Below the pieces are notes generated by a model. That model was not told the origin of the DNA. It worked only from the letters and a program-made list of their open reading frames with translations, and searched no databases. A stretch of 64,000 nt of DNA from Massilibacillus massiliensis (GTDB taxonomy: Bacteria > Bacillota > Negativicutes > FLKF01), in assembly GCF_900086705.1 (NCBI RefSeq), contig NZ_LT575483.1, positions 63,166 to 127,165 of the forward strand, given 5' to 3'. This document shows, piece by piece, positions 1 through 64,000 of the stretch. The position numbers were made by a program, and so were the translations under genes. Every line of letters begins with the position of its first letter. Position 1 is the stretch's first letter.

Positions 1-119
1 TCGGCAATGCAGGTGCAGTTGAACTTACCTATAATGGTAAGAATATTGGGAAATTAGGTTCTAACGGAGAAGTATTAACTAAAAAATTTACAAAAGATAA
101 GGAAGAAAACCTTAAATAA
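1..119 (+). CDS. C-terminal end of a RodZ-like protein (DUF4115), partial
   Basis: An open frame enters at base 3 and stops at the TAA at 117-119, giving 38 residues that begin GNAGAVELTYNGKNIGKLG. This resembles the C-terminal DUF4115 beta domain of RodZ-like helix-turn-helix membrane proteins, where a G-N-A-G-x-V-E-L-T-x-N-G-K-x-L/I-G-x-L-G pattern is usual. RodZ-type proteins link the MreB cytoskeleton to wall synthesis. The HTH and membrane parts lie upstream of the window, so the assignment rests on this tail only. The next gene starts 15 bases downstream, so the two are probably co-transcribed. Confidence 0.6.
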   Translation, partial: GNAGAVELTYNGKNIGKLGSNGEVLTKKFTKDKEENLK

Positions 120-134
120 AATTAGGAGATTTCA

Positions 135-2063
135 ATGAATAAATTTTTGCCAATAAGTAAACAAGATATGGAAGAACGAGGATGGCAGCAATTAGACTTC
201 CTTTTTGTTACAGGTGACGCATATGTAGATCATCCCAGTTTTGGACCGGCAATTATCAGTAGAATTCTAGAAAAAAGAGGTTTCAAAGTAGGGATCATTT
301 CACAACCTAATTGGCGAGATACGAATGATTTTAAGAAACTTGGAAAACCAAAATTCGGCGTGTTAGTTTCAAGTGGAAATTTAGACTCTATGCTGAATAA
401 ATTTACAGCAGCCAAAAAGCATCGTAGTAAGGACAATTATACACCAGGCGGTCGATCAGGACGTCGTCCTGATCGAGCTACAATTGTCTATTGTAATCGC
501 ATTCGTGAGATTTGGAAGAAGACACCGATTATTATAGGGGGCATTGAAGCAAGTTTAAGAAGATTTGCGCATTATGATTATTGGTCTAATCATGTTAGAA
601 GATCTATTTTAGTGGACAGTAGAGCTGATTTATTGATTTATGGTATGGGCGAGAAACAAATTGTTGAAATTGCAGAACAATTAGCACAAGGTATTCAGAT
701 ATCTGCAATAACCTCGGTTAAAGGAACTTGCTATCAATCTGAAAATTTAGATTGTGTATGGGAGTATGTAGAAGTTCCAAGCTATGAGAAAGTTTCGAGT
801 GACAAAGTTAAGTTCGCGGAAGCTTTTAAAATACAATATTTAGAACAAGATCCGATTAGGGGAAAAACAATTGTACAAGCAAGCGGAGATAATTATATTA
901 TTCAAAATCCACCTGCATTACCTTTGACAATGGAAGAAATGGATGATGTTTATGCTCTTCCATATATGCGTACTTATCATCCTAGCTATGAAGAGGCCGG
1001 TGGCGTTCCAGCTATTGAAGAAGTTAAATTTAGTTTGGTAAGTCAACGAGGCTGTTTCGGTGGATGTAATTTTTGTGCGATTGTTTCACATCAGGGACGA
1101 ATTATTCAAAGTCGAAGCAAAGAATCAATCATGAATGAAGCAAAACTATTAACGGCATTGCCAGATTTTAAGGGATATATTCATGACGTTGGAGGGCCTA
1201 CAGCTAATTTTAGAAGACCTTCTTGCCAAAGTCAGTTTGAGCGTGGAACTTGTAGGGGAAAAGCTTGTTTAGCACCTCAAATATGTAGAAATTTGACGGC
1301 TGATCATAGTGATTATATTGATTTGTTACGTTCACTACGAAGCCTTCCAAAGGTAAAGAAGGTTTTTATTCGTTCAGGTATACGGTATGATTATTTACTT
1401 GCTGCTAAGGATAATTTTCTCGAAGAATTATGTGAACATCATGTTAGTGGGCAGTTAAAGATCGCACCAGAGCATATTTCAGAAAAAGTTACGAAGTTGA
1501 TGGGAAAATCAAATAAAGATGTATATATAAAATTTGTAAATGCCTTTAAGAAAATGAATCAAAAATTGGGGAAAGAGCAATATCTGGTTCCATATTTTAT
1601 GTCTAGTCATCCAGGTGCAACTCTAAAAGATGCAATTGAATTGGCAGAATTTATCCGTGACTTAAATTATCGTCCTGAACAGGTTCAAGATTTTATTCCT
1701 ACACCTGGAAGTTTATCTACTTGTATGTATTATACCGGAATAAATCCTTTAACTAATGAACGTATTTATGTTGCTCGAGATGATAAAGAAAAACATATGC
1801 AAAGAGCACTTCTTCAATATCGTGATCCTAAGAACTATAATTTAGTCTATCAAGCCCTAAAACAAGCTGGACGTGATGATTTAATCGGATATGGAGCAAA
1901 ATGTCTGATTCGTCCATTTAATAAACAAGAAAATTTAAATAGAAATCAGCATATAAAATCGCATAAAAATGAACTAAATTCACAGCGAAATAAAAAACGA
2001 TCATCTAGTTTAGAATCTAAAAAAATAATCAAAAATAAAGCCGGGAAAAAATCACCATTTTAA
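135..2063 (+). CDS. YgiQ family radical SAM protein (UPF0313)
   Basis: The 642-residue protein is a long radical SAM enzyme of the YgiQ family, whose reaction is not established. The 4Fe-4S/SAM motif CFGGCNFC (Cys307, Cys311, Cys314) sits mid-protein after a long N-terminal domain, as is typical of the family. Nearby are [13 protein letters not shown] and a second Cys-rich stretch ([17 protein letters not shown], about residues 373-389), both familiar in YgiQ proteins. The last 50 residues are Lys/Arg/Asn-rich and look disordered. The ATG follows an AGGAG ribosome site. It lies directly after the RodZ-like gene and is closed by a strong hairpin terminator. Confidence 0.9.
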
Positions 2064-2077
2064 TGGTGATTTTTTTT
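2046..2077 (+). terminator. Rho-independent terminator after the YgiQ gene
   Basis: ATCACCAT (2051-2058) pairs with ATGGTGAT (2063-2070) around a 4-base loop. Flanking A and T runs extend the stem, and a 7-T run follows. The stop codon lies within the hairpin. Confidence 0.85.
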
Positions 2078-2132
2078 ATACTTAAATCAATTCCATTACC
2101 ATAAACTTACAAAAAATTAGTTACTAAGTTGC

Positions 2133-2138
2133 TATAAT
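2133..2138 (+). promoter_or_regulatory. Possible -10 box upstream of spoIIGA
   Basis: TATAAT lies 37 bases before the spoIIGA start. No good -35 is present at 17 bases. A weak CTTACA at 2106-2111 would give a 21-base spacer, which recalls the long spacer of the Spo0A-activated B. subtilis spoIIG promoter, but no clear 0A box (TGTCGAA) was found. This is suggestive only. Confidence 0.25.
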
Positions 2139-2175
2139 TGACGTATCATTTATTTTGCAATTAAGAAGGTAACGC

Positions 2176-3063
2176 GTGGTGCTTATTTATATTGATCTAT
2201 TTATTTTATTAAATTTAATTGTAAATGGTATTATAATTTTCTTGACTGGTTGGGTTCTTGGGAAAAAGTACAATTTTACCAGATATAGTATTGCTATACT
2301 ATTAAGTGTTACTTATAGTATGGTTTATCTTTTATGTGATTTTATTTGGTTATCTAATCTTATCGTAAAACTTTTTATGTCTATGTTTATTGTTTGGAGT
2401 GCATTCAAGATACATTCATTTAGAGAATTTTTTCGTATATTAGGAATTTTTTATATGATTTCTTTTATCCTTGGTGGGGCTGTATATGGGTACTTTTTTT
2501 TCGAATTTAATTCGAAAGATTTTTTTATAAAAAAATACATCCATTGGGAATTTATTTTAAAAGGAATATTATTAGGATGCATTGTGATTGTGGTATTTAT
2601 CAAATCTATATTGAAAGAGCATTTAAAAAAACAAAACTTATATATGCTTAAGATTAGTTATAATGACAAATCCGTAGAATTAATGGGCTTATTAGATACA
2701 GGAAATCGCCTTTATACTATAGGTGGTCAAAATCCAGTCATGATTATTGATAAATATGCATTACAACCATTATTAAATCAAAATGTTAATAACTTTTTAG
2801 AACAGAATTCCGCTGAAATGTGGATTACGAATGTAACACAATGCCACGATAAGGAATGGGTGAAATCTCTTTTTTTTATTCCATATAAAGGAATTGAAAA
2901 TAGTGATGTTCTATTAGGATTTAAACCAGATTCTATCAGTGTTTTATCAGGTGTTTATAAAAAATTAGATCGTAATTTTGTTATTGCAATATGTTCTAAA
3001 AAGTTAGTCGAAAATGAAGAATATCGTATTTTATTGCACGCTGAAGTTCTAAATTATTTATAA
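2176..3063 (+). CDS. spoIIGA: Sigma-E processing peptidase SpoIIGA
   Basis: SpoIIGA is the septal aspartic protease that removes the N-terminal pro-sequence of SigE in the mother cell. The 295-residue protein has about five hydrophobic segments in the first 155 residues, then a soluble protease domain. The catalytic Asp is in LLDTGNRL at about residue 174, the hallmark motif of the family. The start is GTG at 2176 or 2179 after AGAAGGT; both fit. Length and two-part layout match the family, and sigE follows 16 bases later. SpoIIR, its activating signal, is encoded within 2 kb downstream, which supports the call. Confidence 0.93.
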
Positions 3064-3079
3064 GAAAAGAGGTCATATG

Positions 3080-3811
3080 ATGCATTTAAATATTAGTTTA
3101 CTGATATTTAAATTAAAATTAATTTCAATCTTAAAATTTTTGAAAATTGCAAAAGAACGAGAAGTTTTTTATGTTGGCAGCAATGAAGCTTTGCCACCAC
3201 CCCTTAGTAACGAAGAAGAAAATGAATTGCTTAATTGTTTAGGAAACGGAGATATGACAGTTAAAAATATTTTTATCGAAAGAAACTTGCGCTTAGTTGT
3301 GTATATTGCACGTAAATTTGAAAATACAGGAATTGGTATAGAAGATTTAGTTAGTATTGGAACAATTGGTTTAATTAAGGCGGTAAACACATTTGATCCG
3401 ATAAAAAAAATAAAGCTTGCTACTTATGCCTCTAGATGTATTGAAAATGAAATTTTAATGTATTTACGACGGAATAATAAAATTAAATCAGAAGTATCTT
3501 TTGATGAACCGCTTAATATTGATTGGGATGGCAATGAATTGTTATTATCTGATGTTTTAGGAACAGAGAATGATGTTATTTATAAATCAATGGAAGAGGA
3601 GATTGATAAGAAATTATTATGCATTGCAATGAATAAATTATCTAAAAGAGAAAGAAAAATTTTGGAATTAAGATTTGGACTGAATCATCACGCGCAAGAA
3701 AAAACACAAAAAGAAGTTGCTGATATGCTTGGGATATCTCAATCCTATATTTCACGTTTAGAAAAACGTATTTTAAAGAAAATGAAAAAAGACATTAAAC
3801 AAATGTGTTAA
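3080..3811 (+). CDS. sigE: Sporulation sigma factor SigE precursor (pro-sigma-E)
   Basis: This sigma-70 family factor drives early mother-cell gene expression. The hydrophobic, basic N-terminus (about residues 1-30) is the pro-sequence, and the conserved [13 protein letters not shown] stretch around residues 31-43 contains the usual cleavage neighbourhood. Region 2 reads [18 protein letters not shown] and [12 protein letters not shown]. The helix-turn-helix of region 4 is near [19 protein letters not shown]. Two ATGs are adjacent (3077 and 3080); 3080 has the better spacing from AGAGGT. At 243 residues it matches SigE. A terminator follows at 3891, so sigG is probably a separate unit. Confidence 0.96.
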
Positions 3812-3841
3812 AAACTTACCTAGTTTAGCAAAGTGGATTGT

Positions 3842-3888
3842 GGTAAAATTGCCGCATATCCATTTCGGTTTTCAATGGACGTTCTACC
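3842..3888 (+). other. Possible structured RNA segment after sigE
   Basis: In the 340-base gap between sigE and sigG, TCCATT (3859-3864) pairs with AATGGA (3874-3879), and GGTA (3842-3845) could close an outer stem with TACC (3885-3888). This lies just before a terminator hairpin, so it may be the 3' end of the sigE transcript or a small RNA. No known RNA family was recognised. Confidence 0.2.
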
Positions 3889-3890
3889 TT

Positions 3891-3925
3891 AAAAGCCCGA
3901 CTTACTATAAAGTCAGGCTTTTTTT
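3891..3925 (+). terminator. Rho-independent terminator between sigE and sigG
   Basis: AAAAGCC-C-GACTT (3891-3903) pairs with AAGTC-A-GGCTTTT (3910-3922) with one C/A mismatch, and the T run continues to 3925. It would end the spoIIGA-sigE transcript before sigG. The rest of the gap to 4062 shows no feature that I can support. Confidence 0.75.
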
Positions 3926-4062
3926 GTTTTGGAGGTCTACAGCTAGATTAGGTGATAGGTATTTGTTATGGCGTTTATATCTTATCCTAGGGCTTTATAA
4001 ACCGTTATTCAATATAATGTTTAGAGAGGTTTTGCTTGAAAATTTATTTAACATGAAACATC

Positions 4063-4091
4063 TCCATTTTTATTCATACGAATAAAATGGA
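4063..4091 (+). repeat. Inverted repeat overlapping the candidate sigG promoter
   Basis: TCCATTTTTATTC (4063-4075) pairs with GAATAAAATGGA (4080-4091) with one bulged T and a 4-base loop. No T run follows. It overlaps the candidate -35 of sigG and could be an operator or a hairpin; its role is unknown. Confidence 0.45.
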
Positions 4092-4108
4092 ATCTTACTG
4101 GTAATAAT
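4080..4108 (+). promoter_or_regulatory. Candidate forespore (sigma-F/sigma-G type) promoter of sigG
   Basis: GAATA (4080-4084), a 15-base spacer, then GGTAATAAT (4100-4108). The second element matches the sigma-F -10 pattern GGNNANAHT at every position. The first fits the looser GHATR -35 pattern of forespore promoters. It lies 44 bases before the sigG GTG, and a terminator separates sigG from sigE. In B. subtilis sigG is transcribed by sigma-F, so the position makes sense. Confidence 0.45.
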
Positions 4109-4151
4109 GCTGATGTAGACTTAATTTTGTAATCGGCGGAGGGAATACGTA

Positions 4152-4925
4152 GTGATTATTAATAAAGTTGAAATTTGCGGTGTTAATACTGCAAAATTAC
4201 CTGTTATTTCTGCAAGTAAAATGAGGGAATTGTTTGTTGTATTACAAAATGGGGAATTATCAGCTAGAGAAAAACTCATTTATGGAAATTTAAGATTGGT
4301 ATTAAGTGTGATCCAGAGATTTAATAATCGAGGAGAATATGTTGATGATTTATTTCAGGTAGGATGCATCGGGTTAATGAAAGCAATCGATAATTTTGAT
4401 CTGTCTCAAAACGTTAAATTTTCTACTTATGCCGTGCCTATGATTATTGGTGAAATCCGTAGATATTTAAGAGATAATAATCCAATTCGAGTAAGTCGTT
4501 CAATGCGAGATGTAGCTTACAAAGCTTTACAAGTAAGAGATTCTCTTGTAAATAGATATTCAAGAGAACCTTCTATTAATGAAATTGCTTCTGAATTGAA
4601 TTTACCTAGAGAAGAAATTATCTTTGCATTAGATGCTATACAGGAACCTATTTCTTTGTTTGAACCAATTTACCATGATGGTGGTGATCCTATCTTTGTA
4701 ATGGATCAAATCGGAGATGATAAAAATCTGGATATGAATTGGCTTGAAAGCGTTGCAATTAAAGATGCCTTGCATAAATTAACGCAACGGGAAAAACATA
4801 TTTTAACTTTGCGTTTTTTCGATGGTAAAACGCAAATGGAAGTTGCTGAGGAAATCGGCATATCACAAGCGCAAGTTTCTAGATTAGAAAAATCGGCACT
4901 AGGCCATATGCGCAAACATATTTAG
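4152..4925 (+). CDS. sigG: Sporulation sigma factor SigG (forespore)
   Basis: SigG directs late gene expression in the forespore. The 257-residue protein has the SigG/SigF/SigB layout: region 2 (RNLRLVLSVIQRF-like, VGCIGLMKAIDNFDLS), region 3 (SMRDVAYKALQVRD) and region 4 (EVAEEIGISQAQVSRLEKSAL). The N-terminal KVEICGVNTAKLPVI and the core match SigG better than SigF. The start is GTG at 4152, eight bases after the strong ribosome site GGCGGAGGG. SpoIIR follows only 8 bases downstream. A candidate forespore promoter lies at 4080-4108. Confidence 0.95.
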   Translation: MIINKVEICGVNTAKLPVISASKMRELFVVLQNGELSAREKLIYGNLRLVLSVIQRFNNRGEYVDDLFQVGCIGLMKAIDNFDLSQNVKFSTYAVPMIIGEIRRYLRDNNPIRVSRSMRDVAYKALQVRDSLVNRYSREPSINEIASELNLPREEIIFALDAIQEPISLFEPIYHDGGDPIFVMDQIGDDKNLDMNWLESVAIKDALHKLTQREKHILTLRFFDGKTQMEVAEEIGISQAQVSRLEKSALGHMRKHI

Positions 4926-4933
4926 GAGTAAAA

Positions 4934-5539
4934 ATGAGAAAGAATTTTTTAAAAAATATTAGTATTATATTTACGATATGTTTTATTATTGTAAGTATCA
5001 ATATTTTAATGGAAAATATTGAAGCACACAATAGCACAATCTATGATAAAGAGAACGAAGATTTAATTCGACTTCATGTTTTGGCGAATAGTGATAGTCC
5101 TGAAGATCAAAAAGTCAAGCTTTTGGTTCGAGATGCTATTATTCAATATTTATCTCCGAAGCTAGCACATGTAACGAATCGTGAAATTGCAAAGCAGATC
5201 GTTTTGGAGAATGAAGCTGCGTTAATTGAGATTTCAAAATCAGTTTTATATATGCATGGTTTCGTTTATCCAGTAAATATGGAATTTGGCACTTTTGATT
5301 TTCCAATAAAAGCTTATGGGACATTAGTTTTACCTGAGGGAAAATATGAAGCGGTTCGAATCCTCTTAGGAGATGCGAGAGGGGCTAATTGGTGGTGTGT
5401 CTTATTTCCTCCACTGTGTTTTATTGATGAGACAAACATGACAGAAAGCATGCCCGGTGTTTTCGAAGAACCCCCTCAAAATGAAGATAAAGATAATTCT
5501 ATAAAAATTAAATTTAAGTTACTAGAGTTAATACAATAA
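4934..5539 (+). CDS. spoIIR: Stage II sporulation protein R (SpoIIR)
   Basis: SpoIIR is the secreted forespore protein that triggers SpoIIGA to process pro-SigE in the mother cell. The 201-residue protein has an N-terminal hydrophobic segment (about residues 7-26) that would act as signal or anchor. The conserved family blocks LIRLHVLANSDSPEDQ and NWWCVLFPPLCFID follow. It lies 8 bases after sigG and is very likely in the same transcript. In B. subtilis spoIIR is unlinked to spoIIG, so the linkage here is noteworthy. The terminator hairpin overlaps its last codons. Confidence 0.93.
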   Translation: MRKNFLKNISIIFTICFIIVSINILMENIEAHNSTIYDKENEDLIRLHVLANSDSPEDQKVKLLVRDAIIQYLSPKLAHVTNREIAKQIVLENEAALIEISKSVLYMHGFVYPVNMEFGTFDFPIKAYGTLVLPEGKYEAVRILLGDARGANWWCVLFPPLCFIDETNMTESMPGVFEEPPQNEDKDNSIKIKFKLLELIQ

Positions 5540-5557
5540 CTTTAGTAACTTTTTTTC
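5516..5557 (+). terminator. Terminator overlapping the end of spoIIR
   Basis: AAGTTACTA (5516-5524) pairs with TAGTAACTT (5543-5551), with an inner AGTTA/TAACT pairing, followed by a T run. The left arm lies within the spoIIR coding region. Confidence 0.75.
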
Positions 5558-5605
5558 TATTGTCTCATATATTAGAGTAAACAAGCATTATAAGGAGGAG
5601 CAAAA

Positions 5606-5860
5606 ATGATTAAAAGTTCTGATTTTAGATTAAAAGATGTTATCAATATAAGCGATGGAAAAAAATTAGGGAGTATTAGCGATATTGAGTTTGATGTTGA
5701 ATCAGGAAAAGTAACATCTATCGTTGTCCCAAGTACAGGAAGGTTTCTAGGCTTTTTTAATCGAGGAGAAGATATCATAATTCCATGGGAAAAAATTAAT
5801 AAAATTGGTACTGATGTTATTTTGGTAAATATATTTGGGGTTGCAGAGATTGAGAAATAG
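5606..5860 (+). CDS. YlmC/YmxH family sporulation-associated PRC-barrel protein
   Basis: The 84-residue protein is a single PRC-barrel-like domain: LKDVINISDGKKLGSISDIEFD, then a short beta-rich tail ending near VILVNI. It matches the YlmC/YmxH family, small proteins linked to sporulation in Firmicutes and of unknown biochemical role. A strong AAGGAGGA site precedes the ATG. It sits between the spoIIR terminator and nrdR, a common gene order in spore formers. Confidence 0.85.
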   Translation: MIKSSDFRLKDVINISDGKKLGSISDIEFDVESGKVTSIVVPSTGRFLGFFNRGEDIIIPWEKINKIGTDVILVNIFGVAEIEK

Positions 5861-5883
5861 ATGTATTATAAATTAAGAATAAT

Positions 5884-5925
5884 ATCGCTGGCAGTTAATT
5901 TTGCTTAGCGATTTTATTTTATTTT
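5884..5925 (+). terminator. Weak terminator after ylmC
   Basis: ATCGCT (5884-5889) pairs with AGCGAT (5907-5912), followed by TTTATTTTATTTT. The stem is short and the loop long, so efficiency is uncertain. Confidence 0.4.
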
Positions 5926-5966
5926 ATGTTAAATTTTAATTTAGTAAATCTTGGAGGAGTTTTGTG

Positions 5967-6434
5967 ATGCGTTGTCCATTTTGTGGTATAGGTGATAGTA
6001 AAGTTATTGACTCACGTTCAGCTGATGAAGGAAATACAATTAGAAGACGTCGTGAATGTTCAAACTGTTGTAAGAGATTTACTACGTATGAAGTTATAGA
6101 ACAAATTCCTTTGATGGTAATAAAAAAGGATGGAAGACGTGTCGTTTTTGATAAGAATAAAATACTAAACGGTATTATCCGTTCATGTGAAAAAAGAGCT
6201 AATTCAATGGAAAGCATAACAATGCTAGCGGATAGAATAGAAAAAGAGCTGCGTAATACTATGGATAGAGAAATTCCAAGTAAAGTCATTGGAGAATTAG
6301 TAATGAAACACTTAAAGGAATTTGATCAAGTTGCATATGTTCGATTTGCATCAGTTTACAGAAAATTTGCTGATATCAATCATTTTATGCAAGAATTAGA
6401 GACTTTAATGAAAATGAAAAAATCCAGAGAATAA
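5967..6434 (+). CDS. nrdR: Transcriptional repressor NrdR
   Basis: NrdR represses ribonucleotide reductase genes in response to bound ATP/dATP. The N-terminal zinc ribbon has Cys3, Cys6, Cys31 and Cys34 (MRCPFCG, CSNC). An ATP-cone domain follows from about residue 48 ([16 protein letters not shown]). At 155 residues it is the standard length. ATG 5967 is preferred over GTG 5964 because NrdR proteins begin M-R/K-C-P-F-C. The ribosome site is TTGGAGGAG. No reductase gene and no clear NrdR box is present in the window. Confidence 0.95.
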
Positions 6435-6489
6435 ATGTTTTTCATATCAATCTTCTTTATTATTCTAATGAAAATTTGTATTAAGTAAC

Positions 6490-6535
6490 ACATTTTAGGG
6501 ATAATAATTTTTATAAATTATTATCCCTAAAATGT
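6490..6535. repeat. Perfect 21-bp inverted repeat with 4-base loop
   Basis: The left arm 6490-6510 and right arm 6515-6535 are exact reverse complements: 21 of 21 bases, core AGGGATAATAA. The loop is TTAT. No T run follows on either strand, so it is not a typical terminator. It lies between nrdR and the next promoter. It could be a strong RNA hairpin that protects the nrdR 3' end, a protein-binding dyad or a cruciform site. Confidence 0.9.
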
Positions 6536-6547
6536 TGTAAAGTTTAC

Positions 6548-6576
6548 TTGTGAAAACATGAAAGTACTGGTATGCT
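6548..6576 (+). promoter_or_regulatory. Candidate sigma-A promoter for the radical SAM gene
   Basis: TTGTGA (6548-6553), a 17-base spacer, then TATGCT (6571-6576). Spacing is ideal and each box is a 4 of 6 match. It would give a leader of roughly 90 bases that contains the 6604-6623 hairpin. Confidence 0.35.
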
Positions 6577-6603
6577 AAATAATAGTATAAAATAGTTTAT
6601 TTT

Positions 6604-6630
6604 AGCTCACAAGGGTGTGAGCTATTTTCT
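6604..6630 (+). terminator. Hairpin in the leader of the radical SAM gene
   Basis: AGCTCACA (6604-6611) pairs perfectly with TGTGAGCT (6616-6623) around a 4-base loop, then ATTTTCT. It could be a weak terminator or attenuator ahead of the gene at 6672. Confidence 0.4.
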
Positions 6631-6671
6631 ATATAATTATAAAACGAGTAAATAAACTGGAGTGATATGTA

Positions 6672-8402
6672 TTGTCGTGGCTTTTAAAACAAAAAATGCA
6701 GCAAATACTTAGTAAAGAAAAAGGTACAAAGGTTTTTCCTCCAGGGTTACGTAATGCCTTTGCATTAGTATATCCTAATTCTTATCACGTTGGCATGTCA
6801 AATTTAGGATTTCATATCATATATGATCAAATTAATAATAGACCAGACACGGCTTGTGAAAGAGTTTTTTTAGCGGATAAAAAACTAGAGGAAGAATATA
6901 TACGAACAAATACTCCGATAATGAGCATTGAGAATCAACGTTCATTATATGAATTTCCTTTGATCGGATTTTCTATTTCTTTTGAAATGGATTATTTCAA
7001 TATTTTAAAAATATTGGATATGGGAAAGGTCGAATTGTTAGCGAAAGAACGTGGTGAAAGTGATCCTATTCTCATTGCTGGAGGCCCCTGTGCGACTTTT
7101 AATCCAGAGCCATTAAGCGAATTTATTGATGTTTTTATTATTGGTGAAGGAGAAGAGATTATCCATCACATATTGGATGCTTACTACCAAGGCAAAGAGA
7201 GCGGTCGAGCAAGAGAAGAGATCTTATTTTCTCTTGCTCATATTGAAGGTGTATATGTACCCCGCTTTTATAAGCATCTTTATCATTTAGATGGAACACT
7301 TAGGGATATCGTTCATCTTGCAGATGTGCCATCCACGATCTATAAACAATGGATTAGAAATTTAGATCATTATAAAGCAGAAACAGTCATAATTACTGAT
7401 GATACTGAATTTAAGGATTTATATTTAGTTGAAATTGCAAGAGGATGTGGGCGTCATTGCAGATTTTGTATGGCTGGCTATTGTTTTAGGAAACCACGGA
7501 ACAGAACACTGAAAAATTTGGAGCAAACAATTCTATCTGCAAAAAAATTTGGGAAAAAAATTGGGTTAATGGGAGCTGCAATCTCAGATTATCCCCAAAT
7601 AAACCAGTTGTGCCGAATTATTCTTGATTTAGATTTACAGATGTCTGTCGCTTCTTTTAGAGCGGATTCCGTAACAGCTGAGCTTGTTCAATCACTTGTA
7701 AAAAGTGGTGTAAAGACATTAACTTTAGCTCCAGAGGCTGGTAGTACTAAAATGCGCCAAGTTATAAATAAAGGAATAACCGATGAACACTTATATAATT
7801 CTATTGATTTAGGCATTGAGGCAGGTGTCCAAAATTTTCGTCTGTATATTATGGTGGGATTGCCGTTTGAGGACGAAGAAGATATACAAGATATCGTTGA
7901 AATGGCAAAGAAAATCAAATGTTATATGCAGAAAATGGGCAGTAAAGGTTTATTGACTTTGAGTATTAATCCTTTTATCCCTAAGCCATTTACGCCTTTT
8001 CAGTGGCTTCCAATGGAAAATATAAAGGTAGTCGAACGAAGGTTGAAATTTATAAAAACTTCCTTAAAATCTATAAAAGGTATTGATGTGTTGATTGAAT
8101 CACCTAAAGAAGCCTATATACAAGGAATTTTGGCAAGAGGAGATCGAAAAATATCTGCGCCCCTATATGAAGCACATAAAATGGGTGGGATAAAAGCTTT
8201 TAAAAATGCTATGAAAAAAAGCAATTTAGATGAGTCTTTTTATTTGTATAGAGAACGCAAAGAAAATGAAATATTTGCTTGGAACATATTGAATATGGGA
8301 TTTCAGAATAGTTATTTATATAAAGAATTAGTCAATGCCAAAAAAGGAATACACACCATAAAGTGTTTTGATGGTTGTAAACGATGCGGGATATGTAATT
8401 AA
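6672..8402 (+). CDS. Radical SAM protein with N-terminal B12-binding-like domain (TIGR03960-like)
   Basis: The 576-residue protein combines an N-terminal Rossmann-like domain (LVYPNSYHVGMSNLGFH to VFIIGEGEE, about residues 30-170) with a radical SAM domain. Its cluster motif CGRHCRFC uses Cys259, Cys263 and Cys266. This layout is that of the TIGR03960 group, whose function is unknown. The N-terminal lead seen in many members looks short here. The protein ends in a second Cys cluster, CFDGCKRCGIC, which may hold another metal centre. The start is TTG at 6672 after CTGGAGTG; no better in-frame start was seen. The usual DUF2344 partner is not adjacent. Confidence 0.8.
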   Translation: MSWLLKQKMQQILSKEKGTKVFPPGLRNAFALVYPNSYHVGMSNLGFHIIYDQINNRPDTACERVFLADKKLEEEYIRTNTPIMSIENQRSLYEFPLIGFSISFEMDYFNILKILDMGKVELLAKERGESDPILIAGGPCATFNPEPLSEFIDVFIIGEGEEIIHHILDAYYQGKESGRAREEILFSLAHIEGVYVPRFYKHLYHLDGTLRDIVHLADVPSTIYKQWIRNLDHYKAETVIITDDTEFKDLYLVEIARGCGRHCRFCMAGYCFRKPRNRTLKNLEQTILSAKKFGKKIGLMGAAISDYPQINQLCRIILDLDLQMSVASFRADSVTAELVQSLVKSGVKTLTLAPEAGSTKMRQVINKGITDEHLYNSIDLGIEAGVQNFRLYIMVGLPFEDEEDIQDIVEMAKKIKCYMQKMGSKGLLTLSINPFIPKPFTPFQWLPMENIKVVERRLKFIKTSLKSIKGIDVLIESPKEAYIQGILARGDRKISAPLYEAHKMGGIKAFKNAMKKSNLDESFYLYRERKENEIFAWNILNMGFQNSYLYKELVNAKKGIHTIKCFDGCKRCGICN

Positions 8403-8421
8403 AATTAAAGGGGAGATTGTT

Positions 8422-9237
8422 ATGAGTTTTGTTTTAAATTATATTTCAAATGGGATATGGACTGGAACCTTCTCAAATTTTCCTGCAACATTGGTAACCC
8501 ATGCGATTTCCACTCGATTAGGAGGTGTCAGTGACCAACCATTTAAAAGTATGAATCTAGCAATGCATAATGGCGATACAATAGAAAAAGTTATCGATAA
8601 TAGGAAACTTTTTTGCAATGCAATTGAAATAAACTGTCATAATATCGTCACTGCAGAACAAATTCATGGTGATCACATCGTATGTGTAAATGAAAAGCAT
8701 ATAGGAAAAGGTTCTGCTTCTTATGAAGATGCAATTAAAGGAACAGATGCTCTTATTACCAATTGTAGAAATATTCCATTAATGCTTTTCTTTGCAGATT
8801 GTGTTCCTGTAATTATTGTTGATCCAATAAAAAAAGCAATCGCTGTCAGTCATGCTGGTTGGAAAGGCACTGTGAAGAAAATTGCACAAAAAACTATTTT
8901 AGCCATGGAAAAAAATTTTCAAACCCAAAGTGAAGATTGTTTAATTGGAATTGGTCCTTCAATCGGACCGTGTTGTTATGAAGTCGATGAAGTAGTTGTA
9001 GATGAATTAAAAAAAGAATTTAAAGAAAAAGCTGATTTATGTATTAAAAAATATAAAAATAAATGGAAGTTAGATCTGTGGATGGCAAATAAATTGCAAC
9101 TGATGGAAATCGGGGTAAAAGAAGAAAACATTGATTGTAGCAATGTTTGTACTTCGTGTAATTCAGACTTATTCTTTTCTTATAGGGCGGATCATGGATC
9201 TACTGGAAGAATTGCGGCAATGATCAGTTTGAAATAA
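8422..9237 (+). CDS. pgeF: Peptidoglycan editing factor PgeF (laccase-domain, YfiH family)
   Basis: PgeF-type proteins are zinc-dependent enzymes of the laccase-domain/YlmD family; E. coli YfiH removes wrongly incorporated residues from peptidoglycan precursors. The 271-residue protein shows the His/Cys metal-site motifs: AEQIHGDHI, FADCVPVII, HAGWKGTVKKIA and GPCCYEVD. ATG 8422 follows AAAGGGGAG and avoids a longer in-frame overlap with the previous gene. It begins a division and wall run (pgeF, yggS, sepF) that matches the ylmD-ylmE-ylmF order of Firmicutes. Confidence 0.92.
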   Translation: MSFVLNYISNGIWTGTFSNFPATLVTHAISTRLGGVSDQPFKSMNLAMHNGDTIEKVIDNRKLFCNAIEINCHNIVTAEQIHGDHIVCVNEKHIGKGSASYEDAIKGTDALITNCRNIPLMLFFADCVPVIIVDPIKKAIAVSHAGWKGTVKKIAQKTILAMEKNFQTQSEDCLIGIGPSIGPCCYEVDEVVVDELKKEFKEKADLCIKKYKNKWKLDLWMANKLQLMEIGVKEENIDCSNVCTSCNSDLFFSYRADHGSTGRIAAMISLK

Positions 9238-9287
9238 ATCAACGATTTTTATTTCCTATTTATCTTACATTAAGAGGATATTTGTAG

Positions 9288-9301
9288 TTATTCGCGAATA
9301 A
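9288..9301. promoter_or_regulatory. 14-bp palindrome upstream of yggS
   Basis: TTATTCGCGAATAA is a perfect palindrome 22 bases before the yggS start. It could be an operator half-site pair. No known regulator motif was recognised. Confidence 0.3.
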
Positions 9302-9323
9302 TCCATATCATGGAGGGGTAATC

Positions 9324-10016
9324 GTGATTTTAGAAAGATTGACTCAAATAAGAGAAGATATAGAAGTTAGTATTGCCAATAGGAAGAATACAAAAATATC
9401 AAAAGATGTAAAGATGATAGCCGTTACTAAGAATCATGATGTGTATGAGATGCGAAAAGCTATTGATCTAGGAATCTTAGAAATAGGTGAGAATCGAATT
9501 CAAGAAGCCCTAGAAAAAAAAGCTGTTTTGGAAAGAAATGTGAGATGGAATCTTATTGGACATCTACAGACAAATAAGGTAAAAAAAGCTGTAGAAATGT
9601 TTGATTTGATTCAATCTGTTGATAGTGAAAAATTAGCGTTGGAAATTAATAAGGCTGCAAGCCAATTAAATAAACGGCAAGATATTTTAATTCAAGTTAA
9701 CGTTTCAAATGAAAAAAGCAAATTTGGAATTGATAGTGATGAAGTTTTTAGATTTGCTGCGTTTATAAGTAGTCTTAAAAATATTCGACTATGCGGCTTA
9801 ATGACGATTGCACCGCATTATGAAAATACGGAGATGACCAGACCAATTTTTAAACAGTTGTTTCAAATTTTCACAGATTTAAAAAATAAGAATCTTGAAA
9901 ATACAGAGATAAAATGGCTTTCTATGGGGATGACAAATGATTTTAAAATTGCAATAGAAGAAGGTTCTAACGTTATTCGAATTGGCACGGGTATTTTTGG
10001 ACAAAGGCAATATTAA
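9324..10016 (+). CDS. YggS/PLPBP family PLP-homeostasis protein
   Basis: This is a single-domain fold-type III PLP-binding protein that buffers pyridoxal phosphate and affects amino-acid and keto-acid pools. PLP would attach to Lys36 in AVTKNH. The conserved LGILEIGENRIQEA, NLIGHLQTNKVKK and GLMTIAPH blocks, and the C-terminal SMGMTNDFKIAIEEGSNVIR motif, are all present. Length is 230 residues, standard. The start is GTG after TGGAGGGG. It corresponds to ylmE of B. subtilis, just before sepF (ylmF). Confidence 0.94.
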   Translation: MILERLTQIREDIEVSIANRKNTKISKDVKMIAVTKNHDVYEMRKAIDLGILEIGENRIQEALEKKAVLERNVRWNLIGHLQTNKVKKAVEMFDLIQSVDSEKLALEINKAASQLNKRQDILIQVNVSNEKSKFGIDSDEVFRFAAFISSLKNIRLCGLMTIAPHYENTEMTRPIFKQLFQIFTDLKNKNLENTEIKWLSMGMTNDFKIAIEEGSNVIRIGTGIFGQRQY

Positions 10017-10029
10017 TGGAGGGGAATGT

Positions 10030-10533
10030 ATGAGCATTATAGATAAGGTTTGTGGAAAATTAGGCTTAATGGATCCCACAGATTCTGAAGATATAAAAGT
10101 TATTAGAGAGATAAAAGAACCTAGAGTTGAAAGAGAAGTCCGCCAAAAAGGAACGGATGAGGATGAGTTTAAATTTAAAAAGTCAATGAATCCGGGTAAT
10201 GTTGTGAACTTACATACTACAACAAATGGGGGAAACGCTTCAGCTAAACAAATGAAAGTTATGGTCTTAGAGCCATTATCTTTTGATGACGCTCAACACG
10301 TAGCAGATCATTTAAAAAGTCGTAAGCCTGTTGTTGTAAACTTTGAAAATACAGATACAGAAATTGCTAAACGTATTATCGATTTTATTAGTGGGACAAC
10401 TTATGCACTTTCTGGAAACATCCAAAAGGTTGGAACGAATATATTCTTATGTGCACCTAGTAACGTAGATGTAGCATATACACAACAAGAAGAGCAAGCG
10501 GATAAAGTTGTTATGCCATGGATAAAAAAATAG
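10030..10533 (+). CDS. sepF: Cell division protein SepF
   Basis: SepF polymerises and tethers FtsZ to the membrane at the septum. The 167-residue protein has a short N-terminal segment (MSIIDKVCGKLGLM) that can act as the membrane-binding helix, an acidic/basic linker, and the C-terminal SepF core from about residue 75 (VMVLEPLSFDDAQHVADHLK to ISGTTYALSGNIQKVG). ATG 10030 follows GGAGGGGAAT; a longer in-frame start would overlap yggS. Confidence 0.95.
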   Translation: MSIIDKVCGKLGLMDPTDSEDIKVIREIKEPRVEREVRQKGTDEDEFKFKKSMNPGNVVNLHTTTNGGNASAKQMKVMVLEPLSFDDAQHVADHLKSRKPVVVNFENTDTEIAKRIIDFISGTTYALSGNIQKVGTNIFLCAPSNVDVAYTQQEEQADKVVMPWIKK

Positions 10534-10546
10534 GGGGATAAGTATT

Positions 10547-11356
10547 TTGAAAGATGTAAAAATAGGTTTCATCGGTGGTGGAGCTATTGCTGAGGCTCTT
10601 ATAAAAGGAATTTTAAACGCAAATTTAATTCATCCGAAGCATATTTTTATTGCTGAACATAAAATTGAGCGATGTACATATTTACAAGATATCTACAATA
10701 TCAACACGAATACGCAAGCGGAAAATATAATCGATCAATTAGATATAGTTTTCCTAGCAATCAAACCACAAGCTGCACATAAAGCAATGCAAAGCATTTG
10801 TTCTATAGTGAGTGATAAGACTATTGTTGTTTCTGTAGTTGCAGGCCTGACAATTCAAACATTAGAAAGCTATTTTAAAACACAAAGTGTGCTTCGCGTA
10901 ATGCCAAATACGCCTGTAGCTGTAAGTGAGGGAATGTCAGCAATTGCATTAGGTTCAAAAGCAAAAAGCAGCGACGGTGAATTAATTCAAAACCTGTTTA
11001 ACGCCGTTGGGAAAACTGTTGTTGTAAATGAGTCTCTAATGGATGCTGTAACTGGATTGTCTGGAAGTGGTCCAGGGTATGGATTTGTGATTATTGACGC
11101 ACTGGCAGATGCTGGTGTAAAAGCAGGATTGCCACGTAAAACAGCAATCATGTTAGCTGCACAATCTTTATTAGGAGCAGCCAAGATGGTTTTAGTTACA
11201 GAAGAACATCCAGCGCAATTGCGTGATATGGTAACCTCCCCTGCTGGAACAACAATTGAAGGTATTTCTGTCTTGGAAAAAAGAGCAGTTAGAGCGGCTT
11301 TGATTGATGCAGTTGAAGCTGCAACGAATAGATCAAAAGCAATGGGGTCGAAATAA
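10547..11356 (+). CDS. proC: Pyrroline-5-carboxylate reductase
   Basis: ProC catalyses the NAD(P)H-dependent last step of proline synthesis. The 269-residue protein has an N-terminal Rossmann motif IGFIGGGAIAEALIKGI, the VMPNTPVAVSEG block, and the C-terminal dimerisation signature with LSGSGPGYGFVIIDALADAGVK and MVTSPAGTTIEGI. The start is TTG at 10547, eight bases after AGGGGGAT. It lies in the ylm cluster between sepF and ylmH, a placement common in Firmicutes. Confidence 0.95.
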   Translation: MKDVKIGFIGGGAIAEALIKGILNANLIHPKHIFIAEHKIERCTYLQDIYNINTNTQAENIIDQLDIVFLAIKPQAAHKAMQSICSIVSDKTIVVSVVAGLTIQTLESYFKTQSVLRVMPNTPVAVSEGMSAIALGSKAKSSDGELIQNLFNAVGKTVVVNESLMDAVTGLSGSGPGYGFVIIDALADAGVKAGLPRKTAIMLAAQSLLGAAKMVLVTEEHPAQLRDMVTSPAGTTIEGISVLEKRAVRAALIDAVEAATNRSKAMGSK

Positions 11357-12142
11357 ATGGCTGATTTTGAAAAAATAATTCGATATTATCGTAATACAGA
11401 AGGTACCGAGATTGTCACAAGACTCATTGATATCGCAAAAATTGTTATTCACAATAAGAAATTTAAGGTGAGTGAATTTTTAGATCCGTATGGATATACC
11501 ATTGCTGAAACGGTAGCCGCAAGCTGTGAGAATATAAATATTGTTTCTGATGGTGGTTATCATGGTGCAGAAAGACAGCGTGTTGTTTTCGTTAACGATG
11601 CTTTTTTAGGTAAAATTAATTTTAATATTACGGCGTTAAAAGTTTTATGGGATGAAAGATATTACAATATTTCTCATAGGGATGTTTTAGGATCTTTGAT
11701 GGCATTAGGCATTGACCGCCGTGTGATTGGCGATATTTTATTAAAGGGCGAGCAGGCAAAAATTCTTGTTGACACACAAATTGCTCAATATATCCATGAT
11801 AATTTTACACAAATCGGCTCCGCAAATGTAAAAATAGAAATTTGCGATTTATCTGAAATTGAACCTCGAGAAGAAAAGTGTAAAGAAATTAAATCGACAG
11901 TTGCATCTTTAAGATTGGACTCAATCGCGTCTGCGGGATTCGGTTCTTCTCGCAGTAAAATTTCTGATGATATTGCTGCTGATAAAGTTAAAGTCAATTG
12001 GCAATCCGTAAAGAGTTCTTCGCAAACGATAAAAGAAGGAGATATCATATCTATGCGGGGACGTGGTAGAGTTGAAGTTTACCAAATTGGTAATACAACT
12101 AAAAAAGGACGAATTAGCATCCTTTTAAAACGTTATATATAA
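11357..12142 (+). CDS. YlmH-family RNA-binding protein (S4 domain)
   Basis: The 261-residue protein has the YlmH layout: an N-terminal domain with the FLDPYGYTIAETVA motif, a middle domain with VLGSLMALGIDRRVIGDIL, and a C-terminal S4 RNA-binding domain (about residues 180-255, KEGDIISMRGRGRVEVYQIG). B. subtilis YlmH acts in ribosome-associated quality control alongside RqcH, which is also encoded in this window (18819-20600). The ATG follows the proC stop with no gap, so the two are translationally coupled. Confidence 0.92.
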   Translation: MADFEKIIRYYRNTEGTEIVTRLIDIAKIVIHNKKFKVSEFLDPYGYTIAETVAASCENINIVSDGGYHGAERQRVVFVNDAFLGKINFNITALKVLWDERYYNISHRDVLGSLMALGIDRRVIGDILLKGEQAKILVDTQIAQYIHDNFTQIGSANVKIEICDLSEIEPREEKCKEIKSTVASLRLDSIASAGFGSSRSKISDDIAADKVKVNWQSVKSSSQTIKEGDIISMRGRGRVEVYQIGNTTKKGRISILLKRYI

Positions 12143-12171
12143 ATATAAAACGACATCAGGAGGAGTTTTTT

Positions 12172-12627
12172 ATGCTTACACCATTAGATATTCATAATAA
12201 AGAATTTAAAAGAAGTTTCCGTGGATATAATGAAGATGAAATCGATGAATTTCTGGATAAAGTTGTTAAAGATTATGAACAATTATATAGGGAAAATCTT
12301 GATTTAAAAGAAAGTATTGATAGATTAAAAAGTAAAGTAGAACATTTTCAACATTTAGAAAATACATTACATAATACTTTGGTAGTAGCGCAAGAAACTG
12401 CTGAAGAAGTAAAATTAAATGCTAAAAAAGAAGCAGACTTAATTCTTAAAGAAGCTAAAGTAAATGGTCAAAAGTTAATTGATGAAGCCACCGGAAAAGT
12501 TCGTCAGCGAATAACTGAATATGAAGAGCTTGAAAAACAGTCCCAAGTGTATCGTACTAAAATGAGAACTTTATTACTCACACAACTAGAATTATTGAAA
12601 ACTTCTGATGAAGAAGCTGAGAAATAA
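12172..12627 (+). CDS. divIVA: DivIVA domain protein
   Basis: DivIVA proteins bind curved membranes at poles and septa and recruit division or sporulation factors. The 151-residue protein has the N-terminal lipid-binding domain (LTPLDIHNKEFKRSFRGYNE, then DEIDEFLDKVVKDYE) followed by long coiled coil (about residues 30-140) rich in Glu, Lys and Leu. The tail is short. A strong AGGAGGAG site precedes the ATG. It closes the division-gene run upstream of ileS, as in Bacillus. Confidence 0.93.
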   Translation: MLTPLDIHNKEFKRSFRGYNEDEIDEFLDKVVKDYEQLYRENLDLKESIDRLKSKVEHFQHLENTLHNTLVVAQETAEEVKLNAKKEADLILKEAKVNGQKLIDEATGKVRQRITEYEELEKQSQVYRTKMRTLLLTQLELLKTSDEEAEK

Positions 12628-12637
12628 AAAGAACAAT

Positions 12638-12666
12638 TTGACTATATTTATTTTTTTTTGTATAAT
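12638..12666 (+). promoter_or_regulatory. Sigma-A promoter of the ileS T-box leader
   Basis: TTGACT (12638-12643), a 17-base spacer, then a perfect TATAAT (12661-12666). Transcription would start near 12673, just before the T-box stem I. The intergenic T-rich run forms the spacer. Confidence 0.85.
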
Positions 12667-12672
12667 GCTTTT

Positions 12673-12912
12673 ATTACAGTGATGACGGAGATAGTAGCCA
12701 ATAAATTTGTTTTACAGAAAGCTGAGCAATGTTGAAAGCTTGGCAAACAATTATTGATGAAAATCACTCCTGAGCTACAAGTCTGAAATAGAGTAAGATT
12801 TGTCGTCTAACGAGCGTTATATCGTCTTAAGAGACTTACTTTAAGTAGTCATTAGGGTGGTACCACGGGAAAAATAACCTCTCGTCCCTTTTTGGGATGA
12901 GAGGTTTTACTA
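12673..12912 (+). promoter_or_regulatory. T-box leader (isoleucine) controlling ileS
   Basis: The leader carries the conserved T-box AGGGTGGTACCACGG (from 12854), which pairs with the uncharged tRNA acceptor end. A terminator follows: CCTCTCGTCCC (12878-12888) with GGGATGAGAGG (12894-12904) and a T run. The GATGACGGAGATAGTA segment (from about 12681) starts stem I. The likely specifier codon is ATC (Ile) at 12763-12765, in the context AAATCACTCCTGAGC. Uncharged tRNA-Ile would stabilise the antiterminator and switch ileS on. It fills the 300-base gap between divIVA and ileS. Confidence 0.93.
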
Positions 12913-12929
12913 TTTTGGAGGTGTTTTTG

Positions 12930-15719
12930 TTGGATTATAGTAAAACTCTTAATTTGCCTGCTACTGATTTTCCGATGAGAGGAAATTTACCTGCACGCGA
13001 GCCACAAATATTAGAAGAATGGGCGCAAAATGATCTTTACAATAAACGTAGAGAAAGTGCTAAAGGAAAACCAAAGTTCATACTGCATGATGGTCCGCCA
13101 TATGCAAATGGAAATATTCATATGGGGCATGCATTAAATAAGGTTTTAAAAGATATTATTATAAAATATAAATCTTTGTGCGGTTTTGATACGCCTTATG
13201 TACCGGGATGGGATACACATGGTTTGCCAATTGAACACGCAGCTATTAAAATGCTGGGGCTAAATAGGCATGAACTGGATCCGTTAGAATTAAGAAAAAA
13301 ATGCAAAGAATACGCTTTACAACATGTAGATATTCAAAGAAATGATTTTAAGCGTCTAGGCGTTAGTGCCGATTGGGAACATCCATATATAACATTAGTT
13401 CCGGAATATGAAGCAAAACAAATCGAAGTCTTTGGCGAAATGGCACAAAAAGGGCATATTTATAAAGGCTTAAAAACAGTATATTGGTGTACATCTTGCG
13501 AAACTGCTTTAGCTGAAGCGGAAATTGAATATGCAGAAAAAAAATCGCACGCAATTTTTGTTAAGTTTCCATTGATAGATGCAAAAAATAATTTACCAGA
13601 TGGCGCTGATCCTAAAAAAGTATATGCTGTTATATGGACTACTACACCATGGACATTACCTGCAAACGTAGCAATTGCAGTTGGCTCAGAAATTGAATAT
13701 TCATGGGTTGAAGCAAATGATGAAATATATCTAATGGCAACAGAGTTAATTGATCGTGTAATGCAGCAGTCTAAGATTGAAGAATATAAAATTCTTGGCG
13801 TAGTAAAGGGCTCTTCCGCAGAAGGAATGGTATTTTCACATCCGTTTTTTGATAGAACCTCGCCAGTGGTTTTAGCAGACTATGTTACATTAGATCAAGG
13901 AAGTGGTTGTGTTCATACTGCACCTGGACATGGACAAGATGATTTTGAAACTGGTTTACGATATAAATTACCAATTATTAGTCCTGTTGATGCGAGTGGT
14001 AAGTTTACTAAAGAAGCAGGTAAATATGAGGGAATGTTTGTGCACGATGCGAATGTTCCTATTATTAAAGATTTAGCTGCAAGTAACAAATTATTTGGAA
14101 ATGGTTCCATTCGCCATCAATATGCCCATTGCTGGCGTTGCAAGAATCCAGTTATCTACAGAGCAACAGAACAATGGTTTGCGTCTGTTGATGGTTTTAG
14201 AGATGAAGCATTGAAAGCAATTAAAAGCGTAAAATGGATTCCAAGTTGGGGAGAAAATCGTATTCATAATATGGTTGCCGATAGACATGATTGGTGTATT
14301 TCTCGTCAACGTGTTTGGGGACTTCCAATTCCGATTTTCTATTGCAAAGAATGTAATGAACATATTATCAATCAAGAGACGATACATGCAGTAACAAATT
14401 TATTTAAAAAAGAAGGTTCTAATGCATGGTGGGCAAAAGATGCAGAATCAATTTTACCTCAAGGGTTTAAATGCCCGCATTGTGGACATGATCACTTTCG
14501 TAAAGAAAGCGATATCATGGATGTATGGTTTGATAGCGGTTCTAGTCATGTAGCTGTGCTCGAACAACGCCCAGAATTATCTTGGCCTGCTGATCTTTAT
14601 TTGGAGGGCAGTGATCAACATCGGGGATGGTTCCAATCCTCCTTACTCACTTCCGTAGCGACCAAAGGGATTGCTCCATATAAAGCGGTTCTAACACATG
14701 GATTTGTCGTTGACGGTGATGGACGAAAGATGTCTAAATCAGTAGGGAATGTTGTAGCGCCAAAAGATATCATTGATCAATATGGTGCAGATATTTTGCG
14801 ATTATGGGTTGCCTCTGCAGATTATCAGGCTGATATTAGATTATCAAAAGATATTTTAAAGCAGATGTCTGAAGTTTATAGAAAAATTCGTAATACATTC
14901 CGGTATATTTTAGGTAATCTTAATGATTTCAACCCCAATACAGATAAAGTTGTATATACAGATTTATTAGAGCTTGATCAGTGGGCATTACTTCGCTTAG
15001 AGCAAGTTCGTCAAACGGTAACAGAAGCTTATGAAAACTATGAATTTCATGTTTTGTACCATACGATACACAACTTTTGCACCGTTGATTTAAGTGCAAT
15101 TTATCTTGATATTTTGAAAGATCGATTGTATACTTCTGAGCCAAAATCATTAGAGAGAAGAGCAGCACAAACTACTATGTATGAGATTTTAACAACACTC
15201 GTTAAAATTATTTCTCCAGTACTTACATTTACTTCTGATGAAGTATGGAAATATATGCCTAAAGAAACTGACATGCCTGAAAATGTACAACTTGCACTGT
15301 GGCCTTCTGAACGTATAGAATACTTAAATAATAATCTCCAAGATAAATGGGGAAATGTTTTGGCTATGCGGGGTGAACTAACAAAAGCATTAGAAATTGC
15401 AAGGAAAAATAAGCTAATCGGTCATCCTTTAGATGCTAATTTAATTATTTATGCAAGTGGTGAAACTTATGCTGAGTTAATCAATATTCAAGCAGAACTA
15501 CCTAACATTCTTATTGTTTCAGCTGTTCGAGTCATTGAGGGTGTTACTAATGCTCCAGATACAGCTTACTTTAGCAGTGATAAAGAGCTTGCTGTAGAAG
15601 TGGCTCTTGCCAGTGGCGAAAAATGTGAGCGTTGTTGGATTTATAGTGATTATGTAGGAAAAGACACTGATCACCCTACTTTATGTGAACGTTGTGCCAC
15701 GGTAGTAAAACAACTTTAA
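12930..15719 (+). CDS. ileS: Isoleucyl-tRNA synthetase
   Basis: This is a class I synthetase that charges tRNA-Ile. The 929-residue protein has the HIGH-type motif NIHMGHAL (residues 62-69), the editing domain with TTPWTLPAN, KMSKS (600-604) and a C-terminal zinc site (CERCWIYSD and CERCATVV). The start is TTG at 12930, six bases after GGAGGTG; an ORF reading from 12897 would begin in the terminator hairpin. Regulation is by the upstream T-box. A 16-bp terminator ends the gene. Confidence 0.97.
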   Translation: MDYSKTLNLPATDFPMRGNLPAREPQILEEWAQNDLYNKRRESAKGKPKFILHDGPPYANGNIHMGHALNKVLKDIIIKYKSLCGFDTPYVPGWDTHGLPIEHAAIKMLGLNRHELDPLELRKKCKEYALQHVDIQRNDFKRLGVSADWEHPYITLVPEYEAKQIEVFGEMAQKGHIYKGLKTVYWCTSCETALAEAEIEYAEKKSHAIFVKFPLIDAKNNLPDGADPKKVYAVIWTTTPWTLPANVAIAVGSEIEYSWVEANDEIYLMATELIDRVMQQSKIEEYKILGVVKGSSAEGMVFSHPFFDRTSPVVLADYVTLDQGSGCVHTAPGHGQDDFETGLRYKLPIISPVDASGKFTKEAGKYEGMFVHDANVPIIKDLAASNKLFGNGSIRHQYAHCWRCKNPVIYRATEQWFASVDGFRDEALKAIKSVKWIPSWGENRIHNMVADRHDWCISRQRVWGLPIPIFYCKECNEHIINQETIHAVTNLFKKEGSNAWWAKDAESILPQGFKCPHCGHDHFRKESDIMDVWFDSGSSHVAVLEQRPELSWPADLYLEGSDQHRGWFQSSLLTSVATKGIAPYKAVLTHGFVVDGDGRKMSKSVGNVVAPKDIIDQYGADILRLWVASADYQADIRLSKDILKQMSEVYRKIRNTFRYILGNLNDFNPNTDKVVYTDLLELDQWALLRLEQVRQTVTEAYENYEFHVLYHTIHNFCTVDLSAIYLDILKDRLYTSEPKSLERRAAQTTMYEILTTLVKIISPVLTFTSDEVWKYMPKETDMPENVQLALWPSERIEYLNNNLQDKWGNVLAMRGELTKALEIARKNKLIGHPLDANLIIYASGETYAELINIQAELPNILIVSAVRVIEGVTNAPDTAYFSSDKELAVEVALASGEKCERCWIYSDYVGKDTDHPTLCERCATVVKQL

Positions 15720-15723
15720 AAAT

Positions 15724-15759
15724 AAAAAGAAAAAACGGGTGTTCCCGTTTTTTCTTTTT
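15724..15759 (+). terminator. Terminator after ileS
   Basis: AAAAAGAAAAAACGGG (15724-15739) pairs perfectly with the arm at 15744-15759 around TGTT. A GC base with T-rich 3' arm makes it a strong terminator. Confidence 0.92.
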
Positions 15760-15791
15760 ATTTATGTTTATACTAAAATAGAGGTGGAAAT

Positions 15792-16088
15792 ATGAAAGAA
15801 CATGACGATATTTCTTTGATGCAAAAACAAATTAATGAATTAGCAAATCGTTTAGAAGCTACGCATATAGCAGAATATATAGAATTATTACAGAGGCCGT
15901 TAAGAATTATATATTTAAATTTTATAGCTGGAATTGCTAGGGGGCTAGGAATAGCTATAGGTGCTACAATTGTTTTTGCAATATTATTAGATATATTAAG
16001 TCGTCTTATAGTTTTGAATTTACCCATCATTGGCGATTTTATTATTGATCTTATGCGTATTGTTGAAACTAAGCAAGGAAATTTATAA
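15792..16088 (+). CDS. Small membrane protein (DUF5665-like)
   Basis: The 98-residue protein has an amphipathic N-terminus, then IAGIARGLGIAIGATIVFAI (about residues 45-64) leading into one or two membrane helices up to about residue 90. The glycine-rich ARGLGxAIGxT stretch is the mark of DUF5665 proteins, found in Firmicutes and of unknown function. The ATG follows AGAGGTGG. It lies between the ileS terminator and a TVP38-like gene and may share a transcript with it. Confidence 0.7.
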   Translation: MKEHDDISLMQKQINELANRLEATHIAEYIELLQRPLRIIYLNFIAGIARGLGIAIGATIVFAILLDILSRLIVLNLPIIGDFIIDLMRIVETKQGNL

Positions 16089-16123
16089 GCGAATCAATAA
16101 GAAACAAAGGACGTTGATGCTGT

Positions 16124-16813
16124 ATGAAAGATAAAGACTTAATAATGAAAGTGACTTTAATTCTTATGATTTGTCTTCTTTATTTATCAACACCTGAATT
16201 TCAAAACCTTATCTATCAAGGAATATCATCTTTAAAACAACACGATTTTCATGGATTAAAAACATTGATACTCTCTTACGGAACTTTAGCCCCCATAATT
16301 AGTATCATATTGATGACAACACAATCCGTTTTTCCTTTTGTTCCTGGTATTATTATGACTATTACCAATGCATGGTTGTTTGGCTGGTATTTAGGAACAG
16401 TTTATTCCTGTATCGGAGCTTTACTTGGTGCGATTCTTGACTTTATGATCGCCAGATGGTATGGGCAAATGATTGTTTGTCCCTGGATAAAAAAAGAATA
16501 TGCAGATAAAATTAATGATTATATAAATAGAAATGGTGTTATTGCTATTTTTGTCACCAGGCTAATTCCCTTTGTTCCATTTAAACTTATCAGTTATAGT
16601 GCCGGCTTATCTAATGTTTCTTTAAAGTCTTTTATTTTTGTTACAGGAATAGGACAAATTCCTGGGATTGCTGCCTACTCAATTCTTGGAGAAAATATGC
16701 AATTTGATAAAGTTCAATTGTTTTTAATAACAATTATATTATTCATTTTAGCAGGCATTATATATTATTTTAGAGAATTTTTTAATAGTTGTATTTTAAA
16801 ATTAAATAAATAA
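16124..16813 (+). CDS. TVP38/TMEM64 family membrane protein (DedA-like superfamily)
   Basis: The 229-residue protein has about six hydrophobic segments and the VTT-domain core: FVPGIIMTITNAWLFGW, then GALLGAILDFMIARWYGQ, and VTRLIPFVPFKLISYSAGLS with the conserved Arg-x-x-P. Members of this superfamily are lipid scramblases or transporters in several organisms; the substrate here is not known. It is 35 bases downstream of the DUF5665-like gene. Confidence 0.88.
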   Translation: MKDKDLIMKVTLILMICLLYLSTPEFQNLIYQGISSLKQHDFHGLKTLILSYGTLAPIISIILMTTQSVFPFVPGIIMTITNAWLFGWYLGTVYSCIGALLGAILDFMIARWYGQMIVCPWIKKEYADKINDYINRNGVIAIFVTRLIPFVPFKLISYSAGLSNVSLKSFIFVTGIGQIPGIAAYSILGENMQFDKVQLFLITIILFILAGIIYYFREFFNSCILKLNK

Positions 16814-16824
16814 TCTTTTAAATA

Positions 16825-16833
16825 TGATATAAT
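16825..16833 (+). promoter_or_regulatory. Candidate extended -10 promoter for lspA-rluD
   Basis: TGATATAAT is an exact extended -10 (TGnTATAAT), 33 bases before the lspA start. No recognisable -35 is present, which extended -10 promoters tolerate. Confidence 0.4.
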
Positions 16834-16866
16834 AAAAAATATATTTTAGGAGTAGGAGAAATCGTT

Positions 16867-17314
16867 GTGCCCACTTTATTTTTAATTGCAGGAATCATAT
16901 GTATAGATCAATTGTTAAAATCTTATATTCAACAAACAATGGTAATAGGAGCATCTTTGCCTATTATTACAGACATTTTTCATATTACTTATATCTTAAA
17001 TCCAGGTGCTGCATTTGGTATCTTAGAAAATCAACGTATCTTTTTTATTTTAATTGCAATTATGATGATTTGCGTTGTAGGATATATCTATCCCAAAATA
17101 CCAGCAAAAGATAAATTCCTCCGTTTTGGGATTGCTCTATTAGTAGGTGGTGCAATTGGTAATGTCATTGATCGGATAAAACTTGGCTATGTTGTTGATT
17201 TCCTCGATTTTAGAATATGGCCTGTTTTTAATTTTGCTGATATTACAATCGTGTCAGGTGTAGGGATTATTATATATTCTGTATGGTTTTTATCAAACAT
17301 AAAGGATGAAAATA

Positions 17315-17328
<14 letters not shown>
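16867..17328 (+). CDS. lspA: Lipoprotein signal peptidase (signal peptidase II)
   Basis: LspA cleaves the signal peptide of diacylglyceryl-modified prolipoproteins in the inner membrane. The 153-residue protein has four membrane helices and the family motifs: DQLLKSYI, NPGAAFGIL, GNVIDRIKLGYVVDFLD and FNFADITI. The two catalytic Asp residues lie in the NVIDR and FNFAD motifs. The start is GTG after AGTAGGAG. It overlaps rluD, the usual lspA-rluD pairing. Confidence 0.95.
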
Positions 17329-18818
<1,490 letters not shown>

Positions 18819-18840
<22 letters not shown>

Positions 18841-20600
18841 TCACCTTGTGATAATAATTTTTCAATAAACTCTTGGTCTGGAGTTACATAGATTGTTTTT
18901 TGATTTGTATAAATAACAAAACCCGGCTTTGCTTTTGCTGGTTTTTTTACGTAACGGCGTCTTGTATAATCTACGGCAACATTTGAAGAATTCTGGGCTT
19001 TACTAAAATATGCAGATAATTGTGCTGCTAAAAGCAAGGTAGCTTCAGTAGGTTCTGCGAGTTCACAACGAATAATTACATGCGAACCGGGAATATCTTT
19101 CGTGTGCAGCCAAAAATCATTATAATGTGCTTGTTTAAAAGTTAAGTTGTCATTTTGGTAGTTATTTTTTCCTATTAAAATTGTTGTATGATCTGGTGCT
19201 ATGATTTTAATAGGTGTGGATTTTTTCTCATAAAATTTTTTCTTTTTTTCTTCTTTTAAATATCCACCTGATATAAGTTCTGCTTTGATTTCATGAATTT
19301 CGATTAGAGTAGTGGATGATACTAGTGAGTTTTCAATACTGGATAAATAGAGAAACTCTTCTTGAGATAGGGATATCTGTTCTTCCAATATTTTTTGTGC
19401 CCTTTTTAATTTATTGTACTTTGCATAGTATTGTTGGGCATTTTTAGCCAAGGTTAATAATGGATTTATCGATATCTTAATAAGGTTCTTCTCAGGGTTT
19501 TCATTGTATAAATTGGGCAATATAACTTCAGTATCGTTTTGGTTATATTCCATTTGGTATTGATAAGCCATCAATAAATCGGCTTTTATTTTAAATTCCT
19601 CAGCATCATAGGACTGTTGTAGTTCTTCTTTTAAAATACACAATTTATGATTTAACTTGATCAATTCTGCATGCACAAATTTTTGTAACATTTCTTTGTC
19701 AGGAATCACATAACTTCCTATAATTTCACTAGAAAAAGTGAGTGCTTCGCTTAAGGTATCGAATGTATGTGTGACACATTTTTCTAGATAATGCAGAGGG
19801 AAAGGAGCAATAGCAACAAATTTTTTTTGTAAATCGGTAATTACAGTTGGCTTTATGTCGTTGGTTTTTATCTGTGAAACAATATGTTGTAATGCTTCCT
19901 CCAATGATAACATATCCGATTTTGATAAATCTAAGACCCGTATATCTTTTGCTATTCCTGAAAGCCAACAAATTTCATTGGCGGTAACAGGACCTATTCC
20001 TACAAATGTACCGATAAGTGCTTTGGATAAAGGTAAACTTTGATTTTCTTGTAATCTTTTCAAAGCTTGTTGCGTAGATACTTCTAACAAGTTTAATTTG
20101 TCTTGCCCTGGAGGAAGTTCATATTTTAAACCTGGCAATACTTGTCGTACACGACTGGTTGTACTACCTATTTTTTTTATTGCATCAATAATGAGTTGGT
20201 CTTCTAATAAAATTAAATTGCTATATTTCCCCATAAGTTCAATGATTAATGTTTTTGTTATAATCGTGCCACCAATGCCACGTAAATCAATATCGATACA
20301 GATAATTCTATCTAATGTATGTTGTCTAATTTCTGCAATTCGCCCATCTTCAATTTGTTTTCTTAAGACCATACAAAAAGTTGGTGGTGAAGCCGGATTC
20401 TCTATCACCTTTTCACTTAAATGCACAACCGGATTTTGAGGATGAATGGATATATGCAAGGAGTAATTTCTTCCTGGTTTTCTAACAAGTAATATAACTG
20501 TATTTTTGTTAGGTTGAAATATTTTATCAATGCGTCCTCCAGCTAGACAATGATTTAACTCATTAACCAAAGGATACATAGAAAATCCATCAAGACTCAT
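18819..20600 (-). CDS. rqcH: RqcH/NFACT family ribosome quality control protein
   Basis: RqcH (formerly FbpA/fibronectin-binding) binds stalled 50S subunits and directs C-terminal Ala tailing of nascent chains. The 593-residue protein has the NFACT-N domain (MSLDGFSMYPLVNELNHCL, GGRIDKIFQP), a middle helix-hairpin-helix (LIGTFVGIGPVTANEICWLS), a coiled coil (about residues 320-450) and the NFACT-R domain with DFWLHTKDIPGSHVIIRC. The ATG at 20600 follows GGAGGTAACC on the minus strand. It is the only minus-strand gene in the window. Confidence 0.93.
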
Positions 20601-20631
20601 GGTTACCTCCCTAGAATAATTATTTCAAATC

Positions 20632-20660
20632 AGTATAACATTATCATTATATGAGGTCAA
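20632..20660 (-). promoter_or_regulatory. Sigma-A promoter of rqcH (minus strand)
   Basis: On the minus strand, TTGACC (20660-20655), a 17-base spacer, then TATACT (20637-20632). Its output faces rqcH. The rest of the 129-base divergent gap must hold the promoter of the P-type ATPase; TTGTCA at 20662-20667 is a possible -35 but no -10 at standard spacing is convincing. Confidence 0.75.
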
Positions 20661-20729
20661 ATTGTCATAACCATCTATAGTTCGGAATAAATTACATATA
20701 AAATACTCGTGACATATGAGGTGAATTTT

Positions 20730-23477
20730 ATGAAACTTGACAAATTATATTTACATACAGCAGATGAAGTTTGTAAATTTTTTGATACGGACTCTGTTGA
20801 TGGATTATCTACAAAGGAGGTTAAAAAACGTTTATCCAAATTTGGATTAAATGAACTAAAGGAAGAAGATAAGGTCCCCTTATGGGTACATTTTATAAAG
20901 CAATTCAAAGACTTTATGGTTATTGTTCTCATGATAGCAACAGTTTTATCTATCATATTAGGAGAATATACCGATGCTATAACAATTTTTATTATCATTA
21001 TGCTAAATGCCTTTTTAGGTTTTATCCAAGAATATCGAGCTGAACAGTCTATAAATTCATTAAAAAAGTTAACATCGCAAATTTCAACTGTTGTAAGGAA
21101 TGGCTTTCATCAACAAATAAACTCTACTCAAATTGTTCCTGGTGATCTATTAATTCTTGAACCTGGAAATAAAGTAACTGCTGATGCTAGACTAGTTGAA
21201 ATTCAAAACTTAGAAATTGATGAATCAACATTGACTGGTGAATCTTTACCTGTAAAGAAAGAAATACAGACGGTGACATCAGAAAAATTATCGCTGGGCG
21301 ATAGAACCAATATGGTGTATTCTGGAACGATCGTGCTGAGTGGTAGAGGAAAAGCGGTTGTTTGCACTACTGGCAGTCATACTGAAATTGGAAAGATAGC
21401 CAGTGTATTGCAGAAAAAAGTAACCGAAAAAACACCGTTGGAAAAAAAATTAGAGGAATTAGGTAAAAAATTAGTTTTTTGGTGCATTGCTGTATGTATT
21501 CTAGTATCGATCATTGGAATTCTTAAGGGCGAATCGATTTTTTTAATGTTAATGTCCGGAATTAGTTTAGCAGTTGCAATCATTCCTGAAGGATTACCAG
21601 CTATTGTGACAGTGGCATTGGCCCTAGGCATGCAAAGAATGATTGCACACAATGCCATTGTACGTAGATTGCCTGCAGTAGAAACATTAGGCTGTATTAA
21701 TGTGATCTGCTCTGATAAAACAGGTACTTTGACTAAAAATGAAATGACTGTTCGAAAAATATTTACCTGTAAAAATCGTTATCTAATTACAGGTGATGGT
21801 TATGATATTAAAGGAGATTTTATTAATGTCGATCTAAAAAATGAAGCAAGTAATGATATGGTATTAAAAAAATGTTTGGAATTTTCCAGCTTATGTAATA
21901 ACAGCAGATTGAAAAGAAATAATATTGAAATTTCAGGTGCTTGGCGAAAGAAAAATAATAATTGGACAATTGAAGGCGATCCCACAGAAGGTGCTTTAAT
22001 TATTGTTGCAGCAAAATTTGATATATGGCGCAATATATTAGAAAAGGACTATCAAAAAATAAATGAGATACCTTTTGAATCAAGCCGAGCTAAAATGTCT
22101 GTTGTTTATAGAAAAGGAAATGAATACTTTTTAATTACTAAGGGCGCGCCAGATGAAGTTATTAAATTATGCAGTAAATATAGCAGTGAAGTTAATGATA
22201 ATTTATTAGACGAAGAAAACCGCAAAAAAATAATGCACGAAAATGAAAACATGACAAAAGATGCATTACGAGTATTAGCAATTGCTTATAAGAAGCTAAC
22301 AAAAAATCAACTCGATGGAATAGATGAAACAATAGAAACTGATCTAACATTTGTTGGATTAGTCGGAATGGTCGACCCACCAAGAAGTGAAGCTAAAAAA
22401 GCAATTAAGATATGTAAATTAGCAAAAATTAGACCGATCATGATTACAGGAGATCATCCAAACACAGCTTTAGCAATTGCAAAAGAGTTAGAAATATATG
22501 ATGAAAAAAGAAGCGAGGTATTAACAGGAAAAGAAATCGATAAGTTTACTTCAGATGAACTTGCAAAGCATATAGATACTACAAATGTTTATGCAAGAGT
22601 TTCCCCTTTTCATAAACTTAAAATTGTGCAATGTCTAAAAAAACAAGGTTATGTTGTTGCAATGACTGGAGATGGAGTGAACGATGCACCAGCGGTTAAA
22701 GAGGCAGATATAGGGGTCTGTATGGGGAGAAATGGTACCGATGTCACCAAAGAATCTTCTGATATGATTTTAATTGATGACAATTTTGCAACCATAGTTG
22801 CAGCAGTAGAGGAAGGCCGATCGATTTATGATAATATTCGAAAATTTATTAGATACTTACTTGCTTGTAATACAGGAGAAGTTTTAACAATGTTAATTGC
22901 AAGTTTAATATACTTACCTTTGCCATTATTACCAGTACAAATATTATGGGTTAATTTAATAACGGATGGCTTACCTGCATTGGCTTTGGGCGTGGATAAA
23001 AACAATTCAAACATTATGTGCCGACCTCCAAGAAATAAAAAAGATAGTATTTTTTCAAAAGGATTAAGTAAAAAAATTATTTTTAAAGGTATTCAAATCG
23101 GTTGTAGTACAATACTCGTATTTTCCTTAATTTTATTTTCAAAACATGATTTAGAATTAGCACGAACTATGGCTTTTACTACCTTAGTCTTCTCACAAAT
23201 GTTCCATGTTTTTGATTGCAGGTCTGAATATGTAAATTGTATCGAAGCTGGATTGTTTGAAAATAAATATTTATTAAGTGCAGTTGCTTGTTCAGTTATT
23301 ATGCATATATCAGTTATATATCATCCTTTTTTCAATGACATTTTTTCTACAGTTCCTATGAGTCTTGAAGAATGGGGAATTATCTTATTGATTTCTGGCT
23401 GGAATTTTATTATTAGCGCATTAAAACATATTTTCTCTTATCGTAAAGCTGCTGGAAAAGTTTTTAAAGCAAGATAA
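20730..23477 (+). CDS. Cation-translocating P-type ATPase, calcium type
   Basis: This is a type II P-ATPase that probably exports Ca2+. The 915-residue protein has the N-terminal cation-ATPase domain, the actuator TGES loop (STLTGESLPVKKE), the ion-binding PEGLP in helix M4 (residues 286-290), the phosphorylated Asp329 in DKTGTLT and the hinge MTGDGVNDAPAVKEADIG. The C-terminal helices include LWVNLITDGLPALALGVD, typical of SERCA/PMR1-like pumps. ATG 20730 follows GAGGTGA; a longer GTG form from 20709 is less likely. It stands alone, divergent from rqcH. Confidence 0.93.
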   Translation: MKLDKLYLHTADEVCKFFDTDSVDGLSTKEVKKRLSKFGLNELKEEDKVPLWVHFIKQFKDFMVIVLMIATVLSIILGEYTDAITIFIIIMLNAFLGFIQEYRAEQSINSLKKLTSQISTVVRNGFHQQINSTQIVPGDLLILEPGNKVTADARLVEIQNLEIDESTLTGESLPVKKEIQTVTSEKLSLGDRTNMVYSGTIVLSGRGKAVVCTTGSHTEIGKIASVLQKKVTEKTPLEKKLEELGKKLVFWCIAVCILVSIIGILKGESIFLMLMSGISLAVAIIPEGLPAIVTVALALGMQRMIAHNAIVRRLPAVETLGCINVICSDKTGTLTKNEMTVRKIFTCKNRYLITGDGYDIKGDFINVDLKNEASNDMVLKKCLEFSSLCNNSRLKRNNIEISGAWRKKNNNWTIEGDPTEGALIIVAAKFDIWRNILEKDYQKINEIPFESSRAKMSVVYRKGNEYFLITKGAPDEVIKLCSKYSSEVNDNLLDEENRKKIMHENENMTKDALRVLAIAYKKLTKNQLDGIDETIETDLTFVGLVGMVDPPRSEAKKAIKICKLAKIRPIMITGDHPNTALAIAKELEIYDEKRSEVLTGKEIDKFTSDELAKHIDTTNVYARVSPFHKLKIVQCLKKQGYVVAMTGDGVNDAPAVKEADIGVCMGRNGTDVTKESSDMILIDDNFATIVAAVEEGRSIYDNIRKFIRYLLACNTGEVLTMLIASLIYLPLPLLPVQILWVNLITDGLPALALGVDKNNSNIMCRPPRNKKDSIFSKGLSKKIIFKGIQIGCSTILVFSLILFSKHDLELARTMAFTTLVFSQMFHVFDCRSEYVNCIEAGLFENKYLLSAVACSVIMHISVIYHPFFNDIFSTVPMSLEEWGIILLISGWNFIISALKHIFSYRKAAGKVFKAR

Positions 23478-23512
23478 CGGGATAAACTTTTTATTAGTTT
23501 ATAAAAATAATG

Positions 23513-23556
23513 ATTTAACTGATACTAAGCATCTTGTAGTATCAGTTAAATTTTTG
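23513..23556 (+). terminator. Terminator after the P-type ATPase
   Basis: ATTTAACTGATACTA (23513-23527) pairs perfectly with TAGTATCAGTTAAAT (23537-23551), followed by TTTTG. Confidence 0.88.
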
Positions 23557-23657
23557 TTTATCAATCTCATATTTTTAGAGGAAAATTCCTTATTATGCGG
23601 AATATTGATATACTAAGAACGATTCTATCTTGTCTATGGAGAAGGTGTCTTAATAAA

Positions 23658-24542
23658 ATGCAAAGTATGACGGGGTTCGGTTTTGGAGAATATTTAGATA
23701 GCGAAAGTAAATTTACGGTTGAGATAAAGACAGTAAATCATCGTTATAGTGATCTTATTATACGTATGCCACCCACATTGAATTCTTTGGAAGATAAAAT
23801 TAGAAAGTTTATATCAAGTAAATTATATAGGGGCAGAGTAGATCTGTTTATTTCTTGGGAAGAATATAAAAATACATATACTAAAATAAAAGTTGACAAA
23901 GATTTAGCTATAGCTTACCATAGTGCTTTAAGGGAATTAAGCACAGCATTGAAATTACAAGAGCCCGAAAATGTACATGATATAGCAAAATATCAAAATG
24001 TATTGTATTTTGAGGAAATTACAGCAAATACTGCTTCGTTATGGGATAAGTTAAAAGATGCTTTGGACATTGCAGTTCATCATTTGAAAGATATGCGAAC
24101 TGTAGAGGGTGAAAATATTTTTAAAGATTTAATAGATCGTATTCATAAATTAAATCTTTTGGTAGATCATATAGAAGAACGTGCTCCAATAGTCATTGAA
24201 ATCTATCACCAAAATCTTTTAGAAAAAATAAAAGATTTGTTAGTTCCTATAGGTGGAAATATTGATGAAGTTCGTTTGGTTCAAGAAACTGCTTTATTTG
24301 CTGAAAAAACCAATTTCACAGAAGAAGTTGTTCGTTTAAGAAGTCATTTAGCACAGTTTAGAGAAACAATGTTAATCTCAGAAGAGAGTATTGGAAGAAA
24401 ACTAGACTTTATCACACAAGAAATGAATAGAGAGGCTAACACAATTGCTTCAAAGGCAAATGATTTTACAATTGCCAATTATATTGTTGATATAAAAAGC
24501 CAAATTGAAAAAGTTAGAGAACAAGTCCAAAATATAGAATAA
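23658..24542 (+). CDS. YicC/YloC family endoribonuclease
   Basis: YicC-type proteins are RNA-degrading enzymes in bacteria. The 294-residue protein has the family start MQSMTGFGFGEY, the N-terminal block VEIKTVNHRYSDLIIRMP, and the C-terminal DUF1732 part with GRKLDFITQEMNREANTIASK. ATG 23658 was chosen because family members begin M-x-x-S-M-T-G-F-G; a longer in-frame start at 23595 would add 21 unmatched residues. It heads the yicC-remA-gmk-rpoZ-coaBC-(metK) run common in Firmicutes. Confidence 0.95.
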   Translation: MQSMTGFGFGEYLDSESKFTVEIKTVNHRYSDLIIRMPPTLNSLEDKIRKFISSKLYRGRVDLFISWEEYKNTYTKIKVDKDLAIAYHSALRELSTALKLQEPENVHDIAKYQNVLYFEEITANTASLWDKLKDALDIAVHHLKDMRTVEGENIFKDLIDRIHKLNLLVDHIEERAPIVIEIYHQNLLEKIKDLLVPIGGNIDEVRLVQETALFAEKTNFTEEVVRLRSHLAQFRETMLISEESIGRKLDFITQEMNREANTIASKANDFTIANYIVDIKSQIEKVREQVQNIE

Positions 24543-24569
24543 ACTTAGGATATCGAGAGGGGTTTGTAT

Positions 24570-24833
24570 ATGGAGATAAAGCTTATAAATATAGGGTTCG
24601 GTAATATTGTTTCTGCCAATCGAATTATTTCAATTGTGAGTCCAGAATCAGCACCTATTAAACGAATTATCCAGGAAGCAAGAGATCGTGGAATGCTAAT
24701 AGATGCAACCTATGGTAGACGTACTAGGGCTGTTATCATCGCTGACAGTGATCATGTCATTTTATCTGCAGTACAACCAGAAACTGTTGCGCATCGTTTA
24801 GTGAGTAAAGAAAGTGACGAAGCTACAGAATAG
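24570..24833 (+). CDS. remA: RemA-like DNA-binding regulator (DUF370)
   Basis: RemA of B. subtilis binds DNA as a ring oligomer and activates biofilm matrix and osmoprotection genes. The 87-residue protein has the family sequence [18 protein letters not shown] and [23 protein letters not shown] 24570 follows AGAGGGG; a TTG at 24564 is in frame but poorly placed. It lies between yicC and gmk, its conserved position. Confidence 0.93.
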
Positions 24834-24860
24834 TTAAGGTTTATGGAAGGAATTTATGAA

Positions 24861-25484
24861 ATGCAACAAAGTGGAAATCTAATCGTTATATCAGGACCAT
24901 CAGCTACAGGAAAAGGAACTATATGCAAAGAGTTGTTAAAACAATATAAAGATATTTCTTACTCAATATCAGCTACAACTAGAGCTCCTCGTGAAGGAGA
25001 GATCAATGGCTTGAATTATTGGTTTGTTTCAAAAAATGAATTTCAACGAATGATCGATGAGGGCAAGTTGTTAGAATGGGCGGAAGTATACGGTAATTAT
25101 TATGGAACACCGATTGATAAAATTAATGATGCACTTGCTTCCGGAAAAGATATTATCTTAGAAATTGATACACAAGGCGCTATGCAAGTAAAAAAATGCT
25201 TTCCACAAGGGATTTTTATCTACATAGTACCACCATCATTGGATGAACTAGTCAAAAGAATTAATAATCGTGGTACGGACTCAACTGAGAGTATTGAGTG
25301 TCGGCTAAATTCTGCAGCAGAAGAAATTAGTAATGCTGTAAACTATCATTATGTCATTGTCAATGATATTGTGTCATCCGCAGTAGAAAAGATTATCGCA
25401 ATTATTAAAGCTGAAAAATGCAATGTATTGCGAAATATAGAATTAATAAAAAATATATCTAAATATAAAGGAGAAGTTAAATGA
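24861..25484 (+). CDS. gmk: Guanylate kinase
   Basis: Gmk converts GMP to GDP with ATP. The 207-residue protein has the P-loop SGPSATGKGT (residues 11-20), the GMP-binding block SISATTRAPREGEINGLNYWFV and the VYGNYYGTP segment. ATG 24861 is eight bases after GGAAGGAA and gives the usual short N-terminus; 24843 is also in frame. Its stop overlaps the rpoZ start. Confidence 0.95.
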   Translation: MQQSGNLIVISGPSATGKGTICKELLKQYKDISYSISATTRAPREGEINGLNYWFVSKNEFQRMIDEGKLLEWAEVYGNYYGTPIDKINDALASGKDIILEIDTQGAMQVKKCFPQGIFIYIVPPSLDELVKRINNRGTDSTESIECRLNSAAEEISNAVNYHYVIVNDIVSSAVEKIIAIIKAEKCNVLRNIELIKNISKYKGEVK

Positions 25485-25687
25485 TTAATCCATCGTTAGA
25501 TGTTCTTGTAAAAAAGGTTGATAGTAAATATACATTGGTAGTTCTTGCCGCTAAAAGAGCACGCGCTCTTATGGATGGCGATCAAATCACGGTTCATACA
25601 AAATCCAATAAAAAGGTTACAAACGCGTTAGAAGAAATTGTAAATGATAAAATTACTTATGAAAGAACTAAAAATGGTATTAAATAG
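25481..25687 (+). CDS. rpoZ: RNA polymerase omega subunit
   Basis: Omega helps assemble the beta-prime subunit. The 68-residue protein reads MINPSLDVLVKKVDSKYTLV, then AAKRARALMDG, the family core. The ATGA overlaps the gmk stop; AAAGGAGAAG serves as ribosome site. Confidence 0.93.
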   Translation: MINPSLDVLVKKVDSKYTLVVLAAKRARALMDGDQITVHTKSNKKVTNALEEIVNDKITYERTKNGIK

Positions 25688-25697
25688 GTGATTGCTA

Positions 25698-26897
25698 ATG
25701 TTTAACGGAAAAAATGTTGTACTTGGAGTTAGTGGCGGAATTTCTGTTTATAAATCGGTTGAAATTGTTAGTCGATTACGAAAGTTAGGGATATCTGTAC
25801 ATGTCATCATGACGGAATCCGCCGCTAAATTTGTAACACCACTTACTTTTCGAGAAATTAGTTCAAATCAAGTTGTAACAAGCATGTGGGAAAAAAACAC
25901 AAACTGGAATGTTGAACATATTGCATTAGCCAATTTAGCAGATTTGTTTGTAGTTGCTCCTGCGACGGCGAATATAATCGGTAAAGTAGCAAATGGAATC
26001 GCTGATGATATGTTATCTACTACAATTATGGCCACAAAAGCACCTGTGATTTTTGCACCTGCGATGAATACTAACATGTTTTTAAATCCTATCGTACAAA
26101 ATAATTTAACAAAATTGACTTCTAATGGGTATCAAATTATTCCTCCTGCAAACGGACGATTAGCTTGTGGCGTAGAAGGCGTGGGGCGTTTACCAGAACC
26201 AGAGTTTATTGTGGATTTTATAAAAGCTCAGTTTATGTATGCTAATGAGTTAAAGAATAAAAAAGTTTTGGTTACGGCTGCAGGTACAATTGAACCAATT
26301 GATCCTGTAAGATACATAGGAAATCGTTCTAGTGGGAAAATGGGTTATGCGATTGCGAGGGAAGCAAAAAATCGTGGTGCGGAGGTTGTGTTAATTTCTG
26401 GTCCGACAGCGTTGGCTCCAATTGAAGGAGTTCATACTATTAAAGTTGAGACAGCGGAACAGATGCGAACTGCTGTTTTAAAAGAATTTCCGGACAGCAA
26501 TATTATAATTAAGGCAGCTGCCGTAGCCGATTACCGCGCAAAAAAAGTAGAGCCTAATAAAATAAAAAAAGATGATGACACTTTAAATTTAGTATTAGAA
26601 AAAAATCCAGATATTTTACTAGAGTTAGGCACCTTTAAAAAGAACAATCAATTTTTAGTTGGTTTTGCTGCTGAATCACAAAACTTAGTAAAATATGCAA
26701 AACAAAAACTGGAACGTAAAAACTTAGATATGATTGTCGCAAATGATATTACACTAAAAAATGCGGGATTCAATATAGATACTAATATTATTAAACTCTT
26801 ATATAAAACTGGTGACATTGAAGATTTCCCTGTAATGTCTAAGGACGCAATTGCAAAAATTATTTTAGATAAAATAATTTTGAACTATAAATTATAG
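25698..26897 (+). CDS. coaBC: Bifunctional phosphopantothenoylcysteine decarboxylase / phosphopantothenate-cysteine ligase
   Basis: CoaBC makes 4'-phosphopantetheine for coenzyme A. The N-terminal CoaC flavin domain (about residues 1-180) has GVSGGISVYKSVEIV, and APAMNTNMF with the conserved Asn; LACGVEGVGRLPEP is the substrate clamp. The CoaB domain follows (VLVTAAGTIEPIDPVRYIGN, RSSGKMGYAIA, IKAAAVADYRAK). The length is 399 residues. ATG 25698 is preferred over the in-frame TTG at 25692. Confidence 0.96.
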   Translation: MFNGKNVVLGVSGGISVYKSVEIVSRLRKLGISVHVIMTESAAKFVTPLTFREISSNQVVTSMWEKNTNWNVEHIALANLADLFVVAPATANIIGKVANGIADDMLSTTIMATKAPVIFAPAMNTNMFLNPIVQNNLTKLTSNGYQIIPPANGRLACGVEGVGRLPEPEFIVDFIKAQFMYANELKNKKVLVTAAGTIEPIDPVRYIGNRSSGKMGYAIAREAKNRGAEVVLISGPTALAPIEGVHTIKVETAEQMRTAVLKEFPDSNIIIKAAAVADYRAKKVEPNKIKKDDDTLNLVLEKNPDILLELGTFKKNNQFLVGFAAESQNLVKYAKQKLERKNLDMIVANDITLKNAGFNIDTNIIKLLYKTGDIEDFPVMSKDAIAKIILDKIILNYKL

Positions 26898-26898
26898 G

Positions 26899-26927
26899 TT
26901 GCTTTTTTCTGATAAATCATTTAGAAT
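26899..26927 (+). promoter_or_regulatory. Sigma-A promoter of the metK riboswitch leader
   Basis: TTGCTT (26899-26904), a 17-base spacer, then TAGAAT (26922-26927). Transcription would start near 26934, about 23 bases before the SAM aptamer. Confidence 0.6.
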
Positions 26928-26956
26928 AATATCAAGTTATATTAATTGAATATAAA

Positions 26957-27087
26957 ACTCATCAAGAGTAGTGGAGGGAATGGCCCAATGAAGCTCGGCA
27001 ACCATTGATTTATCAAAACGGTGCCAAATCCTGTAGCAGGTCTACAAGATGAGAGTATAAATGCTCTCTTTACGGAGAGTTTTTTTA
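26957..27087 (+). promoter_or_regulatory. SAM-I riboswitch (S-box) controlling metK
   Basis: The aptamer has the S-box sequence order: ATCAAGAGTAGTGGAGGGA (26961-26979), GCCCAATGAAGCTCGGCAAC, GGTGCCAAATCC (27020-27031), and GATGAGAGT (27048-27056) closing helix P1. The expression platform is a terminator, CTCTC (27064-27068) with GAGAG (27075-27079), plus seven or more T. GAGAG at 27051-27055 can pair with the same CTCTC as an alternative. SAM binding should terminate transcription before metK. Confidence 0.95.
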
Positions 27088-27113
27088 TTGCGATATTGAG
27101 AAGGAGGCGTATT

Positions 27114-28307
27114 ATGAGTAAAAAACGTGTATTATTTACATCAGAATCTGTTACAGAAGGTCATCCGGATAAAATAGCAGACCAAATTTCTGATAGTGTT
27201 TTAGATGCAATTTTAGCACAAGATCCTATGGGACGCGTTGCATGTGAGACGTTGATAACCACAGGCCAGGTACATGTCGTTGGAGAAATAACAACAAAAT
27301 GTTATGTTGACATACCTAAAATAGTTAGAGAAACGATCCGGAAAATTGGCTATACTAGAGCCAAATATGGTTTCGATGCCGATACGTGTGGCGTTTTAAT
27401 ATCCATCGATGAACAATCTTCGGATATCGCTATGGGCGTCGATAAAGCTTTGGAAGCAAAAAAAGGATCTATGGATGAAAAAATTGAAGCGATTGGGGCT
27501 GGCGATCAGGGGATGATGTTTGGGTATGCGACAAACGAAACACCTGAATATATGCCACTAACGATTTCACTTGCGCATAAATTAGCCCGTCGCTTAACTG
27601 AAGTTCGTAAAAGCAAAGAACTTTCTTATTTACGTCCAGATGGAAAAACCCAAGTTACTGTAGCCTATGAAGATGGAAAACCTGTACACATTGATACAGT
27701 CGTTATTTCTACACAACATGGTCCAGAAGTTGATTTACTTACGATTGAAAAAGATTTAATTGAAAAAGTTATTAAACCAATTTTACCATCATCTTTATTG
27801 GATGATACAACAAAATATTACATTAATCCTACCGGACAATTCATCATTGGTGGTCCGCAAGGAGATGCTGGGTTGACTGGTCGTAAAATTATTGTGGATA
27901 CGTACGGTGGTATGGCACGTCACGGTGGTGGTGCTTTTTCTGGTAAAGATCCTACAAAAGTCGACAGATCAGCAGCTTATGCTGCGAGATATGTAGCGAA
28001 AAATGTAGTAGCTGCCGGACTTGCTGACAAATGTGAAATTCAAATTGCTTATGCAATTGGCGTTGCGCGTCCCGTATCAATTATGGTTGAAACATTTGGT
28101 ACAGGTAAAGTAAGTGAAGCTTTAATTGCTGAACTTATTCAAAAGAATTTTGACTTAAGGCCTGCGGGAATTATTAAAACATTAGATTTACGTCGCCCAA
28201 TATATAGTCAAACTGCTGCGTATGGTCATTTCGGCCGTACTGACGTGGATCTTCCTTGGGAGCGTACAGATAAAGCTGAAATCTTAAGAAAAGAAGCAAA
28301 TCTATAA
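27114..28307 (+). CDS. metK: S-adenosylmethionine synthase
   Basis: MetK makes SAM from methionine and ATP. The 397-residue protein has [19 protein letters not shown] near the start, [12 protein letters not shown], and the C-terminal [20 protein letters not shown] loop that binds ATP/phosphate. ATG 27114 follows AAGGAGGC; an upstream in-frame ATG at 27021 lies inside the riboswitch and is not used. SAM-I riboswitch control is expected. Confidence 0.97.
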
Positions 28308-28315
28308 AGCACTGT

Positions 28316-28352
28316 TAATAAAAGGGGCTCTCTTACGAGAACCCTTTTATTA
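28316..28352 (+). terminator. Terminator after metK
   Basis: TAATAAAAGGG (28316-28326) pairs with CCCTTTTATTA (28342-28352) and an inner TCTC/GAGA, with a small internal loop. It is symmetric and can act in either direction. Confidence 0.8.
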
Positions 28353-28383
28353 TTTATTAAATAAATAAAATATGGTGATGAAA

Positions 28384-30789
28384 ATGCATAAAGTTGCCAA
28401 AGTATTCGTAAACATTCCGATAAAAAGTATAGTAAAGCCTTATTCATATACTATCCCTGCAGAACTTAGTTTCATTACGCTTGGCTGGAGGGTATTAGTT
28501 TCTTTTGGTAACAGAAAAGTAGAAGGATTTATTTATGACATCATAGAACAAGAAGATACTACGGAGTTGAAAAGTATACTCTCTGTCGTCGACCAAGAGC
28601 CTTGGTTTAATGAAAACATGATTAAACTCGCAAAATGGATGTCTGATTATTATCTTTGTTCAATAAGTGAGACAATGCGTTTATTTATGCCAGGCAAAAG
28701 CGGTTTAAAAATCTCATCTATATATAAAACGATGGCAGGAGAAGAAAACAATCACTATTTAGATACAACTTATAAAGAAATCTATCGTTATATTTTGAAA
28801 AATCAACCTGTCACGGATAAAAAAATAAGCAAAATATTTCCGACCTTTAATACAAATAAAATATTAAAATATCTTATAAATAATAAGTTTATTTATAAAG
28901 ATAATGAAATACAAAAGAAATTTATTGAAAAAAAAGAAAAAGTTGTAGCGTTAAATTGTGCGATTCATGATTATGAAAAAATTTTTATATTACTAAAAAA
29001 TAAACCTTCACAGCTAAAATTATTTAAATTTTTAATTGAAAATAATATCTGTTCAATAAAAAATCTAAAAATGAATAAATTTAGCCACTCTACAGTAAAA
29101 GCACTAGCCGATGCCAATCTTATAAAATTTGATTATCGACAAATTTTACGAAACAGTTACGATTCTTACGAACAGGTACAACAGCACATCATTTTAACTC
29201 CGGAACAACAAAGTGCTATAAAATCAATTTTTGAATATATAGAGCTAGAAAAACAAAGAGTCTTTTTATTACATGGGATAACTGGAAGCGGAAAAACACA
29301 GATTTATATTGAGTCTGTAATGAAGATAAGAGAAAAAGGAAAAACGGCAATTATTTTAGTTCCAGAAATCGCACTAACAGACCAAATTGTTCAACGTTTC
29401 AAAGAAATTTTTGATGATGATGTCATTGTAATTCATAGTAATTTATCTATAAATGAAAGAAATGATGCAATAAAAAAATTGAAAAACGGAGACGCAGGAA
29501 TTGTAATTGGCGCACGATCAGCAATTTTTTCACCTATTGATAATTTAGGCATTATAATACTTGATGAGGAACATGATTATTCATATAAACAAGATGAATC
29601 GCCGAGATATCATACAAGGGATGTTGCTATAGAATTATCTAAAATTCATCAAGCCGTATTAATGCTGGGTAGCGCAACACCATCAATAGAAAGTTATCAT
29701 TTAGCATTGACCAATCAGTATCAATTACTTCAATTGAAAAAGCGTATAGAAAACTCGGAATTGCCTATTGTGAAAGCGATTGATATGAGGGAAGAATTAA
29801 GACTTGGACGCAAAAATGTCATTTCAAACGAATTAAAAGCATTAATTCTCCAAACCATATCAAAAAAGGAGCAGTTGATCATTCTGCTAAATAGACGTGG
29901 ATTTTCAACCTTTATTTTATGTCGAGAATGCGGATATGTGATTGCTTGTAAAAACTGTACGCTTCCTATGGTGTATCATAAAAATGGTAAGTTACAATGC
30001 CATTTCTGTGATAGTACGGAAAATGTACCTGATACGTGTCCTAAATGCGGCAGTCGCTACATTAAATACTTTGGGACTGGAACAGAGAGGTTAGAATATG
30101 AGCTTAACAAAGTTTTCCCTGACGTACGTATTGCTCGAATGGATAGAGATACAATGACGAAAAAAATGGCGCATTCTAAACTGCTTCATGATTTTTCAAA
30201 TAATAAATATGATATTTTACTTGGTACACAAATGGTTGCAAAAGGACATGATATAAAGAATGTTACTGGAGTAGGTATTATTAGTGCTGATGCAAGTTTA
30301 AATTTGCCAGATTTTCGAGCTGCTGAAAAATGTTTTTCATTGATCACACAGGCGGCTGGTCGTGCTGGAAGAGGAAATTTAACCGGAAGAGTAATCGTCC
30401 AAACTTACAATCCAGAACATTATGCTGTTCTTGCTGCAATACAGCATGATTATCTTGCTTTTTTTGAACAAGAAATCATGCTGCGAAAACAATTATTTTA
30501 TCCTCCCTATAGCAAATTAATTAAACTAATTGTACAAAGTAAAAATGAAAAATCAGCATTAGAACAAGCTACGTTAATTGTAAAAAATTTAATGCGTGAT
30601 ACGCCTAATGCAGATGATCAAATTTTAGGACCCTTCCCACCAACAATTGCTAAATTAAAAGATTTCTATCGGTTTAACATTTTTATAAAAACAACGCATG
30701 AAGAAGTACTAAAAAAAATTTTAATAAAGTATGATATTCATATACAGGACAATATTATTATAGATGTAAATCCAGTAAACGTTATGTAG
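28384..30789 (+). CDS. priA: Primosomal protein N' (replication restart helicase PriA)
   Basis: PriA rebuilds replication forks by loading DnaB. The protein is about 801 residues: an N-terminal DNA-binding domain (KVFVNIPIKSIVKPYSYTIP), a helicase domain with Walker A HGITGSGKTQ (about residue 298) and DEEH box IILDEEHDYSYKQDESPRYH, and the zinc-binding insert with paired CxxC motifs (CRECGY, CKNC, CHFC, CPKC) at about 513-560. Motif QAAGRAGRG follows. ATG 28384 has the best fit to GGTGA; ATG 28372 is in frame too. It opens a superoperon with def and fmt. Confidence 0.95.
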   Translation: MHKVAKVFVNIPIKSIVKPYSYTIPAELSFITLGWRVLVSFGNRKVEGFIYDIIEQEDTTELKSILSVVDQEPWFNENMIKLAKWMSDYYLCSISETMRLFMPGKSGLKISSIYKTMAGEENNHYLDTTYKEIYRYILKNQPVTDKKISKIFPTFNTNKILKYLINNKFIYKDNEIQKKFIEKKEKVVALNCAIHDYEKIFILLKNKPSQLKLFKFLIENNICSIKNLKMNKFSHSTVKALADANLIKFDYRQILRNSYDSYEQVQQHIILTPEQQSAIKSIFEYIELEKQRVFLLHGITGSGKTQIYIESVMKIREKGKTAIILVPEIALTDQIVQRFKEIFDDDVIVIHSNLSINERNDAIKKLKNGDAGIVIGARSAIFSPIDNLGIIILDEEHDYSYKQDESPRYHTRDVAIELSKIHQAVLMLGSATPSIESYHLALTNQYQLLQLKKRIENSELPIVKAIDMREELRLGRKNVISNELKALILQTISKKEQLIILLNRRGFSTFILCRECGYVIACKNCTLPMVYHKNGKLQCHFCDSTENVPDTCPKCGSRYIKYFGTGTERLEYELNKVFPDVRIARMDRDTMTKKMAHSKLLHDFSNNKYDILLGTQMVAKGHDIKNVTGVGIISADASLNLPDFRAAEKCFSLITQAAGRAGRGNLTGRVIVQTYNPEHYAVLAAIQHDYLAFFEQEIMLRKQLFYPPYSKLIKLIVQSKNEKSALEQATLIVKNLMRDTPNADDQILGPFPPTIAKLKDFYRFNIFIKTTHEEVLKKILIKYDIHIQDNIIIDVNPVNVM

Positions 30790-30873
30790 ATAATTATATC
30801 CGTGGATTTTTACCTTCCAATGTGATAAAATTTATAAGTTAATCTATGTTCGTTGGAACAACAGGAGGTTAAA

Positions 30874-31329
30874 ATGGCAATTTTAGAAATAAAAAAAGCT
30901 GGTGATAAAATTTTAAAAGAAATTTGTAAACCAGTAGAAAAAATTGATCGCAATATAAGAAAACTTTTAGATGACATGGCAGAAACAATGTATAAAGCAA
31001 ACGGAGTAGGTTTGGCTGCCCCCCAAGTAGGAATTCCTCTAAGAATAGTTGTAATTGATATAGGTGATGGATTGATTGAACTAATTAATCCTGTAATGAT
31101 AAAATTTGAAGGGCGAGAAAGGGATACTGAAGGATGTTTAAGTATTCCTGATATGTATGGTGAAGTCGAACGATACAGTAAAGTTGTCGTAGAAGCTTTA
31201 AATCGCCGCGGGAAGAAGCAACGTTTTTCTGGTGAAGGTTTATTAGCACGTGCTTTTCAACATGAAATCGATCATTTAGATGGTATTTTATTTATTGATC
31301 GAGCTGACACCATTCAAAGGAGTAATTAA
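30874..31329 (+). CDS. def: Peptide deformylase
   Basis: Def removes the formyl group from nascent proteins. The 151-residue metalloprotease has the three motifs GVGLAAPQVG (44-53), EGCLSIP with Cys88, and QHEIDHLDG with His130 and His134 and the catalytic Glu131. ATG 30874 follows CAGGAGGTT. The fmt start is two bases after its stop. Confidence 0.96.
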   Translation: MAILEIKKAGDKILKEICKPVEKIDRNIRKLLDDMAETMYKANGVGLAAPQVGIPLRIVVIDIGDGLIELINPVMIKFEGRERDTEGCLSIPDMYGEVERYSKVVVEALNRRGKKQRFSGEGLLARAFQHEIDHLDGILFIDRADTIQRSN

Positions 31330-31330
31330 G

Positions 31331-32290
31331 ATGTCTAGGTTAAGAGTTATTTTCATGGGAACACCAGAGTTTTCAGTTCCTTCGTTAGAGAAATTAAGTC
31401 AAAATTATGATGTTATTGCAGTTGTCACGCAACCTGATCGACCAAGGGGAAGGGGGCATAAGCTGGCAGAATCTCCCGTAAAGCAAGCCGCACTAAAATT
31501 GGGTTTAAAAGTTTATCAACCGGAAAGAATTAAAACACCAGAATTTGAAAATATCCTAGCTAATTTGCACCCGGATTTAATTGTCGTTGTCGCATTCGGT
31601 CAAATTTTATCTAAACGAATTTTAACAACGCCACCACTAGGCTGTATAAATGTACATGCTTCTTTATTACCTCGATATCGAGGAGCAGCACCCATTCACT
31701 GGGCAATTGTAAATGGAGAAAAAGTAAGCGGTGTTACGACGATGTTTATGGATATTGGGCTAGATACGGGTGATATGATATTAAAAAAAGAAGTAGAAAT
31801 TTCAAAAGAGATGACCACTGGAGAATTGCACGATAGGTTGATGACCTTAGGCGCAGACCTTCTAATAGAAACGATAGAGTCAATACAGTTTAAAACTGAC
31901 ATTAGAATAAAACAAGATGATACAAAATCTAATTATGCACCTTTATTAACAAAGAAGATAGAACAGATTAACTGGTCATTATCCGCAGAAAGAATACATG
32001 ATTTAATCCGCGGGTTAAATCCTTGGCCGGGGGCATTCTGCTTATTCGACGATAAAGTCTTTAAAATTTGGAAAACTAAAATATATAATTCTGAAAAAAT
32101 AAGTATCACAAAGCAAGCACCGGGCACGATTATTGAATTCACTAAGAATGGGTTTATCGTTATAACTGGAACAGGATTACTAGAGGTTTTAGAAATACAG
32201 CCTGCCGGAAAACGAAGAATGCTTGCAAAAGATTATGTTTGTGGTCATGGCTTAAAAATCGGCGACAAGTTCGACGACGTGGGAGTATAA
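31331..32290 (+). CDS. fmt: Methionyl-tRNA formyltransferase
   Basis: Fmt formylates initiator Met-tRNA using 10-formyl-THF. The 319-residue protein has VIFMGTPEFSVPSLEKL at its start, the catalytic-site block INVHASLLPRYRGAAPI and the FMDIGLDTGDM motif with the essential Asp. A C-terminal tRNA-binding domain follows from about residue 205. ATG 31331 follows AAAGGAG within the def end. The def-fmt pair links formylation with deformylation. Confidence 0.96.
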   Translation: MSRLRVIFMGTPEFSVPSLEKLSQNYDVIAVVTQPDRPRGRGHKLAESPVKQAALKLGLKVYQPERIKTPEFENILANLHPDLIVVVAFGQILSKRILTTPPLGCINVHASLLPRYRGAAPIHWAIVNGEKVSGVTTMFMDIGLDTGDMILKKEVEISKEMTTGELHDRLMTLGADLLIETIESIQFKTDIRIKQDDTKSNYAPLLTKKIEQINWSLSAERIHDLIRGLNPWPGAFCLFDDKVFKIWKTKIYNSEKISITKQAPGTIIEFTKNGFIVITGTGLLEVLEIQPAGKRRMLAKDYVCGHGLKIGDKFDDVGV

Positions 32291-32291
32291 T

Positions 32292-33056
32292 ATGATTCAT
32301 ACAATTCATCGAACGCAAAAAAGATTATTTATTGCATTGATCTTAATGAGTTTACTGCTTACAAGTATATCTATTTACGCAATGTGGAAAATTAGTTTTA
32401 TTGGCTTGCTTAGTATTAGCAAATACTTGCCTGCTATAATTGGTGGGATTTTGCTCATCCTTCTTGGATTTGTTTTTTTCGGAATTGTAGGGATTATTCT
32501 TGCGGTACTAGGATTACCTACATTTAAAATTTTTCAAAAACAAGCCTGGACCGCGATTAACTTATTGTTTCCTCTTGCAGTTAGTATTGGAAGATTAATT
32601 CATGTGAAAAAAGAAAAAGTGGAACGATCTTTTATTGAAGTTAGTAATCAAATTATCCGTCATCAAAAAATCAAAGTACCTGCGGATAGGTTACTGCTGC
32701 TCACGCCACACTGTTTACAACAAGAAAAATGTCCACATAAAATAACACGCAATGTTTATAATTGCAAAAAATGCGGTGCGTGTAAGATCGGGCATCTTGT
32801 TGAGCTATCAGAAAAATTAGGATTTCATTTTATTGTTTCAACCGGGGGGACTTTATCTCGTCAAATGATAAAATCAATTAAACCCAAGGCAGTATTAGCG
32901 ATAGCGTGCGAACGTGATTTAACAAGTGGGATACAAGATACTTATCCTTTACCTGTTGTTGGCGTTTTAAATGAAAGACCTTGTGGACCTTGCAATAACA
33001 CGACAGTCGATTTAAAAAAAGTGGAAGAAGCAATAACGGAACTTATTGAGAAATAG
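32292..33056 (+). CDS. DUF116 family membrane protein
   Basis: The 254-residue protein has two N-terminal membrane helices (about residues 11-31 and 40-75), then a soluble domain rich in Cys: CLQQEKCPHK, CKKCGACK, a CERDLTSGI motif and RPCGPCNNTTVD. This is the DUF116 family. Its function is unknown; the Cys pattern suggests a metal or Fe-S site. The gene sits between fmt and rsmB, a position seen in several Firmicutes, and the start overlaps the spacing of the fmt stop by one base. Confidence 0.88.
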   Translation: MIHTIHRTQKRLFIALILMSLLLTSISIYAMWKISFIGLLSISKYLPAIIGGILLILLGFVFFGIVGIILAVLGLPTFKIFQKQAWTAINLLFPLAVSIGRLIHVKKEKVERSFIEVSNQIIRHQKIKVPADRLLLLTPHCLQQEKCPHKITRNVYNCKKCGACKIGHLVELSEKLGFHFIVSTGGTLSRQMIKSIKPKAVLAIACERDLTSGIQDTYPLPVVGVLNERPCGPCNNTTVDLKKVEEAITELIEK

Positions 33057-33070
33057 ATGTAGGTGATAAA

Positions 33071-34411
33071 ATGAATGCAAGACAAATTGCATTAAAAATT
33101 ATTAATGATGTAAATCATAACGCTGCCTATGCAAATATATCTTTAACACGAGAATTAAGTAAATATACGGTCTCTGAAACTGATAGGCGGTTTATAACTG
33201 AATTGGTATATGGAACAATAAAAGCTGGAGCAACTTTAGACTGGATTATAAGTAAATATATTAATCGGTCATTGTCAAAAGTCTCTCCCATCATCTTAGA
33301 CATATTGCGTATGGGCGTTTATCAAATTTACTTTATGACAAAAGTTCCAGATTCTGCGGCTTGTAATGAATCTGTTAAAATTTCAAAAAAATATGGACAT
33401 GCTGGGACGATTAAATTTGTAAATGGTGTACTTAGAAATATGATTCGAATGCCTGAAAAAGCAAAATATCCTACACTAGAGCAAAATCCAATTCAAAATT
33501 TAGCCTTACAATACTTTCATCCGGAATGGTTGGTCAAAAGATGGATAACCCGATTCGGTATTGAAGAAACAGAGGAGCTTTGTGCGTTTAATAACACAAA
33601 TGCGCTTTTATCTATGCGTACAAATACATTAAAAGTTACACGTGATGAACTAATGCAAATTTTAATACGCGAAGGTCTTCAAGTGAAGTCTTCGTTGCTG
33701 GTTCCAGAAGGAATATTATGTACAAAACATCCGGCAATTCATACCTTAAAATCATTGCAAAATGGTTTATTTCAAATACAAGATGAAAGTTCTATGCTGG
33801 TTGCTCATATTTTGGATCCTAAGCCAGGAGAATTTATTATTGATACCTGCAGTGCGCCAGGTGGAAAAACGACGCATATTGCAGCTTTAATGAAAAACAA
33901 AGGGAAAATACTAGCAACTGATATATATGAACACAAATTATTGAAAATTGAAGAAAATGCAAAACGATTGGGCATCAATATTATTGAGACCAAATTACTA
34001 GATGCAATGAAAATTGGTGAATTATATAAACAAAAAGCTGATCGAGTATTGGTTGATGCACCTTGTTCAGGGCTTGGCGTCTTAAGAAAAAAACCAGATT
34101 CTCGGTGGAAAAAAACTGAATATTTATTGCATGAACTACCAATTTTACAAATGCAAATATTAAATAGTGCTGCGGAAGCTGTAAAAATAGGGGGAACTTT
34201 AATATATAGCACTTGTACAATTGAAAAAGAAGAAAATCAAGATATTGTTCATCGATTTTTATCTAGCAGAACAGATTTTGAACTGGAAGATTCAAATCTT
34301 TTTTTGCCAAATAACTTAGAAATAAAGCAGCCAAATTTGATGATTCAGCTTTGGCCACATATTGATAAAGTAGATGGATTTTTTATTGCCAGAATGAAAC
34401 GAATTAAGTAG
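33071..34411 (+). CDS. rsmB: 16S rRNA (cytosine967-C5)-methyltransferase RsmB
   Basis: RsmB methylates C967 of 16S rRNA using SAM. The 446-residue protein has an N-terminal NusB-like domain (ALKIINDVNHNAAYANISLT, about residues 1-145) and a C-terminal methyltransferase domain. Motif I reads DTCSAPGGKTTHIAA, motif IV VDAPCSGLGVLRKKPD, and the second Cys motif STCTIEKEENQ. It belongs to the fmt-DUF116-rsmB-rlmN run with short gaps. Confidence 0.95.
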   Translation: MNARQIALKIINDVNHNAAYANISLTRELSKYTVSETDRRFITELVYGTIKAGATLDWIISKYINRSLSKVSPIILDILRMGVYQIYFMTKVPDSAACNESVKISKKYGHAGTIKFVNGVLRNMIRMPEKAKYPTLEQNPIQNLALQYFHPEWLVKRWITRFGIEETEELCAFNNTNALLSMRTNTLKVTRDELMQILIREGLQVKSSLLVPEGILCTKHPAIHTLKSLQNGLFQIQDESSMLVAHILDPKPGEFIIDTCSAPGGKTTHIAALMKNKGKILATDIYEHKLLKIEENAKRLGINIIETKLLDAMKIGELYKQKADRVLVDAPCSGLGVLRKKPDSRWKKTEYLLHELPILQMQILNSAAEAVKIGGTLIYSTCTIEKEENQDIVHRFLSSRTDFELEDSNLFLPNNLEIKQPNLMIQLWPHIDKVDGFFIARMKRIK

Positions 34412-34419
34412 GTGTAAAT

Positions 34420-35457
34420 TTGAAAATAAATATTTTCGGTTTATTTCTTTCCGATCTTATTGAACTATTAAAAGATTTGCATATAGAAAGTTATCGAGCA
34501 AAACAGATCGTTGAATGGATGTATAAAAAAAATGTTACGAATTTTTTTGAAATGAAAAATCTTCCTATATCATTAAGAGAAAAACTTGACGAAAATTTCA
34601 CCATTACAACCGCGCATCTGAAAGATGAGCTAATCTCAAATGATGGAAAAACAATTAAGTTTTTACTGGAATATGAAGATCATATCTTAGTTGAAACAGT
34701 TTTAATGAAACACTCTTATGGAAACAGCGTTTGTGTATCAACACAAGCCGGATGTAATATGGGCTGTATTTTTTGTGCTTCAACGTTAAACGGAATGATT
34801 CGAAATTTAACCGCAAGTGAGATTTTCGCTCAAGTTTCTTATATCCAGAATTTATTAATGAAAAATAATCAAAAAGTAAATACTATTGTAATAATGGGAT
34901 CCGGAGAACCACTGTCCAATTATGACAATGTAATTCGGTTTATGCGTTTGTGTCATGAAACTTATAGTTTGAATTTAAGCTATAGAAATATTACAATTTC
35001 AACATCTGGGATTGTTCCGATGATAGAAAAATTGATAGAAGAAAAGTTGCCAATTACTTTGTCGATCTCTTTGCACGCATCAAATAATAAACTTCGATCT
35101 CAAATCATGCCGATTAATGAAAAATACGATCTTACCTCTGTTATAAATGCGGGTAAAAAATTCGCAGCACAAACGGGACGACGAGTAACTTATGAATATA
35201 TTTTAATCGATCAACTAAATGATACAAAAGAAAATGCAGTTGAACTAGCTAATTTGGTAAAAGGGCAATTGGCGAATATAAATCTAATTCCTATTAATCC
35301 GGTTTTAGAACGTGGATTGAATAGACCTTCATACAATAAAGTAAAAAGTTTCGAGCAAATTTTACTGAGTAAACATATCAATGTAACAATTCGGAGAGAG
35401 ATGGGAAATGATATACAAGCTGCCTGTGGACAGTTAAGGAATAGACATACAAAATAA
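34420..35457 (+). CDS. rlmN: 23S rRNA (adenine2503-C2)-methyltransferase RlmN
   Basis: RlmN is a radical SAM methyltransferase for A2503 of 23S rRNA and A37 of some tRNAs. The 345-residue protein has the cluster motif CNMGCIFC (Cys112, Cys116, Cys119), the IVIMGSGEPLSNYDNV block and the C-terminal catalytic Cys336 in AACGQL. The start is TTG at 34420 after TAGGTG. It follows rsmB by eight bases. Confidence 0.95.
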   Translation: MKINIFGLFLSDLIELLKDLHIESYRAKQIVEWMYKKNVTNFFEMKNLPISLREKLDENFTITTAHLKDELISNDGKTIKFLLEYEDHILVETVLMKHSYGNSVCVSTQAGCNMGCIFCASTLNGMIRNLTASEIFAQVSYIQNLLMKNNQKVNTIVIMGSGEPLSNYDNVIRFMRLCHETYSLNLSYRNITISTSGIVPMIEKLIEEKLPITLSISLHASNNKLRSQIMPINEKYDLTSVINAGKKFAAQTGRRVTYEYILIDQLNDTKENAVELANLVKGQLANINLIPINPVLERGLNRPSYNKVKSFEQILLSKHINVTIRREMGNDIQAACGQLRNRHTK

Positions 35458-35528
35458 TAGGAATTATTTTGACTAGTTTTGTTTCAAAGCATATAATGGG
35501 AATGTATGTATTGCGAGGTGAAGCCAAT

Positions 35529-36278
35529 ATGTTTGTCCGTAACATAGAAAACTTTCTAGAGAAATATATAGAAGGATTTTTCAATCAAAAGTTTTCTAGC
35601 AATTTACAAATGATCGAAATCTTTAAACGTTTAGAAAAAGAAATATATTTTAAAAAATATGTTAAAAATGACGAAACATATATTCCGGATGTCTACATGA
35701 TATATTTATCTGAATCTGATTATCAAATATTATATTCTGAGGAAATGTGTGATGATTTGGTTGCATTCATTATCAAAATGGCACTAGAAAATTCTTATAA
35801 AGTATCAAAAACAGTCATTGTTAAATGCCACTTTGATAAAAAATTAAAAAAAGGATGTTTTTATATTGAACCGGAATACAGTAATCATTTCATAGAGGAA
35901 AAACAATCTGATAATTCTATGCATACGATTGTTTTTCAACGACAAGATTTACAAGTATCGAAAAATTTAAATTTGGAGTCCAACTATGCCAGTTTAACTG
36001 TAATAGATGGTATGGATGAAGATAAGATCAAACTTGATCTTGGCAATAGACGTATAAACATAGGACGTCGTAAAAATAACGAGGTAACACTTACCGATAT
36101 AAACACCTCTAGATTACATGCATATATTCTACCTGAAGAACCTAAACAGCACATCATTCATGATGCCAATAGTTTAAATGGTCTATTTGTAAATGGTCAA
36201 CAAATTGATCAATGTATTTTGCGTCATGGTGATAAAATTAAACTTGGAAATACAGTTATACTATATGAGGTGAAATGA
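35529..36278 (+). CDS. FhaA-like protein: DUF3662 plus C-terminal FHA domain
   Basis: The 249-residue protein has an N-terminal DUF3662 domain (FVRNIENFLEKYIEGFFNQ, about residues 1-115) and a C-terminal FHA domain (about 170-245) with IGRRKNNEVTLTD, SRLHA and NGLFVNGQQI motifs. FHA domains bind phosphothreonine; DUF3662/FHA proteins of Actinobacteria act in wall synthesis with PknB. ATG 35529 follows GAGGTGA; the longer in-frame start at 35469 adds 20 residues unlike the family. It begins the FHA-phosphatase-RodA-PBP-kinase block. Confidence 0.9.
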   Translation: MFVRNIENFLEKYIEGFFNQKFSSNLQMIEIFKRLEKEIYFKKYVKNDETYIPDVYMIYLSESDYQILYSEEMCDDLVAFIIKMALENSYKVSKTVIVKCHFDKKLKKGCFYIEPEYSNHFIEEKQSDNSMHTIVFQRQDLQVSKNLNLESNYASLTVIDGMDEDKIKLDLGNRRINIGRRKNNEVTLTDINTSRLHAYILPEEPKQHIIHDANSLNGLFVNGQQIDQCILRHGDKIKLGNTVILYEVK

Positions 36279-36279
36279 A

Positions 36280-36723
36280 GTGCCGTCTGTAATGACCATT
36301 GTTGATGTTTTAAGTATAATATTACAGTATGGATTCATTCTATTTATATACTATTTTATTTATAAAGTAGTATATCTACTTTATAAAGATTTGAATCCTA
36401 ATAGAATAAAGAATGAAGAAGAAAACTCTTATGCAAAATTAATCTTAATAGATCTTGATGATCCTACAAAAGAAAAACAGATATTTTCTTTTGTAGATAT
36501 TATAACAATAGGCAGAAACAATGAAAATGATATAATCATAAACGACCAATATGTTTCACACTATCACGCGCAAATAAAAAGAATAGATAGTAATTATATA
36601 TTGGAAGACTTAGACAGTATTAATCATACATATTTGAATAATGAATCGATAGTAAGAAACGAAGTTTTAAAATCTGGTGATATAATCAAGATTGGTTTAG
36701 TCACTTTTAGATTTGAGAGGTGA
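36280..36723 (+). CDS. Membrane-anchored FHA domain protein (FhaB-like)
   Basis: The 147-residue protein has one N-terminal membrane helix (about residues 12-34) and a C-terminal FHA domain (about 70-147) with ITIGRNNENDIIINDQYVSH, YHAQI and NHTYLNNE. It matches FhaB-type proteins, which bind phosphothreonines made by the PASTA kinase. The GTG start at 36280 overlaps the ribosome site of the preceding gene by a short gap of one base; ATG 36292 is an alternative. Both FHA genes precede the phosphatase. Confidence 0.9.
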   Translation: MPSVMTIVDVLSIILQYGFILFIYYFIYKVVYLLYKDLNPNRIKNEEENSYAKLILIDLDDPTKEKQIFSFVDIITIGRNNENDIIINDQYVSHYHAQIKRIDSNYILEDLDSINHTYLNNESIVRNEVLKSGDIIKIGLVTFRFER

Positions 36724-36728
36724 TACGC

Positions 36729-37442
36729 GTGCTGGCAGTCGCAAAATCAGACATTGGTTTAATTCGGCAAATTAATGAAGATAGTTTTGAATGTATAAAT
36801 CCCAATTTGTATATTGTTGCTGATGGAATGGGAGGTCACTTAGCTGGTGAAGTTGCTAGCAAAATGGCTGTAAATCATATCAAAAATTTTATTCAAAAGA
36901 ATATGGATACTTATATAAATCCAGAGGTATTACTTAATGATGCTATCTTAGATGCTAACAAAATTATTTATGAAAAATCTAAAGAACATAAAGAATATGT
37001 AGGTATGGGGACTACTGTTAGTATTGTATATTGTGTAGATGATCATTTTTTCTGGGGACATGTTGGAGATAGTCGAATCTATTTATTACGCGAAAATCAA
37101 TTATCTCAATTAACGAAGGATCACTCACTTGTATGGGGTTTATTTGAAAGCGGATCCATAACAAAAGCAGAAGCACAAATACATCCGCAGCGTAATATAC
37201 TTACGAGAGCGGTTGGAGTCAATACAGATTTGACTGTAGATACAGGCGTTTATGATTTACGCAAAGATGATCGACTATTATTATGTACAGATGGATTAAC
37301 TAATATGGTAAGTGAAGAAACTATCAAAAATGCCATTTCTTTAGAACATCGTGATTTAACAAAAAATGTGAATTTTTTGTTAAAAGCTGCTATTAATGCC
37401 GGAGGTTCAGATAATATTACACTCATATTATCTGAAGAATAA
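36729..37442 (+). CDS. PP2C-type Ser/Thr phosphatase (Stp/PrpC/PstP)
   Basis: This phosphatase reverses phosphorylation by the PASTA kinase. The 237-residue protein has PP2C metal-site motifs: KSDIGLIRQINEDSF, VADGMGGHLAGEVAS, GHVGDSRIYLL, TKDHSL, LCTDGLTNMV and GGSDNITLI. GTG 36729 fits the GAGAGGTGA site better than GTG 36720. No transmembrane tail is visible, as in PrpC of B. subtilis. In the same operon are the kinase (40126) and two FHA genes. Confidence 0.94.
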   Translation: MLAVAKSDIGLIRQINEDSFECINPNLYIVADGMGGHLAGEVASKMAVNHIKNFIQKNMDTYINPEVLLNDAILDANKIIYEKSKEHKEYVGMGTTVSIVYCVDDHFFWGHVGDSRIYLLRENQLSQLTKDHSLVWGLFESGSITKAEAQIHPQRNILTRAVGVNTDLTVDTGVYDLRKDDRLLLCTDGLTNMVSEETIKNAISLEHRDLTKNVNFLLKAAINAGGSDNITLILSEE

Positions 37443-37443
37443 T

Positions 37444-38709
37444 ATGAGTAACTTACGTGAAAATGAACTACAATTACTTATCATTGCCTGTTTTATATTC
37501 TTATTTGGAATTAGTATTGTTCAGTTACAAAATTTAAATAATCTTAAATTATTCATTTTAGTGGAAGAACTAGGTTTTATAATAGCTTGTTTTATAATCC
37601 AAAAACTTCTTAGAGTATATTTCCCCAATAGTGATCCATTTTTATTTCCATCGGTAATAACCTTGATTAGTATTGGATTAACAATGATTTATCGTTTAAA
37701 ACCTTTGTTATTTCAGCAACAATTAAAATGGATATTTATTGGTTTATTTATTTTTTCAATATCCGCATTTATTTTCCGTAAAATACATTTAATTTTTCAC
37801 TACAAATATATTATTGGTTTAATCGGTATTGGTCTATTGCTTTTATCTATTCTTCTAGGAACCGATATTAACGGAAGTCGTAGCTGGATTATTATGGGGC
37901 CCATTAGATTTCAGCCTTCTGAATTTGCTAAAATTTTTATTATTATTTTTTTAGCTACATATTTAATAGAAAATAAAGTTGTTTTAGGTCTTAAAAATAA
38001 TAAGTTTGGGCCTATTGTTTTACCTTCTTTTAGATTTATTGCTCCATTTATTACAATATGGAGTTTAGCAATGTTGATGTTTTTATTACAAAAAGATTTA
38101 GGATCAGCTTTATTATTTTTTGGAATTGCTATTTTAATGACCTATATGGCAAATAATAATTTAAGTTATATTTTTATTGCCGGTTCTTTCTTTGTCATTG
38201 GCTCTACATTAAGTTACTTCCTTTTTGATCACGTCAAAGTAAGAGTTAATATTTGGAACAATCCTTGGGCTGATCCAAATGGACAGGCATATCAAATCGT
38301 ACAATCTTTATTTGCCATAACCTCAGGAGGAATTTTAGGAACTGGTATCACTTACGGTCATCCCGAATTTATTCCGGAAGTCCATACAGATTTTATTTTT
38401 TCAGCAATTGCAGAAGAATTAGGATTTGTCGGTGCTATATTTATAATCTTACTTTACGTACTCATTATTTATCGAGGTTTTAAAATTTCACTTATGTGTA
38501 AAAATGAGATAAATGCACTTATCGCTGCAGGAATATCAGTAAGCATTGCTTTACAAATATTTATAATCATTGCTGGCGTGACAAAATTTTTGCCTTTAAC
38601 TGGTATTACATTACCTTTTTTAAGCTATGGCGGCAGCTCTATGGTCAGTAGTTTTATTATGGTTGGATTGTTATTTGCTTTATCAGAAAAGAGGAATAAC
38701 ATTGCATAA
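37444..38709 (+). CDS. FtsW/RodA/SpoVE family peptidoglycan polymerase
   Basis: SEDS proteins polymerise glycan strands from lipid II. The 421-residue protein has about ten membrane helices and SEDS signatures: DINGSRSWIIMGPIRFQPSE, FAKIFIIIFLATYL, a LLQKDLGSALLFF block, and LPFLSYGGSSMVSSFIMVGL. The start is ATG 37444, just after the phosphatase stop; no clear ribosome site, so coupling is likely. Its partner class B PBP overlaps its end by eight bases. RodA, FtsW or SpoVE cannot be told apart here. Confidence 0.94.
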   Translation: MSNLRENELQLLIIACFIFLFGISIVQLQNLNNLKLFILVEELGFIIACFIIQKLLRVYFPNSDPFLFPSVITLISIGLTMIYRLKPLLFQQQLKWIFIGLFIFSISAFIFRKIHLIFHYKYIIGLIGIGLLLLSILLGTDINGSRSWIIMGPIRFQPSEFAKIFIIIFLATYLIENKVVLGLKNNKFGPIVLPSFRFIAPFITIWSLAMLMFLLQKDLGSALLFFGIAILMTYMANNNLSYIFIAGSFFVIGSTLSYFLFDHVKVRVNIWNNPWADPNGQAYQIVQSLFAITSGGILGTGITYGHPEFIPEVHTDFIFSAIAEELGFVGAIFIILLYVLIIYRGFKISLMCKNEINALIAAGISVSIALQIFIIIAGVTKFLPLTGITLPFLSYGGSSMVSSFIMVGLLFALSEKRNNIA

Positions 38710-40114
38710 TGATGATGTTAAAAATAACATATTTAAAGTAGCTGTATTTTTATTTTCATGGATTCTCATTTTGATATTTTATATAACATACATACAAATT
38801 GTAATGGGAACTGAAATAAGTAATCATCCATTGAATAAACGAAATACTGAATATGCCAGTAACATCCAACGTGGCAATATTATAGCATACGATGGTACTA
38901 TATTAGCTTATAGTGAAAAAAAACTCGATGGAGGATATATAAGAAAATATCCTTTAAAAGAAATAACTGCACATATTGTAGGATTCGAAAGTGCTAAGCT
39001 TGGGAATACAGGAATTGAAGCAGGTTATAATTCATATTTATCCGGGACAGGTGAATTTAATACACATTGGGGTGCCATACAAAAACTTATAAAGAAAGAG
39101 CATGGTTATAATATTGTACTTACAATAGATACAAAATTGCAGGAAATTGCTGCTCGTTCATTGGGAGATAGAAATGGGGCAATTATTGTATTAAACCCTA
39201 AAAATGGAGCAATTTTAGCAATGGTAAGCAGGCCAGGATTTGATCCTAACTCTATCGACCAATCTTGGGATAAAATCCAAAATGATACATCTGCTGTATT
39301 GCTGAATCGAGGAACGCAGGGATTGTATCCACCAGGATCTATTTTTAAGACCGTCATTTTAGAAGCTGCTTTAACAGAAGATAAAAATATAGTAAATGCT
39401 ACGTTTAATTGCCCAGGTTATTTAAAAATTAGCGATGATTATACATTGTTTGAAGATCATCATGCTGTACATGGTAACTTAAGTTTAAAAGAGGCACTTA
39501 CAGTGTCCTGTAACACTACATTTGCAACATTAGCATTAAAGCTGGGACCGACTAAACTTGATGCTGCATTTCAACGTTTTGGATTTGGAAAAGCACTTGA
39601 GAGTAAGGATTTTACAGAGTCTCAAATAAAACTTCCTCCATTAGGCGAACTTAATAATGGCGATTTAAGTCAAATTGGAATAGGACAGGGACAACTTTTA
39701 GTAACACCTTTACGTATGGCATTAGTTACAAGTGCTTTTGCAAATAACGGAACGATTATGCGCCCGCACCTTTTACATGAAATTCGTACAGTTGATGGTG
39801 ATATAATAAAAGAATTTCATAACGAAAAATGGTTAGAAGTAACAAATAAAGAGACTTCAAATATTATTAGTGAATTTATGGAAAGCGTTGTTCAAAATGG
39901 TACCGGAAGCGCAGCCCGAATCCAGAATATAAGGGTTGCTGGAAAAACGGGGACAGCGGAAAATTCTCAGGGTCAATCACATGCTTGGTTTATAGGTTTT
40001 GCACCATTAGAATCACCAGAAATTGTTGTTGTTGTTTTAGTGGAAAATAGCGGTAGTGGTGGAAAAGTTGCAGCACCAATTGCAAAAAAAATAATATCAA
40101 GTGCATTAAAATAG
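38702..40114 (+). CDS. Class B penicillin-binding protein (PbpA-like transpeptidase)
   Basis: This is the cross-linking partner of the SEDS polymerase. The 470-residue protein has an N-terminal membrane helix (about residues 13-37), a short PBP-dimer region, and the transpeptidase motifs: PGSIFK with Ser213 and Lys216, SCN (269-271) and KTGTAE (415-420). The start is TTG at 38702, inside the stop of rodA, seven bases after GAGG; a longer in-frame reading overlaps rodA by 80 bases. PBP length is smaller than high-molecular class B enzymes, as in PbpA of Actinobacteria. Confidence 0.92.
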   Translation: MHNDDVKNNIFKVAVFLFSWILILIFYITYIQIVMGTEISNHPLNKRNTEYASNIQRGNIIAYDGTILAYSEKKLDGGYIRKYPLKEITAHIVGFESAKLGNTGIEAGYNSYLSGTGEFNTHWGAIQKLIKKEHGYNIVLTIDTKLQEIAARSLGDRNGAIIVLNPKNGAILAMVSRPGFDPNSIDQSWDKIQNDTSAVLLNRGTQGLYPPGSIFKTVILEAALTEDKNIVNATFNCPGYLKISDDYTLFEDHHAVHGNLSLKEALTVSCNTTFATLALKLGPTKLDAAFQRFGFGKALESKDFTESQIKLPPLGELNNGDLSQIGIGQGQLLVTPLRMALVTSAFANNGTIMRPHLLHEIRTVDGDIIKEFHNEKWLEVTNKETSNIISEFMESVVQNGTGSAARIQNIRVAGKTGTAENSQGQSHAWFIGFAPLESPEIVVVVLVENSGSGGKVAAPIAKKIISSALK

Positions 40115-40125
40115 GAGGTGACTTA

Positions 40126-42003
40126 ATGATAAACAATATTTTAGATGATCGCTATGAGATTATTGAACGTGTCGGTGGAGGTGGAATGGCAGATGTTTAT
40201 CGCGCACACGATAGACTTTTAGACCGATTTGTAGCCGTAAAAATTCTACATTCTCAATTTGCCAACGACGAAGAATTTATAATAAAATTCAAACGCGAAG
40301 CACAAGGTGCTGCTAAACTGTCACATCCTAATATCGTAAATATCTATGACGTTGGACGGGAATTGAATACGCATTATATTATTATGGAATATGTATCAGG
40401 AGAAACCCTAAAAGAGAAAATACAACGTGAAGGGGTCTTGAAAGAAGAAGATGCCCTGCATATTGCAGAAGAAATTGCAAAAGCATTAGAACATGCTCAT
40501 CAAAATAATTTAGTTCATTGTGATATAAAGCCTCACAATATTTTAGTTACTAAAGCGGGCGCGATTAAAGTGACTGATTTTGGCATTGCTCGTGCATCCA
40601 CAGCAAGCACAATGACCTATAATGGTACCATTATAGGTTCTGTTCATTATTTTTCACCAGAGCAGGCCAAAGGAAGTGCCATTAGCACAAAGTCAGATAT
40701 TTATTCTTTAGGTGTAGTATTATATGAAATGTTAACCGGTCAATTGCCTTTTACGGGAGAATCACCAATAAGCATAGCCTTAAAACATTTACAGGAAGAA
40801 CCAACACCAATTCGCAATATGAATACTACAATCACCCCAATGACGGAAGCAGTAGTTGTAAAAGCGATGTCTAAAAATCCTGATGAAAGATTTGAAAATA
40901 TTAGTGATATGATTGCAGAGTTAAGATATGCTGAAATTTATTTATTGGGAGATAATACTAGGAAAATTAAAGAGGATGAATTTGCTACGCAGATTTTACC
41001 GAAAATAACGAAAGAATCCACAAAGTTTTCTAATATAGATCCTCTACAAACAAATAAAGTTGAAAAAAAAGCAATCAAATCTAAAACAATTCTAGCTGCT
41101 TTATCTTTACTATTAATTTTAGGATTTTTCTTAGGTGCATTTTTAGCTTATGGAAAATTTTGGACTGGAAATGAGGTTACCGTACCAGGTGTCGTTGGAA
41201 AACAAATGGATACTGCAAAGCACATTCTAGAATCTGCAAATCTACGGGTAAATGTTGAAGAAGCATTTGATGCTAAAGTTCCTGCTGGACAAGTAATTTC
41301 ACAATATCCTGAAGAAGGTTCGATCGTAAAAGAGCAACGAACCATTACGATTTATATAAGTAAGGGTGGAGAAGCTGTTGATGTACCGGATCTAACAGGA
41401 TTAACTAGGCGCGATGCCGAAATTAAGTTGAAAAATTTAGGTTTGCAACTAGGACGTGTTGATGAACAATATTCCGACCAAGCTTTTGATATTGTCATCA
41501 ATCAAAACCCAAGGCAGGGGACACAAGTAACCAAAGGCTATACAATTGACATTGTAATTAGTAAAGGTGAAGAAAAACATAAATTAATCCTACCTGATTT
41601 TAAAGGAAGTTCTTTAACTTCTATTACAAGTCAATTAGAAAAATTAAAGCTGAAAATTGGAAAGATCACAGAAGTTGAAGATTCTAAAAATTCTTCGGGA
41701 ACAATTTTGACACAAACTCCTGAAGCTGGTGCAGAAGTTCTTGAGGGAACGACAATAGATTTTGATATTGTAAAGCCAGAATCAAATGGATCAAAGAAAA
41801 AGAAATCCGTAGAATTTATTATCCCAGAAGGAGCTTCTAAACAAGCCGTTCAAATCATTCTCACAGACTCTGAAGGACGCAGAGTCGTTTATGAAAGTAC
41901 ACATAAACCTGGTGACAGATTAAGTAAAACAATAGAAGGCTCTGGGCAAATGAAAATTCAAATTTATATTAATGGCAAATTAATCAGAGAACAGAGTAGC
42001 TGA
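40126..42003 (+). CDS. PASTA-domain Ser/Thr protein kinase (PrkC/PknB/Stk1 family)
   Basis: The 625-residue protein has a cytosolic kinase domain (about residues 10-270), one membrane helix (about 322-346), three PASTA repeats (about 349-414, 417-484, 488-554) that bind muropeptides, and an extra C-terminal beta domain (about 560-625). The ATP loop is GGGGMADVYRAHD, the Lys is Lys39, and the DFG motif is 151-153. The catalytic loop reads HCD (131-133), not the usual HRD, so it is a non-RD type. PrpC-like phosphatase, FHA proteins, RodA and PBP lie upstream; rsgA and rpe lie downstream as in Bacillus. Confidence 0.95.
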   Translation: MINNILDDRYEIIERVGGGGMADVYRAHDRLLDRFVAVKILHSQFANDEEFIIKFKREAQGAAKLSHPNIVNIYDVGRELNTHYIIMEYVSGETLKEKIQREGVLKEEDALHIAEEIAKALEHAHQNNLVHCDIKPHNILVTKAGAIKVTDFGIARASTASTMTYNGTIIGSVHYFSPEQAKGSAISTKSDIYSLGVVLYEMLTGQLPFTGESPISIALKHLQEEPTPIRNMNTTITPMTEAVVVKAMSKNPDERFENISDMIAELRYAEIYLLGDNTRKIKEDEFATQILPKITKESTKFSNIDPLQTNKVEKKAIKSKTILAALSLLLILGFFLGAFLAYGKFWTGNEVTVPGVVGKQMDTAKHILESANLRVNVEEAFDAKVPAGQVISQYPEEGSIVKEQRTITIYISKGGEAVDVPDLTGLTRRDAEIKLKNLGLQLGRVDEQYSDQAFDIVINQNPRQGTQVTKGYTIDIVISKGEEKHKLILPDFKGSSLTSITSQLEKLKLKIGKITEVEDSKNSSGTILTQTPEAGAEVLEGTTIDFDIVKPESNGSKKKKSVEFIIPEGASKQAVQIILTDSEGRRVVYESTHKPGDRLSKTIEGSGQMKIQIYINGKLIREQSS

Positions 42004-42020
42004 TATGGAGGAATATATAC

Positions 42021-42896
42021 ATGCAGAACGGCGTTGTAATAAAAACATTAAATAGTTACTACTACGTTCAAACAGAGCATGAAGTAATTAGATGTAAAAT
42101 AAGAGGACGATTTAAAAGAGAAAGATTTCTATTATGCGTAGGTGATCAAGTAACCTATCAATTGCTTGAAGATCATACTGGTATAATTGAATCTATTATG
42201 CCGCGTAATACTTTGCTAAAACGTCCATTCGTAGCAAATGTTGATCAAGTCATTGTAACTTTTGCTGCAAAGAATCCCGATATAAATCTTTTGTTGATAG
42301 ATCGTTTTTTGGTATTAGCCGAACATTCGAATCTAAAAATATTACTCTGTGTTAATAAATGCGATCTTGCTGATGTGAATGAACTTAATTCTTTGATTGA
42401 TTTATATACTACAATTGGATATGAAGTAATCAAAGTATCTGCACAAAAAAATATTGGGATAGATCTTTTAAAAGAACATCTGCAAAATAAAGTCTCTGTA
42501 TTTTCAGGGCCATCAGGTGTTGGTAAATCAACTCTACTCAATGTTTTAAATCCTAAATTTCAATTGCTTACAGGCTCTATCAGCAATAAAATCAAACGTG
42601 GGAAGCACACAACTCGAGTTGCAGAACTATTTCCTTTATTTGAAAATAGTTTTGTTGTTGATACACCCGGATTTAGCTTTACTGAATTTAAGGATATAGA
42701 TAAATTTCAATTAAGTCATTATTTTCCCGAATTCAGGGAAATAGATGAAACATGTAAATTCAATACTTGTTTACATGATCATGAGCCTCAATGTGCAATA
42801 AAACAGGCCGTAAAAAATAAAAGTATAACAAAACAACGTTATACTTCGTATCTCAGTATCTTAAATGAAATTAAAGATATAAAAAGGGAGTTTTAA
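42021..42896 (+). CDS. rsgA: Ribosome small subunit-dependent GTPase A
   Basis: RsgA (CpgA/YjeQ) is a circularly permuted GTPase that assists 30S maturation. The 291-residue protein has an N-terminal OB fold, then G4 (NKCD), then G1 (GPSGVGKSTLLNVL), G3 (DTPGF) in permuted order, and a C-terminal zinc motif (CKFNTCLHDHEPQC). It follows the kinase by 17 bases; in B. subtilis CpgA is a PrkC substrate. Confidence 0.96.
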   Translation: MQNGVVIKTLNSYYYVQTEHEVIRCKIRGRFKRERFLLCVGDQVTYQLLEDHTGIIESIMPRNTLLKRPFVANVDQVIVTFAAKNPDINLLLIDRFLVLAEHSNLKILLCVNKCDLADVNELNSLIDLYTTIGYEVIKVSAQKNIGIDLLKEHLQNKVSVFSGPSGVGKSTLLNVLNPKFQLLTGSISNKIKRGKHTTRVAELFPLFENSFVVDTPGFSFTEFKDIDKFQLSHYFPEFREIDETCKFNTCLHDHEPQCAIKQAVKNKSITKQRYTSYLSILNEIKDIKREF

Positions 42897-42898
42897 TC

Positions 42899-43549
42899 AT
42901 GATAAAAATATCACCGTCAATTCTTTCTGCAGACTTTGCTAATTTAGGAGACGAAATCAATAAAGTAGTTCACGCTGGAGCGGATATGGTGCACATAGAT
43001 ATTATGGATGGCCATTTTGTTCCAAATTTAACACTTGGCGCACCAGTAGTAGCGGATTTAAGGAAAGTAACCAATACTGTATTTGATGTGCATTTAATGG
43101 TTAGTAATCCACAAGATTACGTGATTCCTTTTGCAAAAGCAGGTGCAGACATCTTAACATTTCATGTAGAAGCAGCACCTCATATGCATAGAATTATTCA
43201 AACGATTAAAGAAAATAATATGAAGGTTGGAATAGCGTTAAATCCCGGTACATCGTTATCGACCATAGAAGAAATTCTTCCCGATGTTGATATGATCTTA
43301 TTAATGACAGTAAATCCTGGCTTTGGTGGACAAAAATTTATTTCTAATGTTTTAAATAAGATTGAGAAACTAAGAACAATAATCTGTGATCGTAATTTAA
43401 CTATTGATATTCAAGTAGATGGTGGTATTAATGAGATCACTGCCAAAGAAGTAATTCAAAAAGGCGCAAATGTTTTAGTTGCAGGTTCAGCAATATACGG
43501 TGCAAAAGATGTTGCGCAAATGATTACAAATTTAAAAAATAATAAATGA
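42899..43549 (+). CDS. rpe: Ribulose-phosphate 3-epimerase
   Basis: Rpe interconverts ribulose-5-P and xylulose-5-P in the pentose phosphate pathway. The 216-residue TIM barrel has ISPSILSADFANLGDEI at its start, the metal-binding HIDIMDGHFVPNLT, and GFGGQKFI and QVDGGI motifs near the C-terminal half. It starts two bases after rsgA and closes the conserved kinase-rsgA-rpe group. Confidence 0.96.
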   Translation: MIKISPSILSADFANLGDEINKVVHAGADMVHIDIMDGHFVPNLTLGAPVVADLRKVTNTVFDVHLMVSNPQDYVIPFAKAGADILTFHVEAAPHMHRIIQTIKENNMKVGIALNPGTSLSTIEEILPDVDMILLMTVNPGFGGQKFISNVLNKIEKLRTIICDRNLTIDIQVDGGINEITAKEVIQKGANVLVAGSAIYGAKDVAQMITNLKNNK

Positions 43550-43592
43550 TCATACAAGATGAAGCAATGGAATCGTTTAAGGAGGAATACAA

Positions 43593-44261
43593 GTGAAAGC
43601 TGTCGTTCTACTTTCTGGTGGTTTAGATTCAACAGTATGTATGGCTGTCGCTAAAAGCCGAAATTTTGACATTTACCCAATCAGCTTTAATTATCACCAA
43701 AGACATAGTATTGAGCTAAAAAGTGCTGAAAAAATAGCTGAAATTTACAAAGTAAAAAAACATTTAATTATAGAAACTAATCTGGATACAATCGGAGGAA
43801 GTGCTTTAACTGATACAAATTTAGATGTTCCAAATGGCGATGTTCATAGAACCGATATTCCAATTACTTATGTTCCTGCTCGGAATTTAATTTTTTTAAG
43901 TTATGCTTTAGGATATGCTGAAGTTCTTGGAGCTGAACACATTTTTATTGGCGTAAATGCTTTAGATTATTCAGGCTATCCAGACTGTCGTCCAGAATTT
44001 ATAAATTTGTTTCAGAACATAGCTGATTATTCGATAAAAGCAGCTGTACAAGACAAAAAGCACATCAACATTGAAACGCCACTCATAAATTTGTCAAAGA
44101 AAGATATCGTCTTATTAGGAACAAGCTTAAATGCTCCTTTATATTTAACACATAGTTGTTATAATGGCGGTGAAGAAGCCTGTGGAATTTGTGATAGCTG
44201 CCAACTTCGATTAAAAGGTTTTAAAGAAGCTGGAATAAAAGATCCAGTTCAGTATAAGTAG
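43593..44261 (+). CDS. queC: 7-cyano-7-deazaguanine synthase QueC
   Basis: QueC turns CDG into preQ0, the queuosine precursor, in an ATP-dependent step. The 222-residue protein has the PP-loop SGGLDST (residues 7-13), the IPITYVPARNLIFLSYAL block and the C-terminal zinc motif CYNGGEEACGICDSC. The GTG start follows AAGGAGGAAT. FolE2, which makes the pathway's first intermediate, starts 12 bases downstream. QueD and QueE are not in the window. Confidence 0.96.
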   Translation: MKAVVLLSGGLDSTVCMAVAKSRNFDIYPISFNYHQRHSIELKSAEKIAEIYKVKKHLIIETNLDTIGGSALTDTNLDVPNGDVHRTDIPITYVPARNLIFLSYALGYAEVLGAEHIFIGVNALDYSGYPDCRPEFINLFQNIADYSIKAAVQDKKHINIETPLINLSKKDIVLLGTSLNAPLYLTHSCYNGGEEACGICDSCQLRLKGFKEAGIKDPVQYK

Positions 44262-44272
44262 GAGTGACAAAT

Positions 44273-45082
44273 TTGAAAGATGTACAAAATGGTTCGGATG
44301 AACGTGGAATTGCAATTCAAAAAGTAGGCATTAAAGAAATATATTTGCCTTTTTATATAGAAACAAAATTCAAATCTGCTCAACCTGTGCTATCTAAAAT
44401 TAAATTTACAGTTGACTTACCCATGGAATATAAAGGTACACATATGAGTAGATTTGTTGAAATATTAAATGAATGGAATCAAAAATCTTTAAGTATGTAT
44501 GAAATGGAATGCATTTTAGAGCACGCGTTAAATAAATTGGAAGCATCATCAGCATATCTGAAAATTGATTTTAAGTATTTCATAGATAAAATTGCACCAA
44601 TTAGTAAAAGAAAGAGCATATTAGATATAGATTGTGCTTATATTGCACAAAAAGATCATCTTGGAAATTTTGAATTCATCTTGGAAGTTAATATTCCATT
44701 CACCTCGTTATGTCCTTGCAGCAAAGAAATTTCTAAATATGGTGCACATAATCAGAGAGGGTTAATGCATGCAAAAGTAAAATTAGAGCGTAACAAAATA
44801 TTGTGGATTGAAGATTTGGTAGAAATCATGGAAAAACAGGCAAGTTGTCCAATTTATCCTTTATTAAAACGAGAAGATGAAAAATTCGTTACTGAAAAAG
44901 CCTATGAAAATCCAAAATTTGTTGAAGATATCCTTAGAGATTTAGTGCTTGCATTCAGAAAAATTACTTTCATTAATTGGTTTAGTATTGAATGTGAAAA
45001 TTTTGAATCAATTCATAATCATAGTGCGTATGCTAGTCATTCAGAATTTGTAAGGCATAGTTCCAGTGAAAACAATTTATAA
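44273..45082 (+). CDS. folE2: GTP cyclohydrolase FolE2 (type IB)
   Basis: FolE2 converts GTP to dihydroneopterin triphosphate, which feeds both folate and deazapurine synthesis. The 269-residue protein has the family start region DVQNGSDERGIAIQKVGI, the VNIPFTSLCPCSKEIS block with the metal-binding Cys, and AHNQRG. TTG 44273 is eight bases after TAGGAG and was preferred to GTG 44264. It follows queC and therefore probably serves preQ0. A longer C-terminal stretch ending in HSEFVRHSS is typical. Confidence 0.9.
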   Translation: MKDVQNGSDERGIAIQKVGIKEIYLPFYIETKFKSAQPVLSKIKFTVDLPMEYKGTHMSRFVEILNEWNQKSLSMYEMECILEHALNKLEASSAYLKIDFKYFIDKIAPISKRKSILDIDCAYIAQKDHLGNFEFILEVNIPFTSLCPCSKEISKYGAHNQRGLMHAKVKLERNKILWIEDLVEIMEKQASCPIYPLLKREDEKFVTEKAYENPKFVEDILRDLVLAFRKITFINWFSIECENFESIHNHSAYASHSEFVRHSSSENNL

Positions 45083-45100
45083 GTAGACTGGAGTCGTTTG

Positions 45101-45955
45101 ATGAAAAAGTTAATTGTCAATGCCGATGATTTTGGTTTGCACACTTGTGTTAATCAAGCAATTATAAAAGGGCATATGAACGGATGCATAACAAGCGCTT
45201 CCATTATGCCGACAGGACCAGCTTTCGAAGATGCTATACATTTGGCTTTAAAAACTCCCAGTTTGGGAGTCGGCGTACATTTAACGTTGGTATCAGAAAA
45301 ACCATTACTTTCTTGTCAGAAAGTGAATTCCTTAGTAAGCTCAAATGGATATTTTCAAAAAGACCATATGGCTTTTATTCAAAAATTTCTAAGAAAAAAT
45401 ATAGATTTAAAAGAAGTTTATTTGGAACTTTCTGCACAAATAGAGGCCGTTTACCAAACGGGTGTAAAAATAACTCATATTGATAGTCATCAGCATCTAC
45501 ATATATTGCCAGGAATCATTAATATCGTTATTGATTTAGCGAAACAATATGAAATAAAGGCGATAAGAATTCCTGCTGAACCATATTTTTTTACTGGTGG
45601 ATACAATGCAGATATTAAACGATTCATTAGTAAATGTGGTTTAACCTTTTTATCTAATTTAGCGAGAAATCTAGTAAGAAAAAATCATTTGATGTCCACA
45701 CAGAATTTTTTTGGTATGTTAGCTGGCGGAAATATGTTTCCAGTTTATTTTTCTAATATAATTGATACACTACCTGAGGGGAGTTCAGAAATTATGATTC
45801 ATCCAGGAATTAATACCAACGTTTTACAAGAACATTTTGGATGGAATTATCATTGGGAAAGTGAGTTAAATGCAGTTATGGAAAAAAATATTTTAGAGAA
45901 AATTTCAAATCGTCATATCCAACTATGTTCATTCGGAGCGTTAGTGAATGAATAA
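45101..45955 (+). CDS. ChbG/YdjC family carbohydrate deacetylase (NaxD/HpnK-like)
   Basis: Family members remove N-acetyl groups from sugars or glycolipids. The 284-residue protein has the metal-binding NADDFGLH (Asn7 to His14), the HIDSHQHLH motif (His126, His130, His132, His134) and a C-terminal SEIMIHPGIN. In Francisella the related NaxD deacetylates undecaprenyl-linked GalNAc for lipid A. Here the gene is followed by a flippase-like membrane protein and an ArnT-like glycosyltransferase, so a glycolipid substrate is likely by inference. ATG 45101 is preferred to TTG 45098. Confidence 0.88.
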   Translation: MKKLIVNADDFGLHTCVNQAIIKGHMNGCITSASIMPTGPAFEDAIHLALKTPSLGVGVHLTLVSEKPLLSCQKVNSLVSSNGYFQKDHMAFIQKFLRKNIDLKEVYLELSAQIEAVYQTGVKITHIDSHQHLHILPGIINIVIDLAKQYEIKAIRIPAEPYFFTGGYNADIKRFISKCGLTFLSNLARNLVRKNHLMSTQNFFGMLAGGNMFPVYFSNIIDTLPEGSSEIMIHPGINTNVLQEHFGWNYHWESELNAVMEKNILEKISNRHIQLCSFGALVNE

Positions 45956-46934
45956 ATTTTATAAAAGATTTTTATTTCTGATCGTATTATTAGCTGTAAT
46001 TTCATGTGGTGTTATTTATTTTACAATAGATATAAATACATTTAATAATTTAACTTCTTTCCAGCCATGGTCTATCATATTGGCAATTATTCTAGTTTCT
46101 ATTGGTTTGATTCTAGATGGAACCAGATTAATGCACTTAGTTCGAATATCAAATGAACATATTACTTTACAACAAGCAGTACAAGTAGTTTTCGGTAATT
46201 ATTTCTTAGCTTTATTAACACCTGGCGCAACTGGTGGTGCGGTTGCACAATTAATTTTTTTAAGACATGCTGGAATTCCTACGGGAAAGGCAACTGTCTT
46301 TGTTATTGTTAGAACTTTAGTTTCTATATTATTTTTATTACTTTGTCTCCCGATTATTTTTTATTATGATATTCATCTACTACCATGGATCTCTGCAGAA
46401 TCCTTAATGTATGCTTCTGCTTGCATTGTTATTTTAATTCTTTTGGCAATTTGGGCTTTCAAAACAAACTTTCCCGATTATGTTGTAATAAAAATATCAA
46501 AAAAATTTCCTCGTAATCGACGACGTATGATTTTTTCCTTTTATCACGACATAAAGGGCGCTGTCTTGCTATTATCTTCTGCACCATTTAGTATGTTTCG
46601 CGTTTTTATTGAATCAGGGCTAAGTCTAATTGCAATATATAGTGTTGTTCCCATTTTATTTTTAGGTATGGGCGCTGAAGCAAATTGGCATATTATTATG
46701 GGTAGAATGATTTTTCTTAATATATTATTATATTTTGCACCAACTCCTGGAGGCTCAGGAATTGCCGAAGGTGGATTTGTTCTATTATTTAGCGATTTTC
46801 TCCCATCTGGAACTGTTGGAATCGTTGCTGTTGCCTGGAGAATCATCGTAGAATATTTACCTTTTTCAATAGGTTTTTATTACACTGTAAAGGTATTTGG
46901 ACGGGATTTTTTAAATAAACAGATGAATAAGTAG
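45948..46934 (+). CDS. Lysylphosphatidylglycerol synthase TM-like / flippase-like protein (UPF0104)
   Basis: The 328-residue protein has about eight membrane helices and the UPF0104/AglD/YbhN core: NYFLALLTPGATGGAVAQ near residue 90 and APTPGGSGIAEGG near 265. Members accompany glycosyltransferases and may move lipid-linked sugars; no lysyl-transfer domain is present. It overlaps the deacetylase by eight bases, so the two proteins are probably made together. Confidence 0.87.
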   Translation: MNKFYKRFLFLIVLLAVISCGVIYFTIDINTFNNLTSFQPWSIILAIILVSIGLILDGTRLMHLVRISNEHITLQQAVQVVFGNYFLALLTPGATGGAVAQLIFLRHAGIPTGKATVFVIVRTLVSILFLLLCLPIIFYYDIHLLPWISAESLMYASACIVILILLAIWAFKTNFPDYVVIKISKKFPRNRRRMIFSFYHDIKGAVLLLSSAPFSMFRVFIESGLSLIAIYSVVPILFLGMGAEANWHIIMGRMIFLNILLYFAPTPGGSGIAEGGFVLLFSDFLPSGTVGIVAVAWRIIVEYLPFSIGFYYTVKVFGRDFLNKQMNK

Positions 46935-46965
46935 CTGTTACAAAATGAATATTTGGAGGTATAGA

Positions 46966-48522
46966 ATGTATCGTAGAAATTATGTAGCAATTTGTATTAC
47001 AGCTGCAATTTCCATTCTTATAATATTTTTCAATCTAGGGGGGTTTTCTTTACTAGATCCAGATGAGCCAGTCTATGCTGAAACGCCAAAAGAAATGATT
47101 CTTTATAACAATTTTATTTCTCCTAAAATTTATGGAGAGTATTGGTATGATAAACCTCCTATGTATTATTGGCTGGTATCACTTTCTTATAAAATTTTTG
47201 GCATCAATGATTTTGCTGCTAGATTTCCTTCTGCCTTATTCGCCGTTGTGGGCATAGGTGTTATTTTTTATTTTGCACAAAAACTATTTAATAAAAATGT
47301 GGGTATGATCAGTGCCTTGGTTTTAGTGACAAGTATTGAGTACTTTTATTTAGGCAAGGCAGCAGTAACGGATATAACATTAAATTTATTTTTGACTTGT
47401 TCTTTGCTGAGTTTTATCAGTAAAAAATATTATAGTTATTATATTTTCGCAGGATTGGCTGTGTTAACAAAAGGTCCCATAGGCTTATTTTTTCCGAGTG
47501 TTATTGTATTGATTTATTTGATTATAACAAACAATTTAAAAGAATTACGGCAGATGAAAATATTGCCTGGTGTTATTATTTTTTCTATCATTGCATTACC
47601 TTGGTATATCATCATGTATAACTTTCATGGCAATGTATTTATAGATACTTTTCTCGGATTTCATAATGTAACACGTTTCACTACACCGGAACATCCTTCT
47701 GGTACCCTTTGGTACTTTTATATTCCCGTCCTAATTATTGGATTTTTTCCTTGGATCGCAATATTAATGCAATCTGTCTATAATTCTCTAATAAACTCTA
47801 GACAGAAATTTAATGAATTAGCATTTTTAAATACATGGATATTCGTAGTGTTTTTATTTTTTTCATTTGCTCAGACAAAATTGGTATCATATATATTACC
47901 CATGTATCCACCAATGGCAATCATTGTAGGTTGGCATATTGACCAGTTATGTAAGAAACATTATAAGAATCGCAGCGCATTCTCTTGGATAGTTTTATCG
48001 TGCCTGTTTATCGTTCTGATACTTGTAGGTTCTGTATCTGTGATAGAAGAAATGCCTGAAACTAAGCAGGGCATACTATATTTAAATATACTGCTCATCT
48101 TAATGATGGCCTGCATATTGATTTCTACATGGCAAAAAAAATTAGAAAGAGTTTTATGGGTAAATATAGTTGGGATGTGCATCTTTTCTCTCATATTAGT
48201 AAAGATGATTATTCCAGCTATTGCACCCCAATTTTCTTCTTTTAATATTGCTCAACAATTTAAACAAGATTATGACAATCATAGTCCAATTTATGTTTCA
48301 AAATTTTTGCGTCCCGGATTTTCTTTTTATAGTAACTACTATGGGAATGAATTAATTTTTTCGGATCAGTCTACACCAAATCTAGAGCCAATTCTTCAAC
48401 AAAACTCGAAGGTCTATTTTATTCTTAGAGATATCGATTATATACGAATTCCAGAAAATATTAGAGATCAATTAACTATTATAAAAACAGCTGATAATAA
48501 AATGATATTGGTGACAAAATAA
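46966..48522 (+). CDS. ArnT-like glycosyltransferase family 39 (lipid A aminosugar transferase candidate)
   Basis: GT39/PMT-type enzymes move a sugar from undecaprenyl phosphate to an acceptor; ArnT and FlmK add amino-sugars to lipid A. The 518-residue protein has about eleven membrane helices and the N-terminal catalytic acidic motif LDPDEPVYAETPKEM (Asp31, Asp33, Glu34), then YWYDKPPMYYWLVSLSYKIF. A soluble tail follows from about residue 430. ATG 46966 fits GGAGGT better than ATG 46945. It ends the cassette with a strong terminator. Confidence 0.88.
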   Translation: MYRRNYVAICITAAISILIIFFNLGGFSLLDPDEPVYAETPKEMILYNNFISPKIYGEYWYDKPPMYYWLVSLSYKIFGINDFAARFPSALFAVVGIGVIFYFAQKLFNKNVGMISALVLVTSIEYFYLGKAAVTDITLNLFLTCSLLSFISKKYYSYYIFAGLAVLTKGPIGLFFPSVIVLIYLIITNNLKELRQMKILPGVIIFSIIALPWYIIMYNFHGNVFIDTFLGFHNVTRFTTPEHPSGTLWYFYIPVLIIGFFPWIAILMQSVYNSLINSRQKFNELAFLNTWIFVVFLFFSFAQTKLVSYILPMYPPMAIIVGWHIDQLCKKHYKNRSAFSWIVLSCLFIVLILVGSVSVIEEMPETKQGILYLNILLILMMACILISTWQKKLERVLWVNIVGMCIFSLILVKMIIPAIAPQFSSFNIAQQFKQDYDNHSPIYVSKFLRPGFSFYSNYYGNELIFSDQSTPNLEPILQQNSKVYFILRDIDYIRIPENIRDQLTIIKTADNKMILVTK

Positions 48523-48526
48523 TACG

Positions 48527-48564
48527 AAAACACTATTTACATTGCATAAATAGTGTTTTTTTTT
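48527..48564 (+). terminator. Terminator after the GT39 gene
   Basis: AAAACACTATTTA (48527-48539) pairs perfectly with TAAATAGTGTTTT (48547-48559), loop of seven, with a T run. It separates the envelope cassette from the cobalamin operon. Confidence 0.9.
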
Positions 48565-48578
48565 CTTTATGCAGGATT

Positions 48579-48607
48579 TTGATTTCATACATTGAATACA
48601 ATATAAT
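48579..48607 (+). promoter_or_regulatory. Sigma-A promoter of the cobalamin operon
   Basis: TTGATT (48579-48584), a 17-base spacer, then a perfect TATAAT (48602-48607). Transcription would begin near 48614, about 206 bases before cbiD. Confidence 0.7.
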
Positions 48608-48613
48608 TAGGTG

Positions 48614-48819
48614 AATTTTTTAACAAATGTTTAACCAGAATCTCACTATGAATATAAGCATTTATTATAAAGTTAATACGTTTACAATCATGCATTCACA
48701 TAGCTATGCGATGTTTTGCAAATACTGTGATAGGATTATACTGTAATCACCACTATTATGCGTAGTAAGATAAATACAATTTATTTTATTATGTAATTTA
48801 AGGGTAAGCAGGAGGTTGT
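48614..48819 (+). other. Long leader before cbiD, no recognised B12 riboswitch
   Basis: This 206-base leader contains no B12-box-like AGCCAGGAGACCTGCC, and no matching peripheral motifs were seen. It has a 10-base palindrome CATAGCTATG near 48700-48709 and a GTGAT/ATCAC pairing near 48724-48747. It contains no gene that I can support. A ribosome site AGCAGGAGG precedes the cbiD ATG. Confidence 0.35.
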
Positions 48820-49923
48820 ATGAAAAAAGAATTACGATGTGGTTTTACTACTGGTGCATGTGCAGCTGCCGGTGCAAAGGCAGCAGTAATGGCATATTTA
48901 AATAAAACAATGTGTAAAGAGATAGAGATCTATTCACCGCAGGGAGAACAAATTATCGTACCTATAAAAAATATAGTGAAAACCGTGAATGGCGGAATCG
49001 CGACTGTAACAAAAGACGCAGGTGACGATCCTGATATTACGGATGGAATTGATATCATTGTAGAAGTTAAAGTATGTATGAATGATGCTTCTATTAAAAT
49101 AAGAGGTGCAGAAGGAATTGGAATCGTGACCAAACCTGGACTTTCGATTCCTGTTGGTCAATCAGCAATTAACTTAGGCCCGCAAAAAATGATCCGAGCT
49201 GCACTTTCCCCTTTGTTAGAACAAAAGGGGTGTGAAGTTATTATTTCAGTTCCCGATGGTGAAAAGTTAGCAAAAAGAACTTTGAATTCCACTTTAGGAG
49301 TCGAAGGGGGTTTATCAATTATCGGAACTTCCGGTATTGTTAGACCTATGTCGGAGGAAGCATTTAAAAATTCATTAGCACCACAAATCAGTGTAGCAAA
49401 AGCATTAGGATATCAAAATTTAGTTTTAGTTCCCGGAAAAATTGGACAAGAAATTGCAATTCATCGGTACGGATTTCCAAAAGAAGCCGTGATTCAAACT
49501 AGCAACTTTATTGGTCATATGCTTGAATGTGCTGTACAAGAAAAAATTAAAAATGTTATTTTATTAGGTCATCTTGGAAAATTGGTTAAAGTTGCTGCGG
49601 GAATTTTTCATACACATAATCGAATTGCTGATGCAAGATTGGAAACGCTTGCAGCTTATGCAGGTGCTATGGGAGCACCACAAAATGCGATTAAAGAAAT
49701 CTTAAACTGCACTACGACAGAAGCTGCTATGCCAATTATTACGCAGTATCACGTAGAAAAAGTGTATGAATTACTTGCAGCTCGTGCGAGTGAGAGAGCA
49801 AAACGCTATGTATTTAATGATTTGAATATCGGTACTGTCATTGTTACGCTAAAAGGTGATTTATTAGGGATGGATGAATCAGCTAAATCCATAGGAGGTA
49901 CTATGGAATGGAACATAAAATAA
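48820..49923 (+). CDS. cbiD: Cobalt-precorrin-5B (C1)-methyltransferase CbiD
   Basis: CbiD adds the C1 methyl in the anaerobic (cobalt-early) pathway. The 367-residue protein has RCGFTTGACAAAGAKAAV at its start, GGIATVTKDAGDDPDITDG, and the GHLGKLVKVAAGIFHTHNRIAD block that marks CbiD. It opens a 14-kb cobalamin operon. The last codons overlap the cbiE ribosome site and start. Confidence 0.96.
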   Translation: MKKELRCGFTTGACAAAGAKAAVMAYLNKTMCKEIEIYSPQGEQIIVPIKNIVKTVNGGIATVTKDAGDDPDITDGIDIIVEVKVCMNDASIKIRGAEGIGIVTKPGLSIPVGQSAINLGPQKMIRAALSPLLEQKGCEVIISVPDGEKLAKRTLNSTLGVEGGLSIIGTSGIVRPMSEEAFKNSLAPQISVAKALGYQNLVLVPGKIGQEIAIHRYGFPKEAVIQTSNFIGHMLECAVQEKIKNVILLGHLGKLVKVAAGIFHTHNRIADARLETLAAYAGAMGAPQNAIKEILNCTTTEAAMPIITQYHVEKVYELLAARASERAKRYVFNDLNIGTVIVTLKGDLLGMDESAKSIGGTMEWNIK

Positions 49924-50534
49924 TTGTTGTGGGAATCGGCCCTGGTTCGAAAGACTATATTTTACCAATCGCTCAAAATTTTATTCACCACGCGAAAGTA
50001 TTGCTTGGCAGTAAACGCGCACTTGATACATTCGCAAATTCGTCTTGCTTACAGCATAGAATCACTGGAGATATTCCTTCCACAATGTCTTTTATCCAAG
50101 AAAACTTACAACATCATGATATTATTGTTATGGTTTCCGGCGATCCTGGATATTACAGTCTCTTAGCTGCACTTCGTGAAAACTTTAAAATAAATCAGTT
50201 GCAGGTGATACCAGGCATCAGTTCTATGCAATTGGCTTTTGCTAGACTTTCTTTACCTTGGCAAGAAGCTACATTAATAAGTCTGCATGGCAGAAAACCA
50301 TATCAAGCAGACTTACAATACAAGTCGAAGAAAGTTCTAGGAATTTTAACGGATACGGTATATACATCTACAGCAATTTCTAGGTTATTATTAGAAAATA
50401 ATTGGCCAAATGAAACGACACTATATATATGTAGTCGACTTTCATATGCCAATGAAGAAATCATCGAAACAACAATACAAAATGCAGCGAAATTGAAAGT
50501 ATTTACGCATTGCATCATGGTGGTGGTAGCATGA
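49908..50534 (+). CDS. cbiE: Precorrin-6Y C5,15-methyltransferase subunit CbiE
   Basis: CbiE adds the C5 methyl to the corrin ring; CbiT handles C15 and decarboxylation. The 208-residue tetrapyrrole methylase has the N-terminal IIVVGIGPGSKDYI, the SGDPGYYSLL block and a QVIPGISSMQLAFARL segment. ATG 49908 overlaps cbiD and is eight bases after GGAGGT. The stop overlaps the CbiT ATG (ATGA). Confidence 0.94.
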   Translation: MEHKIIVVGIGPGSKDYILPIAQNFIHHAKVLLGSKRALDTFANSSCLQHRITGDIPSTMSFIQENLQHHDIIVMVSGDPGYYSLLAALRENFKINQLQVIPGISSMQLAFARLSLPWQEATLISLHGRKPYQADLQYKSKKVLGILTDTVYTSTAISRLLLENNWPNETTLYICSRLSYANEEIIETTIQNAAKLKVFTHCIMVVVA

Positions 50535-51109
50535 AACATTTTATTGGAATCAAAGATGAAGAATTTATACGCGGGCATGTTCCGATGACCAAAGAAGAAA
50601 TTCGGATTTTAACCTTGACAAAAGCTAAAATTCAAGAGCATGACGTTGTTATTGATATTGGAGCGGGAACGGGTTCTTTATCGATTGAATCGGCATTACT
50701 TGCACCAAAAGGCTCTGTTTATGCAATAGAAAAGAATGATGAAGGCGTTCATCTGATCAAACAAAACATAAAAAAATTTCACTTGAATAATGTGCATGTA
50801 ATTGAAGGAAAAGCACCAGAAGCTTTAAAAAGTTTGCCGAAGAGTGATATTATCTTTGTCGGTGGAAGTGGTTCTAAACTGACTGAAATTATGGAAAAAG
50901 TGGACTTGCTCTTGAAGCCAAATGGCCGATGTATCATCAACTGTGTTACAATTGAAACATTGTATACTACATTGAAAATCATGCAAAGTAAATCCAATTA
51001 CACGGTAGAAGCATTTACTGCCCAAATCACTAGATTCAATAGAATTGGACAATATAATATGGCAGATGCATTGAATCCAATTAGTATTATTACTTGTATT
51101 AAATTATAA
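50531..51109 (+). CDS. cbiT: Cobalt-precorrin-6B C15-methyltransferase (decarboxylating) CbiT
   Basis: CbiT is a class I SAM methyltransferase that also decarboxylates the C12 acetate. The 192-residue protein begins with the FIRGHVPMTKEEIR motif, then SAM motif I DIGAGTGSLSIESALLAP and VFVGG-like DIIFVGGSGSKLTEI. ATG 50531 overlaps cbiE in an ATGA; the longer in-frame start at 50510 is unlikely. Confidence 0.95.
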   Translation: MKHFIGIKDEEFIRGHVPMTKEEIRILTLTKAKIQEHDVVIDIGAGTGSLSIESALLAPKGSVYAIEKNDEGVHLIKQNIKKFHLNNVHVIEGKAPEALKSLPKSDIIFVGGSGSKLTEIMEKVDLLLKPNGRCIINCVTIETLYTTLKIMQSKSNYTVEAFTAQITRFNRIGQYNMADALNPISIITCIKL

Positions 51110-51140
51110 TTTATATATAAACTGAACGGGAGGCTATTTT

Positions 51141-51902
51141 ATGCAAGTTTTTATTGTTGGTGCAGGACCTGGAGATCCTGAACTAATCACAGTAAAGGGA
51201 CAAAGATTACTAAGCGAGGCTGATGTAGTCATTTATGCAGGTTCCTTAGTAAATCCGGCATTATTATCTTTAGTAAAACAGGGTGCAAGAATATATAACA
51301 GTGCTTCAATGACCTTAGATGAAGTCATTGAAGTCATCGATAAAAGTGTCAAAGCAGAAGAAAAAGTAGTGCGGCTACATACTGGTGATCCTAGTATTTA
51401 TGGTGCGATTCAGGAGCAAATGGATCAATTAACGAAACGAAATATAGACTATCAAGTTGTTCCTGGTGTAAGTTCATTTTTAGCAGTTGCCGCTGCACTA
51501 AAACAAGAGTATACACTCCCAGAAATATCGCAAACGGTAATTATTACACGAAACGAAGGAAGGACACCTGTTCCTGAAAAAGAAAAATTGGCGAATTTAG
51601 CATCACACAATGCTACAATGTGTATTTTTTTAAGTGTACATATGCTAGAAGAAGTAGTAAACGAGCTGATTGCTGGTGGATATGCTACAGATACGCCAAT
51701 TGCGATTGTTCACAAGGCATCCTGGCCAGAAGAAAAAATTATCCGTGCAACTTTAGAAACTATTGTAGCAAAAATAAAAACTACGGAAATTAGTCGTACT
51801 GCAATGATCGTGGTAGGGAAGTGTTTAGACACGGAATATGCGCTTTCTAGATTGTACGCTCCGGAATTTGGGCATATGTATCGTGATGCGAAATGCGATT
51901 AG
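51141..51902 (+). CDS. cbiF: Cobalt-precorrin-4 (C11)-methyltransferase CbiF
   Basis: CbiF methylates C11. The 253-residue tetrapyrrole methylase has VFIVGAGPGDPELITVKG at its start, VIYAGSLVNP, HTGDPSIYGAIQEQMDQL and VVPGVSSFLAVAAAL. ATG 51141 follows CGGGAGGC. The stop overlaps the cbiG start by ten bases. Confidence 0.96.
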   Translation: MQVFIVGAGPGDPELITVKGQRLLSEADVVIYAGSLVNPALLSLVKQGARIYNSASMTLDEVIEVIDKSVKAEEKVVRLHTGDPSIYGAIQEQMDQLTKRNIDYQVVPGVSSFLAVAAALKQEYTLPEISQTVIITRNEGRTPVPEKEKLANLASHNATMCIFLSVHMLEEVVNELIAGGYATDTPIAIVHKASWPEEKIIRATLETIVAKIKTTEISRTAMIVVGKCLDTEYALSRLYAPEFGHMYRDAKCD

Positions 51903-52948
51903 CAATCATAGCAGTTACGGAGCGTGGTGCAAATCTAGCGCACACAATTAAACAATATTTTCCCGCCGATATATTTGTTAAAGCTGGACGAAATCCTTTA
52001 AAGACTGCAAAAGAATATGATTCCTTACGTCATCTAATATCTGAAATTTTTCAAAAATATGAAGCTTTCATTTTTATTATGGCGACAGGAATCGTTGTTC
52101 GGGTCATTGCACCTTTGATTATAAGTAAAACCGTAGATCCTGCAGTCCTTGTACTCAATGAAACAGGAGAACATGTGATTAGCTTGTTATCTGGACACAT
52201 TGGCGGCGCAAATGATCTTACACATTTAGTTGCAGAAAAAATTAATGCTGTACCTGTTATTACAACTGCTACGGATGTAAATAAAAAAATTGCAGCAGAT
52301 AGCCTTGCAAAGAAATTGAATTTAATGATAGAACCATTTGATCAATTAAAGTATATAAATGCAGAAATCGCACAAGGTGAAAAATTTGAAGTTTTTTTAG
52401 ATCCTGCTTTAAAGAATCTAAATTATTATAAAAATGAATTACAAAAATTATGTATTACGTTTCAGCAAAAAGAATTACATAAAAGATTAGAAGAATTAGA
52501 TCATGTAGCACTTATCATAACGAATCAAACATTAAATCTAAAACAAAATCAAATTCTATTAAAGCCACGAAAGTTATCTGTTGGAATCGGCTGCCGAAAG
52601 AACACAAGCAAAAAAGAAATTCTGGAAGCAATTCATATTGCTTGTTCAATGATCCATGTTCCAATCGAGGATATTACAAATATGGCAAGTACAATCGTTA
52701 AAAATCAGGAAACTGGTTTATTAGAAACAGCAAAAGAATTAGCTGTGCCAATCATATTTTATGAAAATAGTCAATTACAGGAAGTCATTGATCAATATAG
52801 ACTGGATATTTCAAAATTTGTAAATGAACAGATCGGAGTTGGAAATGTATGCGAAGCAGCAGCATTGTTAATCAGTCAATCGAAAAAAATGATATTAAAC
52901 AAAACAAGATTCAAGAAAGTTACAGTAGCAATTGCCTGGGCGAAATAA
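51893..52948 (+). CDS. cbiG: Cobalt-precorrin-5A hydrolase CbiG
   Basis: CbiG opens the delta-lactone of cobalt-precorrin-5A with loss of acetaldehyde. The 351-residue protein has the N-terminal domain with FIMATGIVVRVIAPLI, the middle SLLSGHIGGANDLTHLVAEK and the C-terminal domain with SVGIGCRKNTSKKEIL, IGVGNVCEAAALL and VTVAIAWAK. It overlaps cbiF by ten bases and cbiH by 100 bases. The CbiH homology begins exactly at its stop, in the -1 frame; see findings. Confidence 0.94.
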   Translation: MRLAIIAVTERGANLAHTIKQYFPADIFVKAGRNPLKTAKEYDSLRHLISEIFQKYEAFIFIMATGIVVRVIAPLIISKTVDPAVLVLNETGEHVISLLSGHIGGANDLTHLVAEKINAVPVITTATDVNKKIAADSLAKKLNLMIEPFDQLKYINAEIAQGEKFEVFLDPALKNLNYYKNELQKLCITFQQKELHKRLEELDHVALIITNQTLNLKQNQILLKPRKLSVGIGCRKNTSKKEILEAIHIACSMIHVPIEDITNMASTIVKNQETGLLETAKELAVPIIFYENSQLQEVIDQYRLDISKFVNEQIGVGNVCEAAALLISQSKKMILNKTRFKKVTVAIAWAK

Positions 52949-53673
52949 CCGTTGTTGGAATTGGACCTGGCAGTTTAGAAGATATGACGCCACGGGCTTT
53001 AGCGAGTATTGAAAATGCCAATATTATTGTTGGTTACAATACATATATTCAATTAATCACGGGGCTACTCGAAAATAAAAAAGTTATTGGAACAGCAATG
53101 ATGCAGGAAATTGCACGTTGTAAATTAGCAGTTGAACATGCAATGCAGGGCGAAAAAGTAGCCGTTATTTCTAGTGGTGACGCCGGAGTATATGGGATGG
53201 CTGGACTTATTTTAGAACTGGTAACTAAATATGAGAAAACAATACGTCCTAACGTAAAAATTGTTCCTGGAGTTAGTGCGGTTAATGCCGCAGCAGCTAT
53301 TTTAGGCGCTCCTTTAATGCATGATTTTGCAGTAATTAGTTTAAGTGATTTATTAACACCATGGGAATTAATAAAAAAACGTGCTGCTTACGCAGCACAA
53401 GGCGATTTCGTCATTGCCATATACAACCCTAAAAGTGCAAAAAGAGTAACACAAATTGAAGAAATTCGTGAAATATTATTACAATATAAAGAACCTACAA
53501 CGCCTGTTGGAATCGTTCATAGCGCAACAAGAGAAAATGAAAGGATGGTATTATCAACTTTAGCTGATTTTACAAAGGAACATATTGATATGTTCTCTTT
53601 AATTATTATTGGAAACAGTAAAACTTATGCTATAGATAATCATATGATTACACCTAGAGGATATCAAGTATGA
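52849..53673 (+). CDS. cbiH: Precorrin-3B C17-methyltransferase CbiH
   Basis: CbiH methylates C17 and contracts the ring. Conserved sequence begins at about residue 31: GEITVVGIGPGSLEDMTPRA, followed by IVGYNTYIQLI, VAVISSGDAGVYGMAGLILE and VPGVSAVNAAAAILGAPL. The only standard in-frame start is ATG 52849, which gives a 30-residue leader without family resemblance and a 100-base overlap with cbiG. A CTG at 52936 would remove the leader. Its stop overlaps the cbiJ ATG. Confidence 0.92.
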   Translation: MRSSSIVNQSIEKNDIKQNKIQESYSSNCLGEITVVGIGPGSLEDMTPRALASIENANIIVGYNTYIQLITGLLENKKVIGTAMMQEIARCKLAVEHAMQGEKVAVISSGDAGVYGMAGLILELVTKYEKTIRPNVKIVPGVSAVNAAAAILGAPLMHDFAVISLSDLLTPWELIKKRAAYAAQGDFVIAIYNPKSAKRVTQIEEIREILLQYKEPTTPVGIVHSATRENERMVLSTLADFTKEHIDMFSLIIIGNSKTYAIDNHMITPRGYQV

Positions 53674-54431
53674 TTTTAGTATTAGCGGGCACACAAGATG
53701 GTAGGGAACTCGTTGATCAATTACTTCATGCTGGTCATTCGGTCATGGCTTCTGTAATTAGTGAGTATGGCAAGAATTTGCTACCTTCCGAAAATCTGCT
53801 TGTAAATCAACATCCATTGGATTCACTGGAGCTAGAACGCCTTGTCAAGAAAAAGCAAATAGATACAATCGTTGATGCAAGTCATCCCTATGCAGTTAAT
53901 GTATCGAAAACTGCCATGCAAGTTTGTGATACATTGGCAATCGATTATATTCGTTATGAGCGAACAAGCGTTATTTTACCTGATTATGATAAGATATTTT
54001 TAGCTAAAAACTATCAGACCGCTATTGAAATCGCCAGTACGTTTACCGGGAACATTTTTCTTACAACCGGCAGCAGAATGCTTCATCTATTTACGAATGC
54101 ACCTGAACTAAAAAAACATACAATAATTGCAAGAGTATTACCAGAAGCTAAAATTATTGAAGAATGTAATAATTTGGGCTTTTCGCCGAAAAATTTAATT
54201 GCGATACAAGGGCCTTTTTCTCACGAATTAAATATGGAATTATATAAAAAATATAATGCAGGTGTCATCATCAGCAAAAATAGCGGCAGTGTCGGTGGTA
54301 CAGACACGAAACTCACCGCTGCGATGGCATTGAATCTACCCATTATTGTAATTGATAGACCTAACATAGAATATAAAATGTTAGCGACAACTTTTGATGA
54401 TATTTTATCTTTCGTAAAAACAAAACATTAA
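53670..54431 (+). CDS. cbiJ: Cobalt-precorrin-6A reductase CbiJ
   Basis: CbiJ reduces cobalt-precorrin-6A with NAD(P)H. The 253-residue protein has ILVLAGTQDGRELVDQLL at its start, VDASHPYAVNVSKTAM and the C-terminal ISKNSGSVGGTDTKLTAA block that mark the CobK/CbiJ family. The ATGA overlaps the cbiH stop. Confidence 0.94.
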   Translation: MILVLAGTQDGRELVDQLLHAGHSVMASVISEYGKNLLPSENLLVNQHPLDSLELERLVKKKQIDTIVDASHPYAVNVSKTAMQVCDTLAIDYIRYERTSVILPDYDKIFLAKNYQTAIEIASTFTGNIFLTTGSRMLHLFTNAPELKKHTIIARVLPEAKIIEECNNLGFSPKNLIAIQGPFSHELNMELYKKYNAGVIISKNSGSVGGTDTKLTAAMALNLPIIVIDRPNIEYKMLATTFDDILSFVKTKH

Positions 54432-54447
54432 TTTCAGGAGGCTATTC

Positions 54448-55068
54448 ATGAATTTTATTACAAAACCAGATCAAATTGAAGAACGAAGTATGGAAATTAT
54501 CGCTCCCCATTTAAAAGAGTTTAATCTAACAGCCGAAGAAATAAAAGTTTATTCACGTATTATTCATGCTTCTGGAGATCCAGAATATGCACCGATTATA
54601 AAAATTCATTCAGAAGCAATCAGCACGGCAAAAAAAGCTATCCAAAATGGCTGTAATATATATAGTGATGTTGAAATGGTACGTACTGGTATTAATAAAA
54701 AACGTTTAACTATTTATGGCGGTAGTGTAGAATGCCAAATCGCCGACGCAAGAGTAGCTGAAATCGCTAAAGAAAATGGAATTACAAGATCCATGGCTGC
54801 CATGCGACAATTTGGCGATAAACTAGATGGTTCCATCGTTGCAATAGGTAATGCACCGACTGCTTTATTTGAACTTCTAAATATCATGAAAGAAACAACA
54901 ATTCGCCCAGCTTTAATTATTGGAGTTCCGGTAGGCTTCGTTGGTGCTAGTGAATCAAAAGAACATTTAATTCATACTTCACCTGTACCATATATTACAG
55001 TGCGAGGAAATAAAGGCGGTAGTCCTATTGCAGCTGCAATAACAAATGCTATTTTATATATGCTATAA
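54448..55068 (+). CDS. cbiC: Cobalt-precorrin-8 methylmutase CbiC
   Basis: CbiC moves the C11 methyl to C12, giving cobyrinic acid. The 206-residue protein has the active-site His in RIIHASGDPEY, the DVEMVRTGINKKRL block and VGAIGNAPTAL-like IVAIGNAPTALFELL, then ALIIGVPVGFVGASESK. ATG follows TTCAGGAGG. Confidence 0.95.
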   Translation: MNFITKPDQIEERSMEIIAPHLKEFNLTAEEIKVYSRIIHASGDPEYAPIIKIHSEAISTAKKAIQNGCNIYSDVEMVRTGINKKRLTIYGGSVECQIADARVAEIAKENGITRSMAAMRQFGDKLDGSIVAIGNAPTALFELLNIMKETTIRPALIIGVPVGFVGASESKEHLIHTSPVPYITVRGNKGGSPIAAAITNAILYML

Positions 55069-55105
55069 TATTAGGCTTCTTATGCAATAAATTGGAGTGA
55101 TAGAT

Positions 55106-56491
55106 ATGACTGAAAAAAATATACCGCGAATCGTAATTGCTGCAACCAATAGCGGCGCAGGAAAAACCACCATTGTTACTGGAATCCTAGCAGCTATGAA
55201 AAGTAAAGGATATAATGTTCAGTCCTATAAAATCGGTCCAGATTATATTGATCCTGGTTATCATCAATTGGCCAGTGAAAAACCTGGACATAATCTTGAT
55301 ACATGGTTAGTGCCAGCAACAAAAATCAATGAAATTTTTACTAGAACTGCTGAAAGTTCAGACATTGCAATTATTGAAGGTGTAATGGGACTATATGATG
55401 GCGGAAGAAAAGAAATTAGCAGTACTGCTACAATAGCAAAACTATTGAAAGCGCCTATTATTTTGGTCATTGATGCTAAATCCATGGGTGAAAGTGCAGC
55501 TGCCATTGCTCTTGGGTTTAAAATGTTTGACCCTAAAATTGATTTTGCTGGCGTTATTATAAATCGTCTAGGGTCTCAAACACATAAAAAAATTATCTGC
55601 GATGCAATGGCAAAAATCAATATTCCCGTGCTAGGATGCATTTTTCGAGAAAATCAAATGACTTTACCACAGCGACATTTAGGATTAACTCCAGTCACAG
55701 AGAATCAAGCAGGAGAAAGTATTTCCGTCATAAGAGATGCAGTATTACAACACTGTGACATAGATTCACTTTATCGTACAGCAAAAGCTGCTCCGCCAAT
55801 CCCATCTTCGTCTGTCAAAAAGGTCTTAAAACAAACAAATTCAAAAATAAAAATTGGTGTGGCACATGATGAGGCTTTTTCTTTTTATTATCCAGAAAGT
55901 TTGGACGTGTTAGAAGAATTAGGTGCTGAGATTGTATTTTTTAGTCCTTTACATGATCAAAAGATTCCTGACATCCAAGGTTTAATCTTTGGTGGCGGCT
56001 TTCCTGAAATGTTTGCAAAAGAGTTAAGTGAAAATCAATCTATGCAAAAATCGATCTATGGGCTAGCTGAAAAAGGATTGCCTATTTATGCTGAATGTGG
56101 AGGTTTGATGTACCTGACAAAATCATTAAAAGATTTCTCAGAAAATGTTTTTAATATGGTTGGTTTGATCCCAGCAACTTGTCAAATGCATGATAAGCTG
56201 CAAACTGTTGGTTATATTGAAGCAGAGGCTTTAAATGATAGTATTTTATGCCCGCAAGGAACTACTATACATGGGCATGAATTTCATTTTTCATCCATGT
56301 CTATAGATGAAAACCTAGAAAAAATATTTCCTTGGGCTTTTAAATTTACAAAATTAAGAACCGGTAAAATGTATTATGGCGGATATGCAACAGATAATAT
56401 TCTGGCTTCTTATCTGCATCTACACTTTGCTGGTAATATAAATTTAGCAAAACAGTTGATCGAAAAATGCTATAATTATATTCAAAAATAG
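55106..56491 (+). CDS. cbiA: Cobyrinate a,c-diamide synthase CbiA
   Basis: CbiA amidates the a and c side chains of cobyrinate using glutamine and ATP. The 461-residue protein has the P-loop-like ATNSGAGKTT (residues 13-22), EGVMGLYDGG, and a C-terminal class I glutaminase domain with the Cys in YAECGG and the GHEFH motif. ATG 55106 follows TTGGAGTGA; GTG 55097 is less likely. Confidence 0.95.
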   Translation: MTEKNIPRIVIAATNSGAGKTTIVTGILAAMKSKGYNVQSYKIGPDYIDPGYHQLASEKPGHNLDTWLVPATKINEIFTRTAESSDIAIIEGVMGLYDGGRKEISSTATIAKLLKAPIILVIDAKSMGESAAAIALGFKMFDPKIDFAGVIINRLGSQTHKKIICDAMAKINIPVLGCIFRENQMTLPQRHLGLTPVTENQAGESISVIRDAVLQHCDIDSLYRTAKAAPPIPSSSVKKVLKQTNSKIKIGVAHDEAFSFYYPESLDVLEELGAEIVFFSPLHDQKIPDIQGLIFGGGFPEMFAKELSENQSMQKSIYGLAEKGLPIYAECGGLMYLTKSLKDFSENVFNMVGLIPATCQMHDKLQTVGYIEAEALNDSILCPQGTTIHGHEFHFSSMSIDENLEKIFPWAFKFTKLRTGKMYYGGYATDNILASYLHLHFAGNINLAKQLIEKCYNYIQK

Positions 56492-56502
56492 GAGATGGCT
56501 TC

Positions 56503-57069
56503 ATGGCAGGCAAAATTATTTTAATTACGGGTGGAGCACGAAGCGGAAAGAGTCGTTTTGCAGAACAATATGCGACGAAAAATGGATTTAAAATTGCTTA
56601 TATTGCCACAGCGCAAATCTATGATGATGAAATGAAACTGCGTGTTGCATTACACAAAGACCGCAGACCCGCTGAATGGAAAACTTATGAAGCACCTTAT
56701 GAAGCAGAAAAAATAATTATTGAAGCTGCTAAAGAGCATGATACAATATTATTTGATTGTTTAACACTTTATACAAGTAATATGCTGTTTGCTAGAGACG
56801 TACCGAAGGACGTAAAAAAACGTTATACGTATGTAAAAGAAAAGTTTGAATTACTTTTAAATGCTGCAAAAACAAGTAATTGTCAGATTATTTTTGTTAC
56901 AAATGAAGTTGGCATGAGTATTGTGCCTGAAAATGCTTTAGCTAGAGAATACCGTGATTTAGCAGGATGTATGAATCAAATTATAGCGGCTAGTGCCGAT
57001 AGAGTTTATATGGTGATAAGTGGAATTGCTGTTGACATAAAAAAATTATCCGCGGAATTGGAGGAATAA
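56503..57069 (+). CDS. cobU: Adenosylcobinamide kinase / adenosylcobinamide-phosphate guanylyltransferase CobU
   Basis: CobU phosphorylates adenosylcobinamide and adds GMP. The 188-residue protein has the P-loop GGARSGKSRFAEQ (from residue 10), DRRPAEWKTYEAP with the RPxxWxTxE motif, and FVTNEVGMSIVPENALAREYRD-type block (ending LAREYRDLAG). It lies between cbiA and cbiP. Confidence 0.95.
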   Translation: MAGKIILITGGARSGKSRFAEQYATKNGFKIAYIATAQIYDDEMKLRVALHKDRRPAEWKTYEAPYEAEKIIIEAAKEHDTILFDCLTLYTSNMLFARDVPKDVKKRYTYVKEKFELLLNAAKTSNCQIIFVTNEVGMSIVPENALAREYRDLAGCMNQIIAASADRVYMVISGIAVDIKKLSAELEE

Positions 57070-57070
57070 T

Positions 57071-58594
57071 ATGCCTAGATATGTAATGTTGCAGGGTACA
57101 AGTTCACATGTGGGGAAAAGTATTTTGACAACAGCGCTTTGTCGAATTTTTCTTCAAGATGGAAAAAATGTAGTTCCTTTTAAAGCGCAAAATATGGCTT
57201 TAAATTCTTATGTTACTAGCTCCGGCGAAGAAATTGGGCGTGCACAAGTTGTGCAAGCAGAAGCTGCTGGGTTAGAACCTATCGTCGAAATGAATCCAGT
57301 TTTATTGAAACCAACTGGGAACGCTTGCTCCCAAGTCATATTAATGGGAAAACCCGTTGGCAATATGTCAGCAAAAGAATATCATACCGGTTATTCTTTA
57401 AAAGCATTAAGTGCAGTTAAACAGAGTTTAGAAAAGCTTAAAGGCATTTTTGATGTAATTGTAATAGAAGGTGCTGGAAGCCCTGCTGAAGTAAATCTAA
57501 AAGCAAATGATATTGTGAATATGAGAATTGCCAAACTAACAAATGCTCCGGTCTTGTTAGTCGCTGACATTGATCGTGGCGGAGCTCTCGCTGCGGTTGT
57601 CGGTACATTAGAATTACTCGAGCAGGATGAACGCGATTTAGTTAGGGGCATCATTATCAATAAATTTCGTGGAGATCTCAATCTATTAAAACCAGCACTA
57701 GATTTTTTAGAAGAAAAAACAGGAAAACCAGTACTCGGCGTAATTCCATATTTAGAGCAACTTGGCATTGAGGATGAAGATTCTGTATCATTAGACGATA
57801 AAAGACAAGTATCCAAAGACGCTGCATTAACAGTTGCAGTCATAAGAACACCCAAAATTTCAAATTTTACCGATTTCGATAGTTTAGCAAACGAGACTGA
57901 CGTGAATCTTAAGTACATTCAATTAGGTGAAACTATTGGCAATCCAGATTTGATTATATTGCCTGGAAGTAAGAATACAACTGAAGATCTACTGTATTTA
58001 CGTGAGAATGGATATGAAGAAGAAATTAAAAATCTTGTAAATCAAGGAATCCCCATCATTGGAATTTGTGGTGGATATCAAATGCTGGGGAAGACCATTC
58101 TCGATCCAGCACATACTGAATCAAATCGTGAAGTTATCGCGGGATTAAATCTCTTAGATATAAAAACAACATTTATTTCTGAAAAATTAACCAGTCAAGT
58201 AACTGCCAATTACATAGGAACCAAATTTTTAGACTCTGAATTTACCGCAAATGATTTACATGGTTATGAAATTCATATGGGAAGAACTGAATTTATTACA
58301 AATAAAGTGCAGAATGCATTTGTTATTACAAATCGCTCTCAGCAAAGAGTGGAGAGTTTAGATGGAGTAATTAGTGAAAATGGGTTAGTCATGGGAACAT
58401 ACATTCATGGCATTTTTGACAATGACGATTTTCGACGCTCCATATTAAATGCACTTAGGTGCAGAAAAGGGCTGTCACCTTTAAATCATACAATCAATAC
58501 TGCGGCAGAGAAACAAGCAAATTATAATCGTCTAGCGAATACAGTCAGAAATCATTTAAACATGGAACTATTATATAAAATAATGGAATCATAA
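57071..58594 (+). CDS. cbiP: Cobyric acid synthase CbiP
   Basis: CbiP (CobQ) amidates side chains b, d, e and g. The 507-residue protein has the N-terminal ATPase part (MLQGTSSHVGKSILTTALCR, KAQNMALNSYVT) and a C-terminal glutaminase domain with Cys in IGICGGYQMLG and the late His in GTYIHGIFDN. A ribosome site GGAGGAA is present. It starts one base after cobU. Confidence 0.96.
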   Translation: MPRYVMLQGTSSHVGKSILTTALCRIFLQDGKNVVPFKAQNMALNSYVTSSGEEIGRAQVVQAEAAGLEPIVEMNPVLLKPTGNACSQVILMGKPVGNMSAKEYHTGYSLKALSAVKQSLEKLKGIFDVIVIEGAGSPAEVNLKANDIVNMRIAKLTNAPVLLVADIDRGGALAAVVGTLELLEQDERDLVRGIIINKFRGDLNLLKPALDFLEEKTGKPVLGVIPYLEQLGIEDEDSVSLDDKRQVSKDAALTVAVIRTPKISNFTDFDSLANETDVNLKYIQLGETIGNPDLIILPGSKNTTEDLLYLRENGYEEEIKNLVNQGIPIIGICGGYQMLGKTILDPAHTESNREVIAGLNLLDIKTTFISEKLTSQVTANYIGTKFLDSEFTANDLHGYEIHMGRTEFITNKVQNAFVITNRSQQRVESLDGVISENGLVMGTYIHGIFDNDDFRRSILNALRCRKGLSPLNHTINTAAEKQANYNRLANTVRNHLNMELLYKIMES

Positions 58595-58595
58595 G

Positions 58596-59555
58596 ATGGA
58601 TATCTATATTCCTGCAATAGCGTTTATAATTGATTGTATCATAGGAGATCCCAAAACGAATTGGCATCCTGTTGCTTTAATTGGCAAACTGATAAGCTTA
58701 TTGGAAAAATATTTATTAAATTTAAGCAATATTTCCTACAAAAAACAGATATTCGGCGCCATACTTGTTCTTTGTACTCTAACAATCAGCTACGGTCTAA
58801 CTTATGTTCTTTTACATTTTTTTAATGATCTAAATAAGTGGTTTGGATATTTTTTTAGTGCACTTATTCTCAGTTTCACAATATCCCCCCGTAGTTTGGC
58901 AGAAGCGGGGATCGAAATTCGTAATGCACTCATAAAACATGACTTATCAGTTGCAAGGTATAAAGTGGGCTGGATCGTAGGACGTGACACAGATAAGTTA
59001 AACGTTGCAGAAATTACGAGAGCAACCGTTGAAACAATTGCTGAAAATATTGTAGACGGCATTATTTCGCCATTGTTTTACTTTCTTCTCGGTGGAGCTC
59101 CTTTAGCTGCTTTATATCGAACTGTAAATACTTTAGATTCTATGATTGGGTATAAAAACGATAAATATATCGATTTTGGCAAATTTGCTGCTCGAACAGA
59201 TGATTGTTTTAATTTTATTCCGGCACGTATAACAGCAATATTAATTGTTTTAATCGCTTTTTTCTTTCAACTAAACTATAAAAAAGCAATTAAAATTATT
59301 TTAAGGGATGCGAAGAAACATCCTAGTCCTAATAGTGGTTATAGTGAGGCTGGTGTAGCTGGTGCGTTAAACATACGCTTAGGTGGTCTTAATTATTATT
59401 TTGGTATAGCCTCTATACGTGCTTATATGGGAGATGCGGGAACAATATTAAGCCCTGAACATATCAGCAAAACAATTTACATTATGTATGGGGTCAGTAT
59501 ACTATTTATACTATTATCTTTTATCGTGATCTACCGTTTGGGAGGTACATTATAA
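58596..59555 (+). CDS. cbiB: Adenosylcobinamide-phosphate synthase CbiB
   Basis: CbiB attaches aminopropanol-phosphate to adenosylcobyric acid in the membrane. The 319-residue protein has several membrane helices and the family blocks: DCIIGDPKTNWHPVALIGK, VGWIVGRDTDKLN, ETIAENIVDGIISPLFYF and HPSPNSGYSEAGVAGALNIR. It starts one base after the cbiP stop; TAAG. Confidence 0.95.
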   Translation: MDIYIPAIAFIIDCIIGDPKTNWHPVALIGKLISLLEKYLLNLSNISYKKQIFGAILVLCTLTISYGLTYVLLHFFNDLNKWFGYFFSALILSFTISPRSLAEAGIEIRNALIKHDLSVARYKVGWIVGRDTDKLNVAEITRATVETIAENIVDGIISPLFYFLLGGAPLAALYRTVNTLDSMIGYKNDKYIDFGKFAARTDDCFNFIPARITAILIVLIAFFFQLNYKKAIKIILRDAKKHPSPNSGYSEAGVAGALNIRLGGLNYYFGIASIRAYMGDAGTILSPEHISKTIYIMYGVSILFILLSFIVIYRLGGTL

Positions 59556-59559
59556 TAAA

Positions 59560-60312
59560 ATGCATGATTTTTTAATAGGCTTGCAGTTTTTAACAAGAAT
59601 TCATTTAGTTAAACAAGAGGAATGGTCTGCCGAAAGTTTCGGCAGAAGCGTGAAATTTTTTCCGCTCGTCGGTCTTGTAATTGGAATTATATTAGCTATG
59701 ATCGCATATTTTCTCACGATTTATTTCCCAGAAAATTACAATCGATTTCCTAGACATATAACCAGTACTTTATTATTGGTACTTTCAATTTTACTAACGG
59801 GTGGTTTACATTGTGATGGTTTTATGGATACGATGGATGGAATTTTTTCTGGAAGATCAAGAGAACGAATGTTAGAAATCATGAAGGATAGCAGAGTTGG
59901 CGCAAATGGCGTAGTTGCTTTTGTTATACTTTTTATCTCTAAGTGGTCATTATTGTTAGATTTATCACCTGAAAAATTAATTACGGCACTTTTTGTCATG
60001 CCAATCATCAGTCGATTGGGTATGGTAATGGGAGTTACTCTATTTCCTTATGCACGGCCGAACGGTATAGGGAAAGCTTTTGCACAATATGCAAATAAAA
60101 CCGCTTTAGTCATTGCATCCTTTATTACATTATTATTCGTCATTCCTGTGGGAACAATTGCTGTCTTTAGTCTGTTTTGTGCGATTCTATTTACACTTTT
60201 ATTCTCTAAATATATAACAAATGTATTAGGAGGACTTACAGGGGACGTCTACGGTGCATTGACAGAACTAAATGAAGTTATTATTTTATTTGTATTTTTA
60301 TTTTCAACCTAA
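59560..60312 (+). CDS. cobS: Adenosylcobinamide-GDP ribazoletransferase CobS
   Basis: CobS (cobalamin synthase) joins alpha-ribazole to adenosylcobinamide-GDP in the membrane. The 250-residue protein has about six helices and the GGLHCDGFMDTMDGIFSGRSRERMLEIMKDSRVG family stretch (from about residue 80; only its start GGLHCDGFMDTMDG is cited as diagnostic), plus GGLTGDVYGALTEL near the C-terminus. It follows cbiB by four bases. Confidence 0.95.
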   Translation: MHDFLIGLQFLTRIHLVKQEEWSAESFGRSVKFFPLVGLVIGIILAMIAYFLTIYFPENYNRFPRHITSTLLLVLSILLTGGLHCDGFMDTMDGIFSGRSRERMLEIMKDSRVGANGVVAFVILFISKWSLLLDLSPEKLITALFVMPIISRLGMVMGVTLFPYARPNGIGKAFAQYANKTALVIASFITLLFVIPVGTIAVFSLFCAILFTLLFSKYITNVLGGLTGDVYGALTELNEVIILFVFLFST

Positions 60313-60339
60313 ATTTTAAACTATGATTTGGAGTTTTTT

Positions 60340-61230
60340 ATGTTTATATGTGTAAAAGCACCGGGCGCTTGCGGTGAATTAATACAAGGCTCTATAAATA
60401 ATGAGCCTTTTCTTGTAACATGCCCGATTGATCTGTACTCTGCAGCAACGATTCTACCTCAGAAAAAAATAGCACCACGACTTGGTAGAAAATCGCAGTT
60501 AGCGATATCAAAAGTTTTAGAGTATTTGAAAATAAACATGCCGTTTGATTCTTTCATAAAAATTTCATCGTCTTTACCCAAAGGAAAAGGAATGGCTTCA
60601 AGTAGTGCTGATATAGCCGCAATTTGCAAAGCAATTGCTTTGTTTTTCGATAGAAATTTAACACTTGATGAAATTGCTTTCATCGCTGCATCTATTGAAC
60701 CAACAGATGGAATCTTTTATGAAGGAATTGTAAAAATTAATCATTTAACTGGAACCTGTCAAGAATTTTTAGGAAACCCTCCAGCTATGTTAATCGCTTT
60801 ATTTGATTTAGGTGGATCTATTGATACCTTAAGTTTTAATCGTCGTACCGATTTAGAAGCATTAAACACAAAAAAAGAATCACATATTTTACAAGCTTTA
60901 GATTTGGTTCGAAAGGGCATTCGGACACATGATACAAGGTTAATTGGACAAGGGACAACATTGAGTGCACTTGCCAATCAAGAAACTTTATATAAACCAG
61001 GCTTAGAGAGCATGATTAAAATTGCTGAAAACTGTGGAGCAGTAGGGGTTAATATTGCACATAGTGGAACAATTATTGGAATACTTTTTGATTTAGAACA
61101 AGCAGAAGGATTATCTAAAAGTATTGATTTAGCAAAACTAAAGTGTCCTCAATTCACATTTTTGAGAACAGCAAATTTAATTCCTGGCGGATTGAAAATT
61201 GAAGGTGATATAAATGGAGCAAAGCTTTGA
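60340..61230 (+). CDS. PduX-like L-threonine kinase (GHMP family)
   Basis: PduX phosphorylates L-threonine for the aminopropanol arm of cobalamin. The 296-residue protein has the N-terminal KAPGACGELIQGS and TCPIDLYSAA motifs, the GHMP ATP loop LPKGKGMASSSADIAA and a C-terminal block with GVNIAHSGTIIG. It precedes cobD, which decarboxylates the threonine phosphate, and overlaps it by 17 bases. ATG 60340 fits TTTGGAG better than an in-frame TTG at 60328. Specific activity is inferred from motif and context. Confidence 0.87.
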   Translation: MFICVKAPGACGELIQGSINNEPFLVTCPIDLYSAATILPQKKIAPRLGRKSQLAISKVLEYLKINMPFDSFIKISSSLPKGKGMASSSADIAAICKAIALFFDRNLTLDEIAFIAASIEPTDGIFYEGIVKINHLTGTCQEFLGNPPAMLIALFDLGGSIDTLSFNRRTDLEALNTKKESHILQALDLVRKGIRTHDTRLIGQGTTLSALANQETLYKPGLESMIKIAENCGAVGVNIAHSGTIIGILFDLEQAEGLSKSIDLAKLKCPQFTFLRTANLIPGGLKIEGDINGAKL

Positions 61231-62329
61231 ACATGGGGGAAACATTCATAAGTTTTTAAGAACACAGACTTCTTTATCCCATACATTTTTTGATTTTAGT
61301 GCGAACATAAATCCTCTAGGATTATCCGAAAAAGTACGGTCCAGCATAAAAAACAATATTGATACAATTATTCACTATCCCGATGTGGATGGATATGAGC
61401 TAAAAAATATGCTTTCGCAATATTATCAGATTTCATATGATAGTTTAACCCTAGGAAATGGAGCAGTTGAATTATTATATATTTTATGTAATTTAGTTCA
61501 ACCTAAAACTGCACTAATTTTAGCACCATCCTTCAGTGAATATGAATCCGCATCAAGAGCCGCAAAAGCTAAAATTAAGTATTATTATCTAAATGAAAAA
61601 AACGACTTTCTTTTCGATATAAATAGATTTTTATTAGCTTTAGAATCTTTAGGCAAAAATGATATTATCTTTTTAGGTAATCCTAATAACCCCACTGGAA
61701 CATCGATTACATCTCAAGATTTAGAAAAAATACTGTACTATGCCCAGCGAAATCATTGTTTTGTTGTTGTTGATGAATCTTTTATTGATTTTTTACCTAA
61801 TGCAACAAACTATACCGTTCGACATCTAATAAAAAATTTTGAAAATTTAATTGTATTACATTCACTTACAAAATTTTATGCAATTCCTGGATTACGTTTA
61901 GGTTTTGTAATTACTTCCACTAAAATTGCACAAAAATTACATCTTGCTAAAGATCCTTGGAACGTCAATTGTCTGGCACAGATTGCAGGGATCGCTGCAT
62001 TACAAGATAAACAATACCAAGAAAAAAGTCGTAGTTTTATGCAACAAGAAATTGACTTTTTTTATAAAAATTTGACTGCTATAAATACATTGAAAATATA
62101 TAAACCTATGGTTAATTTTGTTTTGGTCAATTTAGAAAAAACCAATATAAAATCACACGAATTAAGAAAACAACTATTAAAAAGAGCTATTTTAATTCGT
62201 GATTGTGCAAATTATCCCGGTTTATCTAATCAATATGTACGTTTTGCAATCAAACGGCATAATGAAAATATATTTTTTCTTGAAACGCTGAAAAAAATAT
62301 TAATGGATGGTAGTGTAAAAAATGACTAA
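61214..62329 (+). CDS. cobD: L-threonine-O-3-phosphate decarboxylase CobD
   Basis: CobD makes (R)-1-aminopropanol-2-phosphate using PLP. The 371-residue aminotransferase-fold protein has the HGGNIHKF start, FSANINPLGLSEKV, FLGNPNNPTGT, and the PLP-binding Lys220 in HSLTKFYAIPGLRLG. It overlaps pduX and cobC and completes the aminopropanol arm. Confidence 0.93.
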   Translation: MEQSFEHGGNIHKFLRTQTSLSHTFFDFSANINPLGLSEKVRSSIKNNIDTIIHYPDVDGYELKNMLSQYYQISYDSLTLGNGAVELLYILCNLVQPKTALILAPSFSEYESASRAAKAKIKYYYLNEKNDFLFDINRFLLALESLGKNDIIFLGNPNNPTGTSITSQDLEKILYYAQRNHCFVVVDESFIDFLPNATNYTVRHLIKNFENLIVLHSLTKFYAIPGLRLGFVITSTKIAQKLHLAKDPWNVNCLAQIAGIAALQDKQYQEKSRSFMQQEIDFFYKNLTAINTLKIYKPMVNFVLVNLEKTNIKSHELRKQLLKRAILIRDCANYPGLSNQYVRFAIKRHNENIFFLETLKKILMDGSVKND

Positions 62330-62933
62330 AGTTATTTTGGTAAGACATGGACAAACAGAATGGAATATTCAAGGTAAATATCAAGGTCACTCGGATATCG
62401 AGTTATCTCCATTAGGACTTGAACAAGCAAAATTAGTGGGTAAACGATTAGCAAAAGAAAAAATTGATGCCGTTTACGCCAGCGATCTTAAGCGAGCTGT
62501 AAAAACAGCCGAATACATTGCAAATGAACATACTTTAAAAGTAAATATTATTGAACAATTTAGAGAGATCTCATTTGGCGATTGGGAAGGGCTAGATTAT
62601 AAAACAATTAATGAAAAATGGCCTGGCAAAGTCGAGCTTTTCTTTAAAAATGCAGAATTAAATGTAATTCCAAACGGTGAGACATTTCTGGAAGTTACAG
62701 AGCGTTCTTGTCGCGTAATGAAAAATTTAACAGAAAAGCACGCTGATAAAACGATTGTGATTGTTTCACATGGTGGAACAATTCGAACATTAATTGCAAC
62801 TGCATTGCAACTGCGATTAAAATATATTTGGAACCTACGTCAAGACAATACAGCAGTAAATATATTGAACTATTATGACACTCAGACAGTAGTTGAACTT
62901 TTAAATGATACGCATCATTTAAATCAATGCTAG
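62322..62933 (+). CDS. cobC: Alpha-ribazole phosphatase CobC-like (histidine phosphatase)
   Basis: CobC removes phosphate from alpha-ribazole-5'-P or cobalamin-5'-P. The 203-residue protein has the histidine phosphatase start VILVRHGQTEWN with catalytic His9, LSPLGLEQAKLVG, REISFGDWEGLDY and IVSHGGTIRTLI with the second His. By sequence alone it could be another phosphoglycerate mutase-like enzyme; the operon position favours CobC. Confidence 0.85.
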   Translation: MTKVILVRHGQTEWNIQGKYQGHSDIELSPLGLEQAKLVGKRLAKEKIDAVYASDLKRAVKTAEYIANEHTLKVNIIEQFREISFGDWEGLDYKTINEKWPGKVELFFKNAELNVIPNGETFLEVTERSCRVMKNLTEKHADKTIVIVSHGGTIRTLIATALQLRLKYIWNLRQDNTAVNILNYYDTQTVVELLNDTHHLNQC

Positions 62934-62949
62934 CATTGCAAGCTTAAAT

Positions 62950-62985
62950 AAAAATCATTTATTCGATAAAAATAAATGATTTTTT
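62950..62985 (+). terminator. Terminator at the end of the cobalamin operon
   Basis: AAAAATCATTTATT (62950-62963) pairs perfectly with AATAAATGATTTTT (62971-62984), loop of seven, followed by a T-rich tract. Confidence 0.9.
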
Positions 62986-63033
62986 ATTTTTATCGGATTT
63001 AAAAATATTTTTGCTTTCGCCAGCGCCTACTTA

Positions 63034-63062
63034 TTAACTAAAATGATGAAGTGTGTTACAAT
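63034..63062 (+). promoter_or_regulatory. Candidate sigma-A promoter of polC
   Basis: TTAACT (63034-63039), a 17-base spacer, then TACAAT (63057-63062), 39 bases before the polC start. Confidence 0.45.
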
Positions 63063-63101
63063 ATACCTTACAGCATTTTCGATAGAAAGAGGTTTAGTAA
63101 A

Positions 63102-64000
63102 ATGCATGACTATTGTATTGTTCCCAAAAATCAGGAGTATTTTTGGGATTTTATAAATAATTCTACATTGACCATGGAAGAAAGAAAACTGTTACATTCT
63201 TGTAAAATTAAACATGTAGAAATAAATACAAAGAACTCCTCTTGGGAAATCGTTTTAACTACAAAAGCACATCTTCCTTTACCTTTATTAAATAAAGTAG
63301 CCAAGCAACTAATGCATACCTGTAAAATTCATTCTGTTTTTTTTAATCAAACGGTTATAGATTTAGAAATGTATTTAGAATATAATTGGTCTAAATTAGT
63401 CGCTGAAGTTGCTAATAAAAATCCTACTGTTACACATTTATTATTAAATGCCAAACGGCATTTTGACGGAAATAAATTGACGTTAACTTTATTTGGAGAT
63501 CTAGCCGCAGAAATCATTTCAGCTCATTCGGTGGTTCTGATGATTAAGAAATTTATTCAGAGAAATTTCGACGATAATTGTGAAATAGACTGTCTAACAA
63601 ATGCAGATGAAGAAAATATGATTGAACATGAAGATGATATCATGACCCCTGAATACCTTGAAGCTTTAAATGAATCTACAAAATCTGTGGAAAAAAAATC
63701 GGTAGACACGCCTATACTTTTTGGTAAAATGATAAAAGATCAATCTCAGCCAATTCAAGATGTTCAAGACGAAGCTAGAAATGTTGTAATCGAAGGAAAA
63801 TTAATTGTTTTTGATACACGTGAACTTCGTACTGGCAGACAACTACTTACTTTTGATATTGCTGACTTATCTGATGGGATTAGTTGTAAAACGTTTTTTG
63901 ACGATAAGGATAAATTTAATAAAATTATAAATAGCCTTTCAAAAGGAATGCAAATTAAGATTAAAGGGACTGTTCAATTTGACAAATATGCAAATGAGCT
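63102..64000 (+). CDS. polC: DNA polymerase III PolC, N-terminal part (runs off the window)
   Basis: PolC is the main replicative polymerase of low-GC Firmicutes. An open frame starts at ATG 63102 after AAAGAGG and runs to the window end with no stop: about 299 residues. The N-terminal part is variable. Near residue 225 it enters an OB-fold domain with VVIEGKLIVFDTRELRTG, RQLLTFDIADLSDGISCK and KGTVQFDKYANE, which is the PolC N-terminal OB signature. The exonuclease, PHP and palm domains lie beyond the window. PolC-type replication supports a Firmicute host. Confidence 0.9.
   Translation, partial: MHDYCIVPKNQEYFWDFINNSTLTMEERKLLHSCKIKHVEINTKNSSWEIVLTTKAHLPLPLLNKVAKQLMHTCKIHSVFFNQTVIDLEMYLEYNWSKLVAEVANKNPTVTHLLLNAKRHFDGNKLTLTLFGDLAAEIISAHSVVLMIKKFIQRNFDDNCEIDCLTNADEENMIEHEDDIMTPEYLEALNESTKSVEKKSVDTPILFGKMIKDQSQPIQDVQDEARNVVIEGKLIVFDTRELRTGRQLLTFDIADLSDGISCKTFFDDKDKFNKIINSLSKGMQIKIKGTVQFDKYANE

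Follow-up and report, generated by a model that had tools for sequence, protein, structure and literature searches.

A deacetylase, MprF-type and GT39 gene cassette in Massilibacillus massiliensis and its probable place in a lipid-linked aminosugar pathway of Negativicutes

A run of three genes in Massilibacillus massiliensis, encoding a YdjC-family deacetylase (HpnK1), an MprF-type flippase-like membrane protein (FLIP) and an ArnT-like GT39 transferase (GT39a), probably represents the deacetylation and transfer half, that is the back half, of an undecaprenyl phosphate (Und-P) aminosugar pathway whose GT2 glycosyltransferase is encoded elsewhere, with lipid A phosphate as the likeliest acceptor. 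The run lies in a stretch of 64,000 nucleotides of contig NZ_LT575483.1, here called the window; statements on the genome beyond the window are based on family searches. The original prediction had placed the deacetylase and the GT39 in one lipid-linked aminosugar pathway, and this part of it is strengthened by their co-inheritance with a GT2, by their clustering with a GT2 in a second locus of the same genome and in relatives, and by the conservation of their catalytic residues.

We infer a sequence of reactions in which a distant GtrB/ArnC-type GT2 would make Und-P-N-acetylhexosamine, carrying either GlcNAc or, through an epimerase, GalNAc. The YdjC deacetylase would strip the acetyl group at the inner face to give a free amine, after which the lipid may be flipped outwards by the MprF-type protein. 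In the last step the ArnT-like GT39 would pass the positively charged aminosugar on to an acceptor in the envelope, most probably a phosphate of lipid A, and the negative charge of the surface would fall.

The logic of such a pathway is known. The gene set resembles that of Francisella (FlmF2-NaxD-FlmK) in combining a GT2 of the GtrB/ArnC type, a deacetylase for N-acetylhexosamine and a GT39 like ArnT, and all three parts lie close together in the second locus of the genome. It differs from the Francisella set in that the window cassette lacks a GT2, that an MprF-type protein separates its deacetylase from its GT39, that a GalE-like epimerase is present in relatives, and that the second locus further contains a PAP2 protein and a two-component system. 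In the papers searched we found no precedent for the distributed layout, for the MprF-type partner and the epimerase, or for the spread across the class. Nor did these papers describe how outer-membrane Firmicutes, a little-studied group, adjust the charge of their envelope; for this group the analysis provides a class-wide gene set and names the missing synthase.

Layout of the cassette and its recurrence in relatives

The three genes form a tight run on one strand (Table 1), with an overlap of 8 bases between the HpnK1 and FLIP genes and a gap of 10 bases between those for FLIP and GT39a. The ATG start of HpnK1 lies 18 bases past the folE2 stop, and the cassette and the upstream rpe-queC-folE2 genes may be part of one shared transcript. 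The terminator, a strong one, was overlooked by a simple terminator scan because its stem is AT-rich, and was found by folding. Coordinates, family assignments and the folded stem with its T run confirm that the three genes are adjacent and end at one terminator, as first proposed.

Table 1. Cassette genes and terminator, in positions of the window
Feature	Description	Position	Strand	Basis
HpnK1	YdjC/PF04794 metal-dependent deacetylase, 284 aa	45101..45955	+	Pfam, NCBIfam, model, residues
FLIP	UPF0104/PF03706 MprF-type membrane protein, 328 aa	45948..46934	+	Pfam, NCBIfam, model fold
GT39a	ArnT-like GT39 transferase, 525 aa	46945..48522	+	Pfam, NCBIfam, structure match, residues
Terminator	Intrinsic; 14-pair stem, 7-base loop, T run	48526..48560	+	Folding: MFE -12.3 kcal/mol, z -3.83

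The arrangement is far beyond chance, because it recurs across many families of Negativicutes, the class of the host. Of 58 non-redundant loci, 20 have the order HpnK-FLIP-epimerase-GT39(-GT39), more than any other, and four, including that of the window, have HpnK-FLIP-GT39 without an epimerase. Short overlaps between the genes, many of them of 4 bases, are seen at many loci, and the position downstream of queC-folE2, often upstream of cbiD, is common to many families. Cassettes of this type, downstream of folE2, contained no GT2 in any of the relatives examined.

Some relatives have complete sets. One locus (L047) carries HpnK-GT2-FLIP-epimerase-GT39-GT39-RR-HK-PAP2 in a single run, and a similar one in Anaerospora (L046) includes DedA (VTT) and PAP2 genes (L046:10894-11598, L046:12963-13541). 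Both are families of polyprenyl-phosphate handling, and their presence inside the cluster fits such handling. Such complete loci give the strongest indication of a connection between the components. In Omnitrophota the order is GT39-GT2-HpnK.

In several relatives a protein of about 655 aa is encoded between folE2 and the cassette (L107:5172-7154, L114:5843-7816 and others); in L107 it contains an NPPY motif like that of N6-adenine methyltransferases.

A synthase outside the window and co-inheritance across the class

All PF00535 matches of the genome lie outside the window, so the prediction that the synthase of the lipid-linked sugar is absent from it was right, and the search that it recommended in the rest of the genome located a candidate. 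At a distance of 3.7 Mb from the window, genes for a deacetylase, a GT2, a GalE-like epimerase, two GT39s, a sensor kinase, a response regulator and a PAP2 protein stand in a row. The deacetylase of this second set is also of the YdjC family and is 43% identical to HpnK1, and its GT39 pair, which brings the GT39s of the genome to three, is 45% and 29% identical to GT39a. This GT2 belongs to the GtrB/ArnC/PgfS type: its best structural match is the solved GtrB-type protein sll0501 (E 2e-81), followed by ArnC structures, and it matches both PgfS and ArnC models, with PgfS as the top NCBIfam match. An orphan GT2 paralogue lies at 469 kb in a gene setting common to relatives, where it stands alone or beside genes unrelated to the pathway, with no positional link to a partner. 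The polyprenyl-phosphate GT2 that characterizes NaxD/FlmF2/FlmK pathways is encoded outside the cassette, in the second locus and by the orphan gene, and is co-inherited class-wide. Co-inheritance and the loci of the second type together point to this distant GT2 as the putative partner of the window cassette. Just upstream of the second locus lies a transposase-like gene of 412 aa (L003:7516-8754).

We searched 250 genomes of the class for the deacetylase, GT2, GT39, FLIP and LpxC, with presence thresholds of 1e-30 (deacetylase), 1e-100 (GT2) and 1e-60 (GT39) that were set post hoc, the GT2 limit after inspection of the list. The deacetylase was present in 206 genomes, a close GT2 in 202, GT39 in 198, FLIP in 188 and LpxC in 242. 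Odds ratios, calculated for genomes that are related to one another and from presence lists transcribed by hand, were 47 for deacetylase and GT2 (32 by genus), 11.5 for deacetylase and GT39 (32 by genus) and 7 for GT39 and GT2; none of the three is present in 23 genomes from 14 genera. Across the class, retention and loss of deacetylase, GT2 and GT39 go hand in hand. The suggested check of co-occurrence across Negativicutes therefore bore out the link for these three genes and not for FLIP.

GT39 transferases and the acceptor

GT39a belongs to GT39 by PF13231/PF02366, and ArnT is both its best NCBIfam relative (180.3 bits) and its best solved structure (5EZM, 4e-40). Its residues D40/E41, K70, D143 and K176, conserved in the GT39a set, align with D55/E56, K85, D158 and K203 of ArnT, which have been described previously (PMC7801869). 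GT39a thus has the catalytic and lipid-phosphate residues of the ArnT-like GT39 in a NaxD/FlmF2/FlmK pathway, and is predicted to transfer an aminosugar carried on undecaprenyl phosphate to an acceptor in the envelope. The ArnC-ArnD-ArnEF-ArnT system, which places L-Ara4N on lipid A, follows the same course of polyprenyl-linked sugar, deacylation, flipping and GT39 transfer; it differs in having an ArnD-type deacetylase in place of YdjC and an EmrE-like flippase in place of an MprF-type one. L-Ara4N itself is disfavoured as the sugar: the best ArnB match in the genome scores 276 bits against a cut-off of 631, and GT39a is far under the cut-off of 567 of the ArnT equivalog NF009784.

Lipid A is made here, as the presence of LpxC shows; GT39 acceptors vary widely, and lipid A is a putative one for GT39a. 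In Francisella, FlmK uses C55-P-galactosamine as donor to place galactosamine on the 1-phosphate of lipid A (PMC6581854). Galactosamine is abundant in the lipid A of Selenomonas ATCC 33150 (Kumada 1997, as reported in PMC13339959), which agrees with lipid A as the acceptor, and the gene set offers a possible genetic basis for that report; the comparison is indirect because in Selenomonadaceae-like genomes whose FLIP stands alone, HpnK-GT2 lies elsewhere, in several loci with DUF6056 beside it. For Veillonella and other Negativicutes, no hexosamine mass data were found in the literature on lipid A.

A less likely reading, though one that deserves serious consideration, is that the same lipid-linked aminosugar chemistry serves another acceptor, namely a surface polysaccharide, a glycoprotein or some other glycan. 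The name of PgfS, the top NCBIfam match of the GT2, derives from the glycosylation of streptococcal proteins; several acceptors are conceivable where a genome encodes three GT39s; and in some families DUF6056 is found at the position expected for GT39. Against this, ArnT is the nearest GT39 relative by family and by structure, LPS is kept in the class, and galactosamine is reported for Selenomonas lipid A in PMC13339959. We favour lipid A phosphate as the probable acceptor.

Some further features of the transferases were observed. GT39c, the second GT39 of the clusters (L003:14155-15813 and 18 others), has V for the aspartate aligned with ArnT D55, reading DPVE and not DPDE in 19 of 19 sequences, and may use another residue or acceptor. 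DUF6056, a family of unknown function, adjoins HpnK-GT2 pairs in the place of GT39 in L149:7801-9477, L150:9849-11531, L151:5308-6978, L152:5311-6981 and L157:9916-13476, and also in L037, L165 and L059; one possibility is that it performs the same step as an unrelated transferase. In L149 the gene immediately before HpnK-GT2-DUF6056 (L149:3854-5869) encodes a membrane protein of the sulfatase family (PF00884, which includes EptA and LtaS).

The membrane protein, the deacetylase and the sugar

FLIP is the sole PF03706 protein in the genome (E 2.1e-33, 116.5 bits against a gathering score of 33.4) and also matches the flippase-like model TIGR00374. Its structural model (pLDDT 86.7) has six MprF structures as its only significant fold matches in the PDB, with TM-scores of 0.56-0.63; the link to MprF comes from this fold comparison, a profile search against PDB sequences having given no match. 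We expected FLIP to be a co-inherited partner, and this was not borne out in the 250 class genomes, where its odds ratio was 2.0 (p 0.06) with the deacetylase and 1.0 with GT2. FLIP is still present in 17 of the 23 genomes without deacetylase, GT2 and GT39. In six loci (L115, L116, L117, L120, L125 and L185) the MprF-type gene stands alone, mostly right after folE2, with the rest of the cassette absent there, and several of these genomes, for example those of L115, L117 and L185, are without the whole pathway. The tie of FLIP to the deacetylase and GT39 is positional only. Of the membrane carrier role originally suggested for it, the MprF fold and the place between deacetylase and GT39 speak in favour, and the lack of co-inheritance with them speaks against.

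Triads of synthase, deacetylase and MprF-like flippase yield aminosugar lipids in C. difficile (HexSDF) and P. aeruginosa (GpgSDF) (PMC10128005, PMC12713373), where a glycosyltransferase, a deacetylase and an MprF-like protein jointly display the lipid. By analogy, the aminosugar could stay on a membrane glycolipid or phospholipid that FLIP exposes at the outer face, the GT39 being a separate neighbour, and the MprF fold of FLIP as well as HpnK-FLIP pairs without a nearby GT39 (L137, L140, L141) agree with this. We consider it improbable. Those systems use deacetylases and synthases of different families, do not include a GT39, and leave their product on a membrane lipid; FLIP scores 60.5 bits against a cut-off of 320 for the GlcN-PG flippase GpgF (NF053789); the partner glycosyltransferase is a polyprenyl-type GT2 and not a GT4 or MGDG synthase; and deacetylase and GT39 are co-inherited.

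For the Und-P aminosugar pathway, FLIP is a possible flippase, this being the weakest step, and NaxD pathways, in which flipping has no assigned protein so far, would gain a candidate; for Acinetobacter, the enzymes that transport and attach GalN are stated not to have been identified (PMC9431647). HexF and GpgF are likewise dispensable for making their lipids (PMC10128005, PMC12713373). If the second locus needs a PF03706-type flippase, it must borrow the FLIP of the window, because no other PF03706 protein is encoded in the genome. FLIP may serve other lipids too. We tentatively suggest, as a speculation that we would not expect to hold in full, that in Negativicutes a stand-alone MprF-type (UPF0104) protein flips NaxD-type Und-P-aminosugars together with other polyprenyl-sugar lipids, and that DUF6056 replaces GT39 as the final transferase in Selenomonadaceae-like genomes. 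Such a wider role of FLIP would account for its retention where the pathway has been lost.

HpnK1 is a YdjC protein (PF04794, E 6.8e-72) whose AlphaFold model (pLDDT 96.7) matches the structures of 2I5I/EF3048, CmCBDA and ChbG. Residues D9, D10, H60, H126, D128, H130, H134 and H234 show almost complete conservation among 89 relatives; HpnK1 thus has the YdjC fold with intact metal and catalytic residues that marks the deacetylase of NaxD/FlmF2/FlmK pathways, and its predicted substrate is a lipid-linked N-acetylhexosamine. Action on soluble chitooligosaccharides, beside unrelated neighbours, would accord with the shared family and the fold match to ChbG, but is very improbable and was dropped on score and gene context: HpnK1 reaches 160.0 bits against the cut-off of 227 of the ChbG model NF002559, chitobiose uptake genes are absent from the vicinity of the cassette, and the deacetylase is strongly co-inherited with GT2 and GT39. 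A hopanoid side-chain pathway, in which HpnK/HpnL homologues deacetylate and handle glucosaminyl hopanoids, was first suggested by HpnK being the best NCBIfam match (226.2 bits) and recalls hopanoid clusters, where a YdjC deacetylase adjoins the PF03706 protein HpnL, but is already largely refuted and was dropped, as this score and that of the second-locus deacetylase (198.3 bits) fall under the cut-off of 232.6 of TIGR03473 whereas true Geobacteraceae HpnK adjoining HpnJ reach 342-347 bits, HpnK1 lies in a clade separate from hopanoid HpnK in the tree, and the genome has no squalene-hopene cyclase.

Because the hopanoid, ChbG and L-Ara4N readings are disfavoured, the sugar would most simply be GlcN or GalN. 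The solved structures nearest to the GalE-like epimerase do not single out a substrate, but the occurrence of this enzyme in most cassettes, though not in that of the window, would favour GalNAc/GalN.
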